From Steroidobacteraceae bacterium (GTDB lineage: Bacteria > Pseudomonadota > Gammaproteobacteria > Steroidobacterales > Steroidobacteraceae): DNA of 64,000 bases. The notes beneath the pieces are model-generated. The model was not told where the DNA came from. It was given only the letters and a program-made list of their open reading frames with translations, and made no database searches. The DNA is taken from positions 124,001-188,000 of the forward strand of contig JANWJS010000020.1 of assembly GCA_025451845.1 (NCBI GenBank), given 5' to 3'. The translations under genes and the position numbers were made by a program. Positions 1 to 64,000 of the stretch are shown here, in pieces. Position 1 is the stretch's first letter, and every line of letters begins with the position of its first letter.

Positions 1-1
1 G

Positions 2-1654
2 CGGCATCCCTTGCAACTGCCGGATCAGAAGCAGCCGGATCACGCCAAACAGCCCGAACACACCTTCACGCTGCCGGTCGAGGCCGGCCCGCAGGACGAT
101 CCGTTCGATCTCGAGGTTGCCCACCCGCTGCTGCGGGCAACCCGGCCACCTGGACGTCGGCCACCGCTGCCGCAGTCCCGAGGCGCACGCGCCAGTCGTT
201 GGCCGTACCTCCTTTCGGGGCTCCTCTGCGGGGCGGTGCTGATCTGCGCCGCCACCGCTGCCGCCATCTACTGGCTGCCGCGCCGGGACATTGCGGGCCT
301 GCAGTCGATGTTGGCGAGGATTGCGCCGGTCACTACCGCGCAGTTGACGCCACCTCCGGCATCGACCTTGCAGCAGCCGGCGGCGCGGCCGCCACCGGCT
401 ACTCCAGCACCGAAGCTGCAGGCCGATACCGCCGCGCTCGCCCACTTCAATGTGCAACGCGCGGACTTCGACAAGCGGACGTCCGCTCTCGAGGCGCGCG
501 GCGCGGCCGCGTGGGACCCGACCGATTTTGCTGCGGCGCAGATGCAGGCCGCCGAGTCGAGCGGCGCGGCTGCCGCGGGCGGTATTCCGATCGCTCTGCG
601 GCACCTCAACCAGGCAGAGCAACTTCTGACCCGTGTCGCGGCAAAAGCGCCTGCTGCGCTGGCGCAGGAACTGAAAGCGGGAGACGCGGCACTGGCGGCC
701 GGCCACCAGGAGGTGGCGAGCCAGGACTACGCTCTCGCGCGGCGCATCGATTCCAACAGTCGGCGGGCCATGGAAGGTGCGCGGCGCGCACATCTCCTGA
801 GCGGCGTACTGCCGCTGCTCGGCGATGCGCAGAAGGCGGAATCGGCCCGCAACTATTCGCGCGCGGCGCAGGACTTCAGCCAAGCGCTCGCGCTTGATCC
901 CAACAACGCTGCGGCGAAACAGGGGCTGGCACGCGCCAACGCCGCTTTCGGCGACGACAACTACGCGCGCTCGGTGGGCGCGGGCTTCGCCGCGCTCGGC
1001 GCCGGGCGGCTTCCCGAAGCGCAGACGGATTTCCAACAGGCGCTCGACTTCCGGCCGCAGGGCAAGGAGGCAACCGAGGGACTGCAGCGCGTCAGCCTGG
1101 CGATGCAGGCGAGCCAGATCGCGACGCTGCGCCAGCAGGCACAGGCCCTGGAGGGGCAGGAACATTGGAGCCAGGCGATCCCCGTATACGAGAGCGCGTT
1201 GCGCCTGGATCCGTCGCTCGAATTCGCCAAACGCGGCAAGGCGCGGGACCAGGCGCGGGTGGAGCTGGGTAATTCGCTGGAGCAGATCCTCGCTCATCCG
1301 GATCGCCTTACCTACCCCGCCGTGCGGGACGAGGCCGTGACGCTCCTGCATCAGGCACGCGAACAGGAGCCCGCCGGCCCCGTCCTGCAAACCCAGATCG
1401 AGCAACTCGAGCAACTGCTGCCGCAGCTCAATCGGCCGGTATTGCTCAACATGATTTCCGACAACGCCACGCAGGTGAGCATTCCGAGCATCGGCGTGTT
1501 CGGGACCTTCGGACGCAGGGAGATACGGCTGAAGCCCGGGACTTACACCGTCATCGGCACGCGCGATGGGTATCGCGCGGTGCACCAGGAGTTCACCGTG
1601 GAGCCCGGCCAGCAGAGCGTCACCATCACCGTGAGCTGCTCCGAACCCATTTGA
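2..1654 (+). CDS. TPR-repeat inner-membrane protein with C-terminal PEGA-like domain (5' partial)
   Basis: The reading frame is open to the left edge, so the gene probably starts upstream; the first in-window start candidate is a TTG at 11. Numbering from that TTG, a Pro/Arg-rich basic segment is followed by one hydrophobic helix at about 65-89, and then a mostly periplasmic region. TPR-like helical repeats run from about residue 255 to 430, with typical ALxLDPxxxxA motifs. The last 75 residues (PVLLNMISDNATQVSIPSIG onward) resemble a PEGA domain, ending in a YTVIGTRDGYRAV segment. TPR plus PEGA usually means a scaffold or protein-interaction role in the envelope; no catalytic motif is visible. 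A three-hairpin repeat begins 2 nt after the stop. Specific function unknown. Confidence 0.75.
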   Translation, partial: RHPLQLPDQKQPDHAKQPEHTFTLPVEAGPQDDPFDLEVAHPLLRATRPPGRRPPLPQSRGARASRWPYLLSGLLCGAVLICAATAAAIYWLPRRDIAGLQSMLARIAPVTTAQLTPPPASTLQQPAARPPPATPAPKLQADTAALAHFNVQRADFDKRTSALEARGAAAWDPTDFAAAQMQAAESSGAAAAGGIPIALRHLNQAEQLLTRVAAKAPAALAQELKAGDAALAAGHQEVASQDYALARRIDSNSRRAMEGARRAHLLSGVLPLLGDAQKAESARNYSRAAQDFSQALALDPNNAAAKQGLARANAAFGDDNYARSVGAGFAALGAGRLPEAQTDFQQALDFRPQGKEATEGLQRVSLAMQASQIATLRQQAQALEGQEHWSQAIPVYESALRLDPSLEFAKRGKARDQARVELGNSLEQILAHPDRLTYPAVRDEAVTLLHQAREQEPAGPVLQTQIEQLEQLLPQLNRPVLLNMISDNATQVSIPSIGVFGTFGRREIRLKPGTYTVIGTRDGYRAVHQEFTVEPGQQSVTITVSCSEPI

Positions 1655-1656
1655 TG

Positions 1657-1767
1657 GCGCTGGATCCGGGCATCCTGTCCGGACCAGCGCGCGTTGAGCA
1701 AAAAAGCGTGGTTTTTTGCTCAACGCCCGCCACCTGCGGCGGCGGGGCACTTCCCTGTGCCTGGCCT
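1657..1767 (+). repeat. Three-hairpin intergenic repeat, copy A
   Basis: It starts 2 nt after the stop of the TPR gene. Hairpin 1 (1657-1690) pairs GCGCTGG with CCAGCGC and TCCGG with CCGGA. Hairpin 2 (1691-1726) is a perfect 15-bp stem, GCGTTGAGCAAAAAA against its complement, with loop GCGTGG. Then comes a GC-rich module beginning CCGCCACCTGCGGCGGCGGG and ending in the small hairpin GGCAC-TTCCCT-GTGCC. A second full copy lies at 57130-57237, with three compensatory pair changes in hairpin 2; the end module alone recurs at 17171-17205. It may act as a terminator or 3'-UTR structure, or be a palindromic repeat family. The function is inferred only. Confidence 0.75.
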
Positions 1768-1865
1768 CACAATTCGCCGATGTAGTCCGTGATCGAATTC
1801 ACGAAGTTGGAATGAAGCCGGGGCGGGAGCTTGTGTGTCCCGTGCGGGGGCGCTAATACGCTCCA

Positions 1866-2579
1866 ATGGCCGATAGCGAACCTGTCGTAGCGCTGCTTGC
1901 CGGCGCGAGCGGCTTCGTGGGTACACGCGTCCTCGATGCTTTGCTCAATGCGCCCGAGCTCGCTCGCGTGCTCGCCGTGACGCGCCGTCCTTTGGGGCGA
2001 GAGCACCCACGCCTCGCGAACCGGATCGTTCAATTCGATCATCTGGAGCGGCAGTTGGCGGGGTTGAAATGTCAGGTGGCATTCTGTTGTCTCGGCGCGC
2101 GCCCTGGTGAGCGCGACGCAGACGAGGCGATTCGACGAGTCGATCTCGGCTACACGCTGGCCTTTGCACGCGCAGCGAAAGCCGCGGGTGCGGCGCGCTT
2201 CGTGGTCTTTTCCGCATGGGGGGCGGATGTCGCAGCGAAACGCGGCTATTTGCGCGCCAAGGGCGAGCTCGAGCAGACGCTGACCGGCCTCGGCTTCGGC
2301 GCGCTCGATATCCTGCAGCCCGGCATCGTCCTCGGCTGGCCGCGCGAGATGCGGGCTACCGACCTGGTGAGGCGAGCCATCATGCCGCTCGTGAACCCGT
2401 TTCTCGTCGGTCCGCGCACGGTGCACCGCGGCATTCCCGTCGCGACCGCCGCAGCAGCGATGCTCGGGACCCTGCGGTCGGGCCGCCGCGGTCCACAGCG
2501 CTATGCCTACGAGGGGATTTGCGCGCTCGCGCAACTGCGGCCCCGCCGGCCCCCCGTCCTGGTGCCGGCGACCTCTTAG
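1866..2579 (+). CDS. NAD(P)-binding SDR-like oxidoreductase (TIP30/YbjT-like)
   Basis: A 237-residue atypical short-chain dehydrogenase / NAD(P)H-binding protein. The N-terminal Rossmann motif GASGFVG is at residues 13-19. It is followed by the CCLGARPGERDADEAIRRVD region and a FVVFSAWGAD strand typical of the eukaryotic TIP30/HTATIP2 and bacterial oxidoreductase HTATIP2-like families. A YLRAKGELEQ segment occupies the position of the catalytic Tyr-x3-Lys. Length fits the family (about 210-240). It is probably monocistronic, with a 211-bp upstream gap that holds repeat copy A. Substrate unknown. The 3' end runs into the riboswitch leader of the next gene. Confidence 0.8.
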   Translation: MADSEPVVALLAGASGFVGTRVLDALLNAPELARVLAVTRRPLGREHPRLANRIVQFDHLERQLAGLKCQVAFCCLGARPGERDADEAIRRVDLGYTLAFARAAKAAGAARFVVFSAWGADVAAKRGYLRAKGELEQTLTGLGFGALDILQPGIVLGWPREMRATDLVRRAIMPLVNPFLVGPRTVHRGIPVATAAAAMLGTLRSGRRGPQRYAYEGICALAQLRPRRPPVLVPATS

Positions 2580-2730
2580 CGCTCGGAGAGCGCGAGCGAG
2601 CGCACCTCTACCCCACTATTTCATTGCAAGTCCTTTACATATCGCACGTGCGCTCTACATAAGCGGGAACGCAGCTATTTCCGTGCGGCAACAACCGCAG
2701 TGATTGAGAGCCGTACCACACTCGCGGACC

Positions 2731-2759
2731 TTGACTCCGTAGCGTCAGGCTTCGACACT
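2731..2759 (+). promoter_or_regulatory. Possible sigma70 promoter for the riboswitch transcript
   Basis: TTGACT (2731-2736) is followed after 17 nt by GACACT (2754-2759). The -35 is good and the -10 is poor, matching three of six positions. The spacing would start transcription near 2766, right at the 5' side of the riboswitch aptamer; this fit is the main support. No transcript evidence. Confidence 0.35.
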
Positions 2760-2760
2760 T

Positions 2761-2850
2761 GGCGGCGTGACAAGGGCAAACCTGTCGAAAGGCGGGGACG
2801 CAAAGCCACCGGTCTAAAGGACGTTCCTATGACGGCGGGGCTGCCACGAT
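2761..2850 (+). ncRNA. Cyclic di-GMP-I riboswitch (GEMM-I) aptamer
   Basis: The sequence carries the conserved GEMM-I landmarks in order. GGGCAAACC is at about 2774-2782. A short P2 hairpin closed by a CGAAAGG (GAAA tetraloop) segment follows, then GGGACGCAAAGCC. The tetraloop-receptor-like ACCGGTCTAAAGG is next, and a P3 arm closes with GACGGCGGGGCTGCC. GEMM-I RNAs bind c-di-GMP and control motility, pilus and envelope genes. The target here is the SPOR-like gene starting at 2937. The 5-prime CGTG (2766-2769) can pair with CACG (2845-2848) to close P1. No Rho-independent terminator follows, which suggests translational control. Confidence 0.88.
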
Positions 2851-2871
2851 CGCGTATCCGCGATCGATCGC

Positions 2872-2934
2872 ATTCCCCATCGGCATCTCGAAGCCGCGTC
2901 CTATCGCCTGTGGCTGTTGGACTGTCCGGGGAAT
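2872..2934 (+). promoter_or_regulatory. Candidate riboswitch expression platform (Shine-Dalgarno sequestration)
   Basis: ATTCCCC at 2872-2878 is the exact reverse complement of GGGGAAT at 2928-2934. The latter contains the ribosome-binding GGGGA just upstream of the ATG at 2937. Pairing would bury the ribosome-binding site. A separate 7-bp hairpin (GATCGCG-TATC-CGCGATC, 2848-2865) lies between aptamer and anti-SD and could compete with P1 or with the anti-SD. The pairing is visible in the sequence; its use as the c-di-GMP output is inference. Confidence 0.5.
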
Positions 2935-2936
2935 TT

Positions 2937-4850
2937 ATGACACCAACGGCAAATCTAGCGTCCGCCGAGGATGCAGACCATCCGGCGGCGCCTGCCGCAG
3001 AGGCAGGGCCGTTCGTGCTCAATTTGTGCTCGTCGACCACGCCGATGGCGCTCGCGCAGACCGATCTTCCCGAGCTCAAGCGCTTCACCTTTTTCGTGAG
3101 CCGCCGTTTCGAGGAGGGGCGCGAGCGTTTCCGCCTCCACATGGGATTCTTCGAGACCCAGGCGGAGGCCGAGGAATGGTTGAACGTGGTGCGGGAAATC
3201 TATCCTGGCGCGTGGGCTGGCGAGGCGCCGGGCAAGAAGCTGCGTGCCCGCGCGGCGGAAGCTGCCGCGGCGCAGGCCCGGCACGCGCTCGGCCCGCAGC
3301 ACACCACGGCTGTCGCCGCGTCAGTTTCAACACCCCCCGCAGCCTCCGTCGCGAGCCGGAGTGAGCCACGCGCCGCTGGCCCTCCCAAAGTCCCCACATT
3401 GGTTCCCACGCTTCATCCACCCGCGGCCGCAGCTGCTGGCGTCCGGCCGTCGGCACCTGCGGCTGGCGTTGCGCGGACGGTCGTACCGCAGCCCGCGAAG
3501 GCCGCGCCGCAGTCGTTTGCAAAACGCCTTGGGGCAGGCGTCCCGGCCCAGCGTGTCGCTCCAGCCCCAGCGCGCGCTGCGGCACAAACGCCGATGTCGT
3601 CGCGGGCCACGGCCGCGGCACGTCCCGCGCCCGTATCCCGACCCGCACAGCAGCCTCGCCCCGGCACCCTCTCGGCCAGCGTCCCGACCCAGGTGGGCAA
3701 GGCTGCAGCAAGCAGACCGGCAGCGCCGAAGACGCCCGCGCCCGCTGCGCAAGCAAGGCCGGCCGCGGCACCGATGGCTGCAAAAGCGGCACCGCAGACC
3801 GCATTGCATGCCGCCCGCCAGTCGCCCCAGTCGCCCCAGTCGCCCAAGAAGCCGATCTTTGCCGATTCCAACGTGAAGGAAGTGCTGGCGGCACTGGATG
3901 CGCCCCAGGATCTCACCGGCGAGACGCGCCTCATGGCCGTGCCGCTCGGTCGTACCGACACCGCCGATGACAGCTCGCTCACCGACACCCAGGTGTTGCG
4001 ATTTCTCGAGACGCGCCGAGAGGAAGACGATGTCGGCAAGCCGCAATCCCCGATGCCGGGCGACGCCGGCGCTGAGTCTGGCATCTCACTGCTCAAGCCC
4101 GATGACACCGGTACCCGTCGCGCACTGAAGGAAGCCGTTTCCCACAATGAAGCGGTTTCCTTCGCCGTGCAGCTGCAATGGTCGGTCCAGCCGGTGGCGC
4201 TCGACAAGGTGCCCCCGCTCGCGATCTTCAGTGCCTACACCCTCTACTCCGTCGAGGGCAGCCGTGAAGGACGCAAGTGGTATGGGCTGCGTCTCGGCTT
4301 CTTCAACGACGCGATCTCGGCTAAGCAGGTCGCGTACTACGTGCGCTCGGAGTTCGCGTCGGTCGCCGTGGTGCCGGTGAGTCCGCAGGAGCGCGATCGT
4401 GCCACCGAGGACAACCAGCGGTTTAGCGGTGTCGGCGCTCCCCGCAAACGGCGCGGAAGCGATGACAACGAGTTCAAGCTGATCGATTCTGACGACGCGG
4501 CGGGCGCTGCGGCGCCGGCTACGCCGCCGTCTGCTGCACAAGGTTCTGCCGCACAACCTGCAGTGCCATCCGCTGCACAGCCCCCTGCAAGACAGCCTGC
4601 GTCGGCGACCCGCAACCCCGGTAAGGACAGCGGCAGGGACGGCGGCAAGGTTGGCGCGCGCGAGCGCCGAACTCCGCAGACGCTGGAAGAAACGCTCGAG
4701 ATCCTCGGCGCGAACGAGCTCGCGATCGATGGCGCCAATACTGATACGGCGAGCGACACGGGCGTCCGGCATCTGCGCGTCGAAGTGCAGAAGAACACGC
4801 CGTTCTCCCGATTGCTGGAGCGGCTGAGCGAGCGCGTCAGGAAGACCTGA
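2937..4850 (+). CDS. c-di-GMP-riboswitch-controlled protein with two SPOR-like domains
   Basis: The ATG at 2937 is chosen because it follows the aptamer and a GGGGA ribosome-binding site; the same frame reads open upstream through the riboswitch and should not be used. The product is 637 residues. It has two similar blocks, at about 24-97 (FVLNLCSSTTPMAL, RFRLHMGFFETQAEAEEW) and about 408-482 (FAVQLQWSVQPVAL, KWYGLRLGFFNDAISAKQ). Each looks like a degenerate SPOR domain with the Lxx-GFF core. A long Ala/Pro-rich, low-complexity linker joins them. The C-terminal 60 residues (RTPQTLEETLEILGANELAI) form a separate conserved-looking tail. No signal peptide or transmembrane helix is evident. SPOR domains normally bind denuded peptidoglycan, but without an export signal that role is uncertain. 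Confidence 0.75.
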   Translation: MTPTANLASAEDADHPAAPAAEAGPFVLNLCSSTTPMALAQTDLPELKRFTFFVSRRFEEGRERFRLHMGFFETQAEAEEWLNVVREIYPGAWAGEAPGKKLRARAAEAAAAQARHALGPQHTTAVAASVSTPPAASVASRSEPRAAGPPKVPTLVPTLHPPAAAAAGVRPSAPAAGVARTVVPQPAKAAPQSFAKRLGAGVPAQRVAPAPARAAAQTPMSSRATAAARPAPVSRPAQQPRPGTLSASVPTQVGKAAASRPAAPKTPAPAAQARPAAAPMAAKAAPQTALHAARQSPQSPQSPKKPIFADSNVKEVLAALDAPQDLTGETRLMAVPLGRTDTADDSSLTDTQVLRFLETRREEDDVGKPQSPMPGDAGAESGISLLKPDDTGTRRALKEAVSHNEAVSFAVQLQWSVQPVALDKVPPLAIFSAYTLYSVEGSREGRKWYGLRLGFFNDAISAKQVAYYVRSEFASVAVVPVSPQERDRATEDNQRFSGVGAPRKRRGSDDNEFKLIDSDDAAGAAAPATPPSAAQGSAAQPAVPSAAQPPARQPASATRNPGKDSGRDGGKVGARERRTPQTLEETLEILGANELAIDGANTDTASDTGVRHLRVEVQKNTPFSRLLERLSERVRKT

Positions 4851-4863
4851 CGCCTTGTCGCTG

Positions 4864-4891
4864 GCGCAAATCGCTCTCGGCGATTTTGCGC
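4864..4891 (+). repeat. Palindromic hairpin after the SPOR-like gene
   Basis: GCGCAAATCGC pairs with GCGATTTTGCGC around a TCTCG loop, with one bulged T, 13 nt after the stop at 4850. The layout GCGCAAA-xCGC-N4-GGCGA-xTTTGCGC is the same length (28 nt) as the hairpin at 45047-45074. This suggests one dispersed palindrome family. It could also serve as a terminator, although no U-tract follows. Confidence 0.5.
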
Positions 4892-4964
4892 GGCCACCCC
4901 TCTTGCGGGACTCGGCCTCGCGGCCCACGGAGCGGCCTGGGCGGCTCAGTGATTTGCTTTTGAG

Positions 4965-5276
4965 CTACTTGCCGAAGAGCTTCTCCAGCTCGGAGCGCGC
5001 GCGATCGACTTCCGCGGAGTTGGGGGCAATGTAGGCGGCCGGCCGCGGCTTGAAGAAATCACAGAAGTTGGCCCGCGTCTTGTCGCGGACTTCCTCCGCG
5101 ATGGGCTCGCGGCAGTGCTTGGCGACACTCGTGTCGTAATCGACGCACATGCGGCACACGTGCAGCTCGGACCGACACTTCGGGCATTCCTCGAGCCGGC
5201 GCAGCGGCAGCGTCAGCGCGGCGAGCGAGGCGCCGCACTTCCAGCAGAGGAGCTCGACGGCGCTTGAGGATGGCAC
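4965..5276 (-). CDS. Small zinc-ribbon protein of unknown function
   Basis: A 103-residue protein with a GTG start. Three CxxC pairs are visible: CWKC (11-14), CPKC (31-34) and CRMC (41-44). These are followed by a conserved-looking tail with Cys55 and Cys72 in the motif KHCREPIAEEVRDKTRANFC. The cysteines imply one or two structural zinc sites. A C-terminal charged helix (about 86-103) ends the protein. No enzyme motif is present. It lies 193 bp downstream of uvrA on the same strand, separated by hairpins, so it is likely a separate transcript. Its family occurs as stand-alone zinc-ribbon proteins in proteobacteria; no function is known to me. Confidence 0.65.
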   Translation of the reverse strand: MPSSSAVELLCWKCGASLAALTLPLRRLEECPKCRSELHVCRMCVDYDTSVAKHCREPIAEEVRDKTRANFCDFFKPRPAAYIAPNSAEVDRARSELEKLFGK

Positions 5277-5382
5277 GGCGTGAGATTATGCGCCTTTCAA
5301 ACAGCAAGTCACTCACCGGTCCGGGGCCGCTCCCTGGGCCGCGGGATCGATGCCGTCAGAAGGCTGGCTGCCCGACAGGATC

Positions 5383-5469
5383 GCTCGGAGCGATTTTGCA
5401 CGGCGGCAGCCGGTCGTAGGGCCAGGCGCAGGACGCGCCTGGCAACCGCCCTCAGGCGACTTCGCGCCA
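5383..5469. repeat. Hairpin-rich spacer after uvrA
   Basis: The 193-bp gap between uvrA and the zinc-ribbon gene contains ATCGCT-CGG-AGCGAT followed by TTTTGC. Next is a strong hairpin CCAGGCGC-AGGA-CGCGCCTGG (about 5419-5440). Last comes CAGGCGACTTCGCGCCATCAA, which resembles the 3' half of the element before minD (GCAGGCGACTTTGCGCCAAT). It probably ends the uvrA transcript and contains a degenerate member of the palindrome family. Confidence 0.4.
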
Positions 5470-8400
5470 TCAAGCAATACGCCCCTTGAGAAACGCCTCC
5501 AGAGCCCGGCCGGTGTGGGATTCGCGCTTGCGCCGTGCCACTTCCGCGGGGGCGCCCTGCGCGATGACGCGGCCGCCGCCCTCGCCGGCCTCCGGACCCA
5601 TGTCCACGATCCAGTCCGCCTCCGCCATGACATCTAGGTTGTGCTCCACCACGACAGCGGTATTACCGGCTGCGACCAGCCGGTGCAGCACGTGGATGAG
5701 CTTCTCGACGTCTGCCATGTGCAGGCCCACGGTCGGCTCGTCGAGCACGTACAAGGTGTGCCTCGCGCCTCGCCGCACGCCTGCCGCGGGCCTATCCCCC
5801 TCGCCGCCCTCCGTGCGCACCTTGGAGAGCTCCGCCACGAGCTTGATACGCTGTGCCTCGCCGCCGGAGAGCGTCGGGCTCTGCTGGCCGAGGGTGAGAT
5901 AGCCGAGCCCGACGTCCTGGAGCAGCTTCAGCGCATGGTGAACGCGCGAGTGCGCGCGGAAGAACCCGACCGCCTCGTCCACATCCATCGCGAGAACATC
6001 ACCGATGCTCTTCTCGCGCCAGAGGACCGACAGCGTCTCGGTGTTGAACCGCCGCCCGCCGCAGACATCGCAGAGCACCTTCACGTCCGGCAGGAAGCTC
6101 ATCTCGATGGTCTTGACGCCCTGGCCCTCACAAACCTCGCAGCGGCCGCCCGCGGTGTTGAAGGAGAAGCGGCTCGCGGTGTAGCCCCGCAGCCGCGCCT
6201 CGGTGGTCGCGGCGTAGACGCGCCGGATATCGTCCCACAGCCCGATGTAAGTGGCGGGGCAGGAGCGCGGCGTCTTGCCGATCGGCGTCTGATCGACCTC
6301 CAGCACGCGGTCGACCTGCTCCAGTCCACGCATGCCGGCACAGCCGATGAGCTGCGGCCCGCTCGCACGGCGCCGCGGCCGTGCTCCGTTGAAACTGCCT
6401 CGGCCGGCGTCGCCGAGCAGGCGGCGCAGGTTGGCGTAGAGCACATCGCGCGCCACGGTCGACTTCCCGGAGCCGGAGACGCCCGTGATCACCACCAGCC
6501 TGCCGAGCGGAATGCGCACGTCGGCGCCCCTGACGTTGTGCAGCGATACGCGCTCGAGCTTCAGATGAGGGGTGCGCGCGATCACCGGGCGATAGGGCTG
6601 CGCGGGGTGCTGCAGCGGCTGCCGCAGAAAGCGGCCGGTGGTCGAGCGTGCGTTGTCGATGAGATCCTGCACGGTACCTTCGCCCACCACTTCGCCGCCG
6701 AGCACCCCCGCGCCGGGGCCGAGATCGAGCACGTGGTCGGCGCGGCGAATGGTCTCCTCGTCGTGCTCGACGACGACGAGCGTGTTGCGATGACGCGAGA
6801 GCTCGGCGAGCGAGTCGAGCAGGACCGCATTGTCGCGCGGGTGCAGGCCGATCGTCGGCTCATCGAGGACGTAACACACTCCCTGCAGGTTGGAGCCGAG
6901 CTGCGCGGCCAGGCGGATGCGCTGCGCCTCGCCGCCGGAGAGCGTGGGTGCGGAGCGATCGAGCTGCAGGTAGCCAAGACCCACCCGGTGGAGGAATTTC
7001 AGGCGCGCGCGGATCTCCGCGAGCAGGTCGCGTGCGATCTGTTGCTCCCGCGGCGCGAGCTTCAGCCGCCGGAAGAACTCCGCCGCCTGCGCGACCGAGT
7101 CGGCCGCGAGATCCGCGATGGACCGCTCGCGGAAGCGCACGTTCAGCGCGACGGGATTCAGCCGCTTGCCGGCGCAGCTGCCGCAGGTCTGCGGCGCCTC
7201 ATCGCCCAGGCCGTCGCCGTCCGTCTCAGCGCCTGCCGATTCATCGTCCGTAGCGGGCAGCTCCAGGCCGGTCCCGGAACAGCTCTCGCACCACCCGTGC
7301 TTGGAGTTGTAGGAGAAGAGGCGCGGGTCGAGCTCGGCGAAGCTGCGCCCGCAGGAAGGACAGGCTCGCTTGGTCGAGAAGACCGTCGGCCGCTCCGACT
7401 TTGGACCCAACACATGAACCAGCCCCTTGCCGAAGTCGAGCGCGCGGGCGAGCGCCTGATGCAGGGCGGTATCGGTCTTCGCCCCGACGTCGATTTCCGC
7501 GACAGGGAGCTCGATCGTGTGTTCCTTGAAGCGCGACAGCCGTGGCCATTGCGCCGTGGAGAGATGGGCCCCGTCCACGCGAAGGGTCTTGAAACCCTTC
7601 TTCGCCGCCCATTTCGCCAGATCCGTGTAGTAGCCCTTGCGCGCCATGACCAGAGGAGCGAGCAGCGCGATGCGCGAGCCCCGGTGCTCGCGCAGCAGCC
7701 GCGCGGCGATCGAGGCGGCGCTCTGCGATTCGATCGCGAGCTCGCAATCGGGGCAGTACTGGGTGCCCAGCTTCACGTAGAGGAGCCGCAGGAAATGATA
7801 GATCTCCGTCAGCGTGGCAACGGTGCTCTTGCGGCCGCCGCGGCTGGTGCGCTGCTCGATGGCGACCGTCGGCGGAATCCCGAATATCGCGTCCACATCC
7901 GGCCGGGCGGCGGGCTGGACGAACTGGCGCGCATAGGCGTTGAGCGATTCGAGATAGCGGCGCTGGCCTTCGTTGAAGAGGATGTCGAAGGCCAGTGTCG
8001 ACTTGCCGGAGCCCGACACGCCGGTGATGACCGTGAGCCGGTCCCTCGGGATCTGTACGTCGATGCTCTTGAGGTTGTGCTCGCGCGCGTTGTGGATGAC
8101 TACCGCATTTCGGGCGCGGCCGTTGCCGCTCTTGGCGGGTGACCCGAAGGCCGCCTCGGGCTCGTTGACCGCAGCGGGCGGCGCGGGCGCGAGCGGCATC
8201 GGCTCGCCGCCCGAAATGGCCCGCTCGTAATCCGCGAGCGCTCGCCCGGTGTGCGAATCCGGGTGGGCGCGCACTTCGTCCGCCGTACCCGCACAGATGA
8301 GGCGCCCGCCGCGCTCGCCGCCCTCGGGACCGAGATCGATGATCCAGTCTGCGGCGCGGATCACATCGAGGTTGTGCTCGATGACGAGCAGCGAATGTCC

Positions 8401-11304
8401 CGCGGCGAGCAGCTTGCGAAACGCCGTGAGGAGCTTCGCCACGTCCTGGAAATGCAGCCCCGTGGTCGGCTCGTCGAAGAGGAAGAGCTTGCCCTTGTGC
8501 GTGGTGCTCGACAGCACCGAGCCGGCCTCGGCGAGATGTCCGGCCAGCTTCAGCCGCTGCGCCTCGCCGCCCGATAAAGTGGGCACCGGCTGCCCGAGCG
8601 TCACGTACTCCAGGCCCACATCCGAGAGGGGCGCGAGGCGCGCGGCGACCTCGCGCGAGTCGCGGAAGAACTCGAGTGCCTCGGTGACCGTCATCTGCAG
8701 GACATCTGCAATGCTGGCCCGGCGTCCGTTCGTCCCTTCGCGCTTGATCTCCAGCACCTCATCGCGATAGCGGCGGCCGTTGCAGTCGGGGCAGCGCAGA
8801 TAGACGTCGGAGAGGAACTGCATCTCGACGTGCTCGAAGCCATTGCCGTTGCAGGTCGGACAGCGCCCGTTGCCGGAGTTGAAGCTGAAGGTGCCCGCCG
8901 TGTACTTGCGCTCCTGCGCGGCGGGCTCCGCCGCGAAGAGGTTGCGGATGGCATCGAAGGCGCCGACGTAGCTTGCCGGGTTGGAACGGGTGGTCCGGCC
9001 GATGGGAGTCTGATCGACCATGACGACATCGTCGATCAGCTCCGCGCCGGCAAGCCCCGAGAACGGTCCGGGGGCCTCGGTCGGCTTGCCGTGATACTTG
9101 AGGAGAGCCGGGTAGAGCACATCCTCGATGAGGGTGGACTTGCCGGAGCCGGAAACACCGGTGACGCAGACCAGGCGCTTGAGCGGTATCCGGACATCGA
9201 CGTCCTTGAGGTTGTGTTGGCGGGCGCCGCGCAACTCGAGCCAGCGGTTGGAGCGGGCTTCTGCTACCACCTCGCCGCGGGAGGCGGTGAGGCCGGTATC
9301 GCGACCGCGTGCGCCACCGACCTGCCGCTTGCCACTGAGATACTCCCCCGTGAGTGAGCGGGCGTCGCGGCGGATCTCGCGCGGGGAGCCGAAGAACACG
9401 ATTGCGCCGCCGCGCTCCCCCGCGCCCGGGCCCATGTCGAGGATGCGGTCCGCCTCCAGCATGATCTGCGGATCGTGTTCCACGACGAGCAGCGAGTTGC
9501 CGGCGTCGCGCAATCGCTTCATCACCCGGATGACCCGCTGCATGTCGCGCGGGTGCAGGCCGATCGACGGCTCGTCCAGGACGAAAAGCGTGTTGACGAG
9601 CGAAGTGCCGAGCGCGGTCGTCAGATTGATCCGCTGCACTTCGCCGCCGGAGAGCGTGCGCGACTGGCGATCGAGCGTCAGGTAACCGAGCCCGACGTCA
9701 GCGAGGTAGCCGAAGCGGCCGCGGATCTCCCCGAGCAGCAGATCCGTCGCCTCATCGAGCGGCCGCGGCAACTGCAGCCGGCGGAAGAAGTCACAGGCGC
9801 GCTCCACGGGCATCAGCATCAGGTCATGGATGGACAATCCGGGGAGGCTTTGCAGCACCTCTTCGGTCCATGCGACGCCTCGCGGCTGAAAGCGCGCGGC
9901 AGTGCCCAGCGCGGCATCGGCGAGCGCGCGGTCGCCCACCCGCCACAGCAGTCCCTGTGTCTTCAGCCGTGCGCCGCCGCAGGCTTCGCAGGGCGTATAG
10001 GCGCGGTAGCGTGACAGGAGAACCCGCACGTGCATCTTGTAGGAACGGCCCTCGAGCCACGCGAAGAAGCGCCTGGCGCCGTACCAGACGGCCTTGCTCC
10101 AGTCGCCTTCGCCCTCGACGACCCACCGCCGGTGCTCGGATTTCAACTCGCGCCAGGGGACATCGAGCGGGATGCCGCGCTTCTTCGCGAACTTCTCCAT
10201 GTCTTGCTGGCACTCCACGTATGACTTGGTCTGCCAGGGCTTCACGGCACCGTTGCGCAATGAGCGCGTCTCATCAGGAATCACGAGGCCGTAATCGATG
10301 CCTATGGTTCGGCCGAACCCGCGGCAGGTATCGCATGCACCGACAGGCGAGTTGAATGAGAAGAGGCTGGGCGTCGGTTCCTGGTAGGAGCGGTCGCACT
10401 CCGCGCAGTGCAGGGCGCTCGAATAGCGCCAGGTGGCGAGCGGCCGCGGCGGGTCACTGTCGTCAACGACCCGCACGTTGACGCGGCCGCGGCCGACACG
10501 CAACGCGCTCTCGAGCGACTCGAGCACGCGGCCGCGCTCCGCCTGGCCGGCGCGGAAGCGATCCTGCACCACCTCCAGCACCTTTGCGCTGCGGGCCGCG
10601 GAGCGCGCCGATTGGGCCCGCCTGGCGCGCGCGCCGCGCTTCGCAGGGGTCGGCCGCGAATCAACCGCTGCGCCGGCAGCCTGCGCCCGGCGAGCCTCGG
10701 CGGCGGAAGATCCGTCGCTCCCCTCGAAAAGCCTCGTGTAGCCTTGCTTCTCGAGCAGTGCACGGACCTCTGCCTCCTGGAAGCTGTCGGGCACGGGCAC
10801 CGGAAAGGTGAGCAGCAGTCGCGGATCGCCCCCGGCCTCGCGCGCTGCGCCCCAGGCTTGCGCACGCTCCCGCAAGTCAGTGTAAATACTGTCGGCGGTG
10901 TCACGCCGAACCGGGCGGCCGCAGCACTCGCAATAGAGCGTCCCCGCGCGCGCAAACAACAACTTCAGGTGATCGTTGAGCTCCGTCATGGTGCCCACGG
11001 TCGAACGCGATGTGCGCACCGGGTTGGTTTGATCGATGGCGATGGCCGGAGGGATGCCCGCTATCGAATCCACCTGCGGCTTGTCCATGCGGTCGAGAAA
11101 TTGCCGCGCGTAGGGCGAGAAAGTCTCCACGTAACGCCGCTGGCCTTCCGCGTACAGCGTGTCGAAGACGAGCGAGGACTTGCCGGAGCCTGACACGCCC
11201 GTTACCACGACGAGCTCGTTGAGCGGCACGTCGAGGTCGAGATTCTTCAGATTGTTCTGGCGCGCGCCGCGCACGAGAATCGAATCATGAGGGGCGTCGG
11301 TCAT
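5470..11304 (-). CDS. uvrA: Tandem (double-length) excinuclease UvrA
   Basis: DNA-damage recognition ATPase of nucleotide excision repair, about 1944 residues, roughly twice a canonical UvrA (about 940). Start taken at the ATG at 11304 ([20 protein letters not shown]), which matches UvrA N-termini; an upstream in-frame start adds 18 unlikely residues. Four ABC cassettes are visible, each with GVSGSGKS Walker A (first at 36-43) and an LSGGE signature: [31 protein letters not shown] and [11 protein letters not shown]. Zinc modules with CxxC pairs occur in both halves ([24 protein letters not shown] and others). The second half carries the [20 protein letters not shown] motif of the UvrA2-like branch. 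Single polypeptide with no internal stop. It is divergent from the cystathionine operon. Whether this genome also has a normal uvrA is not visible. Confidence 0.93.
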
Positions 11305-11629
11305 TCCGTCACCGGTGTCGACATGGCGTCTCGGGGAAAGGGCGGAAAGGGAGGGCAACGGCGAGCGGGAACCGCTCGCGGATGCGCCGATTTTACCTTA
11401 AATATGGGCTGCGCGGCGATGCGCAAGGGCACGCGCAAGCGATACAGTAGCTGCAGCCGACAATCACTGGATAGCCTCGCAGACCACTGGCGTACAATCA
11501 GGGCGCCGGCCGAAAGCAAGCCCATCAGCGGGCCAAAGCCGCCTTTGGACCGCGGGCCGGACGCAGTACATACCGTTGCCGCTCAAAGCGCTGCAGCCGA
11601 CTTTGAGCCAATGCACAAGCAGGAATACC
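11305..11629. promoter_or_regulatory. Divergent intergenic region uvrA / cystathionine beta-synthase
   Basis: 325 bp serving both directions. A TACAAT -10-like box at 11493-11498 points toward the cystathionine operon, with a weak -35. On the minus strand a TAAAAT box lies in the AT-rich patch near 11390 and could serve uvrA. No full LexA box (CTGT-N8-ACAG) was found; only a half site occurs near 11450. The right part contains the two-hairpin element described separately. Confidence 0.35.
11531..11610 (+). repeat. Two-hairpin leader element, copy D (upstream of cystathionine beta-synthase)
   Basis: Hairpin 1 is CCAAAG-CCGC-CTTTGG (11533-11548). After 32 nt containing ACGCAGT, hairpin 2 is GCTCAAAG and CTTTGAGC around a 12-nt loop (11581-11608), followed by CCAAT. 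The start codon of the next gene lies 21 nt downstream. The same arrangement occurs at 44994-45074, before minD. Between copies, one pair in each stem changes in a compensatory way (A-T to G-C in hairpin 1, T-A to G-C in hairpin 2). Structured leader RNA or dispersed palindrome; function not established. Confidence 0.6.
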
Positions 11630-13003
11630 ATGTCGCCGCAGTCGTACAGCAATATCCTGCAGGCGATCGGCCATACGCCGCTCGTCGCCGTCACGCGCCT
11701 CGACACCGGGCCATGCCGGCTTTTTCTCAAGCTCGAGAACCAGAATCCCGGCGGCTCGATCAAGGACCGCATCGGTCTTTACCTCATCGAGGCGGCCGAG
11801 CGCGACGGCCGGCTGCCGCCCGGCGGCACGCTGATCGAGGCGACGGCGGGCAACACCGGCATCGGCCTTGCGCTGGTTGCGGCGCAGAAGGGTTATCGGC
11901 TGCTGCTCGTCATTCCTGACAAGATGAGCCAGGAGAAGATCTTCCACCTCAAGGCCATGGGCGCGGAAGTGGTGCTCACCCGCTCCGACGTCAGCAAGGG
12001 CCACCCGGAATACTATCGCGACCTGGCAGAGCGCCTGGCGCGCGAGACGCCCAATTCCTTCCTGGTCAACCAGTTCGGCAACCCTGCCAATCCGCGCGCG
12101 CATGAGGAGACCACGGCGCCGGAGATCTGGGAGCAGATGGATCACAACCTCGACGCCATCGTCTGTGGTGTCGGGACCGGCGGCACCATCAGCGGAATCT
12201 CGCGATATTTCGCGCGCACGGCGCCCAATGCAGAGATCGTGTTGGCCGATCCCCTGGGGTCGGTACTGGCCACGTATGTCAAGACCGGCAAGATGCCGCA
12301 GGAGCATGGCAGCTGGCTCGTCGAAGGCATCGGCGGGGACTACGTACCGCCGGTCGCGGACCTCGGCCGTGTCAGGTCGGCCTATACCATCTCCGATGCA
12401 GAGTCCTTCAAGACCTGCCGCGAGCTTCTGGCGAAGGAGGGCATCATCGCGGGAACCTCCAGCGGCACGCTGATCGCAGCGGCCCTGCGCTACTGCCGCG
12501 AGCAGACACGGCCGAAACGCGTGGTCACCTTCGTATGCGATAGCGGCAACAAATATCTGTCCAAGGTCTACAACGATTACTGGATGTTGGATCAGGGCTT
12601 CCTCGAGCGCGAGCGCTTCGGTGATCTGCGGGACCTCATCGCACGGCGTCACTGGGAGCATGCGGCGGTGACGGTGAACGCAACCGAGCCCGTCATGGCC
12701 GCGTACCGGCGCATGAAGCTCTACGATGTCTCGCAAGTGCCCGTGATGCAGAACGGGCGCATCATCGGCATCGTCGACGAGGAGGACATCCTGCTCGAGG
12801 TGTTCGCCAATCCCAAGCACTTCAACGAGCCGGTCACCGCCGCCATGGTGAGTCATCTGGTCACCGTGCCGGTGGATGCCCCCGTGCAGCAGCTGATGGA
12901 GATTTTCAAGCGCGGCATGGTGGCGATCGTGATGAACGGCAGCGAGTTCATGGGGCTGGTCACCCGCATCGACCTGCTCAACTGGCTGCGCCGCAGAACG
13001 TGA
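11630..13003 (+). CDS. Cystathionine beta-synthase (PLP enzyme with C-terminal CBS pair)
   Basis: Condenses serine (or a serine ester) with homocysteine to cystathionine, the first step of reverse transsulfuration. 457 residues from the ATG at 11630, preceded by AGGA. It is a fold-type II PLP enzyme: Lys45 in NPGGSIKDRIG is the Schiff-base lysine, EATAGNTGIG (about 69-78) is the substrate loop, and GVGTGGTISG binds the PLP phosphate. The last 120 residues form two CBS domains (AVTVNATEPVMAAYRRM; VSHLVTVPVDAPVQQLME), probably regulatory. The next gene, a cystathionine lyase/synthase, starts 7 nt after the stop, so they form one operon. A cysteine synthase role is less likely because of the CBS pair and the neighbour. 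Confidence 0.9.
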   Translation: MSPQSYSNILQAIGHTPLVAVTRLDTGPCRLFLKLENQNPGGSIKDRIGLYLIEAAERDGRLPPGGTLIEATAGNTGIGLALVAAQKGYRLLLVIPDKMSQEKIFHLKAMGAEVVLTRSDVSKGHPEYYRDLAERLARETPNSFLVNQFGNPANPRAHEETTAPEIWEQMDHNLDAIVCGVGTGGTISGISRYFARTAPNAEIVLADPLGSVLATYVKTGKMPQEHGSWLVEGIGGDYVPPVADLGRVRSAYTISDAESFKTCRELLAKEGIIAGTSSGTLIAAALRYCREQTRPKRVVTFVCDSGNKYLSKVYNDYWMLDQGFLERERFGDLRDLIARRHWEHAAVTVNATEPVMAAYRRMKLYDVSQVPVMQNGRIIGIVDEEDILLEVFANPKHFNEPVTAAMVSHLVTVPVDAPVQQLMEIFKRGMVAIVMNGSEFMGLVTRIDLLNWLRRRT

Positions 13004-13010
13004 GGACCTG

Positions 13011-14171
13011 ATGACCGACAAGCAACTGCATTTCGCCACCCGCGCCATTCACGGGGGGCAGCATCCCGATCCGCTGACAGGCGCCGTGATGCCGCCCATC
13101 TACGCCACCTCGACGTACGTGCAGTCGAGCCCGGGCGTGCACAAGGGCTACGATTACTCGCGCTCCCGCAACCCCACACGCGATGCGCTGCAGGCCGCGC
13201 TCTGCAACCTGGAGGGCGGCGGCGCGGGGTTTGCGTTCGCGAGCGGCATGGCCGCCAGCGCCACCGTCCTGGAGCTGCTCGATGCCGGCTCGCACATCAT
13301 CGCGATGCATGATCTCTACGGCGGCACCTACCGCCTGTTCGAGAACGTGCGCAAGCGCTCCGCAGGCCACGAAGCGTCGTTCGTCGATTTGACCCGGCCC
13401 GAGGCGCTGGAGGCGGCAATCCGACCCAACACCCGCCTCGTCTGGGTGGAGACTCCCAGCAATCCGTTGCTGCAGCTGGTCGATCTGCCGGCCGTGGCGG
13501 CGATTGCTCGCTCCAAGGGGCTGATCAGCGTCTGCGACAACACTTTCGCCACACCCTTCGTGCAGCAGCCGCTCGGACATGGCTTCGATATCGTGGTGCA
13601 TTCGACCACGAAATATCTGAACGGTCATTCCGACTGTGTGGGCGGAGCGGCCATCGTTCGCGCGGACGGTCCGCTGGCGGAGCGCCTGGGCTACCTGCAG
13701 AACGCGGTGGGCGGCGTCGCGGGGCCGTTCGACTCATTCCTGACGTTGCGCGGCATCAAGACGCTGGCCCTGCGCATGGAGCGGCACTGTGCCAACGCCC
13801 TTGCCATCGCCCAATTCATGGCGAGCCATCCCAAGGTCGAGCGAGTGTATTACCCCGGCCTGCCGAGCCATCCCCAGCATGCGCTCGCGCGGCGGCAGAT
13901 GACCGGCGGCTACGGCGGGATCGTGACTGCAGTGTTGCGCGGGTCTCTCGCTGACGCGCGGCGGATGCTCGAGCGCTGCCATCTCTTCACCCTGGCCGAG
14001 AGTCTGGGCGGCGTGGAGAGCCTGATCGAGCATCCCGCTCTCATGACGCATGCCTCGCTGCCCGCGGCGAAGCGCGCCGAGCTCGGCATCGGCGATGGGC
14101 TCATCCGGCTGTCGGTCGGCATCGAGGACGCGCAGGATCTGATCGGGGATCTGAAGGAAGCGCTCGGTTAG
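13011..14171 (+). CDS. Cystathionine gamma-lyase / gamma-synthase family PLP enzyme
   Basis: A 386-residue Cys/Met metabolism PLP enzyme. The PLP lysine is Lys201 in VVHSTTKYLNGHSD; the phosphate-binding SGMAAS loop is near 78-83 and the YDYSRSRNPTR motif at 47-57. The family includes cystathionine gamma-synthase (MetB), gamma-lyase and homocysteine-forming relatives that sequence alone does not always separate. The operon with cystathionine beta-synthase, 7 nt upstream, favours a gamma-lyase role: cystathionine to cysteine plus 2-oxobutyrate. Its stop overlaps the convergent stop of mshP by 4 bp, so no room is left for a separate terminator. Confidence 0.88.
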   Translation: MTDKQLHFATRAIHGGQHPDPLTGAVMPPIYATSTYVQSSPGVHKGYDYSRSRNPTRDALQAALCNLEGGGAGFAFASGMAASATVLELLDAGSHIIAMHDLYGGTYRLFENVRKRSAGHEASFVDLTRPEALEAAIRPNTRLVWVETPSNPLLQLVDLPAVAAIARSKGLISVCDNTFATPFVQQPLGHGFDIVVHSTTKYLNGHSDCVGGAAIVRADGPLAERLGYLQNAVGGVAGPFDSFLTLRGIKTLALRMERHCANALAIAQFMASHPKVERVYYPGLPSHPQHALARRQMTGGYGGIVTAVLRGSLADARRMLERCHLFTLAESLGGVESLIEHPALMTHASLPAAKRAELGIGDGLIRLSVGIEDAQDLIGDLKEALG

Positions 14172-14638
14172 GGCGGGGCGTCTGTTACGTTGCGCGTCAC
14201 AGTGCGCGCCACGTAGTCAGGGCCGCCGTAGGTACCGGAAGAGGCCGTGGATGCGAGCGCGAAGACCGTATAGGTTTGCAGGATCCCGGCGCTGACGGAA
14301 TAGACCTGATGCTGCGTCGGGGTGCAGGCCACGGTCACCACGAATCCCTTGAGCGCCCCCTGAGTCAGGGTGAAGGTTTTGCTGGCGGGAGCCACGCCGG
14401 CGCAGAAGACCGGGGAATGCAGTGTCAGGTTGGCTCCCCACTCGAGCCCGGCATTGGCGGCGGCTTGGGCACGAGCCTCGAGCAGCTCCACGTTCGCCGC
14501 CTGATATTGCGCCATGGCGATCTGCACCGCGAAAGCGGCGAGCGCCGCGAGGACGACGATGAGAAAAATCACCATGACCAGAGAGAAACCGTCCTGTCGC
14601 GACGTGCGGCCGGGCGGCGCTTCGGAGTGCCGGCTCAT
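14168..14638 (-). CDS. mshP: MSHA pilus minor protein MshP (PilX-like)
   Basis: About 156 residues from the ATG at 14638, which overlaps the mshO stop (ATGA). The prepilin-like N-terminus is DGFSLVMVIFLIVVLAALAA after a short basic leader. Position +5 after the cleavage site is Met rather than Glu, as is usual for the MshP/PilX class. The following helix ARAQAAANAGLEWGANL is a PilX/MshP hallmark. It is the last gene of the MSHA operon; no mshQ follows, since the next gene is convergent. Likely an inner-membrane minor pilin that aids pilus initiation. Confidence 0.8.
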   Translation of the reverse strand: MSRHSEAPPGRTSRQDGFSLVMVIFLIVVLAALAAFAVQIAMAQYQAANVELLEARAQAAANAGLEWGANLTLHSPVFCAGVAPASKTFTLTQGALKGFVVTVACTPTQHQVYSVSAGILQTYTVFALASTASSGTYGGPDYVARTVTRNVTDAPP

Positions 14639-15546
14639 TCGGCATACTCCGTGGCAACCTCGAAGAACACCTGCAGCGCCTCGCCATTGCTCGCGAGGGT
14701 GACCCTGAGAATGGCGAGCTGGCCATACGCGTAGCCTCCAGGGGCGGCAACGAGGGAAATCGTACATGCGGAGACGTCATGCGCGATCAGCGCGCTGCTG
14801 CCACCTACCGGCGGCACGGGCTGGGCGGGGCTGACCGCATAACCCGAATACCGCATGACGGTTCCCGCCGCCGGATTTCCTGGATTCGGATTGCAGACGT
14901 AGCTCACCGGGCCAGATACCAGGTAGGCGTTGTGAACCGACGGCTGCGTGGCCGGTGCGCCCGCTGCCTGGAAAGTCATCACTGTGCCCGTGAACGTCAC
15001 CTGATTCTCCCCGGTTACGAACGGTGGCCCGGGGTTAGGGTTCACGGTGACGTGAGTGCCCGTACCCGTCATAACCTCAGGTGCGCCGTTGTAAGCGTCG
15101 TAGCCCGGAGCTCCGAGGTTTCCGATGGAAAGAAACGATGGATGGTATGGGACAGTTTGGGAGCCGAAGGAATCGAGGGTACCGAACGGTGCTGTTACGG
15201 TGCTACCGATGGTCAACTCCACCCCGGCCGGCGGCGGCGGCGCAGTGCCCTTGTCTCCCAGGTCGTAGTACCGCGCCATTCCAGCCGTGGCGAGCAATTC
15301 CAGCGCCGTATGGGCAGGATTGACCCGCACGCTGTTCGGGAGCGCGATGCGAACGTCGGCGGTGACGGCGCCGGTGATCCGGTTCGCAGAATCGACCAGA
15401 TCCGAGCGGCGCGTCTGCGCGAAATACGATTGCATCGGCGCGTCGAGAAACAACACCATGAAGGAGGCCACGATCGCCGTCAGGACGATCACCACGACGA
15501 GCTCGATCAGCGTGAAGCCTGCGGCTCGAGGACATCGGCGGCTCAT
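14635..15546 (-). CDS. mshO: MSHA pilus minor pilin MshO
   Basis: A 303-residue type IV prepilin-like protein. The class III leader ends in GFTLIELVVVIVLTAIVASF, with Glu at +5. It is followed by APMQSYFAQTRRSDLVDSAN, the conserved MshO/PilW segment. The large C-terminal domain is rich in Gly, Thr and Val, with paired cysteines (SYVCNPNPGNP, SACTISLVA). It overlaps mshD upstream and mshP downstream by 4 bp each. The size (about 300) fits MshO, larger than the other minor pilins, and it occupies the expected position in the mshA-C-D-O-P order. Confidence 0.85.
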   Translation of the reverse strand: MSRRCPRAAGFTLIELVVVIVLTAIVASFMVLFLDAPMQSYFAQTRRSDLVDSANRITGAVTADVRIALPNSVRVNPAHTALELLATAGMARYYDLGDKGTAPPPPAGVELTIGSTVTAPFGTLDSFGSQTVPYHPSFLSIGNLGAPGYDAYNGAPEVMTGTGTHVTVNPNPGPPFVTGENQVTFTGTVMTFQAAGAPATQPSVHNAYLVSGPVSYVCNPNPGNPAAGTVMRYSGYAVSPAQPVPPVGGSSALIAHDVSACTISLVAAPGGYAYGQLAILRVTLASNGEALQVFFEVATEYAE

Positions 15547-16001
15547 GGGTACAGCGTCCGGTAACCGCTGAGCGCAATGCTGCGGCCGTTGGGCGAGGTC
15601 ACGGTGACCGTAACCAGCTCGGATTGTAGGGCGGGTACCTGGGGCGCCGTGCCCAGGGCGCTGTTGACGACACTCACCTGCACGGTGTAACTGTTGAGAT
15701 TCGTCACCGCGGTGCCGGTCGCATCCTGCACGCCGACATCCAGGAGGCCGTTGTAGTCGGCGACCTTGTCCATATGCAGCCGCGTACAGGGGCCGCAGTC
15801 AGATCCGAAGGGCTTCTGCAGGATCTCGTTCAGATAGGACTCGCCGATCACCACTGCCTGGACTTGCAGCATGGTGTCGGCACTGCGCGTGGCGGTCGCC
15901 GATGTCAGGGCAATCACCCCGAAGACCGCAGCGGCGATCACGACGATGGTCACGATCAGCTCGACCAACGTGACGCCACGGCAGCGTGCTGGCGATGACA
16001 T
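15543..16001 (-). CDS. mshD: MSHA pilus minor pilin MshD
   Basis: 152 residues. The prepilin motif GVTLVELIVTIVVIAAAVFG follows a short leader and has Glu at +5. The conserved region ADTMLQVQAVVIGESYLNEI resembles MshD/PilV-type pseudopilins. It starts 9 nt after mshC and overlaps mshO by 4 bp. Likely processed by a prepilin peptidase (not in this window) and incorporated at the pilus tip complex. Confidence 0.82.
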   Translation of the reverse strand: MSSPARCRGVTLVELIVTIVVIAAAVFGVIALTSATATRSADTMLQVQAVVIGESYLNEILQKPFGSDCGPCTRLHMDKVADYNGLLDVGVQDATGTAVTNLNSYTVQVSVVNSALGTAPQVPALQSELVTVTVTSPNGRSIALSGYRTLYP

Positions 16002-16010
16002 GGCGTCTGC

Positions 16011-16508
16011 TCAGGGTACCGTCACGAAGCCGCTGAGCGCATCAATCTGAAGGGTAAGCGGCGGCGTCCCGCCGGATGGCGAGCCGACTACGGTGATGCT
16101 GGGATTCGCGACAGGCGGGGGACCGGCGATCGAGCCATTCGAGTTGAAATCGAGGACGATTGCCGCCGATATATCCGCGTCCGACGGCGGTGTTCCGGCC
16201 AAGGCGGTGCCATCGACCTGCGACACCGCGACAGTGAATGGGCCGGAGCAAGTCGCGCCCGTAGCGGGCAGCTCGGCGCTGTAGCCCGTGCCGGGCCTGA
16301 TGGCGAGCTGCACTTCGCAGCCGCTCGCCGCGGCGGCGGATTCGGAAGCCCTGATGGCGGAGGCCAGCTCGTCGGCGTAGCCCCGCACGTCGAACGCGGG
16401 TGTGTCGAGGAATTTAGGACCGGCCACCGCGGCCAGGATGCCCGCGATCACCAGCACGCAGCACATCTCTAACAGCGTGAAGCCCCTGGTCGAGTCTTCG
16501 CGCCGCAT
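16011..16508 (-). CDS. mshC: MSHA pilus minor pilin MshC (GspH/FimT-like)
   Basis: 165 residues from MRREDSTRGFTLLEM (ATG at 16508); a start 27 nt upstream only adds a basic extension. The prepilin motif GFTLLEMCCVLVIAGILAAV has Glu at +5, followed by the GspH/FimT pattern (ELASAIRASESAAAASGC). The Ala-rich helix and beta-rich C-terminus are typical. It sits 48 nt after mshA and 9 nt before mshD. The two cysteines directly inside the transmembrane segment (ECC-like, at +7/+8) are unusual for a pilin helix. Confidence 0.8.
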   Translation of the reverse strand: MRREDSTRGFTLLEMCCVLVIAGILAAVAGPKFLDTPAFDVRGYADELASAIRASESAAAASGCEVQLAIRPGTGYSAELPATGATCSGPFTVAVSQVDGTALAGTPPSDADISAAIVLDFNSNGSIAGPPPVANPSITVVGSPSGGTPPLTLQIDALSGFVTVP

Positions 16509-16556
16509 GGCTCGACCTCTCGCGCTGCCCCGCAAGCCTGGGCTGGTGGCCTGGTT

Positions 16557-17018
16557 CTAATTACAGTTGGTAGTTACCAGGGCCACGACCGGCGCAATGA
16601 TTTGTGTCTGCCCGCCCGTTACAACAGCCGTCGCATTGGCGTATCTGGCGTGGCAGTTCCCGGCAGCCGTCGCTCCATTCGGCACGAACTCTCCGTTTGC
16701 CGGATTCGAATATCCGGATGCGGTGCTCTGATCCAGCAGGAGGCCGATGCTGGCGGCGTTCGGGTAGGTGTTGACAAAAGTGATCGACTGCCCTTCGATT
16801 GTGAGCGGGCTGGCGGGGCTGGCGGTTGCCTCCCAGATGCCGTGTGCCATCGCGCCCGCGCTCGCCATGCTGCCCCCGATCGCCTTCACCGCGGCGACCC
16901 GCGCCTGCCCTTCCATTCCCATGAACCGCGGCACGGCGAAGGCCGCGAGAATTCCGAGGATGACGATCACGACGACCAGCTCGATGAGCGTAAAGCCGCG
17001 CTGTGTGAAACGGTTCAT
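16557..17018 (-). CDS. mshA: MSHA major pilin MshA
   Basis: 153 residues. The short leader MNRFTQRG is followed by FTLIELVVVIVILGILAAFA, the classic type IV pilin helix with Glu at +5. Two C-terminal cysteines (GNCHARYAN and the penultimate-region Cys in TTNCN) can form the D-region disulfide loop of pilins. A GGAG ribosome-binding site precedes the ATG. It is preceded by a 193-bp gap, the largest in the operon, with candidate regulatory sites. This suggests its own promoter and higher expression than the assembly genes. It is slightly shorter than Vibrio MshA. Confidence 0.85.
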   Translation of the reverse strand: MNRFTQRGFTLIELVVVIVILGILAAFAVPRFMGMEGQARVAAVKAIGGSMASAGAMAHGIWEATASPASPLTIEGQSITFVNTYPNAASIGLLLDQSTASGYSNPANGEFVPNGATAAGNCHARYANATAVVTGGQTQIIAPVVALVTTNCN

Positions 17019-17071
17019 GAACTTGACTCCGCAGGAGGACAGGACAGGGTCATATGGATGTCATGATAGGT

Positions 17072-17099
17072 GTTGCCGGCGCAACCTGTTGAAAACAGG
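17072..17099 (-). promoter_or_regulatory. Two adjacent inverted repeats in the mshA leader
   Basis: GTTGC-CGGC-GCAAC (17072-17085) and CCTGTT-GAA-AACAGG (17085-17099) share one base. They lie 54-81 bp upstream of the mshA start. They could be operator half-sites or RNA hairpins in a 5' leader. A TATCAT -10-like box follows on the minus strand near 17062-17067, but no good -35 is seen. I found no sigma54 -24/-12 pair. Confidence 0.35.
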
Positions 17100-17138
17100 C
17101 AATAAACTGTGAATTGAGTCATAGACGATTGCACCGGG

Positions 17139-17154
17139 TGTGATCTGCCTCACG
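17139..17154. promoter_or_regulatory. CRP/Vfr/Clp-like binding site upstream of mshA
   Basis: TGTGA-TCTGCC-TCACG matches the CRP-family consensus TGTGA-N6-TCACA at 9 of 10 half-site positions. It lies about 121 bp upstream of the mshA start codon, in the only large gap of the pilus operon. CRP-type regulators (CRP, Vfr, Clp) use this site; some family members respond to c-di-GMP. Not tested. Confidence 0.45.
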
Positions 17155-17170
17155 GGCGGCCTATCCGGGC

Positions 17171-17205
17171 AGGCACACGGATGTGCCCCGCCGCCGCAGG
17201 TGGCC
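17171..17205 (-). repeat. Repeat end module, copy C, downstream of mshG
   Basis: Read on the minus strand this is CCACCTGCGGCGGCGGGG followed by the 6-bp hairpin GGCACA-TCCG-TGTGCC. A 22-nt stretch is identical to the end modules of copies A (1657-1767) and B (57130-57237). Hairpins 1 and 2 of those copies are absent here. It begins 6 nt after the mshG stop, again in the orientation of the upstream gene. It may terminate or attenuate transcription between assembly genes and mshA. Confidence 0.65.
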
Positions 17206-17211
17206 ATCAAA

Positions 17212-18450
17212 TCAGTGGCCGGCGCCTGCCTTGGCGATCATGTTCCACATGGGCAGGAAGACCCCGAGCGCGAGGATGAGCACCATGGCGCCGACCACTA
17301 CGATCAGGATGGGCTCGATGGCCGAGGTCAGCGTGCTCAGGGCGAACTCGACCTCGCGCTCGTAGAATCCCGCGACCTCGTCGAGCAGCTGCGGCAGCTC
17401 GCCGGTTTCCTCGCCGACGGCGATCATCTGCAGCACCAGCGGTGGAAACATGCCGACGCCGGCCGCGGCGCGGCTGAGCGGCTCGCCCCGCTCCACCCGG
17501 TCCCGCAGGCGCAGCATGCGCTGGCCCATGAAGTCGTTACCGCAGACGCGCGCGATGATGGTGAGCGTCTCGAGCATGGGCATGCCTGCAGTGACGGCAA
17601 TGGACAGTGTGCGGCTCAGGCGCGCCAGGATGGCCTGGTGAGCCAGCGGCCCTATCACCGGCAGACGGAGGAGAAGCGCGTGCCACCGCAGCCGTCCGTT
17701 TGCGGTGCGCACGTAGGCTCGCACCGTGCCGAAAAGAGCCGCCGCCACGGCGAGCACCCAGTACCAATCGTGGCGAGCGATCTCGGATATGCCCATGATG
17801 ATGCGCGTGGGCAGGGGGATGTCATTCCCCAACGCGCGAAAGAGCGGCGCGAAGCGCGGAATCACGAAAGTGGTGATGACGCCGATTGCCGCGGCGATGG
17901 TCAGGATGACGATGAGTGGATAGCGCAAGGCGCTCTTGACCCGGTCCTGCAGATCGCGCTCCTGGCTCAGATACGCGCCGAGCCGCATGAATGCCGCCTC
18001 GAGCGTACCGGTCGCCTCGCCGACCGAGATGATGCCGAGATAGATCTCCGGGAAGATCTCCGGGTGGCGTCCGAAGCTCGTCGCCAGATCCCGGCCGGTC
18101 TCGAGGCCGCGCAGCACATCCTCCAGAGCTTGCCGCAGCACGATGTTGTGAGTAGATCCGACGAGCCCGCGCAGCCCACGCAGCAGCGGAATGCCGGACT
18201 TGACGATGGTGTACATCTGGCGCGTGAAGAGCACCAGGTCCGCCGTCTTGGGCTTTCCCACGCCCATGCGGCGCGCAAGCTCCGTGAGCGGCGCGGAGGC
18301 CACCGAGACCGCGGCGCTTGCTGCAATGCTGATCGGCGTGACGCCGTCCTGCTGCAGGCGGGCGGCAACCGCGTCTTCGGAGTCGCCCTCGACGCTGCCG
18401 CTCACCGGCTCGCCGCGGGCCGATCGTCCGCTATAAACGTACTGACTCAC
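17212..18450 (-). CDS. mshG: MSHA inner-membrane platform protein MshG (GspF/PilC family)
   Basis: 412 residues with two GspF domains, each with transmembrane helices (for example LIVILTIAAAIGVITTFVIP and ILIVVVGAMVLILALGVFLP). The conserved motifs are FTRQMYTIVKSGIPLLRGL and the second-domain equivalent LSRTLSIAVTAGMPMLETL. It forms the polytopic platform that couples the ATPase MshE to pilin polymerisation. It begins 25 nt after mshE. Length and order match MshG. It is followed by the repeat module and the mshA leader. Confidence 0.9.
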   Translation of the reverse strand: MSQYVYSGRSARGEPVSGSVEGDSEDAVAARLQQDGVTPISIAASAAVSVASAPLTELARRMGVGKPKTADLVLFTRQMYTIVKSGIPLLRGLRGLVGSTHNIVLRQALEDVLRGLETGRDLATSFGRHPEIFPEIYLGIISVGEATGTLEAAFMRLGAYLSQERDLQDRVKSALRYPLIVILTIAAAIGVITTFVIPRFAPLFRALGNDIPLPTRIIMGISEIARHDWYWVLAVAAALFGTVRAYVRTANGRLRWHALLLRLPVIGPLAHQAILARLSRTLSIAVTAGMPMLETLTIIARVCGNDFMGQRMLRLRDRVERGEPLSRAAAGVGMFPPLVLQMIAVGEETGELPQLLDEVAGFYEREVEFALSTLTSAIEPILIVVVGAMVLILALGVFLPMWNMIAKAGAGH

Positions 18451-18475
18451 GGCGGATCACGTTACAAGCGGCGCG

Positions 18476-20275
18476 CTAGTTGCCCGCGCCCATCGCGTCC
18501 GCCTGGAGAGCTTCCTCCAGCAGCGGATCGGCCGTCCGCGCGGTGGTGGGTGAGCCATCGTCTGCGTCAGCGCCGGTGATTACGCCCAGCGCTTCGGAGA
18601 CGCTCGTAACGCCGCGCAACGCGAGGTCAAGCGCGCCTCGCGTCAACGACGCGAAATTGGCGCGCGTGCGCGCGGCTTCTTCCAGCCGACCGAGATCGCC
18701 GCGCTGAATCGCATCGGTGAGTGTTCGATCGATCTCGAGCAACTCGTACACTGCGATGCGCCCGCGATAGCCGGTCAGGTTGCAATACGTGCAGCCGGAA
18801 CCGGCGCGAAACGAGGCGGCAGCCGTATCGGGTCCGAACCGCGCCTTGAGCAGCGCCGCTTCGTGCGGCCCGGCCTGTACGGGACGCGCGCAGTTCTCGC
18901 ACACGCGCCGCAACAGTCGCTGCGCGACGATGGCATGGACGGCCGCGGCGATCATGTATCCCGGCGCTCCCATGTCGAGCAGGCGATGCACAGTGGCGAC
19001 CGCGCTCATCGTGTGCAGAGTCGAGAAGACCAGATGGCCGGTGATCGCCGCCCGCAGCCCGATCTCGACGGTTTCGCTATCGCGCATCTCGCCGACCAGG
19101 ATGACGTCGGGATCCTGCCGCAACGTCGTGCGCAGCACGCGGGCGAAATCCAACCCGATTTTCGCGTTGACCTGCACTTGATTGATGCGGTCGAGGCGGT
19201 ATTCCACCGGGTCCTCGACCGTGATGATTTTGGTATCCGGCTGATTCAGGTGCTGCAGCGCTGAATACAGGGTCGTGGTCTTGCCGCTGCCCGTGGGGCC
19301 CGTCACGAGCACCATGCCCGCGCTGCGTTCGATGAGCAGGCGAAAGCGTTCGAGCAGTGCCGGCGGCATCCCGACCTTATCGAGGCTCATGAGACTGGAA
19401 GACTGGTCGAGCAGCCGCATCACGACGGACTCGCCGTGTTGGGTGGGCATGGTCGACAGGCGGACGTCGATGGCCTTGCCGCTGATCTTTACGGAAAATC
19501 GTCCGTCCTGAGGCAGACGCTTCTCCGCGATGTCGAGCCCGCCCATCAGCTTCAGGCGTGTCGTGAGCGCGCCTGCCACGCGGCGGCCGCCATCGATCAC
19601 CTGCTCCTGCAGATGACCATCGACACGCTGACGCACGCGCAGGGCACTGTCGCCGGGCTCGATGTGCACGTCCGATGCGCCAACCTGCATCGCGTCGTGA
19701 AACATAGTCTGGATGAGCCGGATGATGGGAGCATCGGGCGAGCCTTCTTCAGCCGCCAGCCGCTCGATATCGATGTCTGCTTCTCGCAGCTCCTCACCCA
19801 CCTGCTGAGCGATCGAGGCGATTTCATCCGTGCGCCGGTAAACGGCATCGATTGTCCGCAGCAGATCCGCCTCCTTGACCAGCGCGAGGCGGATCGGGCG
19901 CTTCAGTGCGGCGGCGAGCTCGTCGTAGGCCAGGAGATCCGTGGGATCCGCCATGGCGACCAGGGCGCCGGCCTCGTCCGCCTGCAACACCAGACCCCGG
20001 GAGCGCCGGGCCTGTGCTTCGGGCAGCAGCCGTACCGCGTCGGGTGCAAGCTGCACCTGCCGCAGGTCCATGAAGGGGATGCGCAGGTGCTTGGCCAGCG
20101 CCTCGTGAAAGGCCTGCTCGGTCACCATGCCGAGGTCCGTCAGCACCCGGCCGAGCCGCCGGCCGCTGCGAGCCTGCTCGGCGAGCGCAGTCTTCAGCTG
20201 GTGCTCGTTGATGAGCTTCTGCTCGAGCAGCAGCTCCCCGACGCGAACCCGTTTGCGCCGTGGCGGGTCGCTCAC
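18476..20275 (-). CDS. mshE: MSHA pilus assembly ATPase MshE with c-di-GMP-binding MshEN domain
   Basis: A 599-residue GspE-type secretion ATPase that powers pilus extension. The N-terminus (about 10-50: RVGELLLEQKLINEHQL, then RRLGRVLTDLG) fits the two-part MshEN motif known to bind c-di-GMP. Walker A is GPTGSGKT at 326-333. Walker B and His box follow in LVGEMRDSETVEIGLRAA and HLVFSTLHT. A CxxC pair (CENC, CTYC) forms the zinc site. It overlaps the secretin gene by 4 bp. Vibrio operons have mshM and mshN between mshL and mshE; both are absent here. Confidence 0.92.
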   Translation of the reverse strand: MSDPPRRKRVRVGELLLEQKLINEHQLKTALAEQARSGRRLGRVLTDLGMVTEQAFHEALAKHLRIPFMDLRQVQLAPDAVRLLPEAQARRSRGLVLQADEAGALVAMADPTDLLAYDELAAALKRPIRLALVKEADLLRTIDAVYRRTDEIASIAQQVGEELREADIDIERLAAEEGSPDAPIIRLIQTMFHDAMQVGASDVHIEPGDSALRVRQRVDGHLQEQVIDGGRRVAGALTTRLKLMGGLDIAEKRLPQDGRFSVKISGKAIDVRLSTMPTQHGESVVMRLLDQSSSLMSLDKVGMPPALLERFRLLIERSAGMVLVTGPTGSGKTTTLYSALQHLNQPDTKIITVEDPVEYRLDRINQVQVNAKIGLDFARVLRTTLRQDPDVILVGEMRDSETVEIGLRAAITGHLVFSTLHTMSAVATVHRLLDMGAPGYMIAAAVHAIVAQRLLRRVCENCARPVQAGPHEAALLKARFGPDTAAASFRAGSGCTYCNLTGYRGRIAVYELLEIDRTLTDAIQRGDLGRLEEAARTRANFASLTRGALDLALRGVTSVSEALGVITGADADDGSPTTARTADPLLEEALQADAMGAGN

Positions 20276-22116
20276 GGCGCCTTGCCTTCCATCGCGGGCG
20301 ACTCCTGGATGATCTTCGGCCAGTCGCCGCCGTTCACCACCATCGCCCGTAACAGAATCACGAGCTCTACCTTGCTCTTGGTGTCCTGCTCACTGCGAAA
20401 GAGCCGGCCGACTGCGGGAATGTCGCCCAGGAGCGGAGTCTTGTACTGCTGCTTGTTCACCGTGTCCTGCATCAGGCCGCCGATCACGATGACCTGGCCG
20501 CTGCGCGCCCGTACCATGCTGTCGGATTCCCGTACGGAGCTCTGGGCCATGGGCAGTACGTCAGCGCTGCCCTGTATTTCGAGAGTCACGGTCTGCGTGG
20601 TCACCACGCTGACGATGGGGTGGATGTGCAGCAGCACGTCTCCGTGGGCCCCGATCTGCGGCGTCACATCGAGGGCCACGCCGGAGAAGAAAGGCGTCAG
20701 GCTCACGTTGTTCGAGATCGTGGGCGTGGTGGCGCTGATCACCGTGTTGCTCTGCACACCGGTGACGTAGAATTGGTCGACCCCGGCCTTGATGATCGCC
20801 TTCTGGTTGTCGAGTGTGGCGACCCGCGGGCTCGACAGCACATGGGTATTGCCCTCGGTGCTCAGAAGCTGAATGAAGGCGTCGAAGTTGGTGAAATCAG
20901 CCGCCAGGGTGAACGCGCCGCCGAGAGGGTTGGTGGTGAGGCTGGTGATCGGATTCCCCGGTCCCACGGTCACCGGCGAGGTGCCGGGGGGGGTGAGTGC
21001 GTTGGCGGTGCCGAAGCCGTTCTGCGGGCTGCTCTGGCCGATCAAATAGTGGCTCGCGCCCAGCGCCATGACCTGGGTCCAGTTGATGCCCGCCTGGTAG
21101 GCATGGTCGAGGTCCACCTCGATGATCTTCGCCTCGAGCAGCACCTGCCGCGTGACGGTCGCCTCGGTGCTGCGCAGATAGTCGTTCACCTCGGCCAGCT
21201 GTTCCGGCAGCGCGCGCACCACGATGATTCCGGACTGCGGGTCGATGATGACTTTCCGTCCGGGCCCGTTGCCAATCATGGCGTGCAGGTTCGCTTCGAG
21301 GTTACCCCAGAAATCCGAGTCGTCGCGCGTCATCACCGACGTACCTGTCGTGTCGATCGTCGCTTTGTCATCGCCGTTACCGACCGTGGCGGTAGTCGGG
21401 GACTGAGTTTGAGCGGTCTGGGCGCCGCCGTACTGGGTGTTGAAATTGCCCTGGGTGACCTGTCCGGAGCTGATGAGAGTGTTGGATACCCCATAGCGCC
21501 GCACGTCGAGGTAGCTGATGTGGAAGATGCGCGTCTGCAGGGCGGCGGGCAGGATTAGATAACCGGCGGCGGTGCGTCGGTAGTCGATACCGTACAAGTC
21601 TCGTGTCGCATCCAGCAGCTGCTGCAGCGTCACCTTCTTGAGAGATATGGTGACACGGCTGGTGACGTCGGGATGCACGAGGATGTTGTACGGAGTGTTC
21701 TCGACGAGACCCTCGAAGAACACGCTCGCGGGGGCACCGATCACATCCACGCCGAAGAGTGGCTCGCCGGCGGGTTGCGAGGCCGAGACGGCGCCCGCGC
21801 AGCCCTCGAGCCGCGGTTCGGGCGCATATACGAATCGCTCGTGCGTACCACGGGAGTAGCGAACGCCCGCGGCTGAGATGTCTCGGATCAGCGCGCCGTC
21901 GAGGCGGTCGCCGACATGTACGAGCCGGTCGTCCGCGATAGCCACGAAGACTCCGGCGTGACAAAGCACTCCTTCGAGCTGCAGCCCGCTTCCGGGCACA
22001 TGGGCGCCCGGGGTGGGTGGTCGGGTCGGATCAGTGAAAGACTCAGTGCGTGCGCTGCCGGCCGCGGTGTACGCGAACAGCAGCCCCAATACGGTGATCG
22101 CGAATCTGCGGCTCAT
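20272..22116 (-). CDS. mshL: MshK-MshL fusion: MSHA outer-membrane secretin
   Basis: 614 residues from the ATG at 22116, which overlaps the mshJ stop (ATGA). A signal-like N-terminus (RFAITVLGLLFAYTAAGSA) is followed by DPTRPP at 29-34 and a strand-rich segment to about residue 95. This is the hallmark of the separate protein MshK. From about 118 the MshL pattern begins: GVDVIGAPASVFFEGLVENT, then VTLQQLLDATRDLYG and LPAALQTRIFHISYLDVRR. The C-terminal secretin domain has LSSPRVATLDNQKA and VIGGLMQDTVNKQQYKTPLL. It forms the outer-membrane pore for the pilus. No standalone mshK is present, so fusion is the simplest reading. Confidence 0.88.
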   Translation of the reverse strand: MSRRFAITVLGLLFAYTAAGSARTESFTDPTRPPTPGAHVPGSGLQLEGVLCHAGVFVAIADDRLVHVGDRLDGALIRDISAAGVRYSRGTHERFVYAPEPRLEGCAGAVSASQPAGEPLFGVDVIGAPASVFFEGLVENTPYNILVHPDVTSRVTISLKKVTLQQLLDATRDLYGIDYRRTAAGYLILPAALQTRIFHISYLDVRRYGVSNTLISSGQVTQGNFNTQYGGAQTAQTQSPTTATVGNGDDKATIDTTGTSVMTRDDSDFWGNLEANLHAMIGNGPGRKVIIDPQSGIIVVRALPEQLAEVNDYLRSTEATVTRQVLLEAKIIEVDLDHAYQAGINWTQVMALGASHYLIGQSSPQNGFGTANALTPPGTSPVTVGPGNPITSLTTNPLGGAFTLAADFTNFDAFIQLLSTEGNTHVLSSPRVATLDNQKAIIKAGVDQFYVTGVQSNTVISATTPTISNNVSLTPFFSGVALDVTPQIGAHGDVLLHIHPIVSVVTTQTVTLEIQGSADVLPMAQSSVRESDSMVRARSGQVIVIGGLMQDTVNKQQYKTPLLGDIPAVGRLFRSEQDTKSKVELVILLRAMVVNGGDWPKIIQESPAMEGKAP

Positions 22117-22838
22117 AGATCGATCCAGTCGCGGCTCATGCTCACGGTGCCGAGCCTGACGGTCACTCGGGTGGTCGGGTAGTGGGTCGCATCCAGCGTG
22201 AGGCTCTGCCAGTAGAAGTGCCATTGCAGGCCCTCGAGGACCTGCAGGTATGTCAGCACGTCGAGATAACTCCCCTGGAGGACCATCTCGACGGAGTGGA
22301 CGTAGGGACCCTCGGAGGAGTGGGTGAAGTCAGCGGAGGGCACAGTCTGCGACGCGTCCGAAACGGAGTCGGAAGGCTGTGCCGCAGCGCCCTTGCCGTT
22401 CGGACCGGCCGGGCTGTCTGCGCCGTCGATCAGCGCATGAGGCGCAAGACTTCGCAGGCTGATCAGCGTCACCCCCCGCTGCCGGCTCAACACGTCGTGG
22501 ATCACCTGCGTCATTCGTTGCGGTGGAATCAGGCCGGCGGATCGGGAGTTGAGGCGGGCGGTAACCTGGCTGAGCTGCGCGGCGAGTGCGATCGTGCGCT
22601 GCAAGGTCGCGCCGGTCGCATCGGAGCCGTCCTCTGCAGCCGCCGTATCAGTGATGGTCGTAGCTATTTGCGTCAACTGCTGCGCGAGTTGTGTTCTGCG
22701 TATCTCGAGTCGCTTGAACACGAGAACATTGAACAGGGCAATCAGTACCACGAGCGCCGCGGCGCTCGAGAGGACGCGCTCCCGCAGGCTCAATCCGTCG
22801 AACCGCGCCGCCAGAGCCCTGAGACCGCGGAGATTCAC
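22113..22838 (-). CDS. mshJ: MSHA biogenesis protein MshJ (PilO-like)
   Basis: 241 residues, one N-terminal transmembrane helix (VLSSAAALVVLIALFNVLVF, about 23-42), a coiled-coil (LEIRRTQLAQQLTQIATTI) and a C-terminal ferredoxin-like region. This is the PilO/GspM architecture. The segment RQRGVTLISLRSLAPHAL and the final LQWHFYWQSLTLDATHYPTT fit MshJ. It forms the inner-membrane alignment complex with the PilN-like and MshI proteins encoded just upstream. It overlaps both neighbours by 4 bp. Confidence 0.85.
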   Translation of the reverse strand: MNLRGLRALAARFDGLSLRERVLSSAAALVVLIALFNVLVFKRLEIRRTQLAQQLTQIATTITDTAAAEDGSDATGATLQRTIALAAQLSQVTARLNSRSAGLIPPQRMTQVIHDVLSRQRGVTLISLRSLAPHALIDGADSPAGPNGKGAAAQPSDSVSDASQTVPSADFTHSSEGPYVHSVEMVLQGSYLDVLTYLQVLEGLQWHFYWQSLTLDATHYPTTRVTVRLGTVSMSRDWIDL

Positions 22839-23506
22839 GGCCCGCGCTCCTGCGTGTCTGCCAGCTGCTGCGGGGCACCTGCCGCCCCTTCCGCTCGGAA
22901 CTTGAACGCTTGTGGGGACGGGACGGCGTGTCCGGACGCCGCGTGGTTCGTATCGGGTCGCTCGATCACGAGACTATCGAACCGGATGTTCGCGAGCGCG
23001 GGCTCGGTGGCAAGAACATGCAGGTAGCGCGGCAGCCTCTCGGGGCTGACCACCTGGCCCCCGAGGCTCGTCGCGCCGGTCAGATCCGAGAGGGTGATCT
23101 CTCGCAGCCACAGGCCCGGCATGGGATGTCGCGCCAGGGCCGCGAGCGGCGCCGAGAAGCCGTTCGTGTTGCCGGCAGCGCCCGCCTGCAGCAGTGCGAG
23201 CGCACGCTGCCGTGCCGCAAGCTGCGCACTGAGCGCCTCGACACGGAATTTCAGGTCCGCCGCGTTGGCGCCGGCGCCCGACAGGGAGCCGAGCGAGCTC
23301 AGCATCGTCTGTTGGGCATCCTGCTGGCGCTGCAAGTCGCCGACTGCGCGCTGCAGCCGATCGACTTGCCAGGTGCCGAACCCCCAGATGACCGCAAAGC
23401 CGCAGCAGAGTGCAATCGCGGCCAGGGCGAGCGTAGCGGATCCAAACGGACGCCAGGCCGGCGCGGTCTCCTGGTAGAGATTGATCTGCTGTCGCGGCTG
23501 CTTCAT
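22835..23506 (-). CDS. PilN-domain MSHA assembly protein
   Basis: 223 residues with the PilN start QQINLYQETAP, one transmembrane helix (ATLALAAIALCCGFAVIWGF, about 25-44), a coiled coil and a periplasmic domain. The INLY motif is the peptide that docks onto the PilM/MshI-type actin-like protein. It overlaps mshI and mshJ by 4 bp each. In some genomes this gene is called mshI2; I leave the symbol blank because naming varies. Confidence 0.82.
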   Translation of the reverse strand: MKQPRQQINLYQETAPAWRPFGSATLALAAIALCCGFAVIWGFGTWQVDRLQRAVGDLQRQQDAQQTMLSSLGSLSGAGANAADLKFRVEALSAQLAARQRALALLQAGAAGNTNGFSAPLAALARHPMPGLWLREITLSDLTGATSLGGQVVSPERLPRYLHVLATEPALANIRFDSLVIERPDTNHAASGHAVPSPQAFKFRAEGAAGAPQQLADTQERGP

Positions 23507-24438
23507 GCCCGGCCCCGCTCGCTGCGCAGCGCGGCCCCGAGGGCCAGCAGTCCCGGCCAGCGCGTGTCGGGCTCGATGCCGTCGGCGATGTCGAAGAGAT
23601 CCGGCACCTCGAGCAGCGTGACCGAATGCCCGGTCGCGGTGCCAAGGTCGCCGAGCAGCCGCTCCGCACGGTCATCGCCGGAGGCAACTACCACTTCCGT
23701 GATCGCGGCACGATCGAAGTGACTTTCGTAGTAGTCGAGTGAGCGCTGCAGCTCGAGGGCCAGAGAGGGCACATCGACTTCAGCCGCCTCACTGGGCGAT
23801 CCCATCGCGCGACGGGCGAGATCGATGCGCCGGGCGAGATAAAGAACGCCTCGGCAGGTCAGTGTCAGTTGCGCGAAGGTGTCGCTGAGCGCGATCAGGG
23901 CGACGCCCTGCTCATCCTGCGGCAGAAGGGCTGCGACGTTGCGCAGGCACATCTCCGGGATGTCCACACAATCGAAGCCACGCACGCGCGGCTTGACCAG
24001 GCTCACCACGCGCCGCACGGCATCGGCGCGTGCCGCGACGGCATAGATCATCCGGGACTCGACGTAACGGGCCTGCTCGGGGATGTCGAACACATCGACG
24101 ATCGCCTCGCTCGGCGGAAAGTTGATGATGTCCTTGAGTTTCCAGCGTACCGCGCCGCGCAGCTCGTCCGGCTGGACTTCGGGCGCTTCGACCTGCACCA
24201 GTTGATACGCGTCGGTGCTCAACACCGCGCTCACGGCGGCGTGCGCGAGCTCGCGATTGTGGGCGAGGGGGGCGAGAACGTGCTCGGCGCGGATCTCCAG
24301 CGATGGATGAACCGCGCAGTGCCGCAGCAGCGGTCGCTCTGATTTAGCGGTACGCACGATTGCCAGCGCGGTCTCGCGGTCCGCCGGCATGAAGCCGACC
24401 CGCCAACCGTTGGCCTGCGCTCGATTGAACAGCGACAA
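23503..24438 (-). CDS. mshI: MSHA biogenesis protein MshI (PilM-like)
   Basis: 311 residues. First gene of the operon as visible; its start is a TTG at 24438 with a weak GGGG upstream, so the exact N-terminus is uncertain. Conserved segments include DELRGAVRWKLKDIINFPPS and DYYESHFDRAAITEVVVASG, typical of MshI and distantly of PilM actin-like ATPases. It is cytoplasmic and recruits the PilN/PilO-like pair. Confidence 0.83.
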   Translation of the reverse strand: MSLFNRAQANGWRVGFMPADRETALAIVRTAKSERPLLRHCAVHPSLEIRAEHVLAPLAHNRELAHAAVSAVLSTDAYQLVQVEAPEVQPDELRGAVRWKLKDIINFPPSEAIVDVFDIPEQARYVESRMIYAVAARADAVRRVVSLVKPRVRGFDCVDIPEMCLRNVAALLPQDEQGVALIALSDTFAQLTLTCRGVLYLARRIDLARRAMGSPSEAAEVDVPSLALELQRSLDYYESHFDRAAITEVVVASGDDRAERLLGDLGTATGHSVTLLEVPDLFDIADGIEPDTRWPGLLALGAALRSERGRA

Positions 24439-24670
24439 GAGCTTACCCCGAGACGCGACTGCGGCGATTGGCGTGCAGTCGCGCGATAGCCAGCGAGCCT
24501 AAGGCTCGTATTCATTGCGTTTGTCTCATCACGAGCGGGGGCTCAGGCGTGCGAGACTTAACAGAATCAATGGGCCACAGGCTGCAGCCCAGCCGAACTG
24601 AGCAATGGCTCACAGGTGCCGGCGCCGCGACCGGCCAACACGCCGCCGCGGCGGGTGCGGCGTCGGCCCG
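24439..24670 (-). promoter_or_regulatory. Upstream region of the MSHA operon
   Basis: 232 bp between the clcA stop and mshI. It should contain the main msh promoter, because the upstream gene is unrelated though co-directional. A perfect inverted repeat GAGCCT-A-AGGCTC lies at 24496-24508, about 60 bp before the mshI start, and could be an operator. GC-rich palindromes near 24620-24670 may terminate incoming or outgoing transcription. No convincing -35/-10 pair seen. Confidence 0.35.
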
Positions 24671-26452
24671 CTAGCCGGGAATGGTCAGGGGCCTCGCCCG
24701 CTCGCGCTCCAGGCGGGCCGCGTGGGCGCGCACCCGCAACAGATCGCGCCGCGCGAGCAGGCCGGCGAGCTTGCCGGTGGTGCGATCGACGACCGGCACG
24801 CGGCCTACATCGGCCGACGCCATCCGGTCCGCCAGGTGTCCCACCAGCTCATCCGTGTAGCCGACGAAAACCTCGCCGACATCCGGCCTTTCCTCGAGCG
24901 TCTGGCCCTCGGGCCAGCCTTCCCGTGACCAACGCAGGACGTCGGAGCGTGACACCATGCTGACTACGCGCCCGGCATTGTCGACGACGGGGTAGCTCTT
25001 GTGGCGCTTGACATCATTCTCGGTGTCAAAAAAACTGAACGCTTCCTCGGTGGACATGCTCGCCGGAAGGGTGTTCACCGGCTGCGTCATGATCTCGCTG
25101 ACCCGCATCACCTCGAACGGATCGACCGTGTATTCGTATGTCAGGTGCCGCCCGCGCCGCGCCAGCCGCTCCGTCAGGATGGAGCGCCGCATGAGCAATA
25201 CCGTCACCGCGAATGAGGCGACGCACGCGACGAGCACCGCCGGCATCACGCTGATGTCGCCCGTGAGCTCGATGGCGAACACGGTCGCGGTCAGGGGACA
25301 GCGCAGCGTTCCGCCGAGCACCGCCGCCATGGCGAGAAGCGCCCAGAAGCCGGAGTTGCCGAAGGGCAGGACGTGAGCTTCCAGCACACCCACGGCCCCG
25401 CCCATCATGAGAAGAGGCGCCAGGGTGCCGCCCGATGTCCCCGAGGCGAGCGCGATGACCCAGATGATGGCCTTGACGACGAGCAGGGCGATGGCGGCGT
25501 GCATCAGCACGTTGCCGTCGATCAGCGACTGAATGTTGTCGTAGCCGACGCCGAGGGCCGCCGGATCGAATAGGCCGCCGACACCGACTACTACGCCGGC
25601 AATCGCGGGCCACCACATCCAGTGGATCGGCAGCTTCTCGAACAACTCCTCGACCCAATAGAGACCGCCGGTCGTGATGACGGATTGCAGCCCTGCCACC
25701 ACGCCGACACCGGCGCAGGCCGCCAGCCCCCACCACGGCATGGGGGGAATGCCGCTGTGCGGGAAAAGCGGCCAGGCGCCCACCAGCCAGGGGCGCCATG
25801 CCATGGCGACGATCGCGGAGACGACCACCGGCACGAAGCTGCGCGGCTTCCACTCGAAGAGCATCACCTCGATGGCGAGCAGCACCGCGGCCACCGGCGT
25901 GCCGAAGATCGCCGTCATACCGGCCGCGGCGCCGGCGACCAGGAGTGTCTTGCGCTCCGCGGAGCTCAGGTGGAAGAACTGCGCGAACAGCGACCCCAGC
26001 GCGCCGCCCGTCATGATGATCGGGCCCTCGGCGCCGAACGGGCCGCCGCTGCCGATCGCGATCGCCGAGGACAGCGGTTTCAACACGGCAACCTTCGGCT
26101 CGATCCGGCTCTGACCGATGAGGATGGCCTCGAGCGCTTCGGGAATGCCGTGCCCGCGGATCTTCTGCGAGCCGTAACGGGCCATGAGTCCGACGATCAG
26201 GCCGCCGATGACCGGGATGAGGATGGAGCTCGGTCCGAGCTTGGCGTGACTCAGGTACGAGGTCGCCGTCGAGTAAACGTGGAAGTAGGCGAAGTTGGTG
26301 ACGAGCGCTATCAGCTTGAGGAGCACCCACGCCGCGCCGGCGCCGAAGCTTCCCGTGGCGAGCGCCATCGCAGACAGCACGAGCAGGCGCCGGTCGGCGG
26401 TGAAGTCGCGCAGGGTATCGTGCACCCCGAGGGTGGAAACAGAGCTCTTCAT
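24671..26452 (-). CDS. ClC-family chloride channel/antiporter with C-terminal CBS domains
   Basis: 593 residues from the ATG at 26452 (MKSSVSTLGVHD); an upstream in-frame start adds an unlikely 33 residues that cross the operator. About ten transmembrane segments carry ClC signatures: KIRGHGIPEALEA (selectivity loop), GPFGAEGPIIMTGG containing the gating Glu, and GTSGGTLAPLLMMGGAVG. The last 150 residues form a CBS pair (MTQPVNTLPASMSTEEAFSF; ADRMASADVGRVPVVDRTTG) that usually senses nucleotides. Divergent from a MarR regulator, which probably controls it. A Cl-/H+ antiporter role in acid or osmotic stress is inference. Confidence 0.9.
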   Translation of the reverse strand: MKSSVSTLGVHDTLRDFTADRRLLVLSAMALATGSFGAGAAWVLLKLIALVTNFAYFHVYSTATSYLSHAKLGPSSILIPVIGGLIVGLMARYGSQKIRGHGIPEALEAILIGQSRIEPKVAVLKPLSSAIAIGSGGPFGAEGPIIMTGGALGSLFAQFFHLSSAERKTLLVAGAAAGMTAIFGTPVAAVLLAIEVMLFEWKPRSFVPVVVSAIVAMAWRPWLVGAWPLFPHSGIPPMPWWGLAACAGVGVVAGLQSVITTGGLYWVEELFEKLPIHWMWWPAIAGVVVGVGGLFDPAALGVGYDNIQSLIDGNVLMHAAIALLVVKAIIWVIALASGTSGGTLAPLLMMGGAVGVLEAHVLPFGNSGFWALLAMAAVLGGTLRCPLTATVFAIELTGDISVMPAVLVACVASFAVTVLLMRRSILTERLARRGRHLTYEYTVDPFEVMRVSEIMTQPVNTLPASMSTEEAFSFFDTENDVKRHKSYPVVDNAGRVVSMVSRSDVLRWSREGWPEGQTLEERPDVGEVFVGYTDELVGHLADRMASADVGRVPVVDRTTGKLAGLLARRDLLRVRAHAARLERERARPLTIPG

Positions 26453-26495
26453 GGTTCTCCGGAGAAGGCCGCGCGATCGCGCGAATGCCTGGTTT

Positions 26496-26512
26496 ATATC
26501 GCAATACGATAT
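26496..26512. promoter_or_regulatory. Palindromic operator between clcA and marR
   Basis: ATATCG-CAATA-CGATAT is a perfect 17-bp inverted repeat with 6-bp arms. It lies in the 82-bp gap between the divergent start codons and overlaps AT-rich -10-like boxes on both strands (TATATT at 26513-26518 rightward, TATAAT leftward). Size and symmetry suit a MarR dimer, so autorepression plus control of the channel gene is likely. Confidence 0.6.
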
Positions 26513-26534
26513 TATATTCTCCCTGAGAAATCCG

Positions 26535-27005
26535 ATGTGCGCCACCCCCAAAAGGAAGATCCCACGGGCCCCGTCACCGCACGACCTGGCGCCGCACGAC
26601 TACGAAATCCTGGCGGAATTTCGCTATTTGCTGATGCGTTTCGCGGCATTCAGCGAGCAGGCGGCGCATGCGGCCGGCCTGGCGCCGCGCCAGCATCAGG
26701 CGCTGCTCGCCATCAAGGGCTATCCGCGCGGCGCGGAGGCGACGATCGGCGATCTGGCGGAGCGACTCGGCATACGCCATCACAGCACCGTCGGGCTGGT
26801 CGACCGGCTGGTGAGCCGGGGATATCTGGTCCGCCGCGCGGACCTTCACGATCGGCGCCGTACCCTGCTGGCGCTCACCGCCTCCGGCGAGCAGGCCCTC
26901 GCGGGGCTCTCCACGGCGCATCGGCGGGAGCTGCGGCGCGTCGCGCCATTGTTGAAAGCGGTGCTCGGCCGGCTGGGACCCGAGGAGCTCCACGACAGGA
27001 TCTGA
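26535..27005 (+). CDS. MarR-family transcriptional regulator
   Basis: 156 residues from the ATG at 26535. Winged-helix core: the recognition region is ATIGDLAERLGIRHHSTVGL followed by VDRLVSRGYLVR and the wing DLHDRRRTLLALTASG, the MarR DxRxxxxxLT motif. It shares an 82-bp divergent promoter region with clcA containing a 17-bp palindrome. The ligand is unknown. The 3' end is convergent with the amine oxidase gene, 9 bp apart. Confidence 0.88.
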   Translation: MCATPKRKIPRAPSPHDLAPHDYEILAEFRYLLMRFAAFSEQAAHAAGLAPRQHQALLAIKGYPRGAEATIGDLAERLGIRHHSTVGLVDRLVSRGYLVRRADLHDRRRTLLALTASGEQALAGLSTAHRRELRRVAPLLKAVLGRLGPEELHDRI

Positions 27006-27014
27006 CCGGAATCG

Positions 27015-28340
27015 TCAGCGGCCACTCTCGAGGTGCTGCGCGACCTCCACGGCGGCGCGGGCGCCGCTGCGCAATGCGCCGGTGACCGTCGTAGCCTCGC
27101 CTGTCGTATCCGTCGCCTCGCCGGCGAAGAAGAGCGTACCGTCCAGGGGTGTTGCCAACACCTCGCGGGCGTCGCCCCCGCCCACCGCGACGTAGCTATA
27201 GGCGCCGCGCGCGTAAGGGTCCCGCGCCCAATTGTGGAAGTAGGCCGCCTGGAGCTCCGGCGCCCCATTGCCGCCGCAGAAGACGGTGCTCACGCACTCC
27301 ATCGCCTGCCGGATGATCTCTTCGTCGCTCAGCTCGCAGAGGCGTGCGGCAGTGGGCCCGCCGACCCAGGCGTTGAGAAGGGGCGCGCGGGTCGGCAGTA
27401 GCGTCCAGAAGGTCGGGAACACCTTGCCTGGCGCATGGAAGAACGACGCGCCCCCATAGCGGCCACCCTCCTGCTCTTCCCAGAAGGGGCGATGGAAACG
27501 GAGGACGACCTTCAGCACCGGACCCGAGCGCAGGCACGCGAGCGCGGGCTGCTTGGCGTCCAGGGGCGGCGCAAAACGGATCGCGCCCGGCGCATCCGCA
27601 GGCGCCTGGAGGACGCCGAGCGGCACCGTGACGATGGCCTTGCGAGCCGTAACGCGAAAGGGCCGGCCGAGCCGCAGGCCATCGACCTCCACCGAGCGAT
27701 TGCTCCAGCGAACCGCGGTGACGACCGTTTGCAGCTGCAGGCGCACGTGACTGCCATCGAGCGCCGCGGAAATCGCGCGCAGCGCCGTGCCATAGCCGCC
27801 GGGCGGCCGTGATTGCGATGAATCCAACATCCCGCCGGAGCGCCATTCCTCCGCGACGGAGTGCAGGCTGACGAGCCGCGGGTCGGCGGCATCGAAACCC
27901 GACACGAAAGCGCGGGCCATCGCGCGCGCCTCCTCCGGCAGCGCACGGCCGGCAGCGCTCGCCAGGAAATCCTCGAGCGACATGTCAGGTTGCGCGAGAA
28001 CGTCGGCGGCGTCGAGTGCGGCGCGGACCTTGCCGAGCAGACTCTCCGTGCGGCGCTGAAGCCGTCCATCGAGCAGAGACCAGCGCTCTCCCGAGGTGTC
28101 GACCGGGGCCGCTCCCGCCCGGCGCAGGAGCTCCGCGGTCTCCGGCGAATCGCCGTGGATGAATTCCGCACCAAGCTCGATGGGCGCCGTGAGTCCGGGC
28201 TCGAGCCGGGTCCACATTCGCCCGCCCAGGCGGTCCCGGGCCTCGAGCACCCATACGGCGCGGCCGGCCCTGCCGAGGGCAGCCGCCGCCGCGAGGCCCG
28301 CGGCCCCGCCGCCGATGACGATGACGTCGTGATGATCCAC
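27015..28340 (-). CDS. FAD-dependent amine oxidase (flavin monoamine oxidase family)
   Basis: 441 residues from a GTG at 28340; this start leaves VDHHDVIVIGGGAAGLAAA as the FAD-binding N-terminus and avoids overlapping ndh. The GxGxxG motif is VIGGGAAGLA, followed by LEARDRLGGRMWT. The C-terminal FAD motif is GTLFFAGEATDTTGEATTVT. Members oxidise primary or secondary amines; the substrate is not predictable. It lies 22 nt downstream of ndh on the same strand, so probably co-transcribed. Confidence 0.86.
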   Translation of the reverse strand: MDHHDVIVIGGGAAGLAAAAALGRAGRAVWVLEARDRLGGRMWTRLEPGLTAPIELGAEFIHGDSPETAELLRRAGAAPVDTSGERWSLLDGRLQRRTESLLGKVRAALDAADVLAQPDMSLEDFLASAAGRALPEEARAMARAFVSGFDAADPRLVSLHSVAEEWRSGGMLDSSQSRPPGGYGTALRAISAALDGSHVRLQLQTVVTAVRWSNRSVEVDGLRLGRPFRVTARKAIVTVPLGVLQAPADAPGAIRFAPPLDAKQPALACLRSGPVLKVVLRFHRPFWEEQEGGRYGGASFFHAPGKVFPTFWTLLPTRAPLLNAWVGGPTAARLCELSDEEIIRQAMECVSTVFCGGNGAPELQAAYFHNWARDPYARGAYSYVAVGGGDAREVLATPLDGTLFFAGEATDTTGEATTVTGALRSGARAAVEVAQHLESGR

Positions 28341-28362
28341 GGTCCAGATGCCCCTGGCCCGG

Positions 28363-29619
28363 TCAGGGCTTCGCAGAGTCGCCGATGGGAATGATGATGC
28401 GCGCGCCGCGCCGATAGCTCCAATACGCCTCCGCCCAGTCGATGAGCACGACCAGGCGGTTGCGAAAGCCAATCAGGAAATAGACATGGGCCGTGAGCCA
28501 TATCCACCATGCGAGGATTCCAGAGAGACGAATGCGGCCGAAGTCGGCCACCGCGGCCATGCGGCCGATGGTGGCAAGCGAGCCGAAATGCCGGTAGCGG
28601 AAGGGGCCGAGGCGCCGCTGCGCGAGCTTCGCGAGAATGGCTGTTGCCGCATAGTGTCCCATCTGCTTGGCCGCCGGCGCGATCGCGGGCAGGGGGGCGC
28701 TTCCCTCCGGTACGGCGGTCAGATCCCCGACGATGAAGACTTCCGGGTGGCCCGCAACGGTGAGTTGCGCAGTGACGGGGACGCGGCCTGCGCGGTCTAC
28801 GGCCACACCCAGCGTCGCTCCGAGAGGTGAGGCAGCGACACCCGCGGCCCACAACGCGGTCCGCGCCGCGATCCGTTCTTCGCCGATCCAAACACTCCGC
28901 TCCTCGACGCTCGTGACGGGACGGCCCGTGCGCACGACAACCCCGAGCCGCTCGAGTTGGTGTTGCGCCTTCGTCGACAGCGAGGGAGGAAATGCCGGCA
29001 GCACGCGGGCACCTGCCTCGATCAGCAGCACTTTCGCCGCGGCCGGGTCGATGTGGCGAAATTCCCGCTTGAGGGTGTGGCGGGCGATCTCGGCGAGCGT
29101 TCCGGCCAGCTCGACGCCGGTGGCGCCGGCGCCGACGATCACGAAGGTCAGCCATTCCATCTGCTCGGCGGGATCGCGCGTCGCCTCCGCGCGCTCGAAT
29201 GCCGTGAGGATTCGCGCCCGGATGCGCAAGGCGTCATCGAGCGTCTTCAACCCGGGCGCGTATCGAGCCCACTCGTCGTGGCCGAAATACGCATGCGTGC
29301 TTCCCGTGGCAACGATCAGGAAGTCGTAGGGATGCGGGGTCCCGTCGACATCGACGCTCCTGCCTTCGATGTCTATGCGGCGCGCCTCCCCGAGTAGCAC
29401 GGTGGTGTTGCGCTGGTCGCGCAGGATATGCCGCAGCGGGGCAGAGATGGAGGGCGCGGCCAGGCCGGCGGTCGCCACCTGATAGAGCAGCGGCTGAAAG
29501 GTGTGGTGATTGCCGCGGTCGATCAGCAGAACGTCCACGGCGGCGGCGCGAAGGGCGCGCACGGCAGCAAGCCCTCCAAAGCCGCCCCCGATGACGATCA
29601 CCCGTGGCCTTGTGTGCAT
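28363..29619 (-). CDS. ndh: Type II NADH:quinone oxidoreductase (NDH-2)
   Basis: 418 residues. Single-subunit FAD enzyme passing electrons from NADH to quinone without proton pumping. The FAD motif is VIVIGGGFGGLAAVRAL, the NADH motif FVIVGAGATGVELAGTLAEI. The FAD-ribityl region is VFIVGDLTAVPEGSAPLP, followed by APAAKQMGHYAA, the conserved quinone-site region. A C-terminal hydrophobic amphipathic segment (WWIWLTAHVYFLIGFRNR) anchors it to the membrane. Divergent from the cardiolipin synthase gene, 95 bp apart. Confidence 0.88.
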   Translation of the reverse strand: MHTRPRVIVIGGGFGGLAAVRALRAAAVDVLLIDRGNHHTFQPLLYQVATAGLAAPSISAPLRHILRDQRNTTVLLGEARRIDIEGRSVDVDGTPHPYDFLIVATGSTHAYFGHDEWARYAPGLKTLDDALRIRARILTAFERAEATRDPAEQMEWLTFVIVGAGATGVELAGTLAEIARHTLKREFRHIDPAAAKVLLIEAGARVLPAFPPSLSTKAQHQLERLGVVVRTGRPVTSVEERSVWIGEERIAARTALWAAGVAASPLGATLGVAVDRAGRVPVTAQLTVAGHPEVFIVGDLTAVPEGSAPLPAIAPAAKQMGHYAATAILAKLAQRRLGPFRYRHFGSLATIGRMAAVADFGRIRLSGILAWWIWLTAHVYFLIGFRNRLVVLIDWAEAYWSYRRGARIIIPIGDSAKP

Positions 29620-29714
29620 CGCGATCCCGCTCAGCGTGAGGGAAAAGACCGAGCCGCAATCTTAGCGCGATAAGATAATCTGTACTCGGGGGATGACGCG
29701 AGCGATGAATATCC

Positions 29715-31121
29715 ATGCCGGGGCATGCTGAAGCCTTACTCGAACCGCTGACCGCCGGGCTCTACGTGCTCTGCGCCACCTTCAGTGCCGTGCACGCTCT
29801 GCTGACCAAGCCCGATCCGCGCAGCGCCCTGGGTTGGATCGTCACCGCCTGGCTGTTGCCCTTCGCCGGAACCATTCTATATCTGCTGTTCGGCGTCAAT
29901 CGCGTCCGTACGCGAGCGCGGCAGCTGCGTGCCGGATTGAGTGCCGGCGCCGGCGGTTTTGAAAGCCTGCCGCCGCCGGAGGACTTCGCGACGCAGCTGA
30001 CACGCATCGGGGATGCCGTAACACAGCGGCCAAGGCTGCCCGGCAATCAGGTCGTGGCGCTGGAGAACGGCGAAAACGCGTTTCCCCTCATGCTGCAGGC
30101 GATCCGCACCGCGCAGCTGTCGATCTGGCTCTCGACCTACATCTTCGAAACCGATGAGGTCGGGCGGGAATTCATCGCGGCTCTCCGCGCAGCCGTGGCG
30201 CGCGGCGTGCAGGTTCACGTGTTGGTGGACGGGATCGGGGAGTGGTACAGCTGGCCGCATGCCGTGCGCCTCCTGCGCCATGCCGGGGTGCGCGCTGCAC
30301 GCTTCCTGCCGCCGCGCTTCGCGATGCCCGTGCTGTCGCTCAATCTGCGCAACCATCGCAAGCTCCTCATCATCGACGGCGCGACCGGATTCGTGGGCGG
30401 CATGAACATCGGCGGGCGCGAAGTCGGCAAGGCACACCACCGGCGCATGGCCGACCTGCACTTCAAGGTGAGCGGACCCGCGGTGTCGCAGCTCGCGGAA
30501 TGCTTCGCCGCCGACTGGCAGTTCGCGGCCGGCGAGGCGCTGGCGCTCCCTCCGGTGGCGCAGCCGGCCGCGGGTGATTGTGTCTGCCGCGTGATCACCG
30601 AAGGCCCGGATGAGGACACTGACAAGCTGCTGTTCGTGATCCTGGGCGCCATCTCGGTCGCGCATCGACAGGTGCTGATCATGACGCCCTACTTCATCCC
30701 GCCCCCCGAGCTCACCGCGGCGCTGCAAACCGCGGCGCTGCGCGGTGTGGAGGTGTGTCTCGTGCTGCCGGCGCGCAGCAACCTGCGATACGTGGACTGG
30801 GCCACGCGACGCTGGCTGCCGCCGCTGCTGGAGCGCGGCATACAGGTCTACCTGCAACCGCCGCCCTTCTCCCATACCAAGCTCCTCGTCATCGACGGCT
30901 GCTACGCGCAGATCGGGTCGGCCAACATCGACCCGAGAAGCCTGAGGTTGAATTTCGAGATCGCCGTGGAGGTGTACGATGGCGCGGTATGCGCTCAGCT
31001 TGCAAAGTACGTCCTCTCCGCTCGCGATCACGCTGTTCGCGTTGCCGCGCTACCGCCTGGGTGGCGTCTCCCCGCGCGGCTGCGCGACAGTCTGTTCTGG
31101 CTGCTGTCGCCCTATCTCTAG
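29715..31121 (+). CDS. cls: Cardiolipin synthase (phospholipase D family)
   Basis: 468 residues. Transfers a phosphatidyl group to make cardiolipin in the inner membrane. Two N-terminal hydrophobic helices (LTAGLYVLCATFSAVHALL; LGWIVTAWLLPFAGTILYLL) form the PLDc_N region. Two HKD motifs form the active site: NHRKLLIIDGATGFVGGMNI and HTKLLVIDGCYAQIGSANID. Length is typical for ClsA (about 480). Followed after 12 nt by a DUF488 gene, possibly in the same transcript. Confidence 0.9.
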   Translation: MPGHAEALLEPLTAGLYVLCATFSAVHALLTKPDPRSALGWIVTAWLLPFAGTILYLLFGVNRVRTRARQLRAGLSAGAGGFESLPPPEDFATQLTRIGDAVTQRPRLPGNQVVALENGENAFPLMLQAIRTAQLSIWLSTYIFETDEVGREFIAALRAAVARGVQVHVLVDGIGEWYSWPHAVRLLRHAGVRAARFLPPRFAMPVLSLNLRNHRKLLIIDGATGFVGGMNIGGREVGKAHHRRMADLHFKVSGPAVSQLAECFAADWQFAAGEALALPPVAQPAAGDCVCRVITEGPDEDTDKLLFVILGAISVAHRQVLIMTPYFIPPPELTAALQTAALRGVEVCLVLPARSNLRYVDWATRRWLPPLLERGIQVYLQPPPFSHTKLLVIDGCYAQIGSANIDPRSLRLNFEIAVEVYDGAVCAQLAKYVLSARDHAVRVAALPPGWRLPARLRDSLFWLLSPYL

Positions 31122-31133
31122 GATCCTGACCCG

Positions 31134-31709
31134 GTGAGCGCGGTCAGCGGCTTCATCAGCGGTGCCGGCGGGCGGCGCAACCCGGTCTTCACCATCGGAC
31201 ACTCGACACGGCCGGTGGTGGAGCTCATCGGCCTGCTCGGTGAGGCGGCGGCCGATCTGGTCGCCGACGTGCGCGCGTTTCCCCGATCACGGACCAACCC
31301 ACAGTTCAACGGGCCGGCCTTGGAGAAGGCGCTCGCGCCCGCGGGAATCGCGTACCGCTACCTGCCGGCTCTCGGCGGCCGCCGTCACGCCGGCAAGGGG
31401 CCGTCGCCCAACATGCTCTGGAGGAACGAGTCGTTCCGGGCCTATGCGGACTACGCCGGCACGGCGGAATTCCGCGCGGGGCTCGAGGACCTGTGCGCGC
31501 TGGCCGAGGAGCATCGCTGCGCAGTCATGTGCGCCGAGGCTGTATGGTGGCGCTGTCACCGGCGCATCATCGCGGACTATCTGTTGGCGGCGGGATTCGA
31601 GGTGGTACACATCCTCGGACCCGGCAAGCTCACGCCCGCGACGCCCACTCCGGGCGCGCAACGCGCAGTCGCCGGCGGGCTCGTCTATCCGGCGCCGGAG
31701 GCGCACTGA
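31134..31709 (+). CDS. DUF488 family protein
   Basis: 191 residues with a GTG start. The conserved DUF488 pattern is present: FTIGHSTRPVVELIGLL, LVADVRAFPRSRTNPQFN, YRYLPALGGRR, and the Cys/Arg/His-rich CAEAVWWRCHRRIIADYLL. Function is unknown; the family is linked by others to stress or heme contexts without a settled role. Downstream lies a fragment of a second DUF488-type gene. Confidence 0.82.
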   Translation: MSAVSGFISGAGGRRNPVFTIGHSTRPVVELIGLLGEAAADLVADVRAFPRSRTNPQFNGPALEKALAPAGIAYRYLPALGGRRHAGKGPSPNMLWRNESFRAYADYAGTAEFRAGLEDLCALAEEHRCAVMCAEAVWWRCHRRIIADYLLAAGFEVVHILGPGKLTPATPTPGAQRAVAGGLVYPAPEAH

Positions 31710-31720
31710 GCGCTGCGGCG

Positions 31721-31858
31721 ACGATTGACCGTGCGGGCGGAGCCGCCGCACGCGCGCAGCGAGAGCTCGCCCGGGAAGGGCCGCTCACCCTGGTCTACTC
31801 CGCGCCCGATGAGGCGCGCAACCAGGCCGTCGTGCTGCGCGAGACGTTGTTGCACTGA
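31721..31858 (+). pseudogene. Remnant of a second DUF488 (YeaO-like) gene
   Basis: A 45-residue frame ending at TGA 31858 reads ELAREGPLTLVYSAPDEARN then QAVVLRETLLH. This matches the C-terminal end of YeaO-type DUF488 proteins (GPVTLLYAAKDEEHNNAVVLK-like). There is no N-terminal domain, start or ribosome-binding site in the same frame. It follows an intact DUF488 gene by 11 nt, in a different frame. Likely a decayed neighbour paralogue rather than a short gene. Confidence 0.55.
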
Positions 31859-31894
31859 TTACGTGAGCCGGCACGCCGGCCGATCCGCACCGTG

Positions 31895-33739
31895 TTACGT
31901 CGCCACGGCAGGCGGTGAATACGCCGCCGCCCGGGGCTTCACGGCCTGGTTCCGGGTGAGACGGCGGCCCATGGGGTCACTGACTAAATACAACACGCGC
32001 GAGAAGAAGCCGTTCTTCGGGTCGGCGCGGCCGATGTAGATCAGGCCGGAATGGGCGAGCTCCCGGGTGAACACCTCCACGATCCGTTCGCGCGTGCCCA
32101 CATCCATGGAATCGAGCGCTTCATCCACCAGGATCCAGCGTGGCGCGTGTAACAACAGGCGTGCGAAAGCGACTGCCTGCTGCTCGTCTTCGTTCAATTC
32201 ATGATCCCAACGGCGGGTCTCGGGCAACAGCGGTGCGAGGCGGCTCAGGCCCAGCCGCTCCAGCGCTGCCGCGCAGTCTCGGTCGCTGAATCGGGCGACG
32301 GGAGACGGGTAGGCCAGCACCTCCTGCAGGGTGCCGTGCGGCAGATAGGGCGTGCGCGGCATGCAGTAGAGATCCTGGCCCCGGGGATGCACGATGCGCC
32401 CCGAGCCCCAAGGCCACAGACCGGCCAGCGCGCGAAAGAGGAGGGTCTTGCCGGCACCGAGCTCTCCCATCACGAGCACATGCTCGCCGGGTTTGACCTC
32501 CAGGCGCCCCCCCCGGAGTCGCGTGCAGCCCGAGGGCGAGGCGATCTCCAGCCGATCGATCACCAGCGCCTGCTCTGCTTCGCCGTGGCGCTCCGTCTCG
32601 CTGTCGATGAACGCGATGCGGCTCTCGGTGCGGTGGCGGACCTCGGTCCCGATGACGGCCCGCCGGAACATTGCGACGCGTAGCAGCGTCGCGCGCCAAT
32701 CGGCGATGGTGCTGAAGTTGTCGACGAACCAGCGGAGCGAGGATTGCAGCTGTGTGAAAGCCGCGGCGGCCATCATGAGGCCGCCGAAAGAGAGGTCGCC
32801 GGCGAAATACAGCGGCGCGGCTACCAGGATCGGCGCCACCAGCGTGATCCACCCGTATCCGGCCGTCACCCAGGTCAGGCGCGTCAGCCCGGTCACCAGC
32901 CGGCGCATGGCGGTGAGCGCGGACGCCAGGTCGAGCTCGATGCGCCGCGCCTCGTCCGCTTCGCCGCCCGCCAGCGTGATGGCATCGATGTGCTCGTTCA
33001 CGCGCACCAGCGTGTAGCGAAGGTCTGCCTCCCGCGCGTATCGGGAGGCGTTGTCGGGAATCAGCCTCCGGCCCGTCCAGTACGTGAGGAGGGACGCCGT
33101 CAGGGCGTAAATAACCGCGGCCCACACCATGTAGCCCGGCACGGCCAAAGTGACGCCGCCTATTCGCAGCGCGAAGCCGCGGGAGATCGACCACAGGACT
33201 CCGACGAAGCCGACGAGGAGGGCAGATGACTGCACGAGCCCGAGCGCGAGATCGCTCGACAGCTCGGTGAGATGGCGGGCGTCCTCGTGCATGCGCTGAT
33301 CGGGGTTGACCCCGATGGGTCCGGCGCTCTCCAGTTGGAATGCCCGGCGCGGCTGCATCCACGCTTCCACGAGATCATGCACCAGCCCTTCGCGCAGTTT
33401 CACCTTCAGCATCTCCCCGAGCCAGCGCTGCCCGACGTTGAGCAGCAGGAGCGTGCCGGCGATCGCGGCAAACACCAGGAGCTGAAACGCGAATTCACGC
33501 AGATTCCGGCGCGACAGGGCGTCGTAAAAAGGTTTGTTCCAGCGGTTGAGGCGCACCTGGGCGTAGGCGGTCGCCACGACGACCGCGACCGCCGCTCCCG
33601 TGAGTGCGGCGATGGCGTCGCGGGCCGGAGAGCTCCAGAGCGCGCGGAACATCATGTCGAGCTGAGAGAAGAGGCTCGCTTCCGTGGTGCTGTCAGCCGG
33701 TCCAGCCGCCGTCACCGTCTGTCCAGAGGGTTCTGCCAT
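31895..33739 (-). CDS. ABC transporter, fused permease-ATPase (SbmA/YddA/ABCD-like)
   Basis: 614 residues with an SbmA/BacA-like membrane domain (RLNRWNKPFYDALSRRNLRE is the family hallmark; LLLNVGQRWLGEMLKVKLRE follows). About six helices lead into a C-terminal nucleotide-binding domain. Walker A is GELGAGKTLLFRALAG and Walker B is RWILVDEALDSMD. The signature region reads ELNEDEQQAVAFARLLLHAP, a degenerate LSGGE loop seen in this ABCD/YddA branch. Substrates of relatives include peptides, B12 and acyl-CoA; unknown here. A GGAG ribosome-binding site precedes the ATG. Confidence 0.85.
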   Translation of the reverse strand: MAEPSGQTVTAAGPADSTTEASLFSQLDMMFRALWSSPARDAIAALTGAAVAVVVATAYAQVRLNRWNKPFYDALSRRNLREFAFQLLVFAAIAGTLLLLNVGQRWLGEMLKVKLREGLVHDLVEAWMQPRRAFQLESAGPIGVNPDQRMHEDARHLTELSSDLALGLVQSSALLVGFVGVLWSISRGFALRIGGVTLAVPGYMVWAAVIYALTASLLTYWTGRRLIPDNASRYAREADLRYTLVRVNEHIDAITLAGGEADEARRIELDLASALTAMRRLVTGLTRLTWVTAGYGWITLVAPILVAAPLYFAGDLSFGGLMMAAAAFTQLQSSLRWFVDNFSTIADWRATLLRVAMFRRAVIGTEVRHRTESRIAFIDSETERHGEAEQALVIDRLEIASPSGCTRLRGGRLEVKPGEHVLVMGELGAGKTLLFRALAGLWPWGSGRIVHPRGQDLYCMPRTPYLPHGTLQEVLAYPSPVARFSDRDCAAALERLGLSRLAPLLPETRRWDHELNEDEQQAVAFARLLLHAPRWILVDEALDSMDVGTRERIVEVFTRELAHSGLIYIGRADPKNGFFSRVLYLVSDPMGRRLTRNQAVKPRAAAYSPPAVAT

Positions 33740-33834
33740 ACTCGATGCTCCGCCAGCGCGATCCGCAAAGATATATTGTCCACGGAAACCGGAGAGGCGA
33801 TGGGAGGATTACCCCGCAGGGAGGATCAGCCCGG

Positions 33835-34485
33835 ATGAGCGAGCACCGGGCCCGAATGGCCTCGGCAGTGTTGCTGTGCCTCGCCGGTTGCGCGTCGAGC
33901 CCGCCCGGAGCGCGCGCGCCCGGTCACGGATACTGTGTTCCCGGTCATGGTTGTTACCGCGTGCTCGCTTCCGGAGCGGGTTACGAGGCGCGCGGCCTTG
34001 CGTCCTGGTATGGCCGGGCTGATACGGGCAAGCCGACCGCGAGCGGCGCGCCCTTCGATCCCGCGGCGATGCGGATCGCCCACAAGACGCTGCCGTTCGG
34101 CACCTGGGTGAGGATCCGCAATCTGCGCAACGGCCGCGAGGCGGTGGCCATGGTCAATGATCGCGGGCCTTTCTACGGCGGCCGGGTCATCGATGGCACG
34201 CCAGCTGTCGCAGAGCGTCTGGGCTTCTACGCCGAGGGTACTGCGCCCGTCCGCGTCACCGATGTGCCGGCCAGTGAGCTCAGCGCGGCACAGCGCGAAG
34301 CAGCACGTGCCGACGAACGAAGCGCTGTCAGCTACGCACGCCGACATCCACACACTATCCTTGGAGAGGCAGGGCACGTCGCGATACGCGGGGTAGTCGA
34401 CATCACGAGTACCGGAGCAAAGATTGTCGTGGGCCTCGTGCGCGGCGTGCTCGAGCTGGGATGGCACGCCTTGAGAGCCCTATGA
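33835..34485 (+). CDS. rlpA: RlpA-like septal lytic transglycosylase lipoprotein
   Basis: 216 residues from the ATG at 33835. A lipoprotein signal with lipobox LAGC places the lipidated Cys at residue 19. The double-psi beta-barrel domain has ASWYGRADTGKPTASGAPFD, the conserved HKTLPFGTWVRI and VNDRGPF. RlpA cleaves denuded glycan strands at the division septum or interacts with them. The usual C-terminal SPOR domain is missing; the tail instead is a short region with a hydrophobic stretch. Neighbouring NamZ also acts on peptidoglycan. Confidence 0.85.
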   Translation: MSEHRARMASAVLLCLAGCASSPPGARAPGHGYCVPGHGCYRVLASGAGYEARGLASWYGRADTGKPTASGAPFDPAAMRIAHKTLPFGTWVRIRNLRNGREAVAMVNDRGPFYGGRVIDGTPAVAERLGFYAEGTAPVRVTDVPASELSAAQREAARADERSAVSYARRHPHTILGEAGHVAIRGVVDITSTGAKIVVGLVRGVLELGWHALRAL

Positions 34486-34528
34486 GCTGTCTCCGTCACA
34501 GGTAGGCCGGCGCGCTTTAAAATGGGCC

Positions 34529-35134
34529 ATGGTCAAGAGCGACTCCCCTTTTGCTTCTTTGATCCCGCATCCGGACATTCCGAGCGGCGCGGCGCGGAGC
34601 GTCACCGCGTGTGCGGAGCCGGTAGGCCCTGATTCGCTGCGGTTCCGGTACGTACTCGAAGCCGATCTGCAGTTCATCCGCATTCCACCGCGGGCCGCGG
34701 ATGCGGGCAGGACGGACCCGCTTTGGGCCCACACCTGCTTCGAGGCGTTCGTCGCTCTTCCCGGCTCACCCCGGTACCTGGAGCTCAATTTCTCACCGTC
34801 GGGCCAATGGGCAGCGTACGGCTTCGATTCCTACCGGCAGGGCATGACGCCCGTGCTGGAGGAGGCCCCGCGGCTGGCGCTGCAGCGCAGCGCTGAACGG
34901 CTCGAGCTGCAGGCCGAGGTGCAGCTCGGCGGGAGCCTGTCGTCTCCGGAGCCTGTCCGGCGGGCATCCGGCGGCCGATCGCTGCGGATCGCCTTGAGCA
35001 CGGTAGTAGAGGACCGGGACGGCAGGCTGTCATACTGGGCGCTGCGCCACCCGCCCGGTCGGCCGGATTTTCACCACCCGGAAAGCTTTTCGCTCGCGCT
35101 CGAGCTTCCCAGCCATCCTCTCGATTCACCATGA
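34529..35134 (+). CDS. DOMON-like domain protein
   Basis: 201 residues. The segment LWAHTCFEAFVALPGSPRYL, then ELNFSPSGQWAAYGFDSYR, matches DOMON-like ligand-binding proteins related to carbohydrate-binding families. The C-terminal LSYWALRHPPGRPDFHHPES is also typical. No signal peptide is seen, which is unexpected for a DOMON fold. It overlaps namZ by 4 bp (ATGA), so the two are translationally coupled. Ligand unknown. Confidence 0.75.
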   Translation: MVKSDSPFASLIPHPDIPSGAARSVTACAEPVGPDSLRFRYVLEADLQFIRIPPRAADAGRTDPLWAHTCFEAFVALPGSPRYLELNFSPSGQWAAYGFDSYRQGMTPVLEEAPRLALQRSAERLELQAEVQLGGSLSSPEPVRRASGGRSLRIALSTVVEDRDGRLSYWALRHPPGRPDFHHPESFSLALELPSHPLDSP

Positions 35135-36336
35135 AGTTCGGCATCGATCGCCTGCTCGAGGAGCCGCAGCTCCGCAAACCGCTCACCGGTCGGCGCGTGG
35201 CATTGCTCGCCCATCCTGCCTCGGTCACCCGCAACCTGGTCCATTCCCTGGACGCCCTGGCGACGGTCGGCGATGTCCGGCTGACGGCTGCCTTCGGGCC
35301 GCAGCACGGGCTGCGGGGGGACAAGCAGGACAATATGGTGGAGTCCTCCGACTTCATCGATCCGGTGCACGGGATACCCGTCTTCAGCCTCTACGGGGAA
35401 GTGAGGCGGCCGACGGAGCGGATGATGGACAGCTTCGACGATCTGCTCGTCGACCTGCAGGACATCGGTTGCCGCGTCTACACCTTCGTGACGACGCTGC
35501 GTTACGTCCTGGAGGAAGCCGCGAAGCGGCACAAGACGGTATGGGTGCTCGACCGTCCGAATCCCATCGGGCGGCCGGTCGAGGGTCTCGCGCTGCTGCC
35601 GGGCAGCGAGAGCTTCGTCGGTCCGGGCCCCATGCCGATGCGGCATGGCTTGACGCTCGGTGAGCTGGCGCGCTGGTTCGTCTCGACGCTGAAGCTCGAT
35701 GTCGATTGTCAGGTCATTGCGCTCGATGGCTGGGAGCCGCAGGCGACGCCCGGGTACGGCTGGCCGCTCGGCCGGCGCACCTGGGTCAACCCGAGCCCGA
35801 ACGCCCCGACACTGTGGATGGCTCGTTGCTATCCGGGTACGGTGATGTTGGAAGGGACGACGCTTTCGGAAGGACGAGGAACCACGCGTCCGCTGGAGGT
35901 TCTCGGCGCGCCCAATCTCGACGTGCCCACCCTCCTGGCGACCATGCGAGAGCTCGCGCCAACCTGGATGCGTGGCTGTCGCGCCAGACCTTGTTGGTTC
36001 GAGCCCACCTTCCAGAAGCATGCCGGCAAGTTGTGCGCCGGAGTGCAGCTTCACGTCGAGGACGCGGTCTACTATGAGCACGAGGCGTTCCGTCCGTGGA
36101 GGATCATCGCGCTCGCCTTCAAGGCGCTGCGGCGTCTCGCGCCGGACTACCCGCTGTGGCGGGATTTTCCCTACGAGTACGAGCGCGACCGTCTCGCGAT
36201 CGACGTGATCAACGGCAGCGATCTCCTGCGGCGCTGGGTCGACGATCCGGCCGCCACACCCAGAGATCTCGAGGCGCTTGCGGCGAAGGACGAGGCCGCG
36301 TGGAGCGCCGAGCGGCAGGCGTACCTGTTGTACTAA
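35131..36336 (+). CDS. DUF1343 / NamZ-like exo-beta-N-acetylmuramidase
   Basis: 401 residues, full-length DUF1343. Motifs include GRRVALLAHPASVTRNL, FGPQHGLRGDKQDNM, DLLVDLQDIGCRVYTFVTTL, VWVLDRPNPIGRPVEGLAL and MLEGTTLSEGRGTTRPLEVL. Characterised members (NamZ) release N-acetylmuramic acid from non-reducing ends of peptidoglycan fragments. No signal peptide is visible here, so it may act on imported muropeptides. Coupled to the DOMON-like gene and followed 9 nt later by ygiQ. Confidence 0.82.
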   Translation: MKFGIDRLLEEPQLRKPLTGRRVALLAHPASVTRNLVHSLDALATVGDVRLTAAFGPQHGLRGDKQDNMVESSDFIDPVHGIPVFSLYGEVRRPTERMMDSFDDLLVDLQDIGCRVYTFVTTLRYVLEEAAKRHKTVWVLDRPNPIGRPVEGLALLPGSESFVGPGPMPMRHGLTLGELARWFVSTLKLDVDCQVIALDGWEPQATPGYGWPLGRRTWVNPSPNAPTLWMARCYPGTVMLEGTTLSEGRGTTRPLEVLGAPNLDVPTLLATMRELAPTWMRGCRARPCWFEPTFQKHAGKLCAGVQLHVEDAVYYEHEAFRPWRIIALAFKALRRLAPDYPLWRDFPYEYERDRLAIDVINGSDLLRRWVDDPAATPRDLEALAAKDEAAWSAERQAYLLY

Positions 36337-36345
36337 CCGCGAACC

Positions 36346-38553
<2,208 letters not shown>

Positions 38554-38565
38554 CCGGAGTTGCCC

Positions 38566-40053
38566 ATGAGGAGGACGACATCGATTCGTGCCCCGCTGAC
38601 AGGCGCCTGCGGCGTCCTGATGGCGCTCGTCGTCGCGACGTCGGCCGCAAGCGTCGGCACTACTCCTGCGCCAGCGCATGCGCCGGCGCAGGGTCCGGCG
38701 CTGGCGCTCGAGGTTCGGGGGGCGATCGGGCCCGCGACATCTGAATACATCGAGCATGGGCTCGAAGCCGCGCGCCAGCGCGGCAGTCCCTTCGTCATCC
38801 TCGAGATCGACACGCCGGGCGGGCTCCTGACCTCCATGCGCGAGATCATCAGCGCCATCCTGGCATCGCCCGTCCCAGTGGTGGCCTACGTTGCCCCGCC
38901 AGGCGCGCGGGCCGCGAGCGCGGGCACATACATCCTGTACGCCTGTCACTTCGCGGCGATGGCTCCGGCCACCAATCTCGGCGCCGCCACTCCGGTGTCG
39001 ATCGGCGGCTCCGAGCCGGCGCCGCCTGCAGAAAATCCCAGGGAAAGTCCGGGCGAAAATTCTGCGGGAAATTCTGCGGCAAGTTCCGCGGGAAATCCCT
39101 CGGGCCACCCGGTCAAGTCTGGCAAGAAATCGGCCCCGGCCGCGGCCCCCGCTCCGGCGCCGGGTCCGCCGATGAGCGCGGAGCAGCGCAAGATCCTCAA
39201 TGACTCCATCGCCTACATCCGCGGCCTGGCCGAGCTTCGCGGACGCAACGCCGCCTGGGCGGAACAGGCGGTGCGGGGAGCGGCGAGCCTGACCGCGACC
39301 CAGGCGCTGCAGCAGCACGTCATAGATTTCATAGCGCCTGATCTGCCGAGCCTGCTCACACAGTTGAATGGCCGCGAGACGCGCATCGGCAACCGCACGG
39401 TGCGGCTCGATACCCGCGGTGTGCAGGTCGCCTGGATGAAGCCCGACTGGCGCACGCGGCTGCTCGCCGTCATCACCAATCCGGAGATCGCCTACGGGTT
39501 GCTGCTGATCGGCATCTGGGGCCTGATCTTCGAGGGTTATCACCCGGGAGGGGTGCTGCCCGGCGTGGTCGGCGTCATCTCGCTGCTCATCGCGCTCTTC
39601 GCCTTTCAGCTCCTGCCGACCAATTTCGCGGGGCTCGCGCTGCTCATCATCGGCGCCGGCATGATGGCGGCGGAGTTCTTCTTCCCGACCTACGGCTCGC
39701 TCGGCGTCGGCGGGCTCATCGCCTTCATCGTCGGCTCGCTCATTCTCTTTTCGGGGGCGTCGGGCATTCATGTGGCGCTGCCACTCATTGGGGGGCTCGC
39801 GACAGTGGGTGGGCTCGTCATTCTCGGGATCGTGTATCTTGCCTCCCGCGCGCATCGCAGCCCGGTCGTCACCGGCACGCAGGCGATGCTCGGGGCCGTG
39901 GTGGAAGCGGCGGAGGATTTCGAGGTGCGCGGGCGTGTCCGCTATGGGGGCGAGCTGTGGAACGCCTCCAGTGCGGCGCCCCTGAAGGCAGGACAGGCGG
40001 CGCACGTGATGAAGGTGGAAGGTCTAACATTGTGGGTTGAGCCGTTGCGATAA
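38566..40053 (+). CDS. NfeD-type membrane-bound serine protease
   Basis: 495 residues from the ATG at 38566 with GGAG upstream. A signal/anchor segment is followed by a ClpP-class protease domain: [20 protein letters not shown], then [20 protein letters not shown] containing the catalytic Ser. A low-complexity Pro/Ala/Ser linker (about residues 150-205) splits the domain before [20 protein letters not shown]. Four hydrophobic helices and a C-terminal NfeD OB fold ([20 protein letters not shown]) follow. Family members cleave stomatin-like partners, and a slipin gene begins 27 nt downstream. Confidence 0.88.
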
Positions 40054-40080
40054 GCGGCCATCCTCGCCCGGAGATTGCTC

Positions 40081-40848
40081 ATGCCCTACGCTGTCGTCGT
40101 CATCCTCGTCATCATCGCGCTGCTGGTATTCAGCGCCATCAAGGTACTGAACGAGTACGAGCGGGCCGTGATGTTCACTCTCGGGCGCTTCACGGGCATC
40201 CGCGGGCCCGGCGTCATCCTGCTCTGGCCCATCATCCAGAGGATGAACAAGGTGGACCTGCGGGTCATCGTGCTCAACGTGCCGAAGCAGGATGTGATCA
40301 CCCGCGACAACGTGTCGGTCAAGGTGAATGCGGTGGTCTACTTCCGCGTCGTCGATCCCGGCCGCGCGATCATCCAGGTGGCCAACGTCTGGGAAGCGAC
40401 CAGTCAGGTGGCGCAGACCACGCTGCGTTCGGTTCTCGGCCAGCATGAGATGGATGACCTGCTCTCCCAGCGCGACAAGCTGAACGGCGACATCCAGCGC
40501 ATTCTCGATCAGAGCACCGAGGCCTGGGGTATCAAGGTCGCGAACGTGGAGATCAAGGACGTGGACTTGGACGAAAGCATGATCCGTGCAATGGCCCGAC
40601 AGGCGGAGGCCGAGCGCAATCGGCGCGCCAAGGTGATCAACGCCGACGGCGAAAAGCAGGCCGCTCAGACCCTGACCGAGGCGGCGCAGATTCTGGGGCA
40701 GCACGCGAGCGCGCTGCAGCTGCGGTATCTCCAGACCCTGGCCGACATCTCACATGACAAGTCCTCGCTGATCGTCTTCCCCTTGCCGCTCGATCTGATC
40801 CGGCCGCTGATGGGGGCGCTCGAGCGCAGCGGTCAGTCGAGCTCATAG
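40081..40848 (+). CDS. Slipin / stomatin-like protein
   Basis: 255 residues from the ATG at 40081. One N-terminal membrane helix ([19 protein letters not shown]) is followed by a band-7/SPFH domain: [40 protein letters not shown]. The C-terminal coiled coil contains [20 protein letters not shown], typical of slipins. It scaffolds membrane microdomains and is the usual partner of the NfeD protease encoded just upstream. Confidence 0.9.
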
Positions 40849-40861
40849 CTCAGCGGCTCCG

Positions 40862-41098
40862 ATGCGAGCCCTCTACAGCTTCGTCATCGACGACAATCCT
40901 CGTTTTATTGCGGAAGCCGGACATTTCCGGGAACTGCCGGTGGAGTACAACTTTCCCACCCACATCGCCAAAAAGGTTCCGCGGGGAACGTACGCGCGGC
41001 CCGTGATGTTGCATTACCACCGCGCGCTCGATCGCAGGGGCCGGCTGCGCCGGAGTGGCATTCGATGGGTGGATGAATCGGTACGGGAGGCTAACTGC
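40862..41098 (+). pseudogene. 79-residue fragment fused in frame ahead of DUF423 gene
   Basis: This frame begins MRALYSFVIDDNPRFIAEAG and runs without a stop straight into the DUF423 start at 41099. The composition (PVEYNFPTHIAKK, RPVMLHYHRALDRRG, WVDESVREAN) looks like the C-terminal part of a soluble, possibly glycosyltransferase-like protein. No ribosome-binding site precedes the ATG. A truncated gene remnant is the likeliest reading; a translated leader extension of DUF423 is the alternative. Confidence 0.4.
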
Positions 41099-41530
41099 AT
41101 GATTACAGGCTTCTATGGCCGATGGGTCCTCCCGGCCGCCGGCGTGTTGCTGGCGTTGGCAACCGTTGCGGGGGCACTGGGCGCCCACCTGTTGGTCGCT
41201 CGTTGGAGCGCAAGCAGGCTCGGTATCTACGACATCGCGGTGCGGTATCAGTTCTACCAGTCCTTGGGTTTGCTGGCCATGGGCGTGCTGCTCAGAGGGA
41301 TCCATCCGGACAATCTGACGTCGGCCAGGCGGCTGGCGGTGCAGAGCTTCCTGAGCGCGCCTCGGCTCCTCTTCGTCGGCATCGTGCTGTTCTGCGGCAG
41401 CCTTTACGCGCTCAGCTTGGGAGCGACGTCGCGCTGGATCGAGCTGGCGACCCCTTGTGGCGGGGCGATGCTGATCGGTGGCTGGTTGCTCTTCGCTCTT
41501 TACGTCTGGCGCTTGAGAGCTCATGAATAA
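41099..41530 (+). CDS. DUF423 family small membrane protein
   Basis: 143 residues from the ATG at 41099, chosen for its GGGAGG ribosome-binding site and the family-typical N-terminus. Four hydrophobic helices are visible. The family pattern VAGALGAHLL near the start and SLYALSLGATSRW near the end are present. Function is unknown (E. coli YgdD family). Its stop overlaps the hrpB start by 8 bp, implying coupling. Confidence 0.82.
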   Translation: MITGFYGRWVLPAAGVLLALATVAGALGAHLLVARWSASRLGIYDIAVRYQFYQSLGLLAMGVLLRGIHPDNLTSARRLAVQSFLSAPRLLFVGIVLFCGSLYALSLGATSRWIELATPCGGAMLIGGWLLFALYVWRLRAHE

Positions 41531-44111
41531 TGGACGCTCCGAGCGCCTCGCAAATTCCGGACTACCGATAGACGAGGCGCTACCGCAGCTGCGGCGGGCG
41601 CTCGCCGAGCATTCCTCTGCCGTATTGACGGCGCCGCCCGGCGCGGGCAAGAGCACCGTCGTACCGCTCGTGTTGCTCGATGAGGATTGGGCCGCGGGTA
41701 AGCGCATCTTGATGCTGGAGCCACGGCGACTGGCGGCGCGCGCGGTGGCGTTACGGATGGCGCAGACCCTTGGGGAGACGGTTGGGCGGACCGTTGGGTA
41801 TCGAATGCGCCTGGACACGCGCGTATCGAGCGACACCCGTGTCGAAGTCGTGACGGAGGGCGTGCTGACGCGGATGCTGCAGACCGACCCGGCACTGGAA
41901 GGGGTCGCGGCGGTTCTGTTCGATGAGTACCACGAGAGGACCCTGCAGGCCGATCTCGGGCTGGCGCTGGCGCTGGACGCGCGCGAGAGCGTGGCGCCCG
42001 AGCTCAGGATCGTGGCCATGTCGGCGACGCTGGAAGGCGCGGCCGTTGCGCGGCTGCTGGGTGATGCGCCCGTCGTCAGGGCTCACGGCAGGTCCTTCCC
42101 GGTAGAGACGCGATACGCCGGCAAGGGATCGCCGCTGCTGCCTGAAATGGGAGCGGCTCGCGGGATGCAGGATTCTCCCGAAGCGCTCACGGCGAGAATC
42201 GTCCGGCGCGCGTTGGAAGAGGAAGCCGGGGATGTTCTCGTGTTCCTCCCCGGAGCGCGCGAAATTCATCGTGTGCGCGCACTGCTCGAGGCAGCGGCAG
42301 CGGCGCCGGCGGCCGGCAGCCGGCTGCAGATCCTGCCGCTCTACGGTGAGCTCGCGAGCGAGGAGCAGGAAGCGGCGCTCCTGCCGGCCGCCGCCGGATC
42401 CCGCCGGGTCGTGCTCGCCACCAACATCGCCGAGACCAGTCTGACCATTCCGGGAGTGCGGGTGGTGGTGGACTGCGGGCTCGTGCGCCGTGCGCGCTTC
42501 GATCCGGCAACGGGCATGAGCCGCCTCGCGACGGAGCGCATCTCCCGCGCTTCGGCGGAGCAGCGGCAAGGGCGGGCGGGACGGGTGGCGCCGGGCGTGT
42601 GCTATCGCGCCTGGAGCGAGAGCGCGCAGCGCAGTCTCGCCCCTTTCAGCCCCGCGGAGATCGTCGAGGCGGATCTGACGCCGCTCGCGCTGGAGCTCGT
42701 GAGCTGGGGAGTGCGCGATGCGGCCGCGCTCAGATGGCTCGATCCGCCGCCGGCCGCGATGCTGGCGAGCGCGCGCGACCTGCTCGGGCGTCTCGACGCT
42801 CTGGATGGCAACGGGCGAATTACGCCGCACGGCCGCGAGATGGCGCGTCTCGGCGTCCATCCGCGGCTGGCGCACATGCTGCTGCGGGCGCGGGAGACAG
42901 ACTCGCTGTCCCTCGCCGCGGATCTCGCGGCGCTGCTGTCGGAGCGGGATCTGCTGCGCGGGACCGCAGCAGCCCGGGATGCCGACATCCGCGGCCGCAT
43001 CGAGGCGGTGCGCGGGGAGGGCGAGTCCGGCGGCGTCGATCACGCCGCGTTGCAAAGAGCCCGGCGCGGCGCACGCGAGCTTCGCCGCCAGCTCGGGGCG
43101 GCTGCAGAACCCGCTTCACGCGCCAAGGCCCCGGCCGGCTCGGTCGGCGGCCTGCTCGCGCTGGCTTTTCCGGATCGCATCGGGCGCCGGCGAGCCGGCG
43201 GCGAAGGGCGCTACACGCTGAGCAACGGGCGGGGTGCACATTTCCCCGAGCCGCAGAGCCTCGCGCGCCAGGAGCTGATCGTCGCCGTCGACCTCGACGA
43301 CCGCGAGAGGGACGCACGCATCCGGCTCGCCGCACCGCTGAGCCGTGCGGACATCGACGAGCACATGGCCTCGCGCCTGGAGCGCAGCGACGTCGTCGAG
43401 TGGAACACACGCGAGCAGGCGGTCCTCGCCCGGCGGGTGCTGCGGCTCGATGATCTCGTGCTGGAGGAGAGCGCGCTGCCCCAGGTGCCGCACGAGGAAG
43501 CTCGCGCCGCCATGCTGGAGGGCATTCGCCAGCTCGGCATCGCGTCGCTTCCCTGGAGCCGCGAAGCACGCGATCTGCAGGCGCGCGCCGCCTTCGTGCG
43601 GCGGCTGGGCGGTGACTTCGAGCGCTGGCCGGACCTCGCCGACGCGGCGCTCGCCGCGGCGGCCGGTGATTGGCTCGCGCCCTGGCTCGACGGAATCACG
43701 CGCCGCGAGCACCTCGCCCGCATCCCGTTGCTCGATGCGCTGACGGCGCGGCTGAGTTGGGATCAGCGGCGCGAGCTCGACGTGCTGGCCCCCACCCACC
43801 TCGCCGTGCCGAGCGGCTCGCGTATACACATCGATTACACGGACGAAAGCGCACCCGCCGTGTCCGTTCGTCTGCAGGAGGTCTTCGGTCTCGAGGCGAC
43901 GCCGCGGATCGGCGCCGGACGGGTGCCTCTCACCTTCAAGCTGCTCTCGCCGGCGCAACGGCCGGTGCAGGTGACACGCGATCTGGCAAGCTTCTGGCGC
44001 GCAGCCTACGCCGAGGTGCGCAAGGACCTGCGCGGCCGCTATCCGAAGCATGACTGGCCGGAGAATCCTCTGGAGGCGCATGCTGTCAGAGGCGTGCGGC
44101 GGCGAAATTAA
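41523..44111 (+). CDS. hrpB: ATP-dependent RNA helicase HrpB
   Basis: 862-residue DEAH-type helicase. Walker A APPGAGKST is at 37-45, motif II is DEYH (134-137), motif III AMSATLEG. Motif VI is in ERISRASAEQRQGRAGRVAP. The C-terminal HrpB domain includes LAFPDRIGRRR and a final LRGRYPKHDWPENPLEAHAV, the family-specific ending. DEYH in place of DEAH is usual for HrpB. Role in RNA metabolism is poorly defined. It overlaps DUF423 by 8 bp. Confidence 0.92.
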   Translation: MNNGRSERLANSGLPIDEALPQLRRALAEHSSAVLTAPPGAGKSTVVPLVLLDEDWAAGKRILMLEPRRLAARAVALRMAQTLGETVGRTVGYRMRLDTRVSSDTRVEVVTEGVLTRMLQTDPALEGVAAVLFDEYHERTLQADLGLALALDARESVAPELRIVAMSATLEGAAVARLLGDAPVVRAHGRSFPVETRYAGKGSPLLPEMGAARGMQDSPEALTARIVRRALEEEAGDVLVFLPGAREIHRVRALLEAAAAAPAAGSRLQILPLYGELASEEQEAALLPAAAGSRRVVLATNIAETSLTIPGVRVVVDCGLVRRARFDPATGMSRLATERISRASAEQRQGRAGRVAPGVCYRAWSESAQRSLAPFSPAEIVEADLTPLALELVSWGVRDAAALRWLDPPPAAMLASARDLLGRLDALDGNGRITPHGREMARLGVHPRLAHMLLRARETDSLSLAADLAALLSERDLLRGTAAARDADIRGRIEAVRGEGESGGVDHAALQRARRGARELRRQLGAAAEPASRAKAPAGSVGGLLALAFPDRIGRRRAGGEGRYTLSNGRGAHFPEPQSLARQELIVAVDLDDRERDARIRLAAPLSRADIDEHMASRLERSDVVEWNTREQAVLARRVLRLDDLVLEESALPQVPHEEARAAMLEGIRQLGIASLPWSREARDLQARAAFVRRLGGDFERWPDLADAALAAAAGDWLAPWLDGITRREHLARIPLLDALTARLSWDQRRELDVLAPTHLAVPSGSRIHIDYTDESAPAVSVRLQEVFGLEATPRIGAGRVPLTFKLLSPAQRPVQVTRDLASFWRAAYAEVRKDLRGRYPKHDWPENPLEAHAVRGVRRRN

Positions 44112-44147
44112 GCCGGTACACTGCGCACCCATCCCGCACTGCACTCG

Positions 44148-44167
44148 GGCGCGCTGCACGCGCCTTT
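44148..44167 (+). terminator. Weak terminator-like hairpin after hrpB
   Basis: GGCGCG-CTGCA-CGCGCC (44148-44164) is followed by TTT and then GCC. The stem is strong but the U-tract is very short, so termination is uncertain. It lies 36 bp after the hrpB stop and 61 bp before minC. Confidence 0.35.
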
Positions 44168-44225
44168 GCCGGATTGCGGGCGCAGTACACATCAAGGCAA
44201 GCGTTCTGACGGATCGTCAATAACG

Positions 44226-44948
44226 ATGATGACGAAGCCAGCGGATGCCGCCGCACCAGCGGCCATCGACTTACGTTTCGGGCAGGTGGGCCTCATGCAG
44301 GTACGCATCCGCTCGACCGATCCGGGCGCGATTCTCGATGAGCTGACCGGCCGCGTAGCGAGCGCGCCGCTTTTCTTCCAGCGCACCGGAGTGTGCCTGG
44401 ACCTCACCGCGCTCGGCAGAGAGCCGCAGCTCGAGGAGATGCGCGCAGTGATGGATGCGGTGCGCCGCGCAGGCATGCTCCCGGTCGGACTCGTCGGTGG
44501 GTCCGCTGCGGTGGAGTCGTTGGCGGCGACGCTGGAGCTGCCCGTGCTCGCGCCTTCTCGGCCGCAGACGCAGGCCGTACCCGTCATCCAGGCGGCAGAG
44601 CGCGTGGAGCCCGGCATTCCGGCGCTGATTCAACACGCGCCGGTGCGCTCGGGGCAGCGCGTGTACGCGCGCAGCCGCGATCTCGTGATCACGTCCACCG
44701 TCGGTGCCGGCGCGGAAGCGATCTCGGACGGGTGTGTGCATGTCTACGGCCCGTTGCGCGGGCGCGCAGTGGCCGGGGCGCGGGGCGAGACCAGCGCGCG
44801 GGTGTTCTGTCAGGAATTCCGCGCGGAGCTGGTGTCGATCGCGGGTGTATTTCGGGTATTCGAGACCTTGCCGCCGGAGCTGGCCGGCAAACCGGTGCAG
44901 GCGTGGCTGGATGGCGACGATTTGCGTTTCGCACCCATTGGTGCCTGA
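44226..44948 (+). CDS. minC: Septum site-determining protein MinC
   Basis: 240 residues from the ATG at 44226 (a second ATG follows at once). Inhibits FtsZ ring assembly away from midcell. The N-terminal domain (about 14-105) is the FtsZ inhibitor. The C-terminal beta-helix has DGCVHVYGPLRGRAVAGARG and ELVSIAGVFRVFETLP, the conserved MinD-binding and dimer region. The ribosome-binding site is poor. A 152-bp gap to minD contains a two-hairpin element, so minD may be separately tuned. Confidence 0.9.
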   Translation: MMTKPADAAAPAAIDLRFGQVGLMQVRIRSTDPGAILDELTGRVASAPLFFQRTGVCLDLTALGREPQLEEMRAVMDAVRRAGMLPVGLVGGSAAVESLAATLELPVLAPSRPQTQAVPVIQAAERVEPGIPALIQHAPVRSGQRVYARSRDLVITSTVGAGAEAISDGCVHVYGPLRGRAVAGARGETSARVFCQEFRAELVSIAGVFRVFETLPPELAGKPVQAWLDGDDLRFAPIGA

Positions 44949-44993
44949 AATGCAGGCGTCTCTACTGGCGCCTGCCAACAGCCAGTCAGTGAC

Positions 44994-45074
44994 CCGGCCA
45001 AGGCCGACCTTGGCCGGCGGGGTCGCACGCAGTCAAAGGGCGGGCCGCGCAAAGCGCCGCAGGCGACTTTGCGC
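44994..45074 (+). repeat. Two-hairpin leader element, copy E (upstream of minD)
   Basis: Hairpin 1 is CCGGCCAAGG-CCGA-CCTTGGCCGG (10 bp, 44994-45017). After a spacer containing ACGCAGT, hairpin 2 (45047-45074) pairs GCGCAAAG with CTTTGCGC. Its inner stem is CGCC-GCA-GGCG with one bulged A. CCAAT follows, and the minD start codon lies 26 nt downstream. Layout and sequence match copy D at 11531-11610, upstream of cystathionine beta-synthase. Confidence 0.6.
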
Positions 45075-45100
45075 CAATAGATAAAGCATCGGAGACGATT

Positions 45101-45913
45101 TTGACCGAGATCATTGTGGTGACTTCAGGTAAAGGCGGCGTCGGCAAGACGACCACCTCCGCCAGTGTGGCATGCGGTCTCGCGCGCCGCGGCAAGCGTG
45201 TGGCGGTGATCGACTTCGACATCGGCCTGCGCAATCTCGACCTCATCATGGGCTGTGAGCGCCGGGTCGTATACGACTTCGTGAATGTCATCCAGGGCGA
45301 CTGCACGCTCAAGCAGGCGCTAATCAAGGACAAGCGCCTCGAGAACCTGCACCTGCTCGCCGCTTCGCAGACGCGTGACAAGGACGCGCTGACCGCCGAC
45401 GGCGTCAAACGCGTGCTCGATGAGCTGATCGCCGAGGGCTTCGACTACATTCTCTGCGACTCTCCCGCCGGTATCGAGAAGGGCGCGCACCTGGCGATGT
45501 ACTACGCCGATCGCGCGGTGGTAGTCGTGAATCCCGAAGTCTCCTCGGTTCGCGACTCCGACCGTATCCTCGGTCTTCTGGCCAGCAAGACGCAGCGAGC
45601 GGAGCAGGGTAACGGTGGCGTCAAGGAACATCTTCTGCTGACGCGATACAACCCCAAGCGAGTCGCGAGCGGAGAGATGATGAGCGTGGAGGATGTGAAA
45701 GACATACTAGGACTCGACGTGATTGGCGTGGTGCCGGAGTCTCCGGACGTCCTGGCCGCGTCCAACTCCGGCGTTCCGGTGATCTTCAATGATGAGAGCG
45801 ATGCCTCGCTCGCCTACGACGATGCGGTGGGCCGCCTGCTCGGCGAGGATAAGCCGTTGCGCTTCCTGGAGGAGCCCAAGAGAGGCTTCTTCGCCCGGAT
45901 GTTCGGAGGTTGA
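45101..45913 (+). CDS. minD: Septum site-determining ATPase MinD
   Basis: 270 residues with a TTG start preceded by GGAG. The TTG is supported by the MinD N-terminus TEIIVVTSGKGGVGKTTTSA, which holds the deviant Walker A motif (GKGGVGKT). The C-terminal amphipathic membrane-targeting helix is RFLEEPKRGFFARMFGG. MinD recruits MinC to the membrane and is released by MinE. minE begins 1 nt after its stop. The weak start codon may lower MinD relative to its partners. Confidence 0.95.
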   Translation: MTEIIVVTSGKGGVGKTTTSASVACGLARRGKRVAVIDFDIGLRNLDLIMGCERRVVYDFVNVIQGDCTLKQALIKDKRLENLHLLAASQTRDKDALTADGVKRVLDELIAEGFDYILCDSPAGIEKGAHLAMYYADRAVVVVNPEVSSVRDSDRILGLLASKTQRAEQGNGGVKEHLLLTRYNPKRVASGEMMSVEDVKDILGLDVIGVVPESPDVLAASNSGVPVIFNDESDASLAYDDAVGRLLGEDKPLRFLEEPKRGFFARMFGG

Positions 45914-45914
45914 G

Positions 45915-46172
45915 GTGGGGCTGCTAGCACTCTTTCGCCGCACGCCCTCTTCCGCCAGCGTCGCCAAGGAGCGCCTGCGCATCATCGTCGCGCAGGAGCG
46001 CAGCGCGCGCGGGAGCCCGGACTACCTGCCGCTGCTGCGCCGCGAGATCCTTCAGGTGATCCACAAGTATGTCAACGTGGATCCGGAGGCGGTCCAGATC
46101 AATCTCGGACAGGATGAAGGGCACGAGGTGCTCGAGCTCAGCGTCGCCCTGCCGGAGAAGACGCGCGCTTAG
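45915..46172 (+). CDS. minE: Cell division topological specificity factor MinE
   Basis: 85 residues with a GTG start at 45915, 1 nt after the minD stop. The N-terminal membrane-binding and anti-MinCD region (GLLALFRRTPSSASVAKERL, then RIIVAQERS) is intact. The topological domain contains LPLLRREILQVIHKYVNVDP. It stimulates MinD ATPase and drives Min oscillation. Length is typical (80-90). Confidence 0.93.
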   Translation: MGLLALFRRTPSSASVAKERLRIIVAQERSARGSPDYLPLLRREILQVIHKYVNVDPEAVQINLGQDEGHEVLELSVALPEKTRA

Positions 46173-46285
46173 ACGCGCGGCCAGCCGAGGGGGCGAGGCG
46201 ACGGAGAAAGCCTGCGCCGCGGCCGCTTCGTGATAGCTTCACCGGCTGCACGCCGCGAGAGGCGGCAGATCGATGGAGTCCGGTC

Positions 46286-48112
46286 ATGATCCGAGTCCCG
46301 CGAGCGCGCTTCCTACTCGCTGTCCTCCTGTCCATCGGCGCTGCCAGTCTTGGCGCGACGCCTGCTCGAGCCGGCGCGGCCGCGCCTGCGGGCCCGGCGG
46401 CCCGGGCTCTGCACAACCTGATGAAGACCGAGTGGCTGCGCGAGATGCGGGAAGACCCGCTCGAGGCTTCCGCGGACGGCTTTCATCAATACGATGGCCT
46501 CTGGCCGGACGTGAGTCTGGCCACCGTCGCCCGCGAACATCAGGAAGACATCCAGACGCTGCAGGACCTTGCGGGCATCGACCGGAGCCTCCTCACCGGC
46601 GAGGACGGAATCAGCTACGAGCTCTTCGAGTATCGCTATCGGATGCGGGTCGAGGCTTACGGGCTCAAAGGCTATCTGATGCCGATGAATGAGCTGGACG
46701 GCATCCAGACGCTAAGGACCCTGACCGAGTCGCTGCGTTTCGCGAATGACGCCGACTACCGGCACTTCGTCCAACGCCTGCAGACCTTCAAGCTTTACAT
46801 GGACGAGACGATCGCGCTGCTCAAGCAGGGTGTGACGGACGGGATGACCGAGCCGCATGTTGTGATGGCGCGTGTCCCGCACCAGATCGACGCCTACGTC
46901 GTGGCTGATCCCGCGCAAAGCCCCCTCTATGCGCCCTTCAACGAGATGCCGGACATCATTCCGCCCGCCGAGCAGTCGCGGCTGCGCACCGCGGCCAAAG
47001 CCGCGATTGCGCAGCAAGTCACGCCGGCGTACCGGGAATTGCAGCAGTACTTCGGCAACGAGTATCTGGCGCACTGCCGCCGCAGCATCGCGGCCCAGGC
47101 GCTGCCGAACGGCAAGGCGTACTACGCATTTCAGGTGCGGGAGTACGCCACCACCGATCTGACTCCGGCGCAGATACACGCCATGGGGCTGCGCAAGGTC
47201 GCGCAGATCCATGCGCAGATGGAGCAGGTCTTCAAGCAGGTCGGCTTCAAGGGCAACTACAAGGACTTCGTGCACTATCTGCGCACCGACCCGCGCTTTT
47301 ACTACAAGGATCCGAAGCAGCTTCTCGACGCCTACCGCGTCGCGGCCAAGCGCGTGGATCCGCTCCTCGTCAATGAGTTCCCGGTCTGGATCCTGCCGCG
47401 GGTTCCTTACGGCGTCCGTCCGATTCCCGCATCCCTTGCTCCCGACACCTATCCTGCCTACTCGGATCCCCCCGCCGGCGACGGCAGTGTTGCCGGCTAC
47501 ATGTCCGTCAACCTCTACAAGCCGCAGAGCCGGCCGAAGTACGAGATCCAGGTCCTCACCTGTCACGAGGGCCGTCCCGGCCATCAGCTGCAGATCCCGA
47601 TCGGCATGGAGCTGGACAACCTGCCGGACTTCCGCCGCTTCGACTATTACAGCTCTTATGGGGAAGGTTGGGCGCTCTACACCGAGACGCTCTGCGACGA
47701 CATGGGGCTCTACGACAACCCCTATTCCCGCTTCGGCTACCTGGACTACCAGATGTGGCGCGCCGTCAGGCTGGTCGTGGACACGGGCATGCATTCCGAG
47801 GGTTGGACGCGCGCCCAGGCGGTGCGCTATTTCGAGGACAACAGCGCGTTGGCCGAGCAGAACATCGACACCGAGGTCGACCGGTATATCGCGTGGCCGG
47901 GTCAGGCGCTTTCCTATATGCTCGGCGAGCTCGACATCCAACGCCTGCGGCAGAAGGCCAAGGAGGCGCTGGGCGCGCGATTCGACATCAAGGCCTTCCA
48001 CGCCGCCGTGCTGGAGCATGGCGCCCTGCCGCTCACGGTTCTCGATGAGGTCATCGATCAGTGGATACGGGACCAGCAGAGTGCGAAGAGCGCGGGCGCG
48101 ACAGCCCAATAA
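46286..48112 (+). CDS. DUF885 family secreted protein (putative metallopeptidase)
   Basis: 608 residues. A signal peptide (FLLAVLLSIGAASLGATPARA) sends it to the periplasm. DUF885 runs almost full length. The motif TCHEGRPGHQLQ contains closely spaced His-Glu-His ligands like a zinc-peptidase site, and YYSSYGEGWALYTETLCDDM is a second family signature. The sequence LTPAQIHAMGLRKVAQIHAQ is also conserved. Catalytic activity is inferred from the motifs; substrate unknown. Followed 29 nt later by an alpha/beta hydrolase. Confidence 0.85.
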   Translation: MIRVPRARFLLAVLLSIGAASLGATPARAGAAAPAGPAARALHNLMKTEWLREMREDPLEASADGFHQYDGLWPDVSLATVAREHQEDIQTLQDLAGIDRSLLTGEDGISYELFEYRYRMRVEAYGLKGYLMPMNELDGIQTLRTLTESLRFANDADYRHFVQRLQTFKLYMDETIALLKQGVTDGMTEPHVVMARVPHQIDAYVVADPAQSPLYAPFNEMPDIIPPAEQSRLRTAAKAAIAQQVTPAYRELQQYFGNEYLAHCRRSIAAQALPNGKAYYAFQVREYATTDLTPAQIHAMGLRKVAQIHAQMEQVFKQVGFKGNYKDFVHYLRTDPRFYYKDPKQLLDAYRVAAKRVDPLLVNEFPVWILPRVPYGVRPIPASLAPDTYPAYSDPPAGDGSVAGYMSVNLYKPQSRPKYEIQVLTCHEGRPGHQLQIPIGMELDNLPDFRRFDYYSSYGEGWALYTETLCDDMGLYDNPYSRFGYLDYQMWRAVRLVVDTGMHSEGWTRAQAVRYFEDNSALAEQNIDTEVDRYIAWPGQALSYMLGELDIQRLRQKAKEALGARFDIKAFHAAVLEHGALPLTVLDEVIDQWIRDQQSAKSAGATAQ

Positions 48113-48141
48113 TCTGCAAGATCGATTCCAGGAGACAAGCC

Positions 48142-49035
48142 GTGATCGGCACATACACTCTGCGTTGGGCGTTGATGTTGATCGGGATGATCATGATGGC
48201 CGGCATCGTTCGCGCGGCCGCTGCGGTCCCGCCGGCCGTTTACACCGACCCGCCCCACGACCCGCGGTATCCGGCTCGCATGGAGGTGCTGCACATTCCG
48301 ACCCACGGGTTGAAGATCAACGGCTTCGTCTACCTCGCGGCAGGCTCCGGTCCCCATCCCACCGCCGTGTTCTGCATCGGTCTGCCAGGTAACGAAAAAA
48401 ATCTCGATCTCGTGCAGGCAGTGCGCCGTGCCGGATGGAACGGCATCACGTTTTTTTACCGGGGCTCATGGGGCAGCCCGGGCGTCTTCCGATTCGCCCA
48501 CAATCCGCAGGATGCAGAGGCGGTATTGACCTACCTGCGTTCCCGATCCGTTGCCAAAGCACTAGGCATCGACACGACCCGAATGGTGATCGTGGGCCAC
48601 AGCATGGGCGGATGGGTCGCCATCGAGACCGCGGCACGAGATCATCGGTTGGCTGGCGTCGCGCTGATTTCTCCCGCTGACATGGCCCGGGACTTTCCCG
48701 GCACAATGCCGCATCCGCAGCTGGTCGGATTCCTGTCGGGCCTGATGGAGTCCCTTGCGGGCGAAACGCCGGAGCGGATGGCGGATGAGCTGGAGGCCCA
48801 CGCGAAGGCATGGCGATTCGACCAGGCGTATGACCGGATCGATCACGTGCCGCTGCTCGTCATCACTGCCAACGACAGGTACGTGCCGTCAGACGATGCG
48901 CTCGTCAGCGCGCTGCGCGCCCGTCGCGATCCATTGGTGAGCACCGTGCACATCGATACCGACCACGTCTATTCCGATCGTCGGATTGCACTGCAGGCTG
49001 CCTTGATCGATTGGCTGCAATCATTGCCGCAATAA
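48142..49035 (+). CDS. Alpha/beta hydrolase, periplasmic
   Basis: 297 residues from a GTG at 48142 with AGGAGA upstream; a longer frame overlapping the previous gene lacks such a site. A signal-like N-terminus (WALMLIGMIMMAGIVRAAAA) is present. The nucleophile elbow is GHSMGG; the acid Asp is likely in VITANDRYVPS and the His in DTDHVYSD. It resembles dienelactone-hydrolase-like or esterase families. Substrate unknown. Possibly co-transcribed with the DUF885 gene. Confidence 0.82.
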   Translation: MIGTYTLRWALMLIGMIMMAGIVRAAAAVPPAVYTDPPHDPRYPARMEVLHIPTHGLKINGFVYLAAGSGPHPTAVFCIGLPGNEKNLDLVQAVRRAGWNGITFFYRGSWGSPGVFRFAHNPQDAEAVLTYLRSRSVAKALGIDTTRMVIVGHSMGGWVAIETAARDHRLAGVALISPADMARDFPGTMPHPQLVGFLSGLMESLAGETPERMADELEAHAKAWRFDQAYDRIDHVPLLVITANDRYVPSDDALVSALRARRDPLVSTVHIDTDHVYSDRRIALQAALIDWLQSLPQ

Positions 49036-49095
49036 CCCTGGCGTGAGGCTCGAGAAAACCCAAGCCGTGCGGCGTGTAGACACCGGCCCGGACCG

Positions 49096-50937
49096 TCAAG
49101 GGTAGAGCGGTGCGAGCCCGTCGCGTTGGCGCGGAACTTTGCCGGGCGCAGCCGGAAGCTCCGTCAGCGCCGCGGCGAGCGGGCCGCCTTGCCACGCGCC
49201 GCCGGCATAGCAGGCGCGATCGAGGTCACGGAGCAGGTCGACAACGGAGGAATCGCCGATCCGTGCTGCGACGGTGCTGACGCCTGCCGGAGTCGTGCCC
49301 CAGCAAGCCGCCGTCCAGGCGAGAAGGTGCGCTCTGGCGGCACGGGGATCGTTGGCTTCGCAGGCGGCGTGGAAGGCGGTTCGCTCTTTGGCAGGATCGG
49401 GCGAGAGTTGACTTGGGTCGAGTGAGCTCCCGCCGCCGGGGCGCCCGGAGGGGTGGCGCGAGCGGCGCGACCACAGCCACGCGCCCAGCGTAGCGAGCCA
49501 AACGGTGGCGAGGCCGATGCTCAGCCATTCCCACTCCGACGCAGAGCGCGCTAGTGCCGGCTTTCGTGCTGCCACTGCGGACGGATGCGTGAGCGGCAAG
49601 GGTCCGGCTGCGGCGCGCGCAGCGGGAGCCCTGCCGCCAGAGACGGGCGGCGTCGCAGCAGGCGCCGATGCGGGCGCCGAGACGGCGGACGCGGTGCTGC
49701 CGGCCGGGACGCTGCCGGGCGCGGGTAGGACGGTCAGGGTTCGTGCCGGCAGGGTCGCGACTCGCGGCTGGTTCGTCTGCGTGTCCCACCAAGTCACCGT
49801 GAGTGCCGGAATCGTGTACTGCCCCGGCGTGTCAGCCATGAGCGCGATCGTCTGGCCGCGGCTGCCGACCAGCTGCCCGCTCCGGGTGGAGTCTTCCAGT
49901 TTCGGCTGTTCCGGATAGGCCTTGAGTCCGGCGGGAAGGCTCAACAGTGACGAGATGTCGGGGAGCTGCGCCGCGCTGAGCCCTGTTGCCTGCAGGTCGA
50001 GATCCAGGGTCACCGGATCGCCTGCCGCAGCGGTGCGCTGCGCCGGATTCCAGGCGGCACTGAGAGTGACCCCACTGGCAGGCAGCCAGTAGCTGCTGAC
50101 CGCGCCGGCCGGCCGTGGCCGCACGGTCAACACGATCGGGTTGCCGGTCAGGCGCACAGGGCGAACGGTTCGCAGGAAGCCGCCCGGCGAGAGCCCATTG
50201 AAGAAGCCGCCGAACGGGTCGTTGGCCATGGGTGAGCGCTGATTGACGGCAACCTCTGCATCGAGCACCGGGCCCTGGAGCGTGAGCTTGCCGCTGTGCA
50301 GCGGAAAGAGCAGGTACTGCCGCGTGACGACCTGGTAGCTCTGGCCGTTGCGCTCGGCCCGGCTGTTGTCATCCGGGCCGACTTGCTTCACGACGGCATC
50401 GCTGCTCGATGGCAGCTCGAGGTTAGCGTGGTACAAGGTTTCGGATGCGAAAAGACGCACGGTCAGGTGGACGGCAGCCTCGACATAGGGCTGCTCCGGT
50501 GACGCGCTGGCCTCGATGAACACCTTTGGCGCTGATGGGGCGCCTGACGCGCCCGATTGGCTGGCGCCGCCCGCGCCAGTCACCTCGAGGGAGAGCGGTT
50601 GGCTTCGCTCTCCATCCCACGAGAGAGGAGGGATCGTCAGTTGTCCGGTCGCCTTCGGAGACAGTGTCAGGACGACCTCCGTCTTCTCGGAGGCGCTGAA
50701 GTTGACGATCTCCACGGTTGTGCTGCTGCTGGTGCCGAGGATGTCGAAGTTCTGTTGCAGAGGGGAGAGATCGGGCTGACCGCTGGCGCGGCCGTCGTGC
50801 TCCAAAGTCAACTGCACCGTGTCGCCGGCGGCGATCTGAGAAGCGTCGAGCGAGGCTCTGACAATCGCGAGGGCCGGCGCCATCAGACCGCCAACGAGGA
50901 GCAACACGACGAGGGTTCCCGAGATGCCACGTCTCAC
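49096..50937 (-). CDS. batD: BatD (oxygen-tolerance) family membrane protein
   Basis: 613 residues from a GTG at 50937 overlapping the previous stop (GTGA). Signal peptide (GTLVVLLLVGGLMAPALA), then beta-rich BatD domains (DASQIAAGDTVQLTLEHDGR; FDILGTSSSTTVEIVNFSAS) and a single transmembrane helix near 490 (WLSIGLATVWLATLGAWLW-like). The cytoplasmic tail carries helices such as AFHAACEANDPRAARAHLLA. It is the last gene of the Bat operon and is thought to bridge the periplasm to the VWA proteins. Confidence 0.86.
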   Translation of the reverse strand: MRRGISGTLVVLLLVGGLMAPALAIVRASLDASQIAAGDTVQLTLEHDGRASGQPDLSPLQQNFDILGTSSSTTVEIVNFSASEKTEVVLTLSPKATGQLTIPPLSWDGERSQPLSLEVTGAGGASQSGASGAPSAPKVFIEASASPEQPYVEAAVHLTVRLFASETLYHANLELPSSSDAVVKQVGPDDNSRAERNGQSYQVVTRQYLLFPLHSGKLTLQGPVLDAEVAVNQRSPMANDPFGGFFNGLSPGGFLRTVRPVRLTGNPIVLTVRPRPAGAVSSYWLPASGVTLSAAWNPAQRTAAAGDPVTLDLDLQATGLSAAQLPDISSLLSLPAGLKAYPEQPKLEDSTRSGQLVGSRGQTIALMADTPGQYTIPALTVTWWDTQTNQPRVATLPARTLTVLPAPGSVPAGSTASAVSAPASAPAATPPVSGGRAPAARAAAGPLPLTHPSAVAARKPALARSASEWEWLSIGLATVWLATLGAWLWSRRSRHPSGRPGGGSSLDPSQLSPDPAKERTAFHAACEANDPRAARAHLLAWTAACWGTTPAGVSTVAARIGDSSVVDLLRDLDRACYAGGAWQGGPLAAALTELPAAPGKVPRQRDGLAPLYP

Positions 50938-51989
50938 GGGCTGCTCCCCTGCGCAGCTCCGCTCTCCTGCGACTCGTCGCCTCCCTGCTGCTTCATCATG
51001 TGCTCTATGAGGAACTTCCGTTGCAGCAGGCCCGCGGGGCTGTCCGGGATCTGACGCAGCCACTGATCGAGGGCCAGCTGTTGCTCACTCTCCGGCTTCT
51101 GCTGGGGGGCTCGTGTGCCTCCCACTACGAGGCTGCCGTTGTCGGGCGGATTCGCTGCACCCTTTGGAGCGAGCTGCGACGTGCCGTTGGGTCCCGGGGC
51201 TTGCCCCTGGGCCGTATTACCGGACCCGCCGTGCTGCTGCCGCTTGCGCGCCAAAGCGGCGGCAAATGCCGCGTCACTCTGCGCCTGCCCCGGGCCCTCT
51301 TTCGAGGAGGCGAGGCTGTTGGGGTCCGTTGGGGAGTTGCCCTGCCGATAGGCGCCAGCCTGCGAGCCGTTGGACGCCATCCGACCGCCGCCGGCAGACT
51401 GTGAGCCGTGAGCGCCTCGCTGCGGCGCCGCGCCGCCCGCCTGCTGTGCTCCCGATCCGCCCTGTTGCGCTCCGGCGGACTGCTGCGGCTGCTTTCCTGA
51501 TGAGCCCGACTGCTGGCCGCCGCCCTTGCCACCGCCCTGGCCGCCGTTGCGAGGCGACGACTGCCGTGATTGCTGCTGGTGCAGCGCACGCGCGACCAGG
51601 TCCCGATTGTGGCGAAGGTCTCTATCGGCCGGAGCTTGCTTCAGTGCGGCATCGTAGGCCGCAAGCGCCAGCTGCAGCTGCCCGAACTGCGCGAGCGCGT
51701 TGCCGCGGTTGTATTCGGACTGGGCATCGGTGAAAGGTGCCAGCGCCTTTGCCGCTTCCTGATAGTGGCCCGCCTCGAGGTCGGCATAGGCACGCCGCCG
51801 CGGATCATGGAAGCGCTCAGCGGCCTGCGCCGGCTGGCCGGCATCGAGCAGCCTCTGGCCCTGCTGGTCCGGCGTGCGCCACAGGTCGGACCAGGTGTGC
51901 GGCGCACCGGCGGCGAGTGCCGCTTCGCTCATGAGACCTGCGCAGCAGAGAAGCGCTGCCGCCAGGAGCAGGGGCCGGGATCCCTTCAT
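50934..51989 (-). CDS. BatC-like TPR protein with low-complexity Gln/Gly/Ser linker
   Basis: 351 residues from the ATG at 51989 overlapping the batB stop. Signal peptide (RPLLLAAALLCCAGLMSEAA), a short TPR block (about 65-140: YADLEAGHYQEAAKALAPFT; EYNRGNALAQFGQLQLALAA), then about 150 residues very rich in Gln, Gly and Ser. The end is LDQWLRQIPDSPAGLLQRKF, a conserved BatC/TPR-type tail. Periplasmic partner of BatA/B is likely. Confidence 0.82.
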   Translation of the reverse strand: MKGSRPLLLAAALLCCAGLMSEAALAAGAPHTWSDLWRTPDQQGQRLLDAGQPAQAAERFHDPRRRAYADLEAGHYQEAAKALAPFTDAQSEYNRGNALAQFGQLQLALAAYDAALKQAPADRDLRHNRDLVARALHQQQSRQSSPRNGGQGGGKGGGQQSGSSGKQPQQSAGAQQGGSGAQQAGGAAPQRGAHGSQSAGGGRMASNGSQAGAYRQGNSPTDPNSLASSKEGPGQAQSDAAFAAALARKRQQHGGSGNTAQGQAPGPNGTSQLAPKGAANPPDNGSLVVGGTRAPQQKPESEQQLALDQWLRQIPDSPAGLLQRKFLIEHMMKQQGGDESQESGAAQGSSP

Positions 51990-52972
51990 ACCCAACCTCG
52001 CCGCGCGAGGAGCGCGGCCAATAGCAGCAGTGCCGGCAGGAGCCACACCCCATCGTTGAGCCAACTCGGGAGCTGCGCACGCGGGGCGGCAACACCGGAC
52101 TTGAATTGGCGCGAGCCGGCCTCCTGCAGGGCCGAGATGAGCGCAGGCAGCGCGCTCAACGGCACGAACCGCCCGCCGCCGGCGGCCGCGACCCGCTGCA
52201 AGACGTCGGTATCGAGACGCGTCAAGACAACTTGGCCGCTTCCGTCGCGGACGAAGCTGCCATTGCCGTCAGGCTCCGGAGCACCGCCGCTCGTGCCCAC
52301 GCCTACAACATTCACAACGATGCCCTGACGGCGCAACTGCTGGGCCGCAATCAGAGCTCGCGCCGGATCGGTAATCCCGTCGGCCAGCACGATGACCTGG
52401 CGATCTCTGCCGCGCGCCGCTCCCAGCAGACGCGCCGACTCCTCGAGCGCAGGCGCGAGGCGATCGCCTGCTTCCGGCATCAGACTCGGAGTCAACGGCT
52501 GCGCAAGATTGCGCACCGTAGCCACATCACTGGTCAGCGGCGCCACGGTGTAGGCGTCTCCGGCGAAGGTGACGAGCCCTACGCGGGCATCGTGCGAGGC
52601 TGACAGCAGATTGTCGATTGCGTAACGCGCCCGTGCGATCCTGCTCGGCGGCACGTCCGTGGCATCCATCGAGGGCGACAGCTCGAGCGCCACTATCCAG
52701 GCCGCGGGTGCGCGATAGGCGGGAGTGATCTGACGCTGCCACGTGGGCCCCGCGAGCGCCAGCACGGCCAGTGTCCAGAGGAGTCCGATGAGCAGCCACG
52801 GCGAGCGGCCGACGCCGGCCTCGCTCAGCCGCAGCAGCGAGAGCAGCTCGCCGTCCAGCAACCGCTGCCATGCCCCATCGCGTCCGCGGCGACGTGCCAG
52901 CCAGACAGCGAGCGCCAGGAGCGGCGGGAGCGCCAGGAGCCAGTAAGGATGGAGAAAGTGGAAAGCGCTCAT
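51986..52972 (-). CDS. batB: BatB-like VWA-domain membrane protein
   Basis: 328 residues from the ATG at 52972. Two N-terminal transmembrane helices, a VWA domain, and a C-terminal helix (VWLLPALLLLAALLARRGW). The metal-site motif expected to be DxSxS reads ELSPS at 97-101, so the first Asp is Glu. The Thr/Asp positions later in the domain (LTSDVATV, VLADGITDP) look intact. It starts 4 nt after batA. Possibly altered metal binding compared with BatA. Confidence 0.86.
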   Translation of the reverse strand: MSAFHFLHPYWLLALPPLLALAVWLARRRGRDGAWQRLLDGELLSLLRLSEAGVGRSPWLLIGLLWTLAVLALAGPTWQRQITPAYRAPAAWIVALELSPSMDATDVPPSRIARARYAIDNLLSASHDARVGLVTFAGDAYTVAPLTSDVATVRNLAQPLTPSLMPEAGDRLAPALEESARLLGAARGRDRQVIVLADGITDPARALIAAQQLRRQGIVVNVVGVGTSGGAPEPDGNGSFVRDGSGQVVLTRLDTDVLQRVAAAGGGRFVPLSALPALISALQEAGSRQFKSGVAAPRAQLPSWLNDGVWLLPALLLLAALLARRGWV

Positions 52973-52976
52973 GACG

Positions 52977-53942
52977 TCAGAACCGCTCCGCCATGAAGCA
53001 GGCGGCGGGTACGCTGAGCAGCAGGGCGAGCGCCAGCGGCCAGGTGAACCATTCGGCCGCGGGACGCAGCCACTGCTTCTGCCCCGCGGTCGGCTCGAGC
53101 TCATCGATCCTGCGGTAGACCGCTTGCAGGGCCGCCGGATCGGCGGCACGGAAGTACTCGCCACCCGTGAGGCCGGCGATCTTCTTCAACAGGCCCTCAT
53201 CGAGATCGGTGTTGCCGGCGGTGAGCCCGAACAAAGACTGCTCTTCCGCCGCACCCACGCCGATCGTGAAGATGCGCAGGCCTGTTTGCGCCGCGAGGCG
53301 CGCCGCCTCGAGCGGCGGTATGACCCCGGCGTCATTACCCCCGTCGGTGAGCAGAATGAGCACCGACTGGTGCATGGGGGCACCGTTAGTCAGCTCTCGC
53401 TGGCGCAGCTCTTTGATGGCAAGCCCGATGGCATCACCGATCGCCGTCTGTGGGCCCGCGACGCCGACCACGGCCTCGTCGAGAAACTGATGCACCGTCG
53501 CGATGTCCGCCGTGAGCGGTGCCTGCAGGTACGGACGCGTGCCGAAAAGAATCAGGCCGATCTGATCGCCCCGCCGCCGATCGACGAAGCGCCCGGCAAC
53601 GATCTGCACGATTTCCAAGCGGCTGGCGCCACCCATGTCCTGGGAGGCCATGGAGCCCGAGCAGTCGATCGCCAACATGATCTGCCGGCCATTCGTGGGC
53701 AAGGGCAGGGGCTGACCCAGCCATTGCGGCCGCATGGCGGCCAACACGAGGAGCACCCAGACCGCAGCCAACAGCGCCAGTACTGCGCGCGGCAGCGTCG
53801 CAGTCGCTGCCGGAGCCGGGACTGATGCGGCAAATGGCAGGTACAGCGCCGCGCCGCCCGGCTCCGCGGCACGGCGCGCCCGCAGCATGATCCAGGGCAG
53901 CGGCAGCAGCAGCGCCATCCAGGGCCAGGCAAGGTGGAACAT
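52977..53942 (-). CDS. batA: BatA-like VWA-domain membrane protein
   Basis: 321 residues from the ATG at 53942, which overlaps the DUF4381 stop by 1 nt. Two N-terminal helices, a VWA domain with intact MIDAS motif DCSGS (93-97), and a C-terminal helix. Downstream features LILLTDGGNDAGVIPPLEAA and FTIGVG are typical of aerotolerance VWA proteins. It works with MoxR in stress or assembly roles not yet defined. Confidence 0.88.
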   Translation of the reverse strand: MFHLAWPWMALLLPLPWIMLRARRAAEPGGAALYLPFAASVPAPAATATLPRAVLALLAAVWVLLVLAAMRPQWLGQPLPLPTNGRQIMLAIDCSGSMASQDMGGASRLEIVQIVAGRFVDRRRGDQIGLILFGTRPYLQAPLTADIATVHQFLDEAVVGVAGPQTAIGDAIGLAIKELRQRELTNGAPMHQSVLILLTDGGNDAGVIPPLEAARLAAQTGLRIFTIGVGAAEEQSLFGLTAGNTDLDEGLLKKIAGLTGGEYFRAADPAALQAVYRRIDELEPTAGQKQWLRPAAEWFTWPLALALLLSVPAACFMAERF

Positions 53943-54466
53943 CAGCGGCTCCCGCGGAGCGAGGGGGCGGCCGTGCCGCCGGCCGTCCCTGGCGGTGAGG
54001 CCCCCGGCCCGCGCGTCCGCGCGCGGCGCACGAAAGCATCGGCGCCCGAAATCCAACACTCGCGCTCATCGCCGCCGCGGCCGCCGAATGCGGTCGTGAG
54101 CAGCGATCGGCCCGCCTCTCCCGCGAGCGGGGTGCCGCCCTGGGCGACGACGAATGCGAGCCACGCATCGCCCGTCAGGCGGGCGACCCGCGTGCTGCCG
54201 AACACCGCGAGGGCGAAGCGGCGCAACAGACTCTCGATGGCGCGCGCGCCTGCTACGGCATCCCATTCCGCGGCGCGGATGGCGCGCAGCTCGCGCAACG
54301 CCGCGCGCCGGCTCCTGCGGTAGGCATCGCGCCACCACCACATGCCGGCAGCCGCTGCGCACAGCAGCAGCGCCGCCAACAGCCACCAGCCCGGAGCGGG
54401 GGGCCACCAGCCGGGCGGCGGCGGCGCATGGGCGGGCGCGAGTTGTGCGAGCCAGTGGGGTGTCAT
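53942..54466 (-). CDS. DUF4381 membrane protein
   Basis: 174 residues. A Pro/Trp-rich N-terminus, one transmembrane helix (GWWLLAALLLCAAAAGMWWW), then a cytoplasmic domain with AIESLLRRFALAVFGSTRVA and TGDAWLAFVVAQGGTPLAGE, the DUF4381 pattern. Consistently encoded between DUF58 and BatA genes. It overlaps the DUF58 gene by 4 bp. Function unknown. Confidence 0.8.
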   Translation of the reverse strand: MTPHWLAQLAPAHAPPPPGWWPPAPGWWLLAALLLCAAAAGMWWWRDAYRRSRRAALRELRAIRAAEWDAVAGARAIESLLRRFALAVFGSTRVARLTGDAWLAFVVAQGGTPLAGEAGRSLLTTAFGGRGGDERECWISGADAFVRRARTRGPGASPPGTAGGTAAPSLRGSR

Positions 54467-55365
54467 GCCGCCGATTGCCGCGGCCGCAGCAGCGGCCGAA
54501 GGACATCCTCGACCGCCTCGCGGGTGTCGAGTCTCACGACCGGGGCCGCATGGTGCTGCGACAGGGAGGCGATGCGCGCTTCACGCTCCCGCCAGGCTTG
54601 CCGCCAGCGCTCGCGTACGCGAGCGCCCTCCAGCACGCGTAGCCGTCCGGGTAAACCGGCGCGAAACCGGCCGTTCGGCAGGCCCTCCTCCTCCATCGGG
54701 TCGGTCACCCAGAAGAGCCTCAGGTCGCTGTGTGCGCCGAGCGCCCGCCAGAGACTGTCGGCCTCCGGCCGCAGGCCGGCGAAATCGCTGATCACAAGGA
54801 TCTGGCTGCCCGGGCGCCCCAGCGGCAGGAACGCGCGCAGCGCCTCTTCCAGCGCGAGCGGCGCGGGTTGGCCCGGTGACTTCGGTTGCGATTGCAGGAG
54901 CGCGTCCAGCAACGGCAGCACTCCTGTCTGGCGCGCGCGGGCCGGGAGGATCCGGGTCTGCGCGCAGCCGTGCGCGATCACCGCGCCGACGCGATCGCCG
55001 CCGGTTGATGCAATCCATGCGAGCAACGCCGCCGTCCGTACCGCCAAAGCCGATTTCAATTGCCGCCGCGTGCCGAAAAAGAGCCCGGGCTGCAGGTCGA
55101 CGAGCAGCCAGACCGGCCGCTCACGCTCTTCGCGAAAGAGCTTGGTGTGCGGCCGCCCGCGCCGTGCCGTGACTCGCCAGTCGATGTTGCGCGGATCATC
55201 CCCCGCGACATACGGCCGCACTTCCTGAAACTCCAATCCCCGGCCGCGCTGCGCACTCGAGTGCGCGCCGAGCAGCATCGTGCGCGCGGCCTTGCGGCCG
55301 TGCAACGACAGTCCGTGCGCGGCGCCGCGCAGCGCCAACAGCTCCGCGAGATCCGGCACGATCAT
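54463..55365 (-). CDS. DUF58 domain protein of the MoxR/Bat operon
   Basis: 300 residues from the ATG at 55365 (MIVPDLAELLALRG), which overlaps the moxR stop (ATGA). The conserved block is FQEVRPYVAGDDPRNIDWRV followed by RPHTKLFREERERPVWLLVD, the DUF58 core within a VWA-like fold. No transmembrane helix. It probably acts as the partner of the MoxR ATPase. Confidence 0.87.
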   Translation of the reverse strand: MIVPDLAELLALRGAAHGLSLHGRKAARTMLLGAHSSAQRGRGLEFQEVRPYVAGDDPRNIDWRVTARRGRPHTKLFREERERPVWLLVDLQPGLFFGTRRQLKSALAVRTAALLAWIASTGGDRVGAVIAHGCAQTRILPARARQTGVLPLLDALLQSQPKSPGQPAPLALEEALRAFLPLGRPGSQILVISDFAGLRPEADSLWRALGAHSDLRLFWVTDPMEEEGLPNGRFRAGLPGRLRVLEGARVRERWRQAWREREARIASLSQHHAAPVVRLDTREAVEDVLRPLLRPRQSAA

Positions 55366-56375
55366 GGCGCCGGGACCCGGGTCAGCAGCTCCTCGATGCA
55401 GGCTTGCGCCGACACGCCGCGCGCCTGCGCCGTGTAGTCGAGCAACAGACGGTGGCGCAGCGCATCGGGAGCGATCGCCTGCACGTCTTCCGGCGTGACG
55501 AACTCGCGCGCATCGAGCCAGGCCAGCGCCCGCGCACCGCGCTCCATCGCGATCGCCGCGCGCGGGCTCGCTCCCCAGCGCAGCCATTCGCGCAGCTGCG
55601 CGCTGTAGGGCTCGGGGCGCCGCGTGGCATCGACGAGCGCGGCGATGTAGTCGGCCACCGGCTCCGACAGCGTGAGGCCGAGCACCTCGCGGCGCGCGGC
55701 AAACACGGTCTCCTGGGAGACGCGCTGCTCGGGAGGTGGCAGCTCCAGCCGGGTGATCGCCTCCCGCCGCGCGAGCGCCATGATCTCGAGCGTGGTGGCG
55801 CGATCGGGGTAATCGACGCGGGTGTGCAGCATGAAGCGGTCGAGCTGTGCCTCGGGAAGCGGGTAAGTGCCTTCCTGCTCGATCGGGTTCTGAGTCGCCA
55901 TCACCAGGAAGAGCGGCGGCAACGGGTAGGTCGCCGCCCCGACGCTGATCTGCCCCTCGGCCATGGCCTCGAGGAGCGCGGATTGCACCTTGGCCGGCGC
56001 GCGGTTGACTTCGTCGGCCAGGATCAGGTTGTGAAAGAGCGGCCCGCGCTGGAAGCGGAAGACGCCCTCTTCGGGCCGATAGATGTCGGAGCCTGTCAGG
56101 TCGGCCGGCAGTAGGTCGGGTGTGAACTGCAAGCGCTGGAAGTCGGCGTCGAGCGCATGGGCGAGCGCTTTCACGGCCCGCGTCTTGGCGAGTCCCGGGG
56201 GACCTTCGACCAGCAGATGGCCGTCGGCGAGCAATCCCACGAGCAGCCGCTCGACCAACGTCGCCTGACCGATGATCTGAATGCTCAGATAGTCCCGCAG
56301 CCGCAGGATGGCCGTGTGCGCGGCGCTGCCCGTGCGCGAAGTCTTGGCGGCGAGGGAGCTCAAGCCAGCAGTCAT
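55362..56375 (-). CDS. MoxR-family AAA+ ATPase
   Basis: 337 residues from the ATG at 56375 with GAGGA upstream. Walker A is GPPGLAKTRAVKALA, Walker B LILADEVNRAPAKVQ, followed by LLEAMAEGQISV and the sensor region ATQNPIEQEGTYPLPEAQLD. MoxR chaperones insert metals or remodel complexes together with VWA partners; here BatA/B are encoded in the same operon. It is the first gene of the seven-gene unit. Confidence 0.9.
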   Translation of the reverse strand: MTAGLSSLAAKTSRTGSAAHTAILRLRDYLSIQIIGQATLVERLLVGLLADGHLLVEGPPGLAKTRAVKALAHALDADFQRLQFTPDLLPADLTGSDIYRPEEGVFRFQRGPLFHNLILADEVNRAPAKVQSALLEAMAEGQISVGAATYPLPPLFLVMATQNPIEQEGTYPLPEAQLDRFMLHTRVDYPDRATTLEIMALARREAITRLELPPPEQRVSQETVFAARREVLGLTLSEPVADYIAALVDATRRPEPYSAQLREWLRWGASPRAAIAMERGARALAWLDAREFVTPEDVQAIAPDALRHRLLLDYTAQARGVSAQACIEELLTRVPAP

Positions 56376-56642
56376 CGTCGGTGTCCTCACTTGCTCTGGT
56401 GAATGGGTAGCATGCCCGGGTCCGTTTGGCTGTGCAGTGCGGTTGCTGCGCATGCCACCGGATCCCCAGCTTCGATCCCGCTTTGCCCGGAGCGGGGTTG
56501 ACCATCGGCCGGCGGCTCTGGTTCCGTGAACATATTACCCCGGACGGGGGTACCCATTACGCGGGGGGAGACGGCGGGCGTACAATCCGTCGAGACGAAG
56601 CACTCCCTGCACCGACATTGGCTTTACCGTAAGGAGGGAGAC

Positions 56643-57128
56643 ATGAGCGCAGTCCTTTTGGCCGTGTTCAATGACTTCGAGACCGCCGACCGCGCCCGCC
56701 TGGCGCTGTTCCGCGATGGCTTCCCGACCGACCGCATCGCGCTCACCGCGCGGGGCGGCCCGGGGGATGCAGCCACCGAGCCGACCCGCCCGCTCCACGA
56801 CCGGCTGGCACAGTACTTCCGCACGCTGTTCTCGCATGCCGACGGCGCGCAACATGCGCATCGCCTCGCCGACAGGATTGAGCGCGGCGCTGTCGCGATC
56901 ACCGTCCTGCCGCGCGGTGATATCGAGGTTAAACGTGCCACGGAGCTGCTCGGGCACGCCAGCCCGGACGAAGTACTGGACCGTGACCTTGACGACCCGT
57001 CGTGGGAGTTCGCGGCCGCGCCGCGCAGTCTGCCCTGGGTGCGCACCTTGTGGGTCGAATCCAGCCCGGACGCGCCGCATTGCGTGTATTGCCGCCTGTT
57101 TCCGGGAAGCACTCACGATACTCATTGA
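56643..57128 (+). CDS. Small protein of unknown function (stress-protein-like N-terminus)
   Basis: 161 residues with a perfect AAGGAGG ribosome-binding site, so probably well translated. The N-terminus (VLLAVFNDFETADRARLALF) resembles the heat-induced/general-stress YflT-like fold, where FxxxxxA helices recur. A helix with ADRIERGAVAITVLPRGDIE follows. The C-terminal region has two Cys (HCVYCRLF). A TACAAT -10-like box at 56581-56586 may be its promoter. The three-hairpin repeat starts 2 nt after the stop. Confidence 0.65.
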   Translation: MSAVLLAVFNDFETADRARLALFRDGFPTDRIALTARGGPGDAATEPTRPLHDRLAQYFRTLFSHADGAQHAHRLADRIERGAVAITVLPRGDIEVKRATELLGHASPDEVLDRDLDDPSWEFAAAPRSLPWVRTLWVESSPDAPHCVYCRLFPGSTHDTH

Positions 57129-57129
57129 A

Positions 57130-57237
57130 GCGCTGGATCCGGGCTTCTGCCCGGCCCAGCGCGCCTCGGGCAAAAAGCGCGGTCTTTTGCCCGAGGCTCC
57201 GCCACCTGCGGCGGCGGGGCACCTCCCTATGCCTGGG
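57130..57237 (+). repeat. Three-hairpin intergenic repeat, copy B
   Basis: It starts 1-2 nt after a stop codon, like copy A. Hairpin 1 (57130-57162) pairs GCGCTGG with CCAGCGC and CCGGGC with GCCCGG. Hairpin 2 (57163-57197) pairs GCCTCGGGCAAAA with its exact complement around AGCGCGGTC. The end module begins CCGCCACCTGCGGCGGCGGG. Relative to copy A, three pairs of hairpin 2 changed on both strands. It lies between convergent genes and could terminate either. Confidence 0.75.
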
Positions 57238-57291
57238 GTGGGATTCTTGGCGCTTCATGTGTTTCGGGGTTGGTCCCCGGTCGATGGCGAA

Positions 57292-58503
57292 CTACAGAGG
57301 GCTCGGCGAGAGGCGGCGCTCGGCCAGGCTAGCCAACAGTGCGGCGCCCGCCGGCAGCGCCTCGTCGTTGAAGTCGAACGACGGGTGATGCAGGGATGGG
57401 CTGCTCTCGCCCTTGCGGCTGCCGACCCAGATGTAGGCGCCCGGCACCTGCTGGAGCATGAAGGCGAAGTCCTCGGCAGTTGCTGCCGGCGACTCCGCTC
57501 GCAACGCCTCGCCGAAAAGCGCGCCCGCGGCATCGAGGGCGTGTTGCGCGCATGCAGGGTCGTTGACGGTAGCCGGGTAGATGCGGCGGTACTCGAAGGA
57601 CGCGCTGCATCCGGCTGCTTTCGCGGTGAGGTCCACCCATTCGCGCAGTGTCGCTTCGAGCTTGTCTTGCACCGCGGGGTCGAACGTGCGCACGGTCCCG
57701 GAAAGCTGCACCTCGGCCGGCAGTGCGTTGAATGAAGTGCCTCCCTGAATGCGGGTGATCGAGAGGACGGCGGTCGCCCCCGGATCGATGCGGCGTGCGA
57801 TGAGAGTGTGGGCGCCCGTCACGATCTGCGCCGCGCAGAGCACCGCATCCGTCGCGAGATGCGGCAATGCGGCATGGCCGCCCACCCCGCGCACCGTGAT
57901 CGTGAACCGGTCGGAAGCGCCCATGATGGGCCCTGCGCGCGTGGCAATGGTGCCGGCGGGCAGTGTCGGCCAGTTGTGCAGCGCGTAGACCTCCGCGCAG
58001 GGGAATCTCTTGAAGAGGCCGTCTTCGATCATCGCTTTCGCGCCGGCAAGGCCTTCCTCCGCCGGCTGAAAGAGCAGGTGCACGCGGCCGGTGAAGCGCC
58101 GCGTCTCCGCGAGATAGCGCGCGGCGCAAAGCAACATCGCCATGTGTCCGTCGTGCCCGCAGCTGTGGGCAACACCCGCGTTGACGCTGGCGTGGGGGGC
58201 GCCGGAGGTCTCCTGGATCGGCAATGCATCCATGTCTGCTCGCAGGCCGATCGCTTTGCCGCCGCCGGAGCCGCTGCCACCGTCAATGACACCGACCAGC
58301 CCCGTCTTGCCGATGCCCTCGTGCACCTCGATACCCCACTCGCGCAGCAGCTTCGCGACCACTGCTGCGGTGCGGTTCTCGACATAAGCGAGCTCCGGAT
58401 GCCGATGCAGATCGCGGCGCACCTCGCGCATGTCGGCCGCCAGCTCGTTGATGCGGGCGAGGAGAGGGGACTGCGGTGTTGACACGGGTCTGCTGGGGCT
58501 CAT
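57292..58503 (-). CDS. M20 family amidohydrolase (hippurate hydrolase-like)
   Basis: 403 residues. N-terminal RRDLHRHPELAYVENRTAAV; first metal site SCGHDGHMAMLLCAARYL; second FQPAEEGLAGAKAMI; then ALHNWPTLPAGTIATRAGPI and a dimerisation domain with VRGVGGHAALPHLATDAV. The third metal region is AATAEDFAFMLQQVPGAYIW. Members hydrolyse N-acyl amino acids or related amides. The substrate is not predictable. Cytoplasmic; no signal peptide. Confidence 0.88.
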   Translation of the reverse strand: MSPSRPVSTPQSPLLARINELAADMREVRRDLHRHPELAYVENRTAAVVAKLLREWGIEVHEGIGKTGLVGVIDGGSGSGGGKAIGLRADMDALPIQETSGAPHASVNAGVAHSCGHDGHMAMLLCAARYLAETRRFTGRVHLLFQPAEEGLAGAKAMIEDGLFKRFPCAEVYALHNWPTLPAGTIATRAGPIMGASDRFTITVRGVGGHAALPHLATDAVLCAAQIVTGAHTLIARRIDPGATAVLSITRIQGGTSFNALPAEVQLSGTVRTFDPAVQDKLEATLREWVDLTAKAAGCSASFEYRRIYPATVNDPACAQHALDAAGALFGEALRAESPAATAEDFAFMLQQVPGAYIWVGSRKGESSPSLHHPSFDFNDEALPAGAALLASLAERRLSPSPL

Positions 58504-58667
58504 CGTAGTTACTCGCGGGCATTCCGGAAAAACATTGTGGCATAACCCCGGTCCGCGTGGCGGCCGGCGGATGGTAAGATACGGAACGGGAGCCTGGCGG
58601 CACTCACAAGCGGCCAGAAGCCGCCAGAAGCAGGTAGTGTAGAAAGATAAGAACAGAGGAAGGCACC

Positions 58668-59117
58668 ATGCGTCGCATCATTCCGGGACTGCTCGCGCTG
58701 GTCTGGGCCGCCGCCGCATGGGCCGGCAGCAGCAACCTGCAATTCGGCCCGCCGCAGCAATGGGTGAAGCCAACGTTGCTGCCGGCCACGGGCGCCGCCA
58801 CTCAGGCCGCCGTGAAGATCCTCCTTCTCGACTACCAGGTCGAGCTGACACCGCAGACGATACGGTATTACTTCGAGAGTGCGACGCACATCCAAACTCC
58901 CGAGGGGCTGACCGCGGCGGGCAACATCGCGATCGTGTGGGATCCGGACACCGACGTTGTGACGGTGCACAAAGTCCACATACTGCGCGGCGACAAGCTC
59001 ATCGACGTGCTGGGCGCCGGCCAGACATTCACCATTGCCCGCCGCGAAACCAACCTCGACTACGAAACGCTCGACGATGCCCTGACGGCCATCCTGCAGC
59101 CGGAAGTCGTGGAATGA
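58668..59117 (+). CDS. Truncated DUF3857-domain protein
   Basis: 149 residues with an AGGAAGG ribosome-binding site and a signal peptide (IIPGLLALVWAAAAWA). The body (YQVELTPQTIRYYFESATHI; VWDPDTDVVTVHKVHILRGD; VLGAGQTFTIARRETNLDYE) matches the start of DUF3857/transglutaminase-like membrane proteins, which are usually 600 or more residues. The frame ends soon after LQPEVVE, where intact members continue. Either a remnant kept as a short secreted protein, or a recent truncation. Confidence 0.65.
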   Translation: MRRIIPGLLALVWAAAAWAGSSNLQFGPPQQWVKPTLLPATGAATQAAVKILLLDYQVELTPQTIRYYFESATHIQTPEGLTAAGNIAIVWDPDTDVVTVHKVHILRGDKLIDVLGAGQTFTIARRETNLDYETLDDALTAILQPEVVE

Positions 59118-59193
59118 CGGGGCGCAGCGGCTCGCGCCGCTCTACGAGGCGCCGGCCAAGCTGTCGGCGAGCTCCCCGGCGTGCAGCCCTGAG

Positions 59194-62100
59194 TCAACCC
59201 GCGGGCTGATGCTGAGTGGGCGGCGGTAGGGCGTCAGGCTCCGCGATCAGCACCTTGCTCAGCTTCGGGCCGAGCCAGCGCTCGATGTCGTCGATCAGGG
59301 TGAAGCCTGCCGGGACGACGATCAGGGTGAGGGCGGTGGAGGTGATGAGGCCGCCGATCACGGCGATCGCCATCGGGGAGCGGAATGCGTCGCCGAACGC
59401 CAGCGCCACCGGCATCATGCCTGCGACCATCGCAACCGTCGTCATGACGATGGGCCGAGCGCGCTTGTGACCCGACTCCAGGAGAGCCGTCATCCGGTCC
59501 TTGCCGGCGCGCATCTCCTCGATGGCGAAGTCGACGAGCAGAATGGCGTTCTTGGCCACGATGCCCATCAGCATCAGAAAACCGATCATCACTCCGAGTG
59601 ACAGCGGATTCTGTGTCATCCAGAGGGCGAGCACGGCACCGCCCAGGGACAACGGCAGCGATGAGAGGATGGTGAGCGGCTGCAGCACGCGTACGAACAG
59701 GAGCACCAGGACGGCGAACACCATCAGGAGCCCGGTCATCATGGCGATGCCGAAGTCCGTGAAGAGCTCACTCATCAGTTGCGCGTTGCCCGTCTCGACC
59801 AGCCGTACGCCCGCGGGCAGGTGCTTCAGCGAGGGCAGGGCATAGATCTCCTTCATTGCCGTGCCGAGCTGGATGCCGTTCAGATCGGCGTCGACGGCGA
59901 TGCGAAGGCTCTGGTCGTAGCTGTTGATGGTCGTCGGCCCCTCACCGAAGTTGAAGTCGGCGACTGCCTTCAGGGGCACCGTGCCGCCGCCCGTGGTGGG
60001 GACCGGCAGATTCTCGAGGGCGTTGAGATCCTGCCTGTCGGCGCGGTGCAGGCTGACCAGGATCGGCACCTGGCGGTCGGGCAGGGTGAACTTGGCGTCA
60101 TTCTGCACCAGGTCACCGAGCGTCGCGATTCGGATGGTATTGCTGATGTTCGCCACGGTGACGCCGAGGCGCGCCGCGAGGTCGAACCTCGGATGGATGA
60201 GGATCTCGGGCTGCGGCAGGTCATCATCCGAGCCGACGCCGACGATGCCCGGCAGCGTGCGCATCTGTTCCATGATCCTGCGGGACGTTCTGGAGAGCAG
60301 TGCGAGATCATCACCCGTCAGGTCGATCGTGACGGCATGGCCGTCCGAATCGCCATTCTGTGTCTGAAAATTCATCCGCGCGTCGGCCACCGACTTCAGC
60401 AGCCCGAGAACGCGGTTCTGCCATTCCGTTTGGTTCACGTGACGCTTGTTGCGCGGCACCAGCGTGATGTAAAGATTGGCGGCATTCAGGGAGCCTTGAT
60501 CCCCAACCGACTCGTCTACGCTCGCCACTTCGGGCTGGCTCGCCACGATGCGATACACGTGGTCGGCCACCGTCCTGGTGTCATTGAGCGACACTCCGGG
60601 CGGCAGCTCAATGTGCAGGGAGGTGTTGCTCGAATCCGAATCCGGAATGAAGGACTTCGGCATGAGCATCAGGCCGACGATGGAGACGGCGAAGAAGAGA
60701 GTGCCGCAGATGATCGTCTTCCAGCGGTGGCGCACGCACCAGCGCAGCACCCTGAGATATCCGGACATGATCGGGCCGTCGCTCGCCTCGTAGTGGCCGC
60801 CGTCGGACTTCAGCGCGTAAGCGGCGATCACCGGAGTCAGCAATCGCGCCACGATCAACGAGAAGAAGACAGCGGCTGCGACCGTGAGCCCAAACTGCTT
60901 GAAGAACTGGCCGATGATGCCCCCCATGAAGCTCACCGGCAGGAATACGGCGATGATGGTCGCCGAGGTGGCGATGACGGCGAGGCCGATCTGATCGGCG
61001 GCATCGAGCGCCGCCTGGAAGGCTGTCTTGCCCATCTTCTTGTGGCGAACGATGTTCTCGATCTCGACGATGGCATCGTCCACCAGAACTCCCGAGACGA
61101 GCGACAGCGCGAGCAGGCTGATCTGGTTGAGCGAGAAGCCGACCCATTGCATGAAGAGGAAGGTCGGAATGGTCGCGAGCGGGATGGCCAGCGCCGAGAT
61201 CAGCGTGGCGCGCACATCGCGCAGAAACAGCCACACCATCAATACTGCGAGGATGGAGCCCTCGATGAGGGCGCTCATGGCGGAGTGGTAGTTCCTTTCC
61301 GTGAAGGCCACCGTCGTGAAGGTCTGGTCGATCCTGACGGCGGGATACTGCTTGCGGATCTGGGCGAGCGCCTTCTCCACGCCTTTCAGCACCGCGACGT
61401 CCGAGACGTTGGGGGCCTGCGATACCGCAAAGGAAATGGCCGGGTGGCCGTTGTAGAGATCGTAGCTGCGGATCTCGGCCGCGCCGTCGCGCACGTCGGC
61501 GATGTCGCCGAGCCGCGCGAATCGCCCGCCCGGCAGCACGACTTGCGTGTTGGCGAGCTGCCGGACCGTATCGGCTCCGCCCAGCACCCGGATCAGCTGC
61601 TCGCCGTCGCCGAGGTCCGCCTGGCCTCCGGGCATGTTGATGTTGAGATCGCGCAACTGATCGTTGACCTGCGAGGCGGTGATGCCCAGCGCCTGCATGC
61701 GGGCCGGGTCGAGCTCCACGTTGATCTGCCGATCGACCCCGCCGTAGCGCGAGACCTGGGCCACGCCCGGCACGGTCAGCAGGCTCTTGCTAATGGTGTT
61801 GTCGATGAACCAGGACACGGCTTGCTGGGTCATGCCGGGCGAGCTCACGTCGTAATAGACGACGGGGCCGCCGCCGACGCGGATCGGTTGCACGATCGGC
61901 GGCTGAATGTCCTGCGGCAGGTCCACCTGCACCTGGTTTACGACGTTGCGTACGTCGGCCACCGCGCGATCGATCGGTGTGCCGATGCGGAACTCGATGT
62001 CCGTTTCCTCACCGCCCTCCTTGGCGACCGAGTTGATGTGATTGATGTCGGGGATGCTGGCGACAGCGGCTTCGATGCGGCGGACGATCTGGGTCTCGAC

Positions 62101-62277
62101 CTCCTCGGGAGCGGCGCCGGGCTGGGTGATGTTCACCGACACCATCGGGTACGCGATCGGCGGGTTCAACGTGACCGGCAGCCTGACGAAAGCCACGATG
62201 CCGGCGAACACCAGTACCGCGAACAGCACCATGGGCAATACCGGATGCCGGATGGCCCATGCCGAGATGTTCTTCAT
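59194..62277 (-). CDS. RND efflux transporter permease (HAE1/AcrB-like)
   Basis: 1027 residues with twelve expected transmembrane helices. Motifs: the N-terminal helix PVLPMVLFAVLVFAGIVAFV, the pore-domain VRNVVNQVQVDLPQDIQPPI, and the proton relay Asp-Asp in GVLVDDAIVEIENIV. A second-half counterpart is MLMGIVAKNAILLVDFAIEE. It exports drugs or other small compounds with the adaptor encoded just upstream (ATGA overlap). No outer-membrane factor or regulator gene lies beside it, so it likely uses a TolC encoded elsewhere. Confidence 0.92.
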   Translation of the reverse strand: MKNISAWAIRHPVLPMVLFAVLVFAGIVAFVRLPVTLNPPIAYPMVSVNITQPGAAPEEVETQIVRRIEAAVASIPDINHINSVAKEGGEETDIEFRIGTPIDRAVADVRNVVNQVQVDLPQDIQPPIVQPIRVGGGPVVYYDVSSPGMTQQAVSWFIDNTISKSLLTVPGVAQVSRYGGVDRQINVELDPARMQALGITASQVNDQLRDLNINMPGGQADLGDGEQLIRVLGGADTVRQLANTQVVLPGGRFARLGDIADVRDGAAEIRSYDLYNGHPAISFAVSQAPNVSDVAVLKGVEKALAQIRKQYPAVRIDQTFTTVAFTERNYHSAMSALIEGSILAVLMVWLFLRDVRATLISALAIPLATIPTFLFMQWVGFSLNQISLLALSLVSGVLVDDAIVEIENIVRHKKMGKTAFQAALDAADQIGLAVIATSATIIAVFLPVSFMGGIIGQFFKQFGLTVAAAVFFSLIVARLLTPVIAAYALKSDGGHYEASDGPIMSGYLRVLRWCVRHRWKTIICGTLFFAVSIVGLMLMPKSFIPDSDSSNTSLHIELPPGVSLNDTRTVADHVYRIVASQPEVASVDESVGDQGSLNAANLYITLVPRNKRHVNQTEWQNRVLGLLKSVADARMNFQTQNGDSDGHAVTIDLTGDDLALLSRTSRRIMEQMRTLPGIVGVGSDDDLPQPEILIHPRFDLAARLGVTVANISNTIRIATLGDLVQNDAKFTLPDRQVPILVSLHRADRQDLNALENLPVPTTGGGTVPLKAVADFNFGEGPTTINSYDQSLRIAVDADLNGIQLGTAMKEIYALPSLKHLPAGVRLVETGNAQLMSELFTDFGIAMMTGLLMVFAVLVLLFVRVLQPLTILSSLPLSLGGAVLALWMTQNPLSLGVMIGFLMLMGIVAKNAILLVDFAIEEMRAGKDRMTALLESGHKRARPIVMTTVAMVAGMMPVALAFGDAFRSPMAIAVIGGLITSTALTLIVVPAGFTLIDDIERWLGPKLSKVLIAEPDALPPPTQHQPAG

Positions 62278-63458
62278 GACTGCGGTGCTCCCTCTGACGC
62301 GGCGTTCACCTTCTCCCCACTGTGCAGAAAGCCGCCGTCCATCGACACCACGCGCTCCCGTCCTGTCAAGCCCTGTGCGATTACGACGCCGGTGGGAATG
62401 ACACTGCCCACGCGGACCTCACGCCGTTGCACTTCGCCGTCGCGGCCTATGACATACACAAACGATCCGGTGCTGTCCGCCATGACTGCAGTCTCCGGCA
62501 GCACCGGCCGCTTCGCGTTCGCCAGCGTCACCGAGCTGCGCGCGAATGCGCCTGGCCGCAGCGCGGCGTTGGGCGTCAATGCGATGCGAACCTCGCCGAG
62601 GCGGTTCTGCGGATCGATCACCGCACCGAGAAGCCAGATCCGTCCTGCGAACGGCTGCGGGTTGCCGATCAGATAGACGGATGCCGCCTGGCCCACCTTC
62701 AGGTTCGCCATGTCCTGCTCCGCGACCTGACCGATCATCTCGACTTGGCCGGAATCTTCGAGGTCGAACAGCGGCGTGCCGCCGGAGCCCGCGATCTGAC
62801 CCACCTCCGCATTGCGTGTGAGGACGATGCCATCGACGGGTGCGGCGATCCGCGTCAACGCGAGCTTCGCGCGCATGACCGCCAGCTGTGCGGCTACCAC
62901 CTTGATGTTCGCCGCATCCATGATGGAGGCGGCCTGGAGCTTCTCGATGTCCTGGGCCGACAACCCGCCCGACGGGCCGACCGCCAGACCGCGCCGATAT
63001 TCCGCGGCCGAGAGAGCCGCCTGGGCGCGCGCCTGCTCGAGCGCGGCGCTCAACTGCGCGACCTGTGGTGCGAGCACCGAATCGTCGAGCTGCGCGAGCG
63101 CCTGGCCGCGCCGGACATGATCGCCTACCTGCACGTACACGGCGACGATCCGTCCCGTGTCTCCGGAGTTGCCGATCGGCAGCTCGTGGCGCGCTTCGAT
63201 CGTCCCGGTGAAGTTCACCTCGCTCGCAACCGGCTGCACGCCGGGCGTGACGACGCTGACCAGAGGAATGGAGGTACGGGTCGCAAGCGGCACGACGGCC
63301 TTTGGCGCCGACGCCTTGCTCATCCAGATCGCGGCCCCGACGGCGACCGCTATCGTGATACCCGCGGCACCGAGCACCCATTTCCGCCGCGCTCCGGTCC
63401 GTCCCGGATCGAACACCAGTACCTTGGATTCGGCTTCTTCTTGCAGTTGCGCGCCCAT
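62274..63458 (-). CDS. RND efflux periplasmic adaptor (membrane fusion protein)
   Basis: 394 residues from the ATG at 63458. N-terminal transmembrane anchor (WVLGAAGITIAVAVGAAIWM), the lipoyl-like halves VQVGDHVRRGQALAQLDDSV and TRIAAPVDGIVLTRNAEVGQ, a coiled-coil hairpin between them, and a beta-barrel (VYLIGNPQPFAGRIWLLGAV). It overlaps the permease gene by 4 bp. It starts 10 nt after the RDD gene, so all three may be one transcript. Confidence 0.9.
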   Translation of the reverse strand: MGAQLQEEAESKVLVFDPGRTGARRKWVLGAAGITIAVAVGAAIWMSKASAPKAVVPLATRTSIPLVSVVTPGVQPVASEVNFTGTIEARHELPIGNSGDTGRIVAVYVQVGDHVRRGQALAQLDDSVLAPQVAQLSAALEQARAQAALSAAEYRRGLAVGPSGGLSAQDIEKLQAASIMDAANIKVVAAQLAVMRAKLALTRIAAPVDGIVLTRNAEVGQIAGSGGTPLFDLEDSGQVEMIGQVAEQDMANLKVGQAASVYLIGNPQPFAGRIWLLGAVIDPQNRLGEVRIALTPNAALRPGAFARSSVTLANAKRPVLPETAVMADSTGSFVYVIGRDGEVQRREVRVGSVIPTGVVIAQGLTGRERVVSMDGGFLHSGEKVNAASEGAPQS

Positions 63459-63468
63459 TGAGAAACTC

Positions 63469-63999
63469 CTAAAGCAATCCCACACCCTTGGGCACCCGCA
63501 CGACCACCGTACCGGCGATCTTGTCGTGCCAGGCCTGATGCTCACGATCGACAGCGATCCAAATGAAACCCAACCCCGCGACCACGAGGGAGAGGAAGCA
63601 GCCGAGAGCGCGGATGATCGCGGTCCCCCAGTCGAGCGGACCGCCGCCGATGCGCACCACCTTGAGGTCGCAGACGATTCCGCCGACAGTCGTCCCCTTG
63701 ATCTTCCACATGATCGCGCCGTAAATCGCGAGCAGCAGCAGCAGCCCGCTGGACCCGTGGTGCAACAGCCAACCGAGCGCGACGGCGACGAGAATGAAAT
63801 CGATCAGCAGCGCCAGCATCCGAATCCAGAATCCGGCACGAGGCAGCGTCGCCACATCGAGGAGCGCGTGTGCCGCGACGGCTGCACCCGTTCCGGGGGG
63901 CGGGGGCGGCGGCTCGACGCCGGCCTGTGCTCCCGGTGGTGCCATGCTTGCGGCCGCAATTGTACCCGACGGACCGGCAGCCCACGCGCCTGCAGTGGA
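63469..63999 (-). CDS. RDD family membrane protein (5' end probably beyond window)
   Basis: An ATG exists at 63945 (158 residues), but it has no ribosome-binding site. The frame stays open to the window edge through an Ala/Gly/Pro linker, so the true start may lie outside. The RDD domain begins at LPRAGFWIRMLALLIDFILV, with the Arg-Asp pattern in the first helix. It continues through MWKIKGTTVGGIVCDLKVVR to the terminal AWHDKIAGTVVVRVPKGVG. About three transmembrane helices. Many relatives have N-terminal cytoskeletal or zinc-ribbon domains. Function unknown; next to the RND adaptor. Confidence 0.72.
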   Translation of the reverse strand, partial: STAGAWAAGPSGTIAAASMAPPGAQAGVEPPPPPPGTGAAVAAHALLDVATLPRAGFWIRMLALLIDFILVAVALGWLLHHGSSGLLLLLAIYGAIMWKIKGTTVGGIVCDLKVVRIGGGPLDWGTAIIRALGCFLSLVVAGLGFIWIAVDREHQAWHDKIAGTVVVRVPKGVGLL

Positions 64000-64000
64000 C

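Follow-up and report, generated by a model that had tools for sequence, protein, structure and literature searches.

On balance, we favour the reading that a 637-residue protein encoded in the window (the whole 64,000-nt stretch of DNA analysed here, from a Steroidobacteraceae bacterium of an uncultured group) is controlled at translation by a c-di-GMP-I riboswitch acting as an OFF switch. Legible in the sequence are the aptamer with its canonical contacts, a pyrimidine tract with two possible pairing partners, and no terminator-like site. As predicted by folding, in the ligand-free state the tract (2872–2878) and segments around 2896–2915 would invade both strands of aptamer helix P3, leaving the ribosome-binding site (RBS) more open (ON). 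With c-di-GMP bound, the aptamer would hold P3 and release the tract, which together with two nested helices would close the Shine–Dalgarno (SD) stretch GGGGAAU at 2928–2934 (OFF). We infer this OFF direction, in which protein output would fall at high c-di-GMP; c-di-GMP would be the ligand in the cell, and the decision would fall while the RNA is still being transcribed, no later than the emergence of the SD. The host assembly (4.4 Mb, 58 contigs) contains 32 GGDEF matches, and c-di-GMP is therefore probably made in the host. The locus comprises the following elements.

2731–2736, + strand: putative −35 element TTGACT, from sequence and conservation in orthologous leaders
2754–2759, + strand: putative −10 element GACACT, from sequence and conservation in orthologous leaders
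2766–2849, + strand: c-di-GMP-I (GEMM-I) aptamer, from cmscan and covariance-model scores
2767–2769, + strand: P1 5′ strand GUG, whose pairing with CAC 2845–2847 is imposed in the aptamer-forced folds
2775, 2802 and 2844, + strand: ligand contacts G2775 (G20), A2802 (A47) and C2844 (C92), mapped by hand onto Vc2 numbering
2787–2790, + strand: GAAA tetraloop
2804–2814, + strand: P3 5′ strand, of which 2804–2813 is captured by 2906–2915 in the predicted ligand-free fold
2831–2842, + strand: P3 3′ strand with GGGG 2837–2840, with which the switch tract pairs in the predicted ligand-free fold
2847–2866, + strand: hairpin of 7–8 bp common to both predicted folds
2872–2878, + strand: switch tract AUUCCCC, predicted partner of the P3 GGGG in the free fold and of the SD 2928–2934 in the aptamer-forced fold
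2882–2926, + strand: nested sequestor helices 2882–2887/2920–2926 and 2892–2898/2909–2915 of the aptamer-forced fold
2928–2934, + strand: SD stretch GGGGAAU, from sequence and folding
2937–4850, + strand: 637-residue gene with two SPOR-like domains (approximately residues 25–100 and 401–497) and an Ala/Pro-rich linker between them

Situated between an NAD(P)-binding/epimerase-like gene (1866–2579) and the gene at 2937 is the aptamer, and the original prediction of a GEMM-I aptamer directly before that gene is borne out by the covariance models: at 2766–2849, RF01051 scores 79.3 bits (gathering cut-off 35) and RF03167 (c-di-GMP-I-GGC) 72.9 bits (cut-off 59), both above threshold. In the cmscan of the whole window, which left out one overlapping clan match at this site, RF03167 is the sole listed gathering-level Rfam match (E = 2.3e-15). 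It was presumably retained as the best match owing to its lower E-value, the genome-scan values being 3.7e-17 for RF03167 and 9.7e-16 for RF01051.

The name GGC we take to denote positions 20, 47 and 92, and the RF03167 consensus carries G at the position of A47, where the window has A2802. All 33 orthologous leaders fit the pattern GACGCAAAG, A47 being kept in every one; a leader pattern requiring the G20, A47 and C92 bases matches 31 of 31 leaders, and all 33 when its other positions are slightly loosened. G20, A47 and C92 are the ligand-contacting bases in Vc2, as given in passages of PMC3764141 and PMC4744006. Because these contacts are intact and the RF03167 consensus G47 is absent, the window RNA is, judged by its bases, a canonical c-di-GMP-I aptamer. 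A c-di-GMP-I-GGC variant sensing another ligand is highly improbable: RF03167 is the best cmscan match and has the lower genome-scan E-value, but this reading was rejected on the A47 present in the window as in the 33 leaders, and RF01051 gives more bits. The literature searched contains no mention of RF03167. An open reading frame at 2700–4850 stays open through the aptamer; its start was rejected as the true one, since the aptamer-to-ATG lengths in orthologues vary with no frame being kept and ATG 2937 is where the conserved protein begins.

Genomes were compared with a profile of the 637-residue protein, which matches 34 of 60. Besides the own genome, these are 33 of the 36 congeneric genomes; none of the 23 genomes from the order's other genera has a match, so that within these 60 the family is found in one genus only. 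RF03167 has a far broader distribution and occurs in 53 of these 60 genomes. The relatives include metagenome-assembled genomes (titled Gammaproteobacteria or Proteobacteria), and all 28 whose contig includes the start of the full-length gene have an aptamer before it. Together with the window leader (L001) and four named records (L037, L038, L039 and L044) they make up the 33 leaders, which come from related species within one genus and form sets that are not independent. Clade A (16 leaders) has the SD stretch CGGGGAA; clade B (17 leaders) has the P3 tip UUCGGG and no CGGGGAA-type SD.

Directly 5′ of the aptamer, all 33 leaders carry TTGAC and GA(A/C/G)ACT separated by a spacer of exactly 17 nt. 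A sigma-70 consensus scan lists no site for the TTGACT/GACACT candidate, and GACACT is a poor TATAAT, with three of six positions fitting. If this putative promoter is real, the transcript would start near 2766, with the opening bases of the 3-bp P1. Just 5′ of the −35 element (window 2700–2730), clade A leaders share a conserved TGAGAGCCG...CACATTT-like block, weaker in clade B, which is possibly an activator site. The 16S rRNA, as a source for reading the ribosomal anti-SD, was not found in the host assembly.

Folded without constraint, the window leader lacks the aptamer and forms 2833–2840/2875–2882, 2842–2844/2870–2872, 2804–2813/2906–2915 and 2818–2824/2896–2902, the same minimum-energy fold being obtained in three separate foldings. 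Both P3 strands are captured in this predicted fold; among the captors, besides 2896–2902 and 2906–2915, is the tract that had been taken for an anti-SD. Once the aptamer is imposed, the SD becomes the tract's partner (mean pair probability 0.97), and the two nested helices form as well. As its two partners, the P3 GGGG and the SD, are mutually exclusive, the tract would couple the ligand to the SD. SD:linker pairing in the window leader is 0.01 free and 0.85 forced, a difference reached by 0 of 60 shuffles, and the drop in SD accessibility on forcing is reached by 1 of 60. For this leader alone, 7 of 60 shuffles reach the P3-GGGG:linker pairing and 12 of 60 the forced SD:linker pairing, and the SD is only 44% unpaired in the free fold.

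The predicted cost of keeping the aptamer in this leader reaches a maximum of 17.6 kcal/mol at a point 64 nt downstream of the aptamer and is about 6.0 kcal/mol once the SD has just been transcribed, a fall that fits the sequestor compensating for the released tract. It climbs back to 14.3 kcal/mol with 30 nt of coding sequence added, so that ligand energy and kinetics would be needed to hold the OFF state. The folds and energies come from ViennaRNA, which ignores tertiary contacts and kinetics.

Several local features of the original prediction stand as described: ATTCCCC (2872–2878) is an exact 7-nt complement of GGGGAAT (2928–2934) ahead of the ATG at 2937, a 7-bp hairpin (GATCGCG 2848–2854/CGCGATC 2859–2865, to which the free fold adds C2847–G2866) lies between P1 and the tract, and no terminator-like site occurs in 2560–3000 (0 found; shuffle mean 0.4). 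A Watson–Crick run of 7 between the linker and the 14 nt before the ATG is reached in 2.3% of 1000 dinucleotide-shuffled linkers (P = 0.023); with G–U pairs allowed, 25.7% of 300 linker shuffles match the observed RBS:linker run. The leader at 2766–2966 folds with z = −2.14 (5 of 200 shuffles fold as well), and 2848–2966 folded alone gives hairpin plus sequestor with z of only −0.92 (30 of 200).

Across the orthologous leaders, accessibility was taken as the unpaired probability of the RBS (−14 to +6), free minus aptamer-forced, and compared with 50 sets of refolded leaders in which the linker was shuffled with its first 22 nt kept (16 clade A and 17 clade B leaders). Forcing the aptamer lowers mean RBS accessibility by 0.12 in clade A (shuffles 0.01, s.d. 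0.02) and by 0.11 in clade B (shuffles 0.00, s.d. 0.02), and none of the 50 sets reaches either value. Support per sequence is modest, a median of 4 (clade A) and 6 (clade B) of 50 shuffles reaching the observed RBS change. Pairing of the P3 GGGG with the linker in the free ensemble is 0.81 in clade A (0.35 shuffled) and 0.74 in clade B (0.43 shuffled), and exceeds 0.7 in 25 of 31 single leaders. An earlier control in which the whole linker was shuffled (14 + 17 leaders, 60 sets) agrees for the RBS drop and the P3-GGGG:linker pairing; the sole disagreeing measure is the free-ensemble SD:linker pairing of clade B, which is no different from shuffles.

For the 8-nt SD itself, 19 of 31 leaders show a loss of accessibility on forcing, six show a change of no more than 0.01 (L010, L013, L019, L021, L029 and L036) and six show a gain (L012, L020, L025, L030, L032 and L035); L025 goes the opposite way despite an exact 7-bp pairing. 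Raw complementarity between the P3 3′ strand and the linker was dropped as evidence, since over the 33 leaders its duplex energy does not improve on that obtained after shuffling the linker (mean z +0.35).

The SD:tract pairing, whose conservation in orthologous leaders the original prediction called for, is kept in part of the set. It is exact over 7 bp in 4 of 33 leaders: L001, L019, L025 and L037, the last three with shuffle P values of 0.061, 0.027 and 0.044. In L062 it is compensated, CUUCCCCG facing CGGGGAAG over 8 bp (P = 0.021) with the outer A–U now C–G. It is weaker or shifted in five further leaders of clade A, with G–U pairs or in another register: CUUCUCCG or CUUCCUCG is predicted to pair with CGGGGAAG in L012, L038 and L039, and UCUUCCUU or UCUUCCU with GGGGAAGA or GGGAAGA in L017 and L022. 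From the 17 leaders of clade B it is absent, and their RBS, where closed, is closed by other predicted pairings. A CGCUCG/CGAGCG pairing, seen by eye in some clade B leaders and absent in others, was dropped. The aptamer of L062 has GGAG in place of GGGG in its P3 3′ strand, which breaks one P3 pair; this strand still pairs with the UUCC tract of the L062 leader.

Covariation was assessed by swapping linkers between species. In clade A the own linker pairs better than other species' linkers, both with the P3 tip (P = 0.0068, n = 14) and with the SD under a narrower definition (P = 0.0059, n = 16; under the first, wider definition P = 0.054, n = 14). The clade B swaps give P = 0.32 for the P3 tip and 0.099 (narrower) or 0.14 (wider) for the SD. 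Four paralogous leaders, three of which (L002, L084 and L085) have SD:tract pairings of 7–9 bp, give P = 0.67 for the SD (narrower definition); all 37 leaders together give P = 0.0046.

Among other accounts of the locus, it is very unlikely that AUUCCCC serves solely as an anti-SD, with switching between hairpin/P1 and anti-SD and without an anti-aptamer fold. Linker and RBS alone do fold into hairpin plus sequestor, and the 7-bp run is uncommon among shuffled linkers, but hairpin, sequestor and folded aptamer coexist, so that nothing would couple the ligand to the SD, and the free-ensemble pairing of the P3 GGGG with the linker, high in most leaders, lies above shuffles. The hairpin and P1, originally proposed as competing structures, overlap by no more than one or two nucleotides; the hairpin is present in both folds and the two barely compete, and a hairpin-versus-P1 switch was rejected on this small overlap. 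Translational control by c-di-GMP through SD sequestration is still the best reading, with the anti-aptamer fold as the competing structure instead.

It is unlikely that control works mainly on transcription or RNA stability (Rho, for example, could act on the untranslated, C-rich leader) and that RBS closure is a by-product or trigger. RBS closure can expose RNA to Rho, and the linker is indeed C-rich, but no intrinsic terminator-like site was found in 2560–3000. Expression raised by c-di-GMP is distinctly unlikely: the 8-nt SD is more accessible with the aptamer forced in the six leaders named above, and Vc1 of Vibrio cholerae needs c-di-GMP for expression (according to passages of PMC4744006), but mean RBS accessibility falls on forcing in both clades, unlike in the shuffles.

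For the translational OFF switch favoured here, we offer a further proposal tentatively, as a possibility open to real doubt: that the platform has been rewired within one genus under a nearly unchanged promoter and aptamer. In clade A the pyrimidine tract would close the GGGGAA SD, in clade B this SD would have been lost and other pairings used, and both would keep the anti-aptamer fold and the OFF logic. If true, the leaders would offer a naturally occurring series in which the evolution of riboswitch platforms could be followed.

The product of the controlled gene has no signal peptide apparent by eye, and no PDB chain matches it in sequence with an E of 1 or below. Pfam SPOR (PF05036) scores 17.4 bits on the 637-residue protein, below the 21-bit cut-off, and 39 domain sequences gave no Pfam match at E 0.01. 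The full-length AF2 model was unusable (mean pLDDT 40.5). The second domain, modelled from the 39 sequences (mean pLDDT 82), is ordered strand-helix-strand-strand-helix-strand plus a final helix, and its three best Foldseek matches are the SPOR domains of CwlC, DamX and RlpA, with weak E-values of 0.011 to 0.10 and none under 0.001. By VIA, RlpA ranks second (Z 7.2, r.m.s.d. 2.6, 72 aligned) after the exported protein 6ozd (Z 7.7), Z values under 8 being common by the tool's own statement. The second domain is likely to have a SPOR-like fold. Elsewhere in the window, on the reverse strand (5470–11358), is a UvrA-like open reading frame of 1962 residues, roughly double the size of the UvrA models (924–943), which match it in four stretches; it is perhaps a fused double UvrA.

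The own genome holds seven c-di-GMP-I-like matches at E up to 0.001 (the window locus and L002–L007), six of them above the RF01051 cut-off and four above that of RF03167. The others precede a short paralogue of the SPOR-like gene, an Ig/fn3 protein, an M23 peptidase, PilM and two fn3 proteins, the aptamers of the two fn3 genes lying about 745 bp apart. These positions, before Ig/fn3, M23 peptidase, PilM and fn3 genes, suggest that c-di-GMP governs a regulon of genes for the cell surface, pili and the cell wall. By pattern, the short paralogue has an aptamer in 4 of 7 loci (L002, L083, L084 and L085), that is, the own L002 and three of six fetched stretches, one of which (L088) is only 225 bases long. 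Two relatives from other families of the order (G042 and G045) give 22 and 16 RF03167 matches (E up to 0.001), a seemingly large number of c-di-GMP-I-like aptamers for a single genome. In the literature searched, a c-di-GMP riboswitch and a SPOR domain occur together only in one paper, on Acidithiobacillus CsrA.

The analysis names concrete bases through which a c-di-GMP-I riboswitch is predicted to control translation, and it connects c-di-GMP with a protein carrying two SPOR-like domains and with a few surface, pilus and cell-wall genes of the same genome. The 33 leaders can be compared as a set: aptamer and promoter hardly change across them, and the platform does. Among the papers listed in the literature search, none bears on translational c-di-GMP-I work in Gammaproteobacteria; for the class as such, sequester/anti-sequester translational control has already been described (in passages of PMC11218506).

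Compared with known systems, the window leader resembles the Vc2 type (RF01051) in aptamer structure, GAAA tetraloop, G20/A47/C92 and 5′ leader position, and differs from it in its target gene, in a 3-bp P1 at the putative transcript start, in the predicted capture of both P3 strands and in a tract common to P3 and SD. With RF03167 it shares a score above gathering, and it departs from that consensus in having A47 for G. Like Bc1 of Bacillus thuringiensis, as portrayed in parts of PMC11218506, it combines a c-di-GMP-I aptamer with a long platform; there, the RBS and AUG are trapped with c-di-GMP bound (Fig. 4 of that paper), and Bc1 has two intrinsic terminators, whereas none was found in the window leader. 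Riboswitches of the c-di-GMP-I class acting by sequestering are already known, and the leader as modelled here is another such switch, with a well-defined predicted platform. The less usual features, to judge from the folds, are that one tract serves both P3 and SD, that both P3 strands are captured and that the platform changes within a genus while aptamer and promoter stay nearly fixed.
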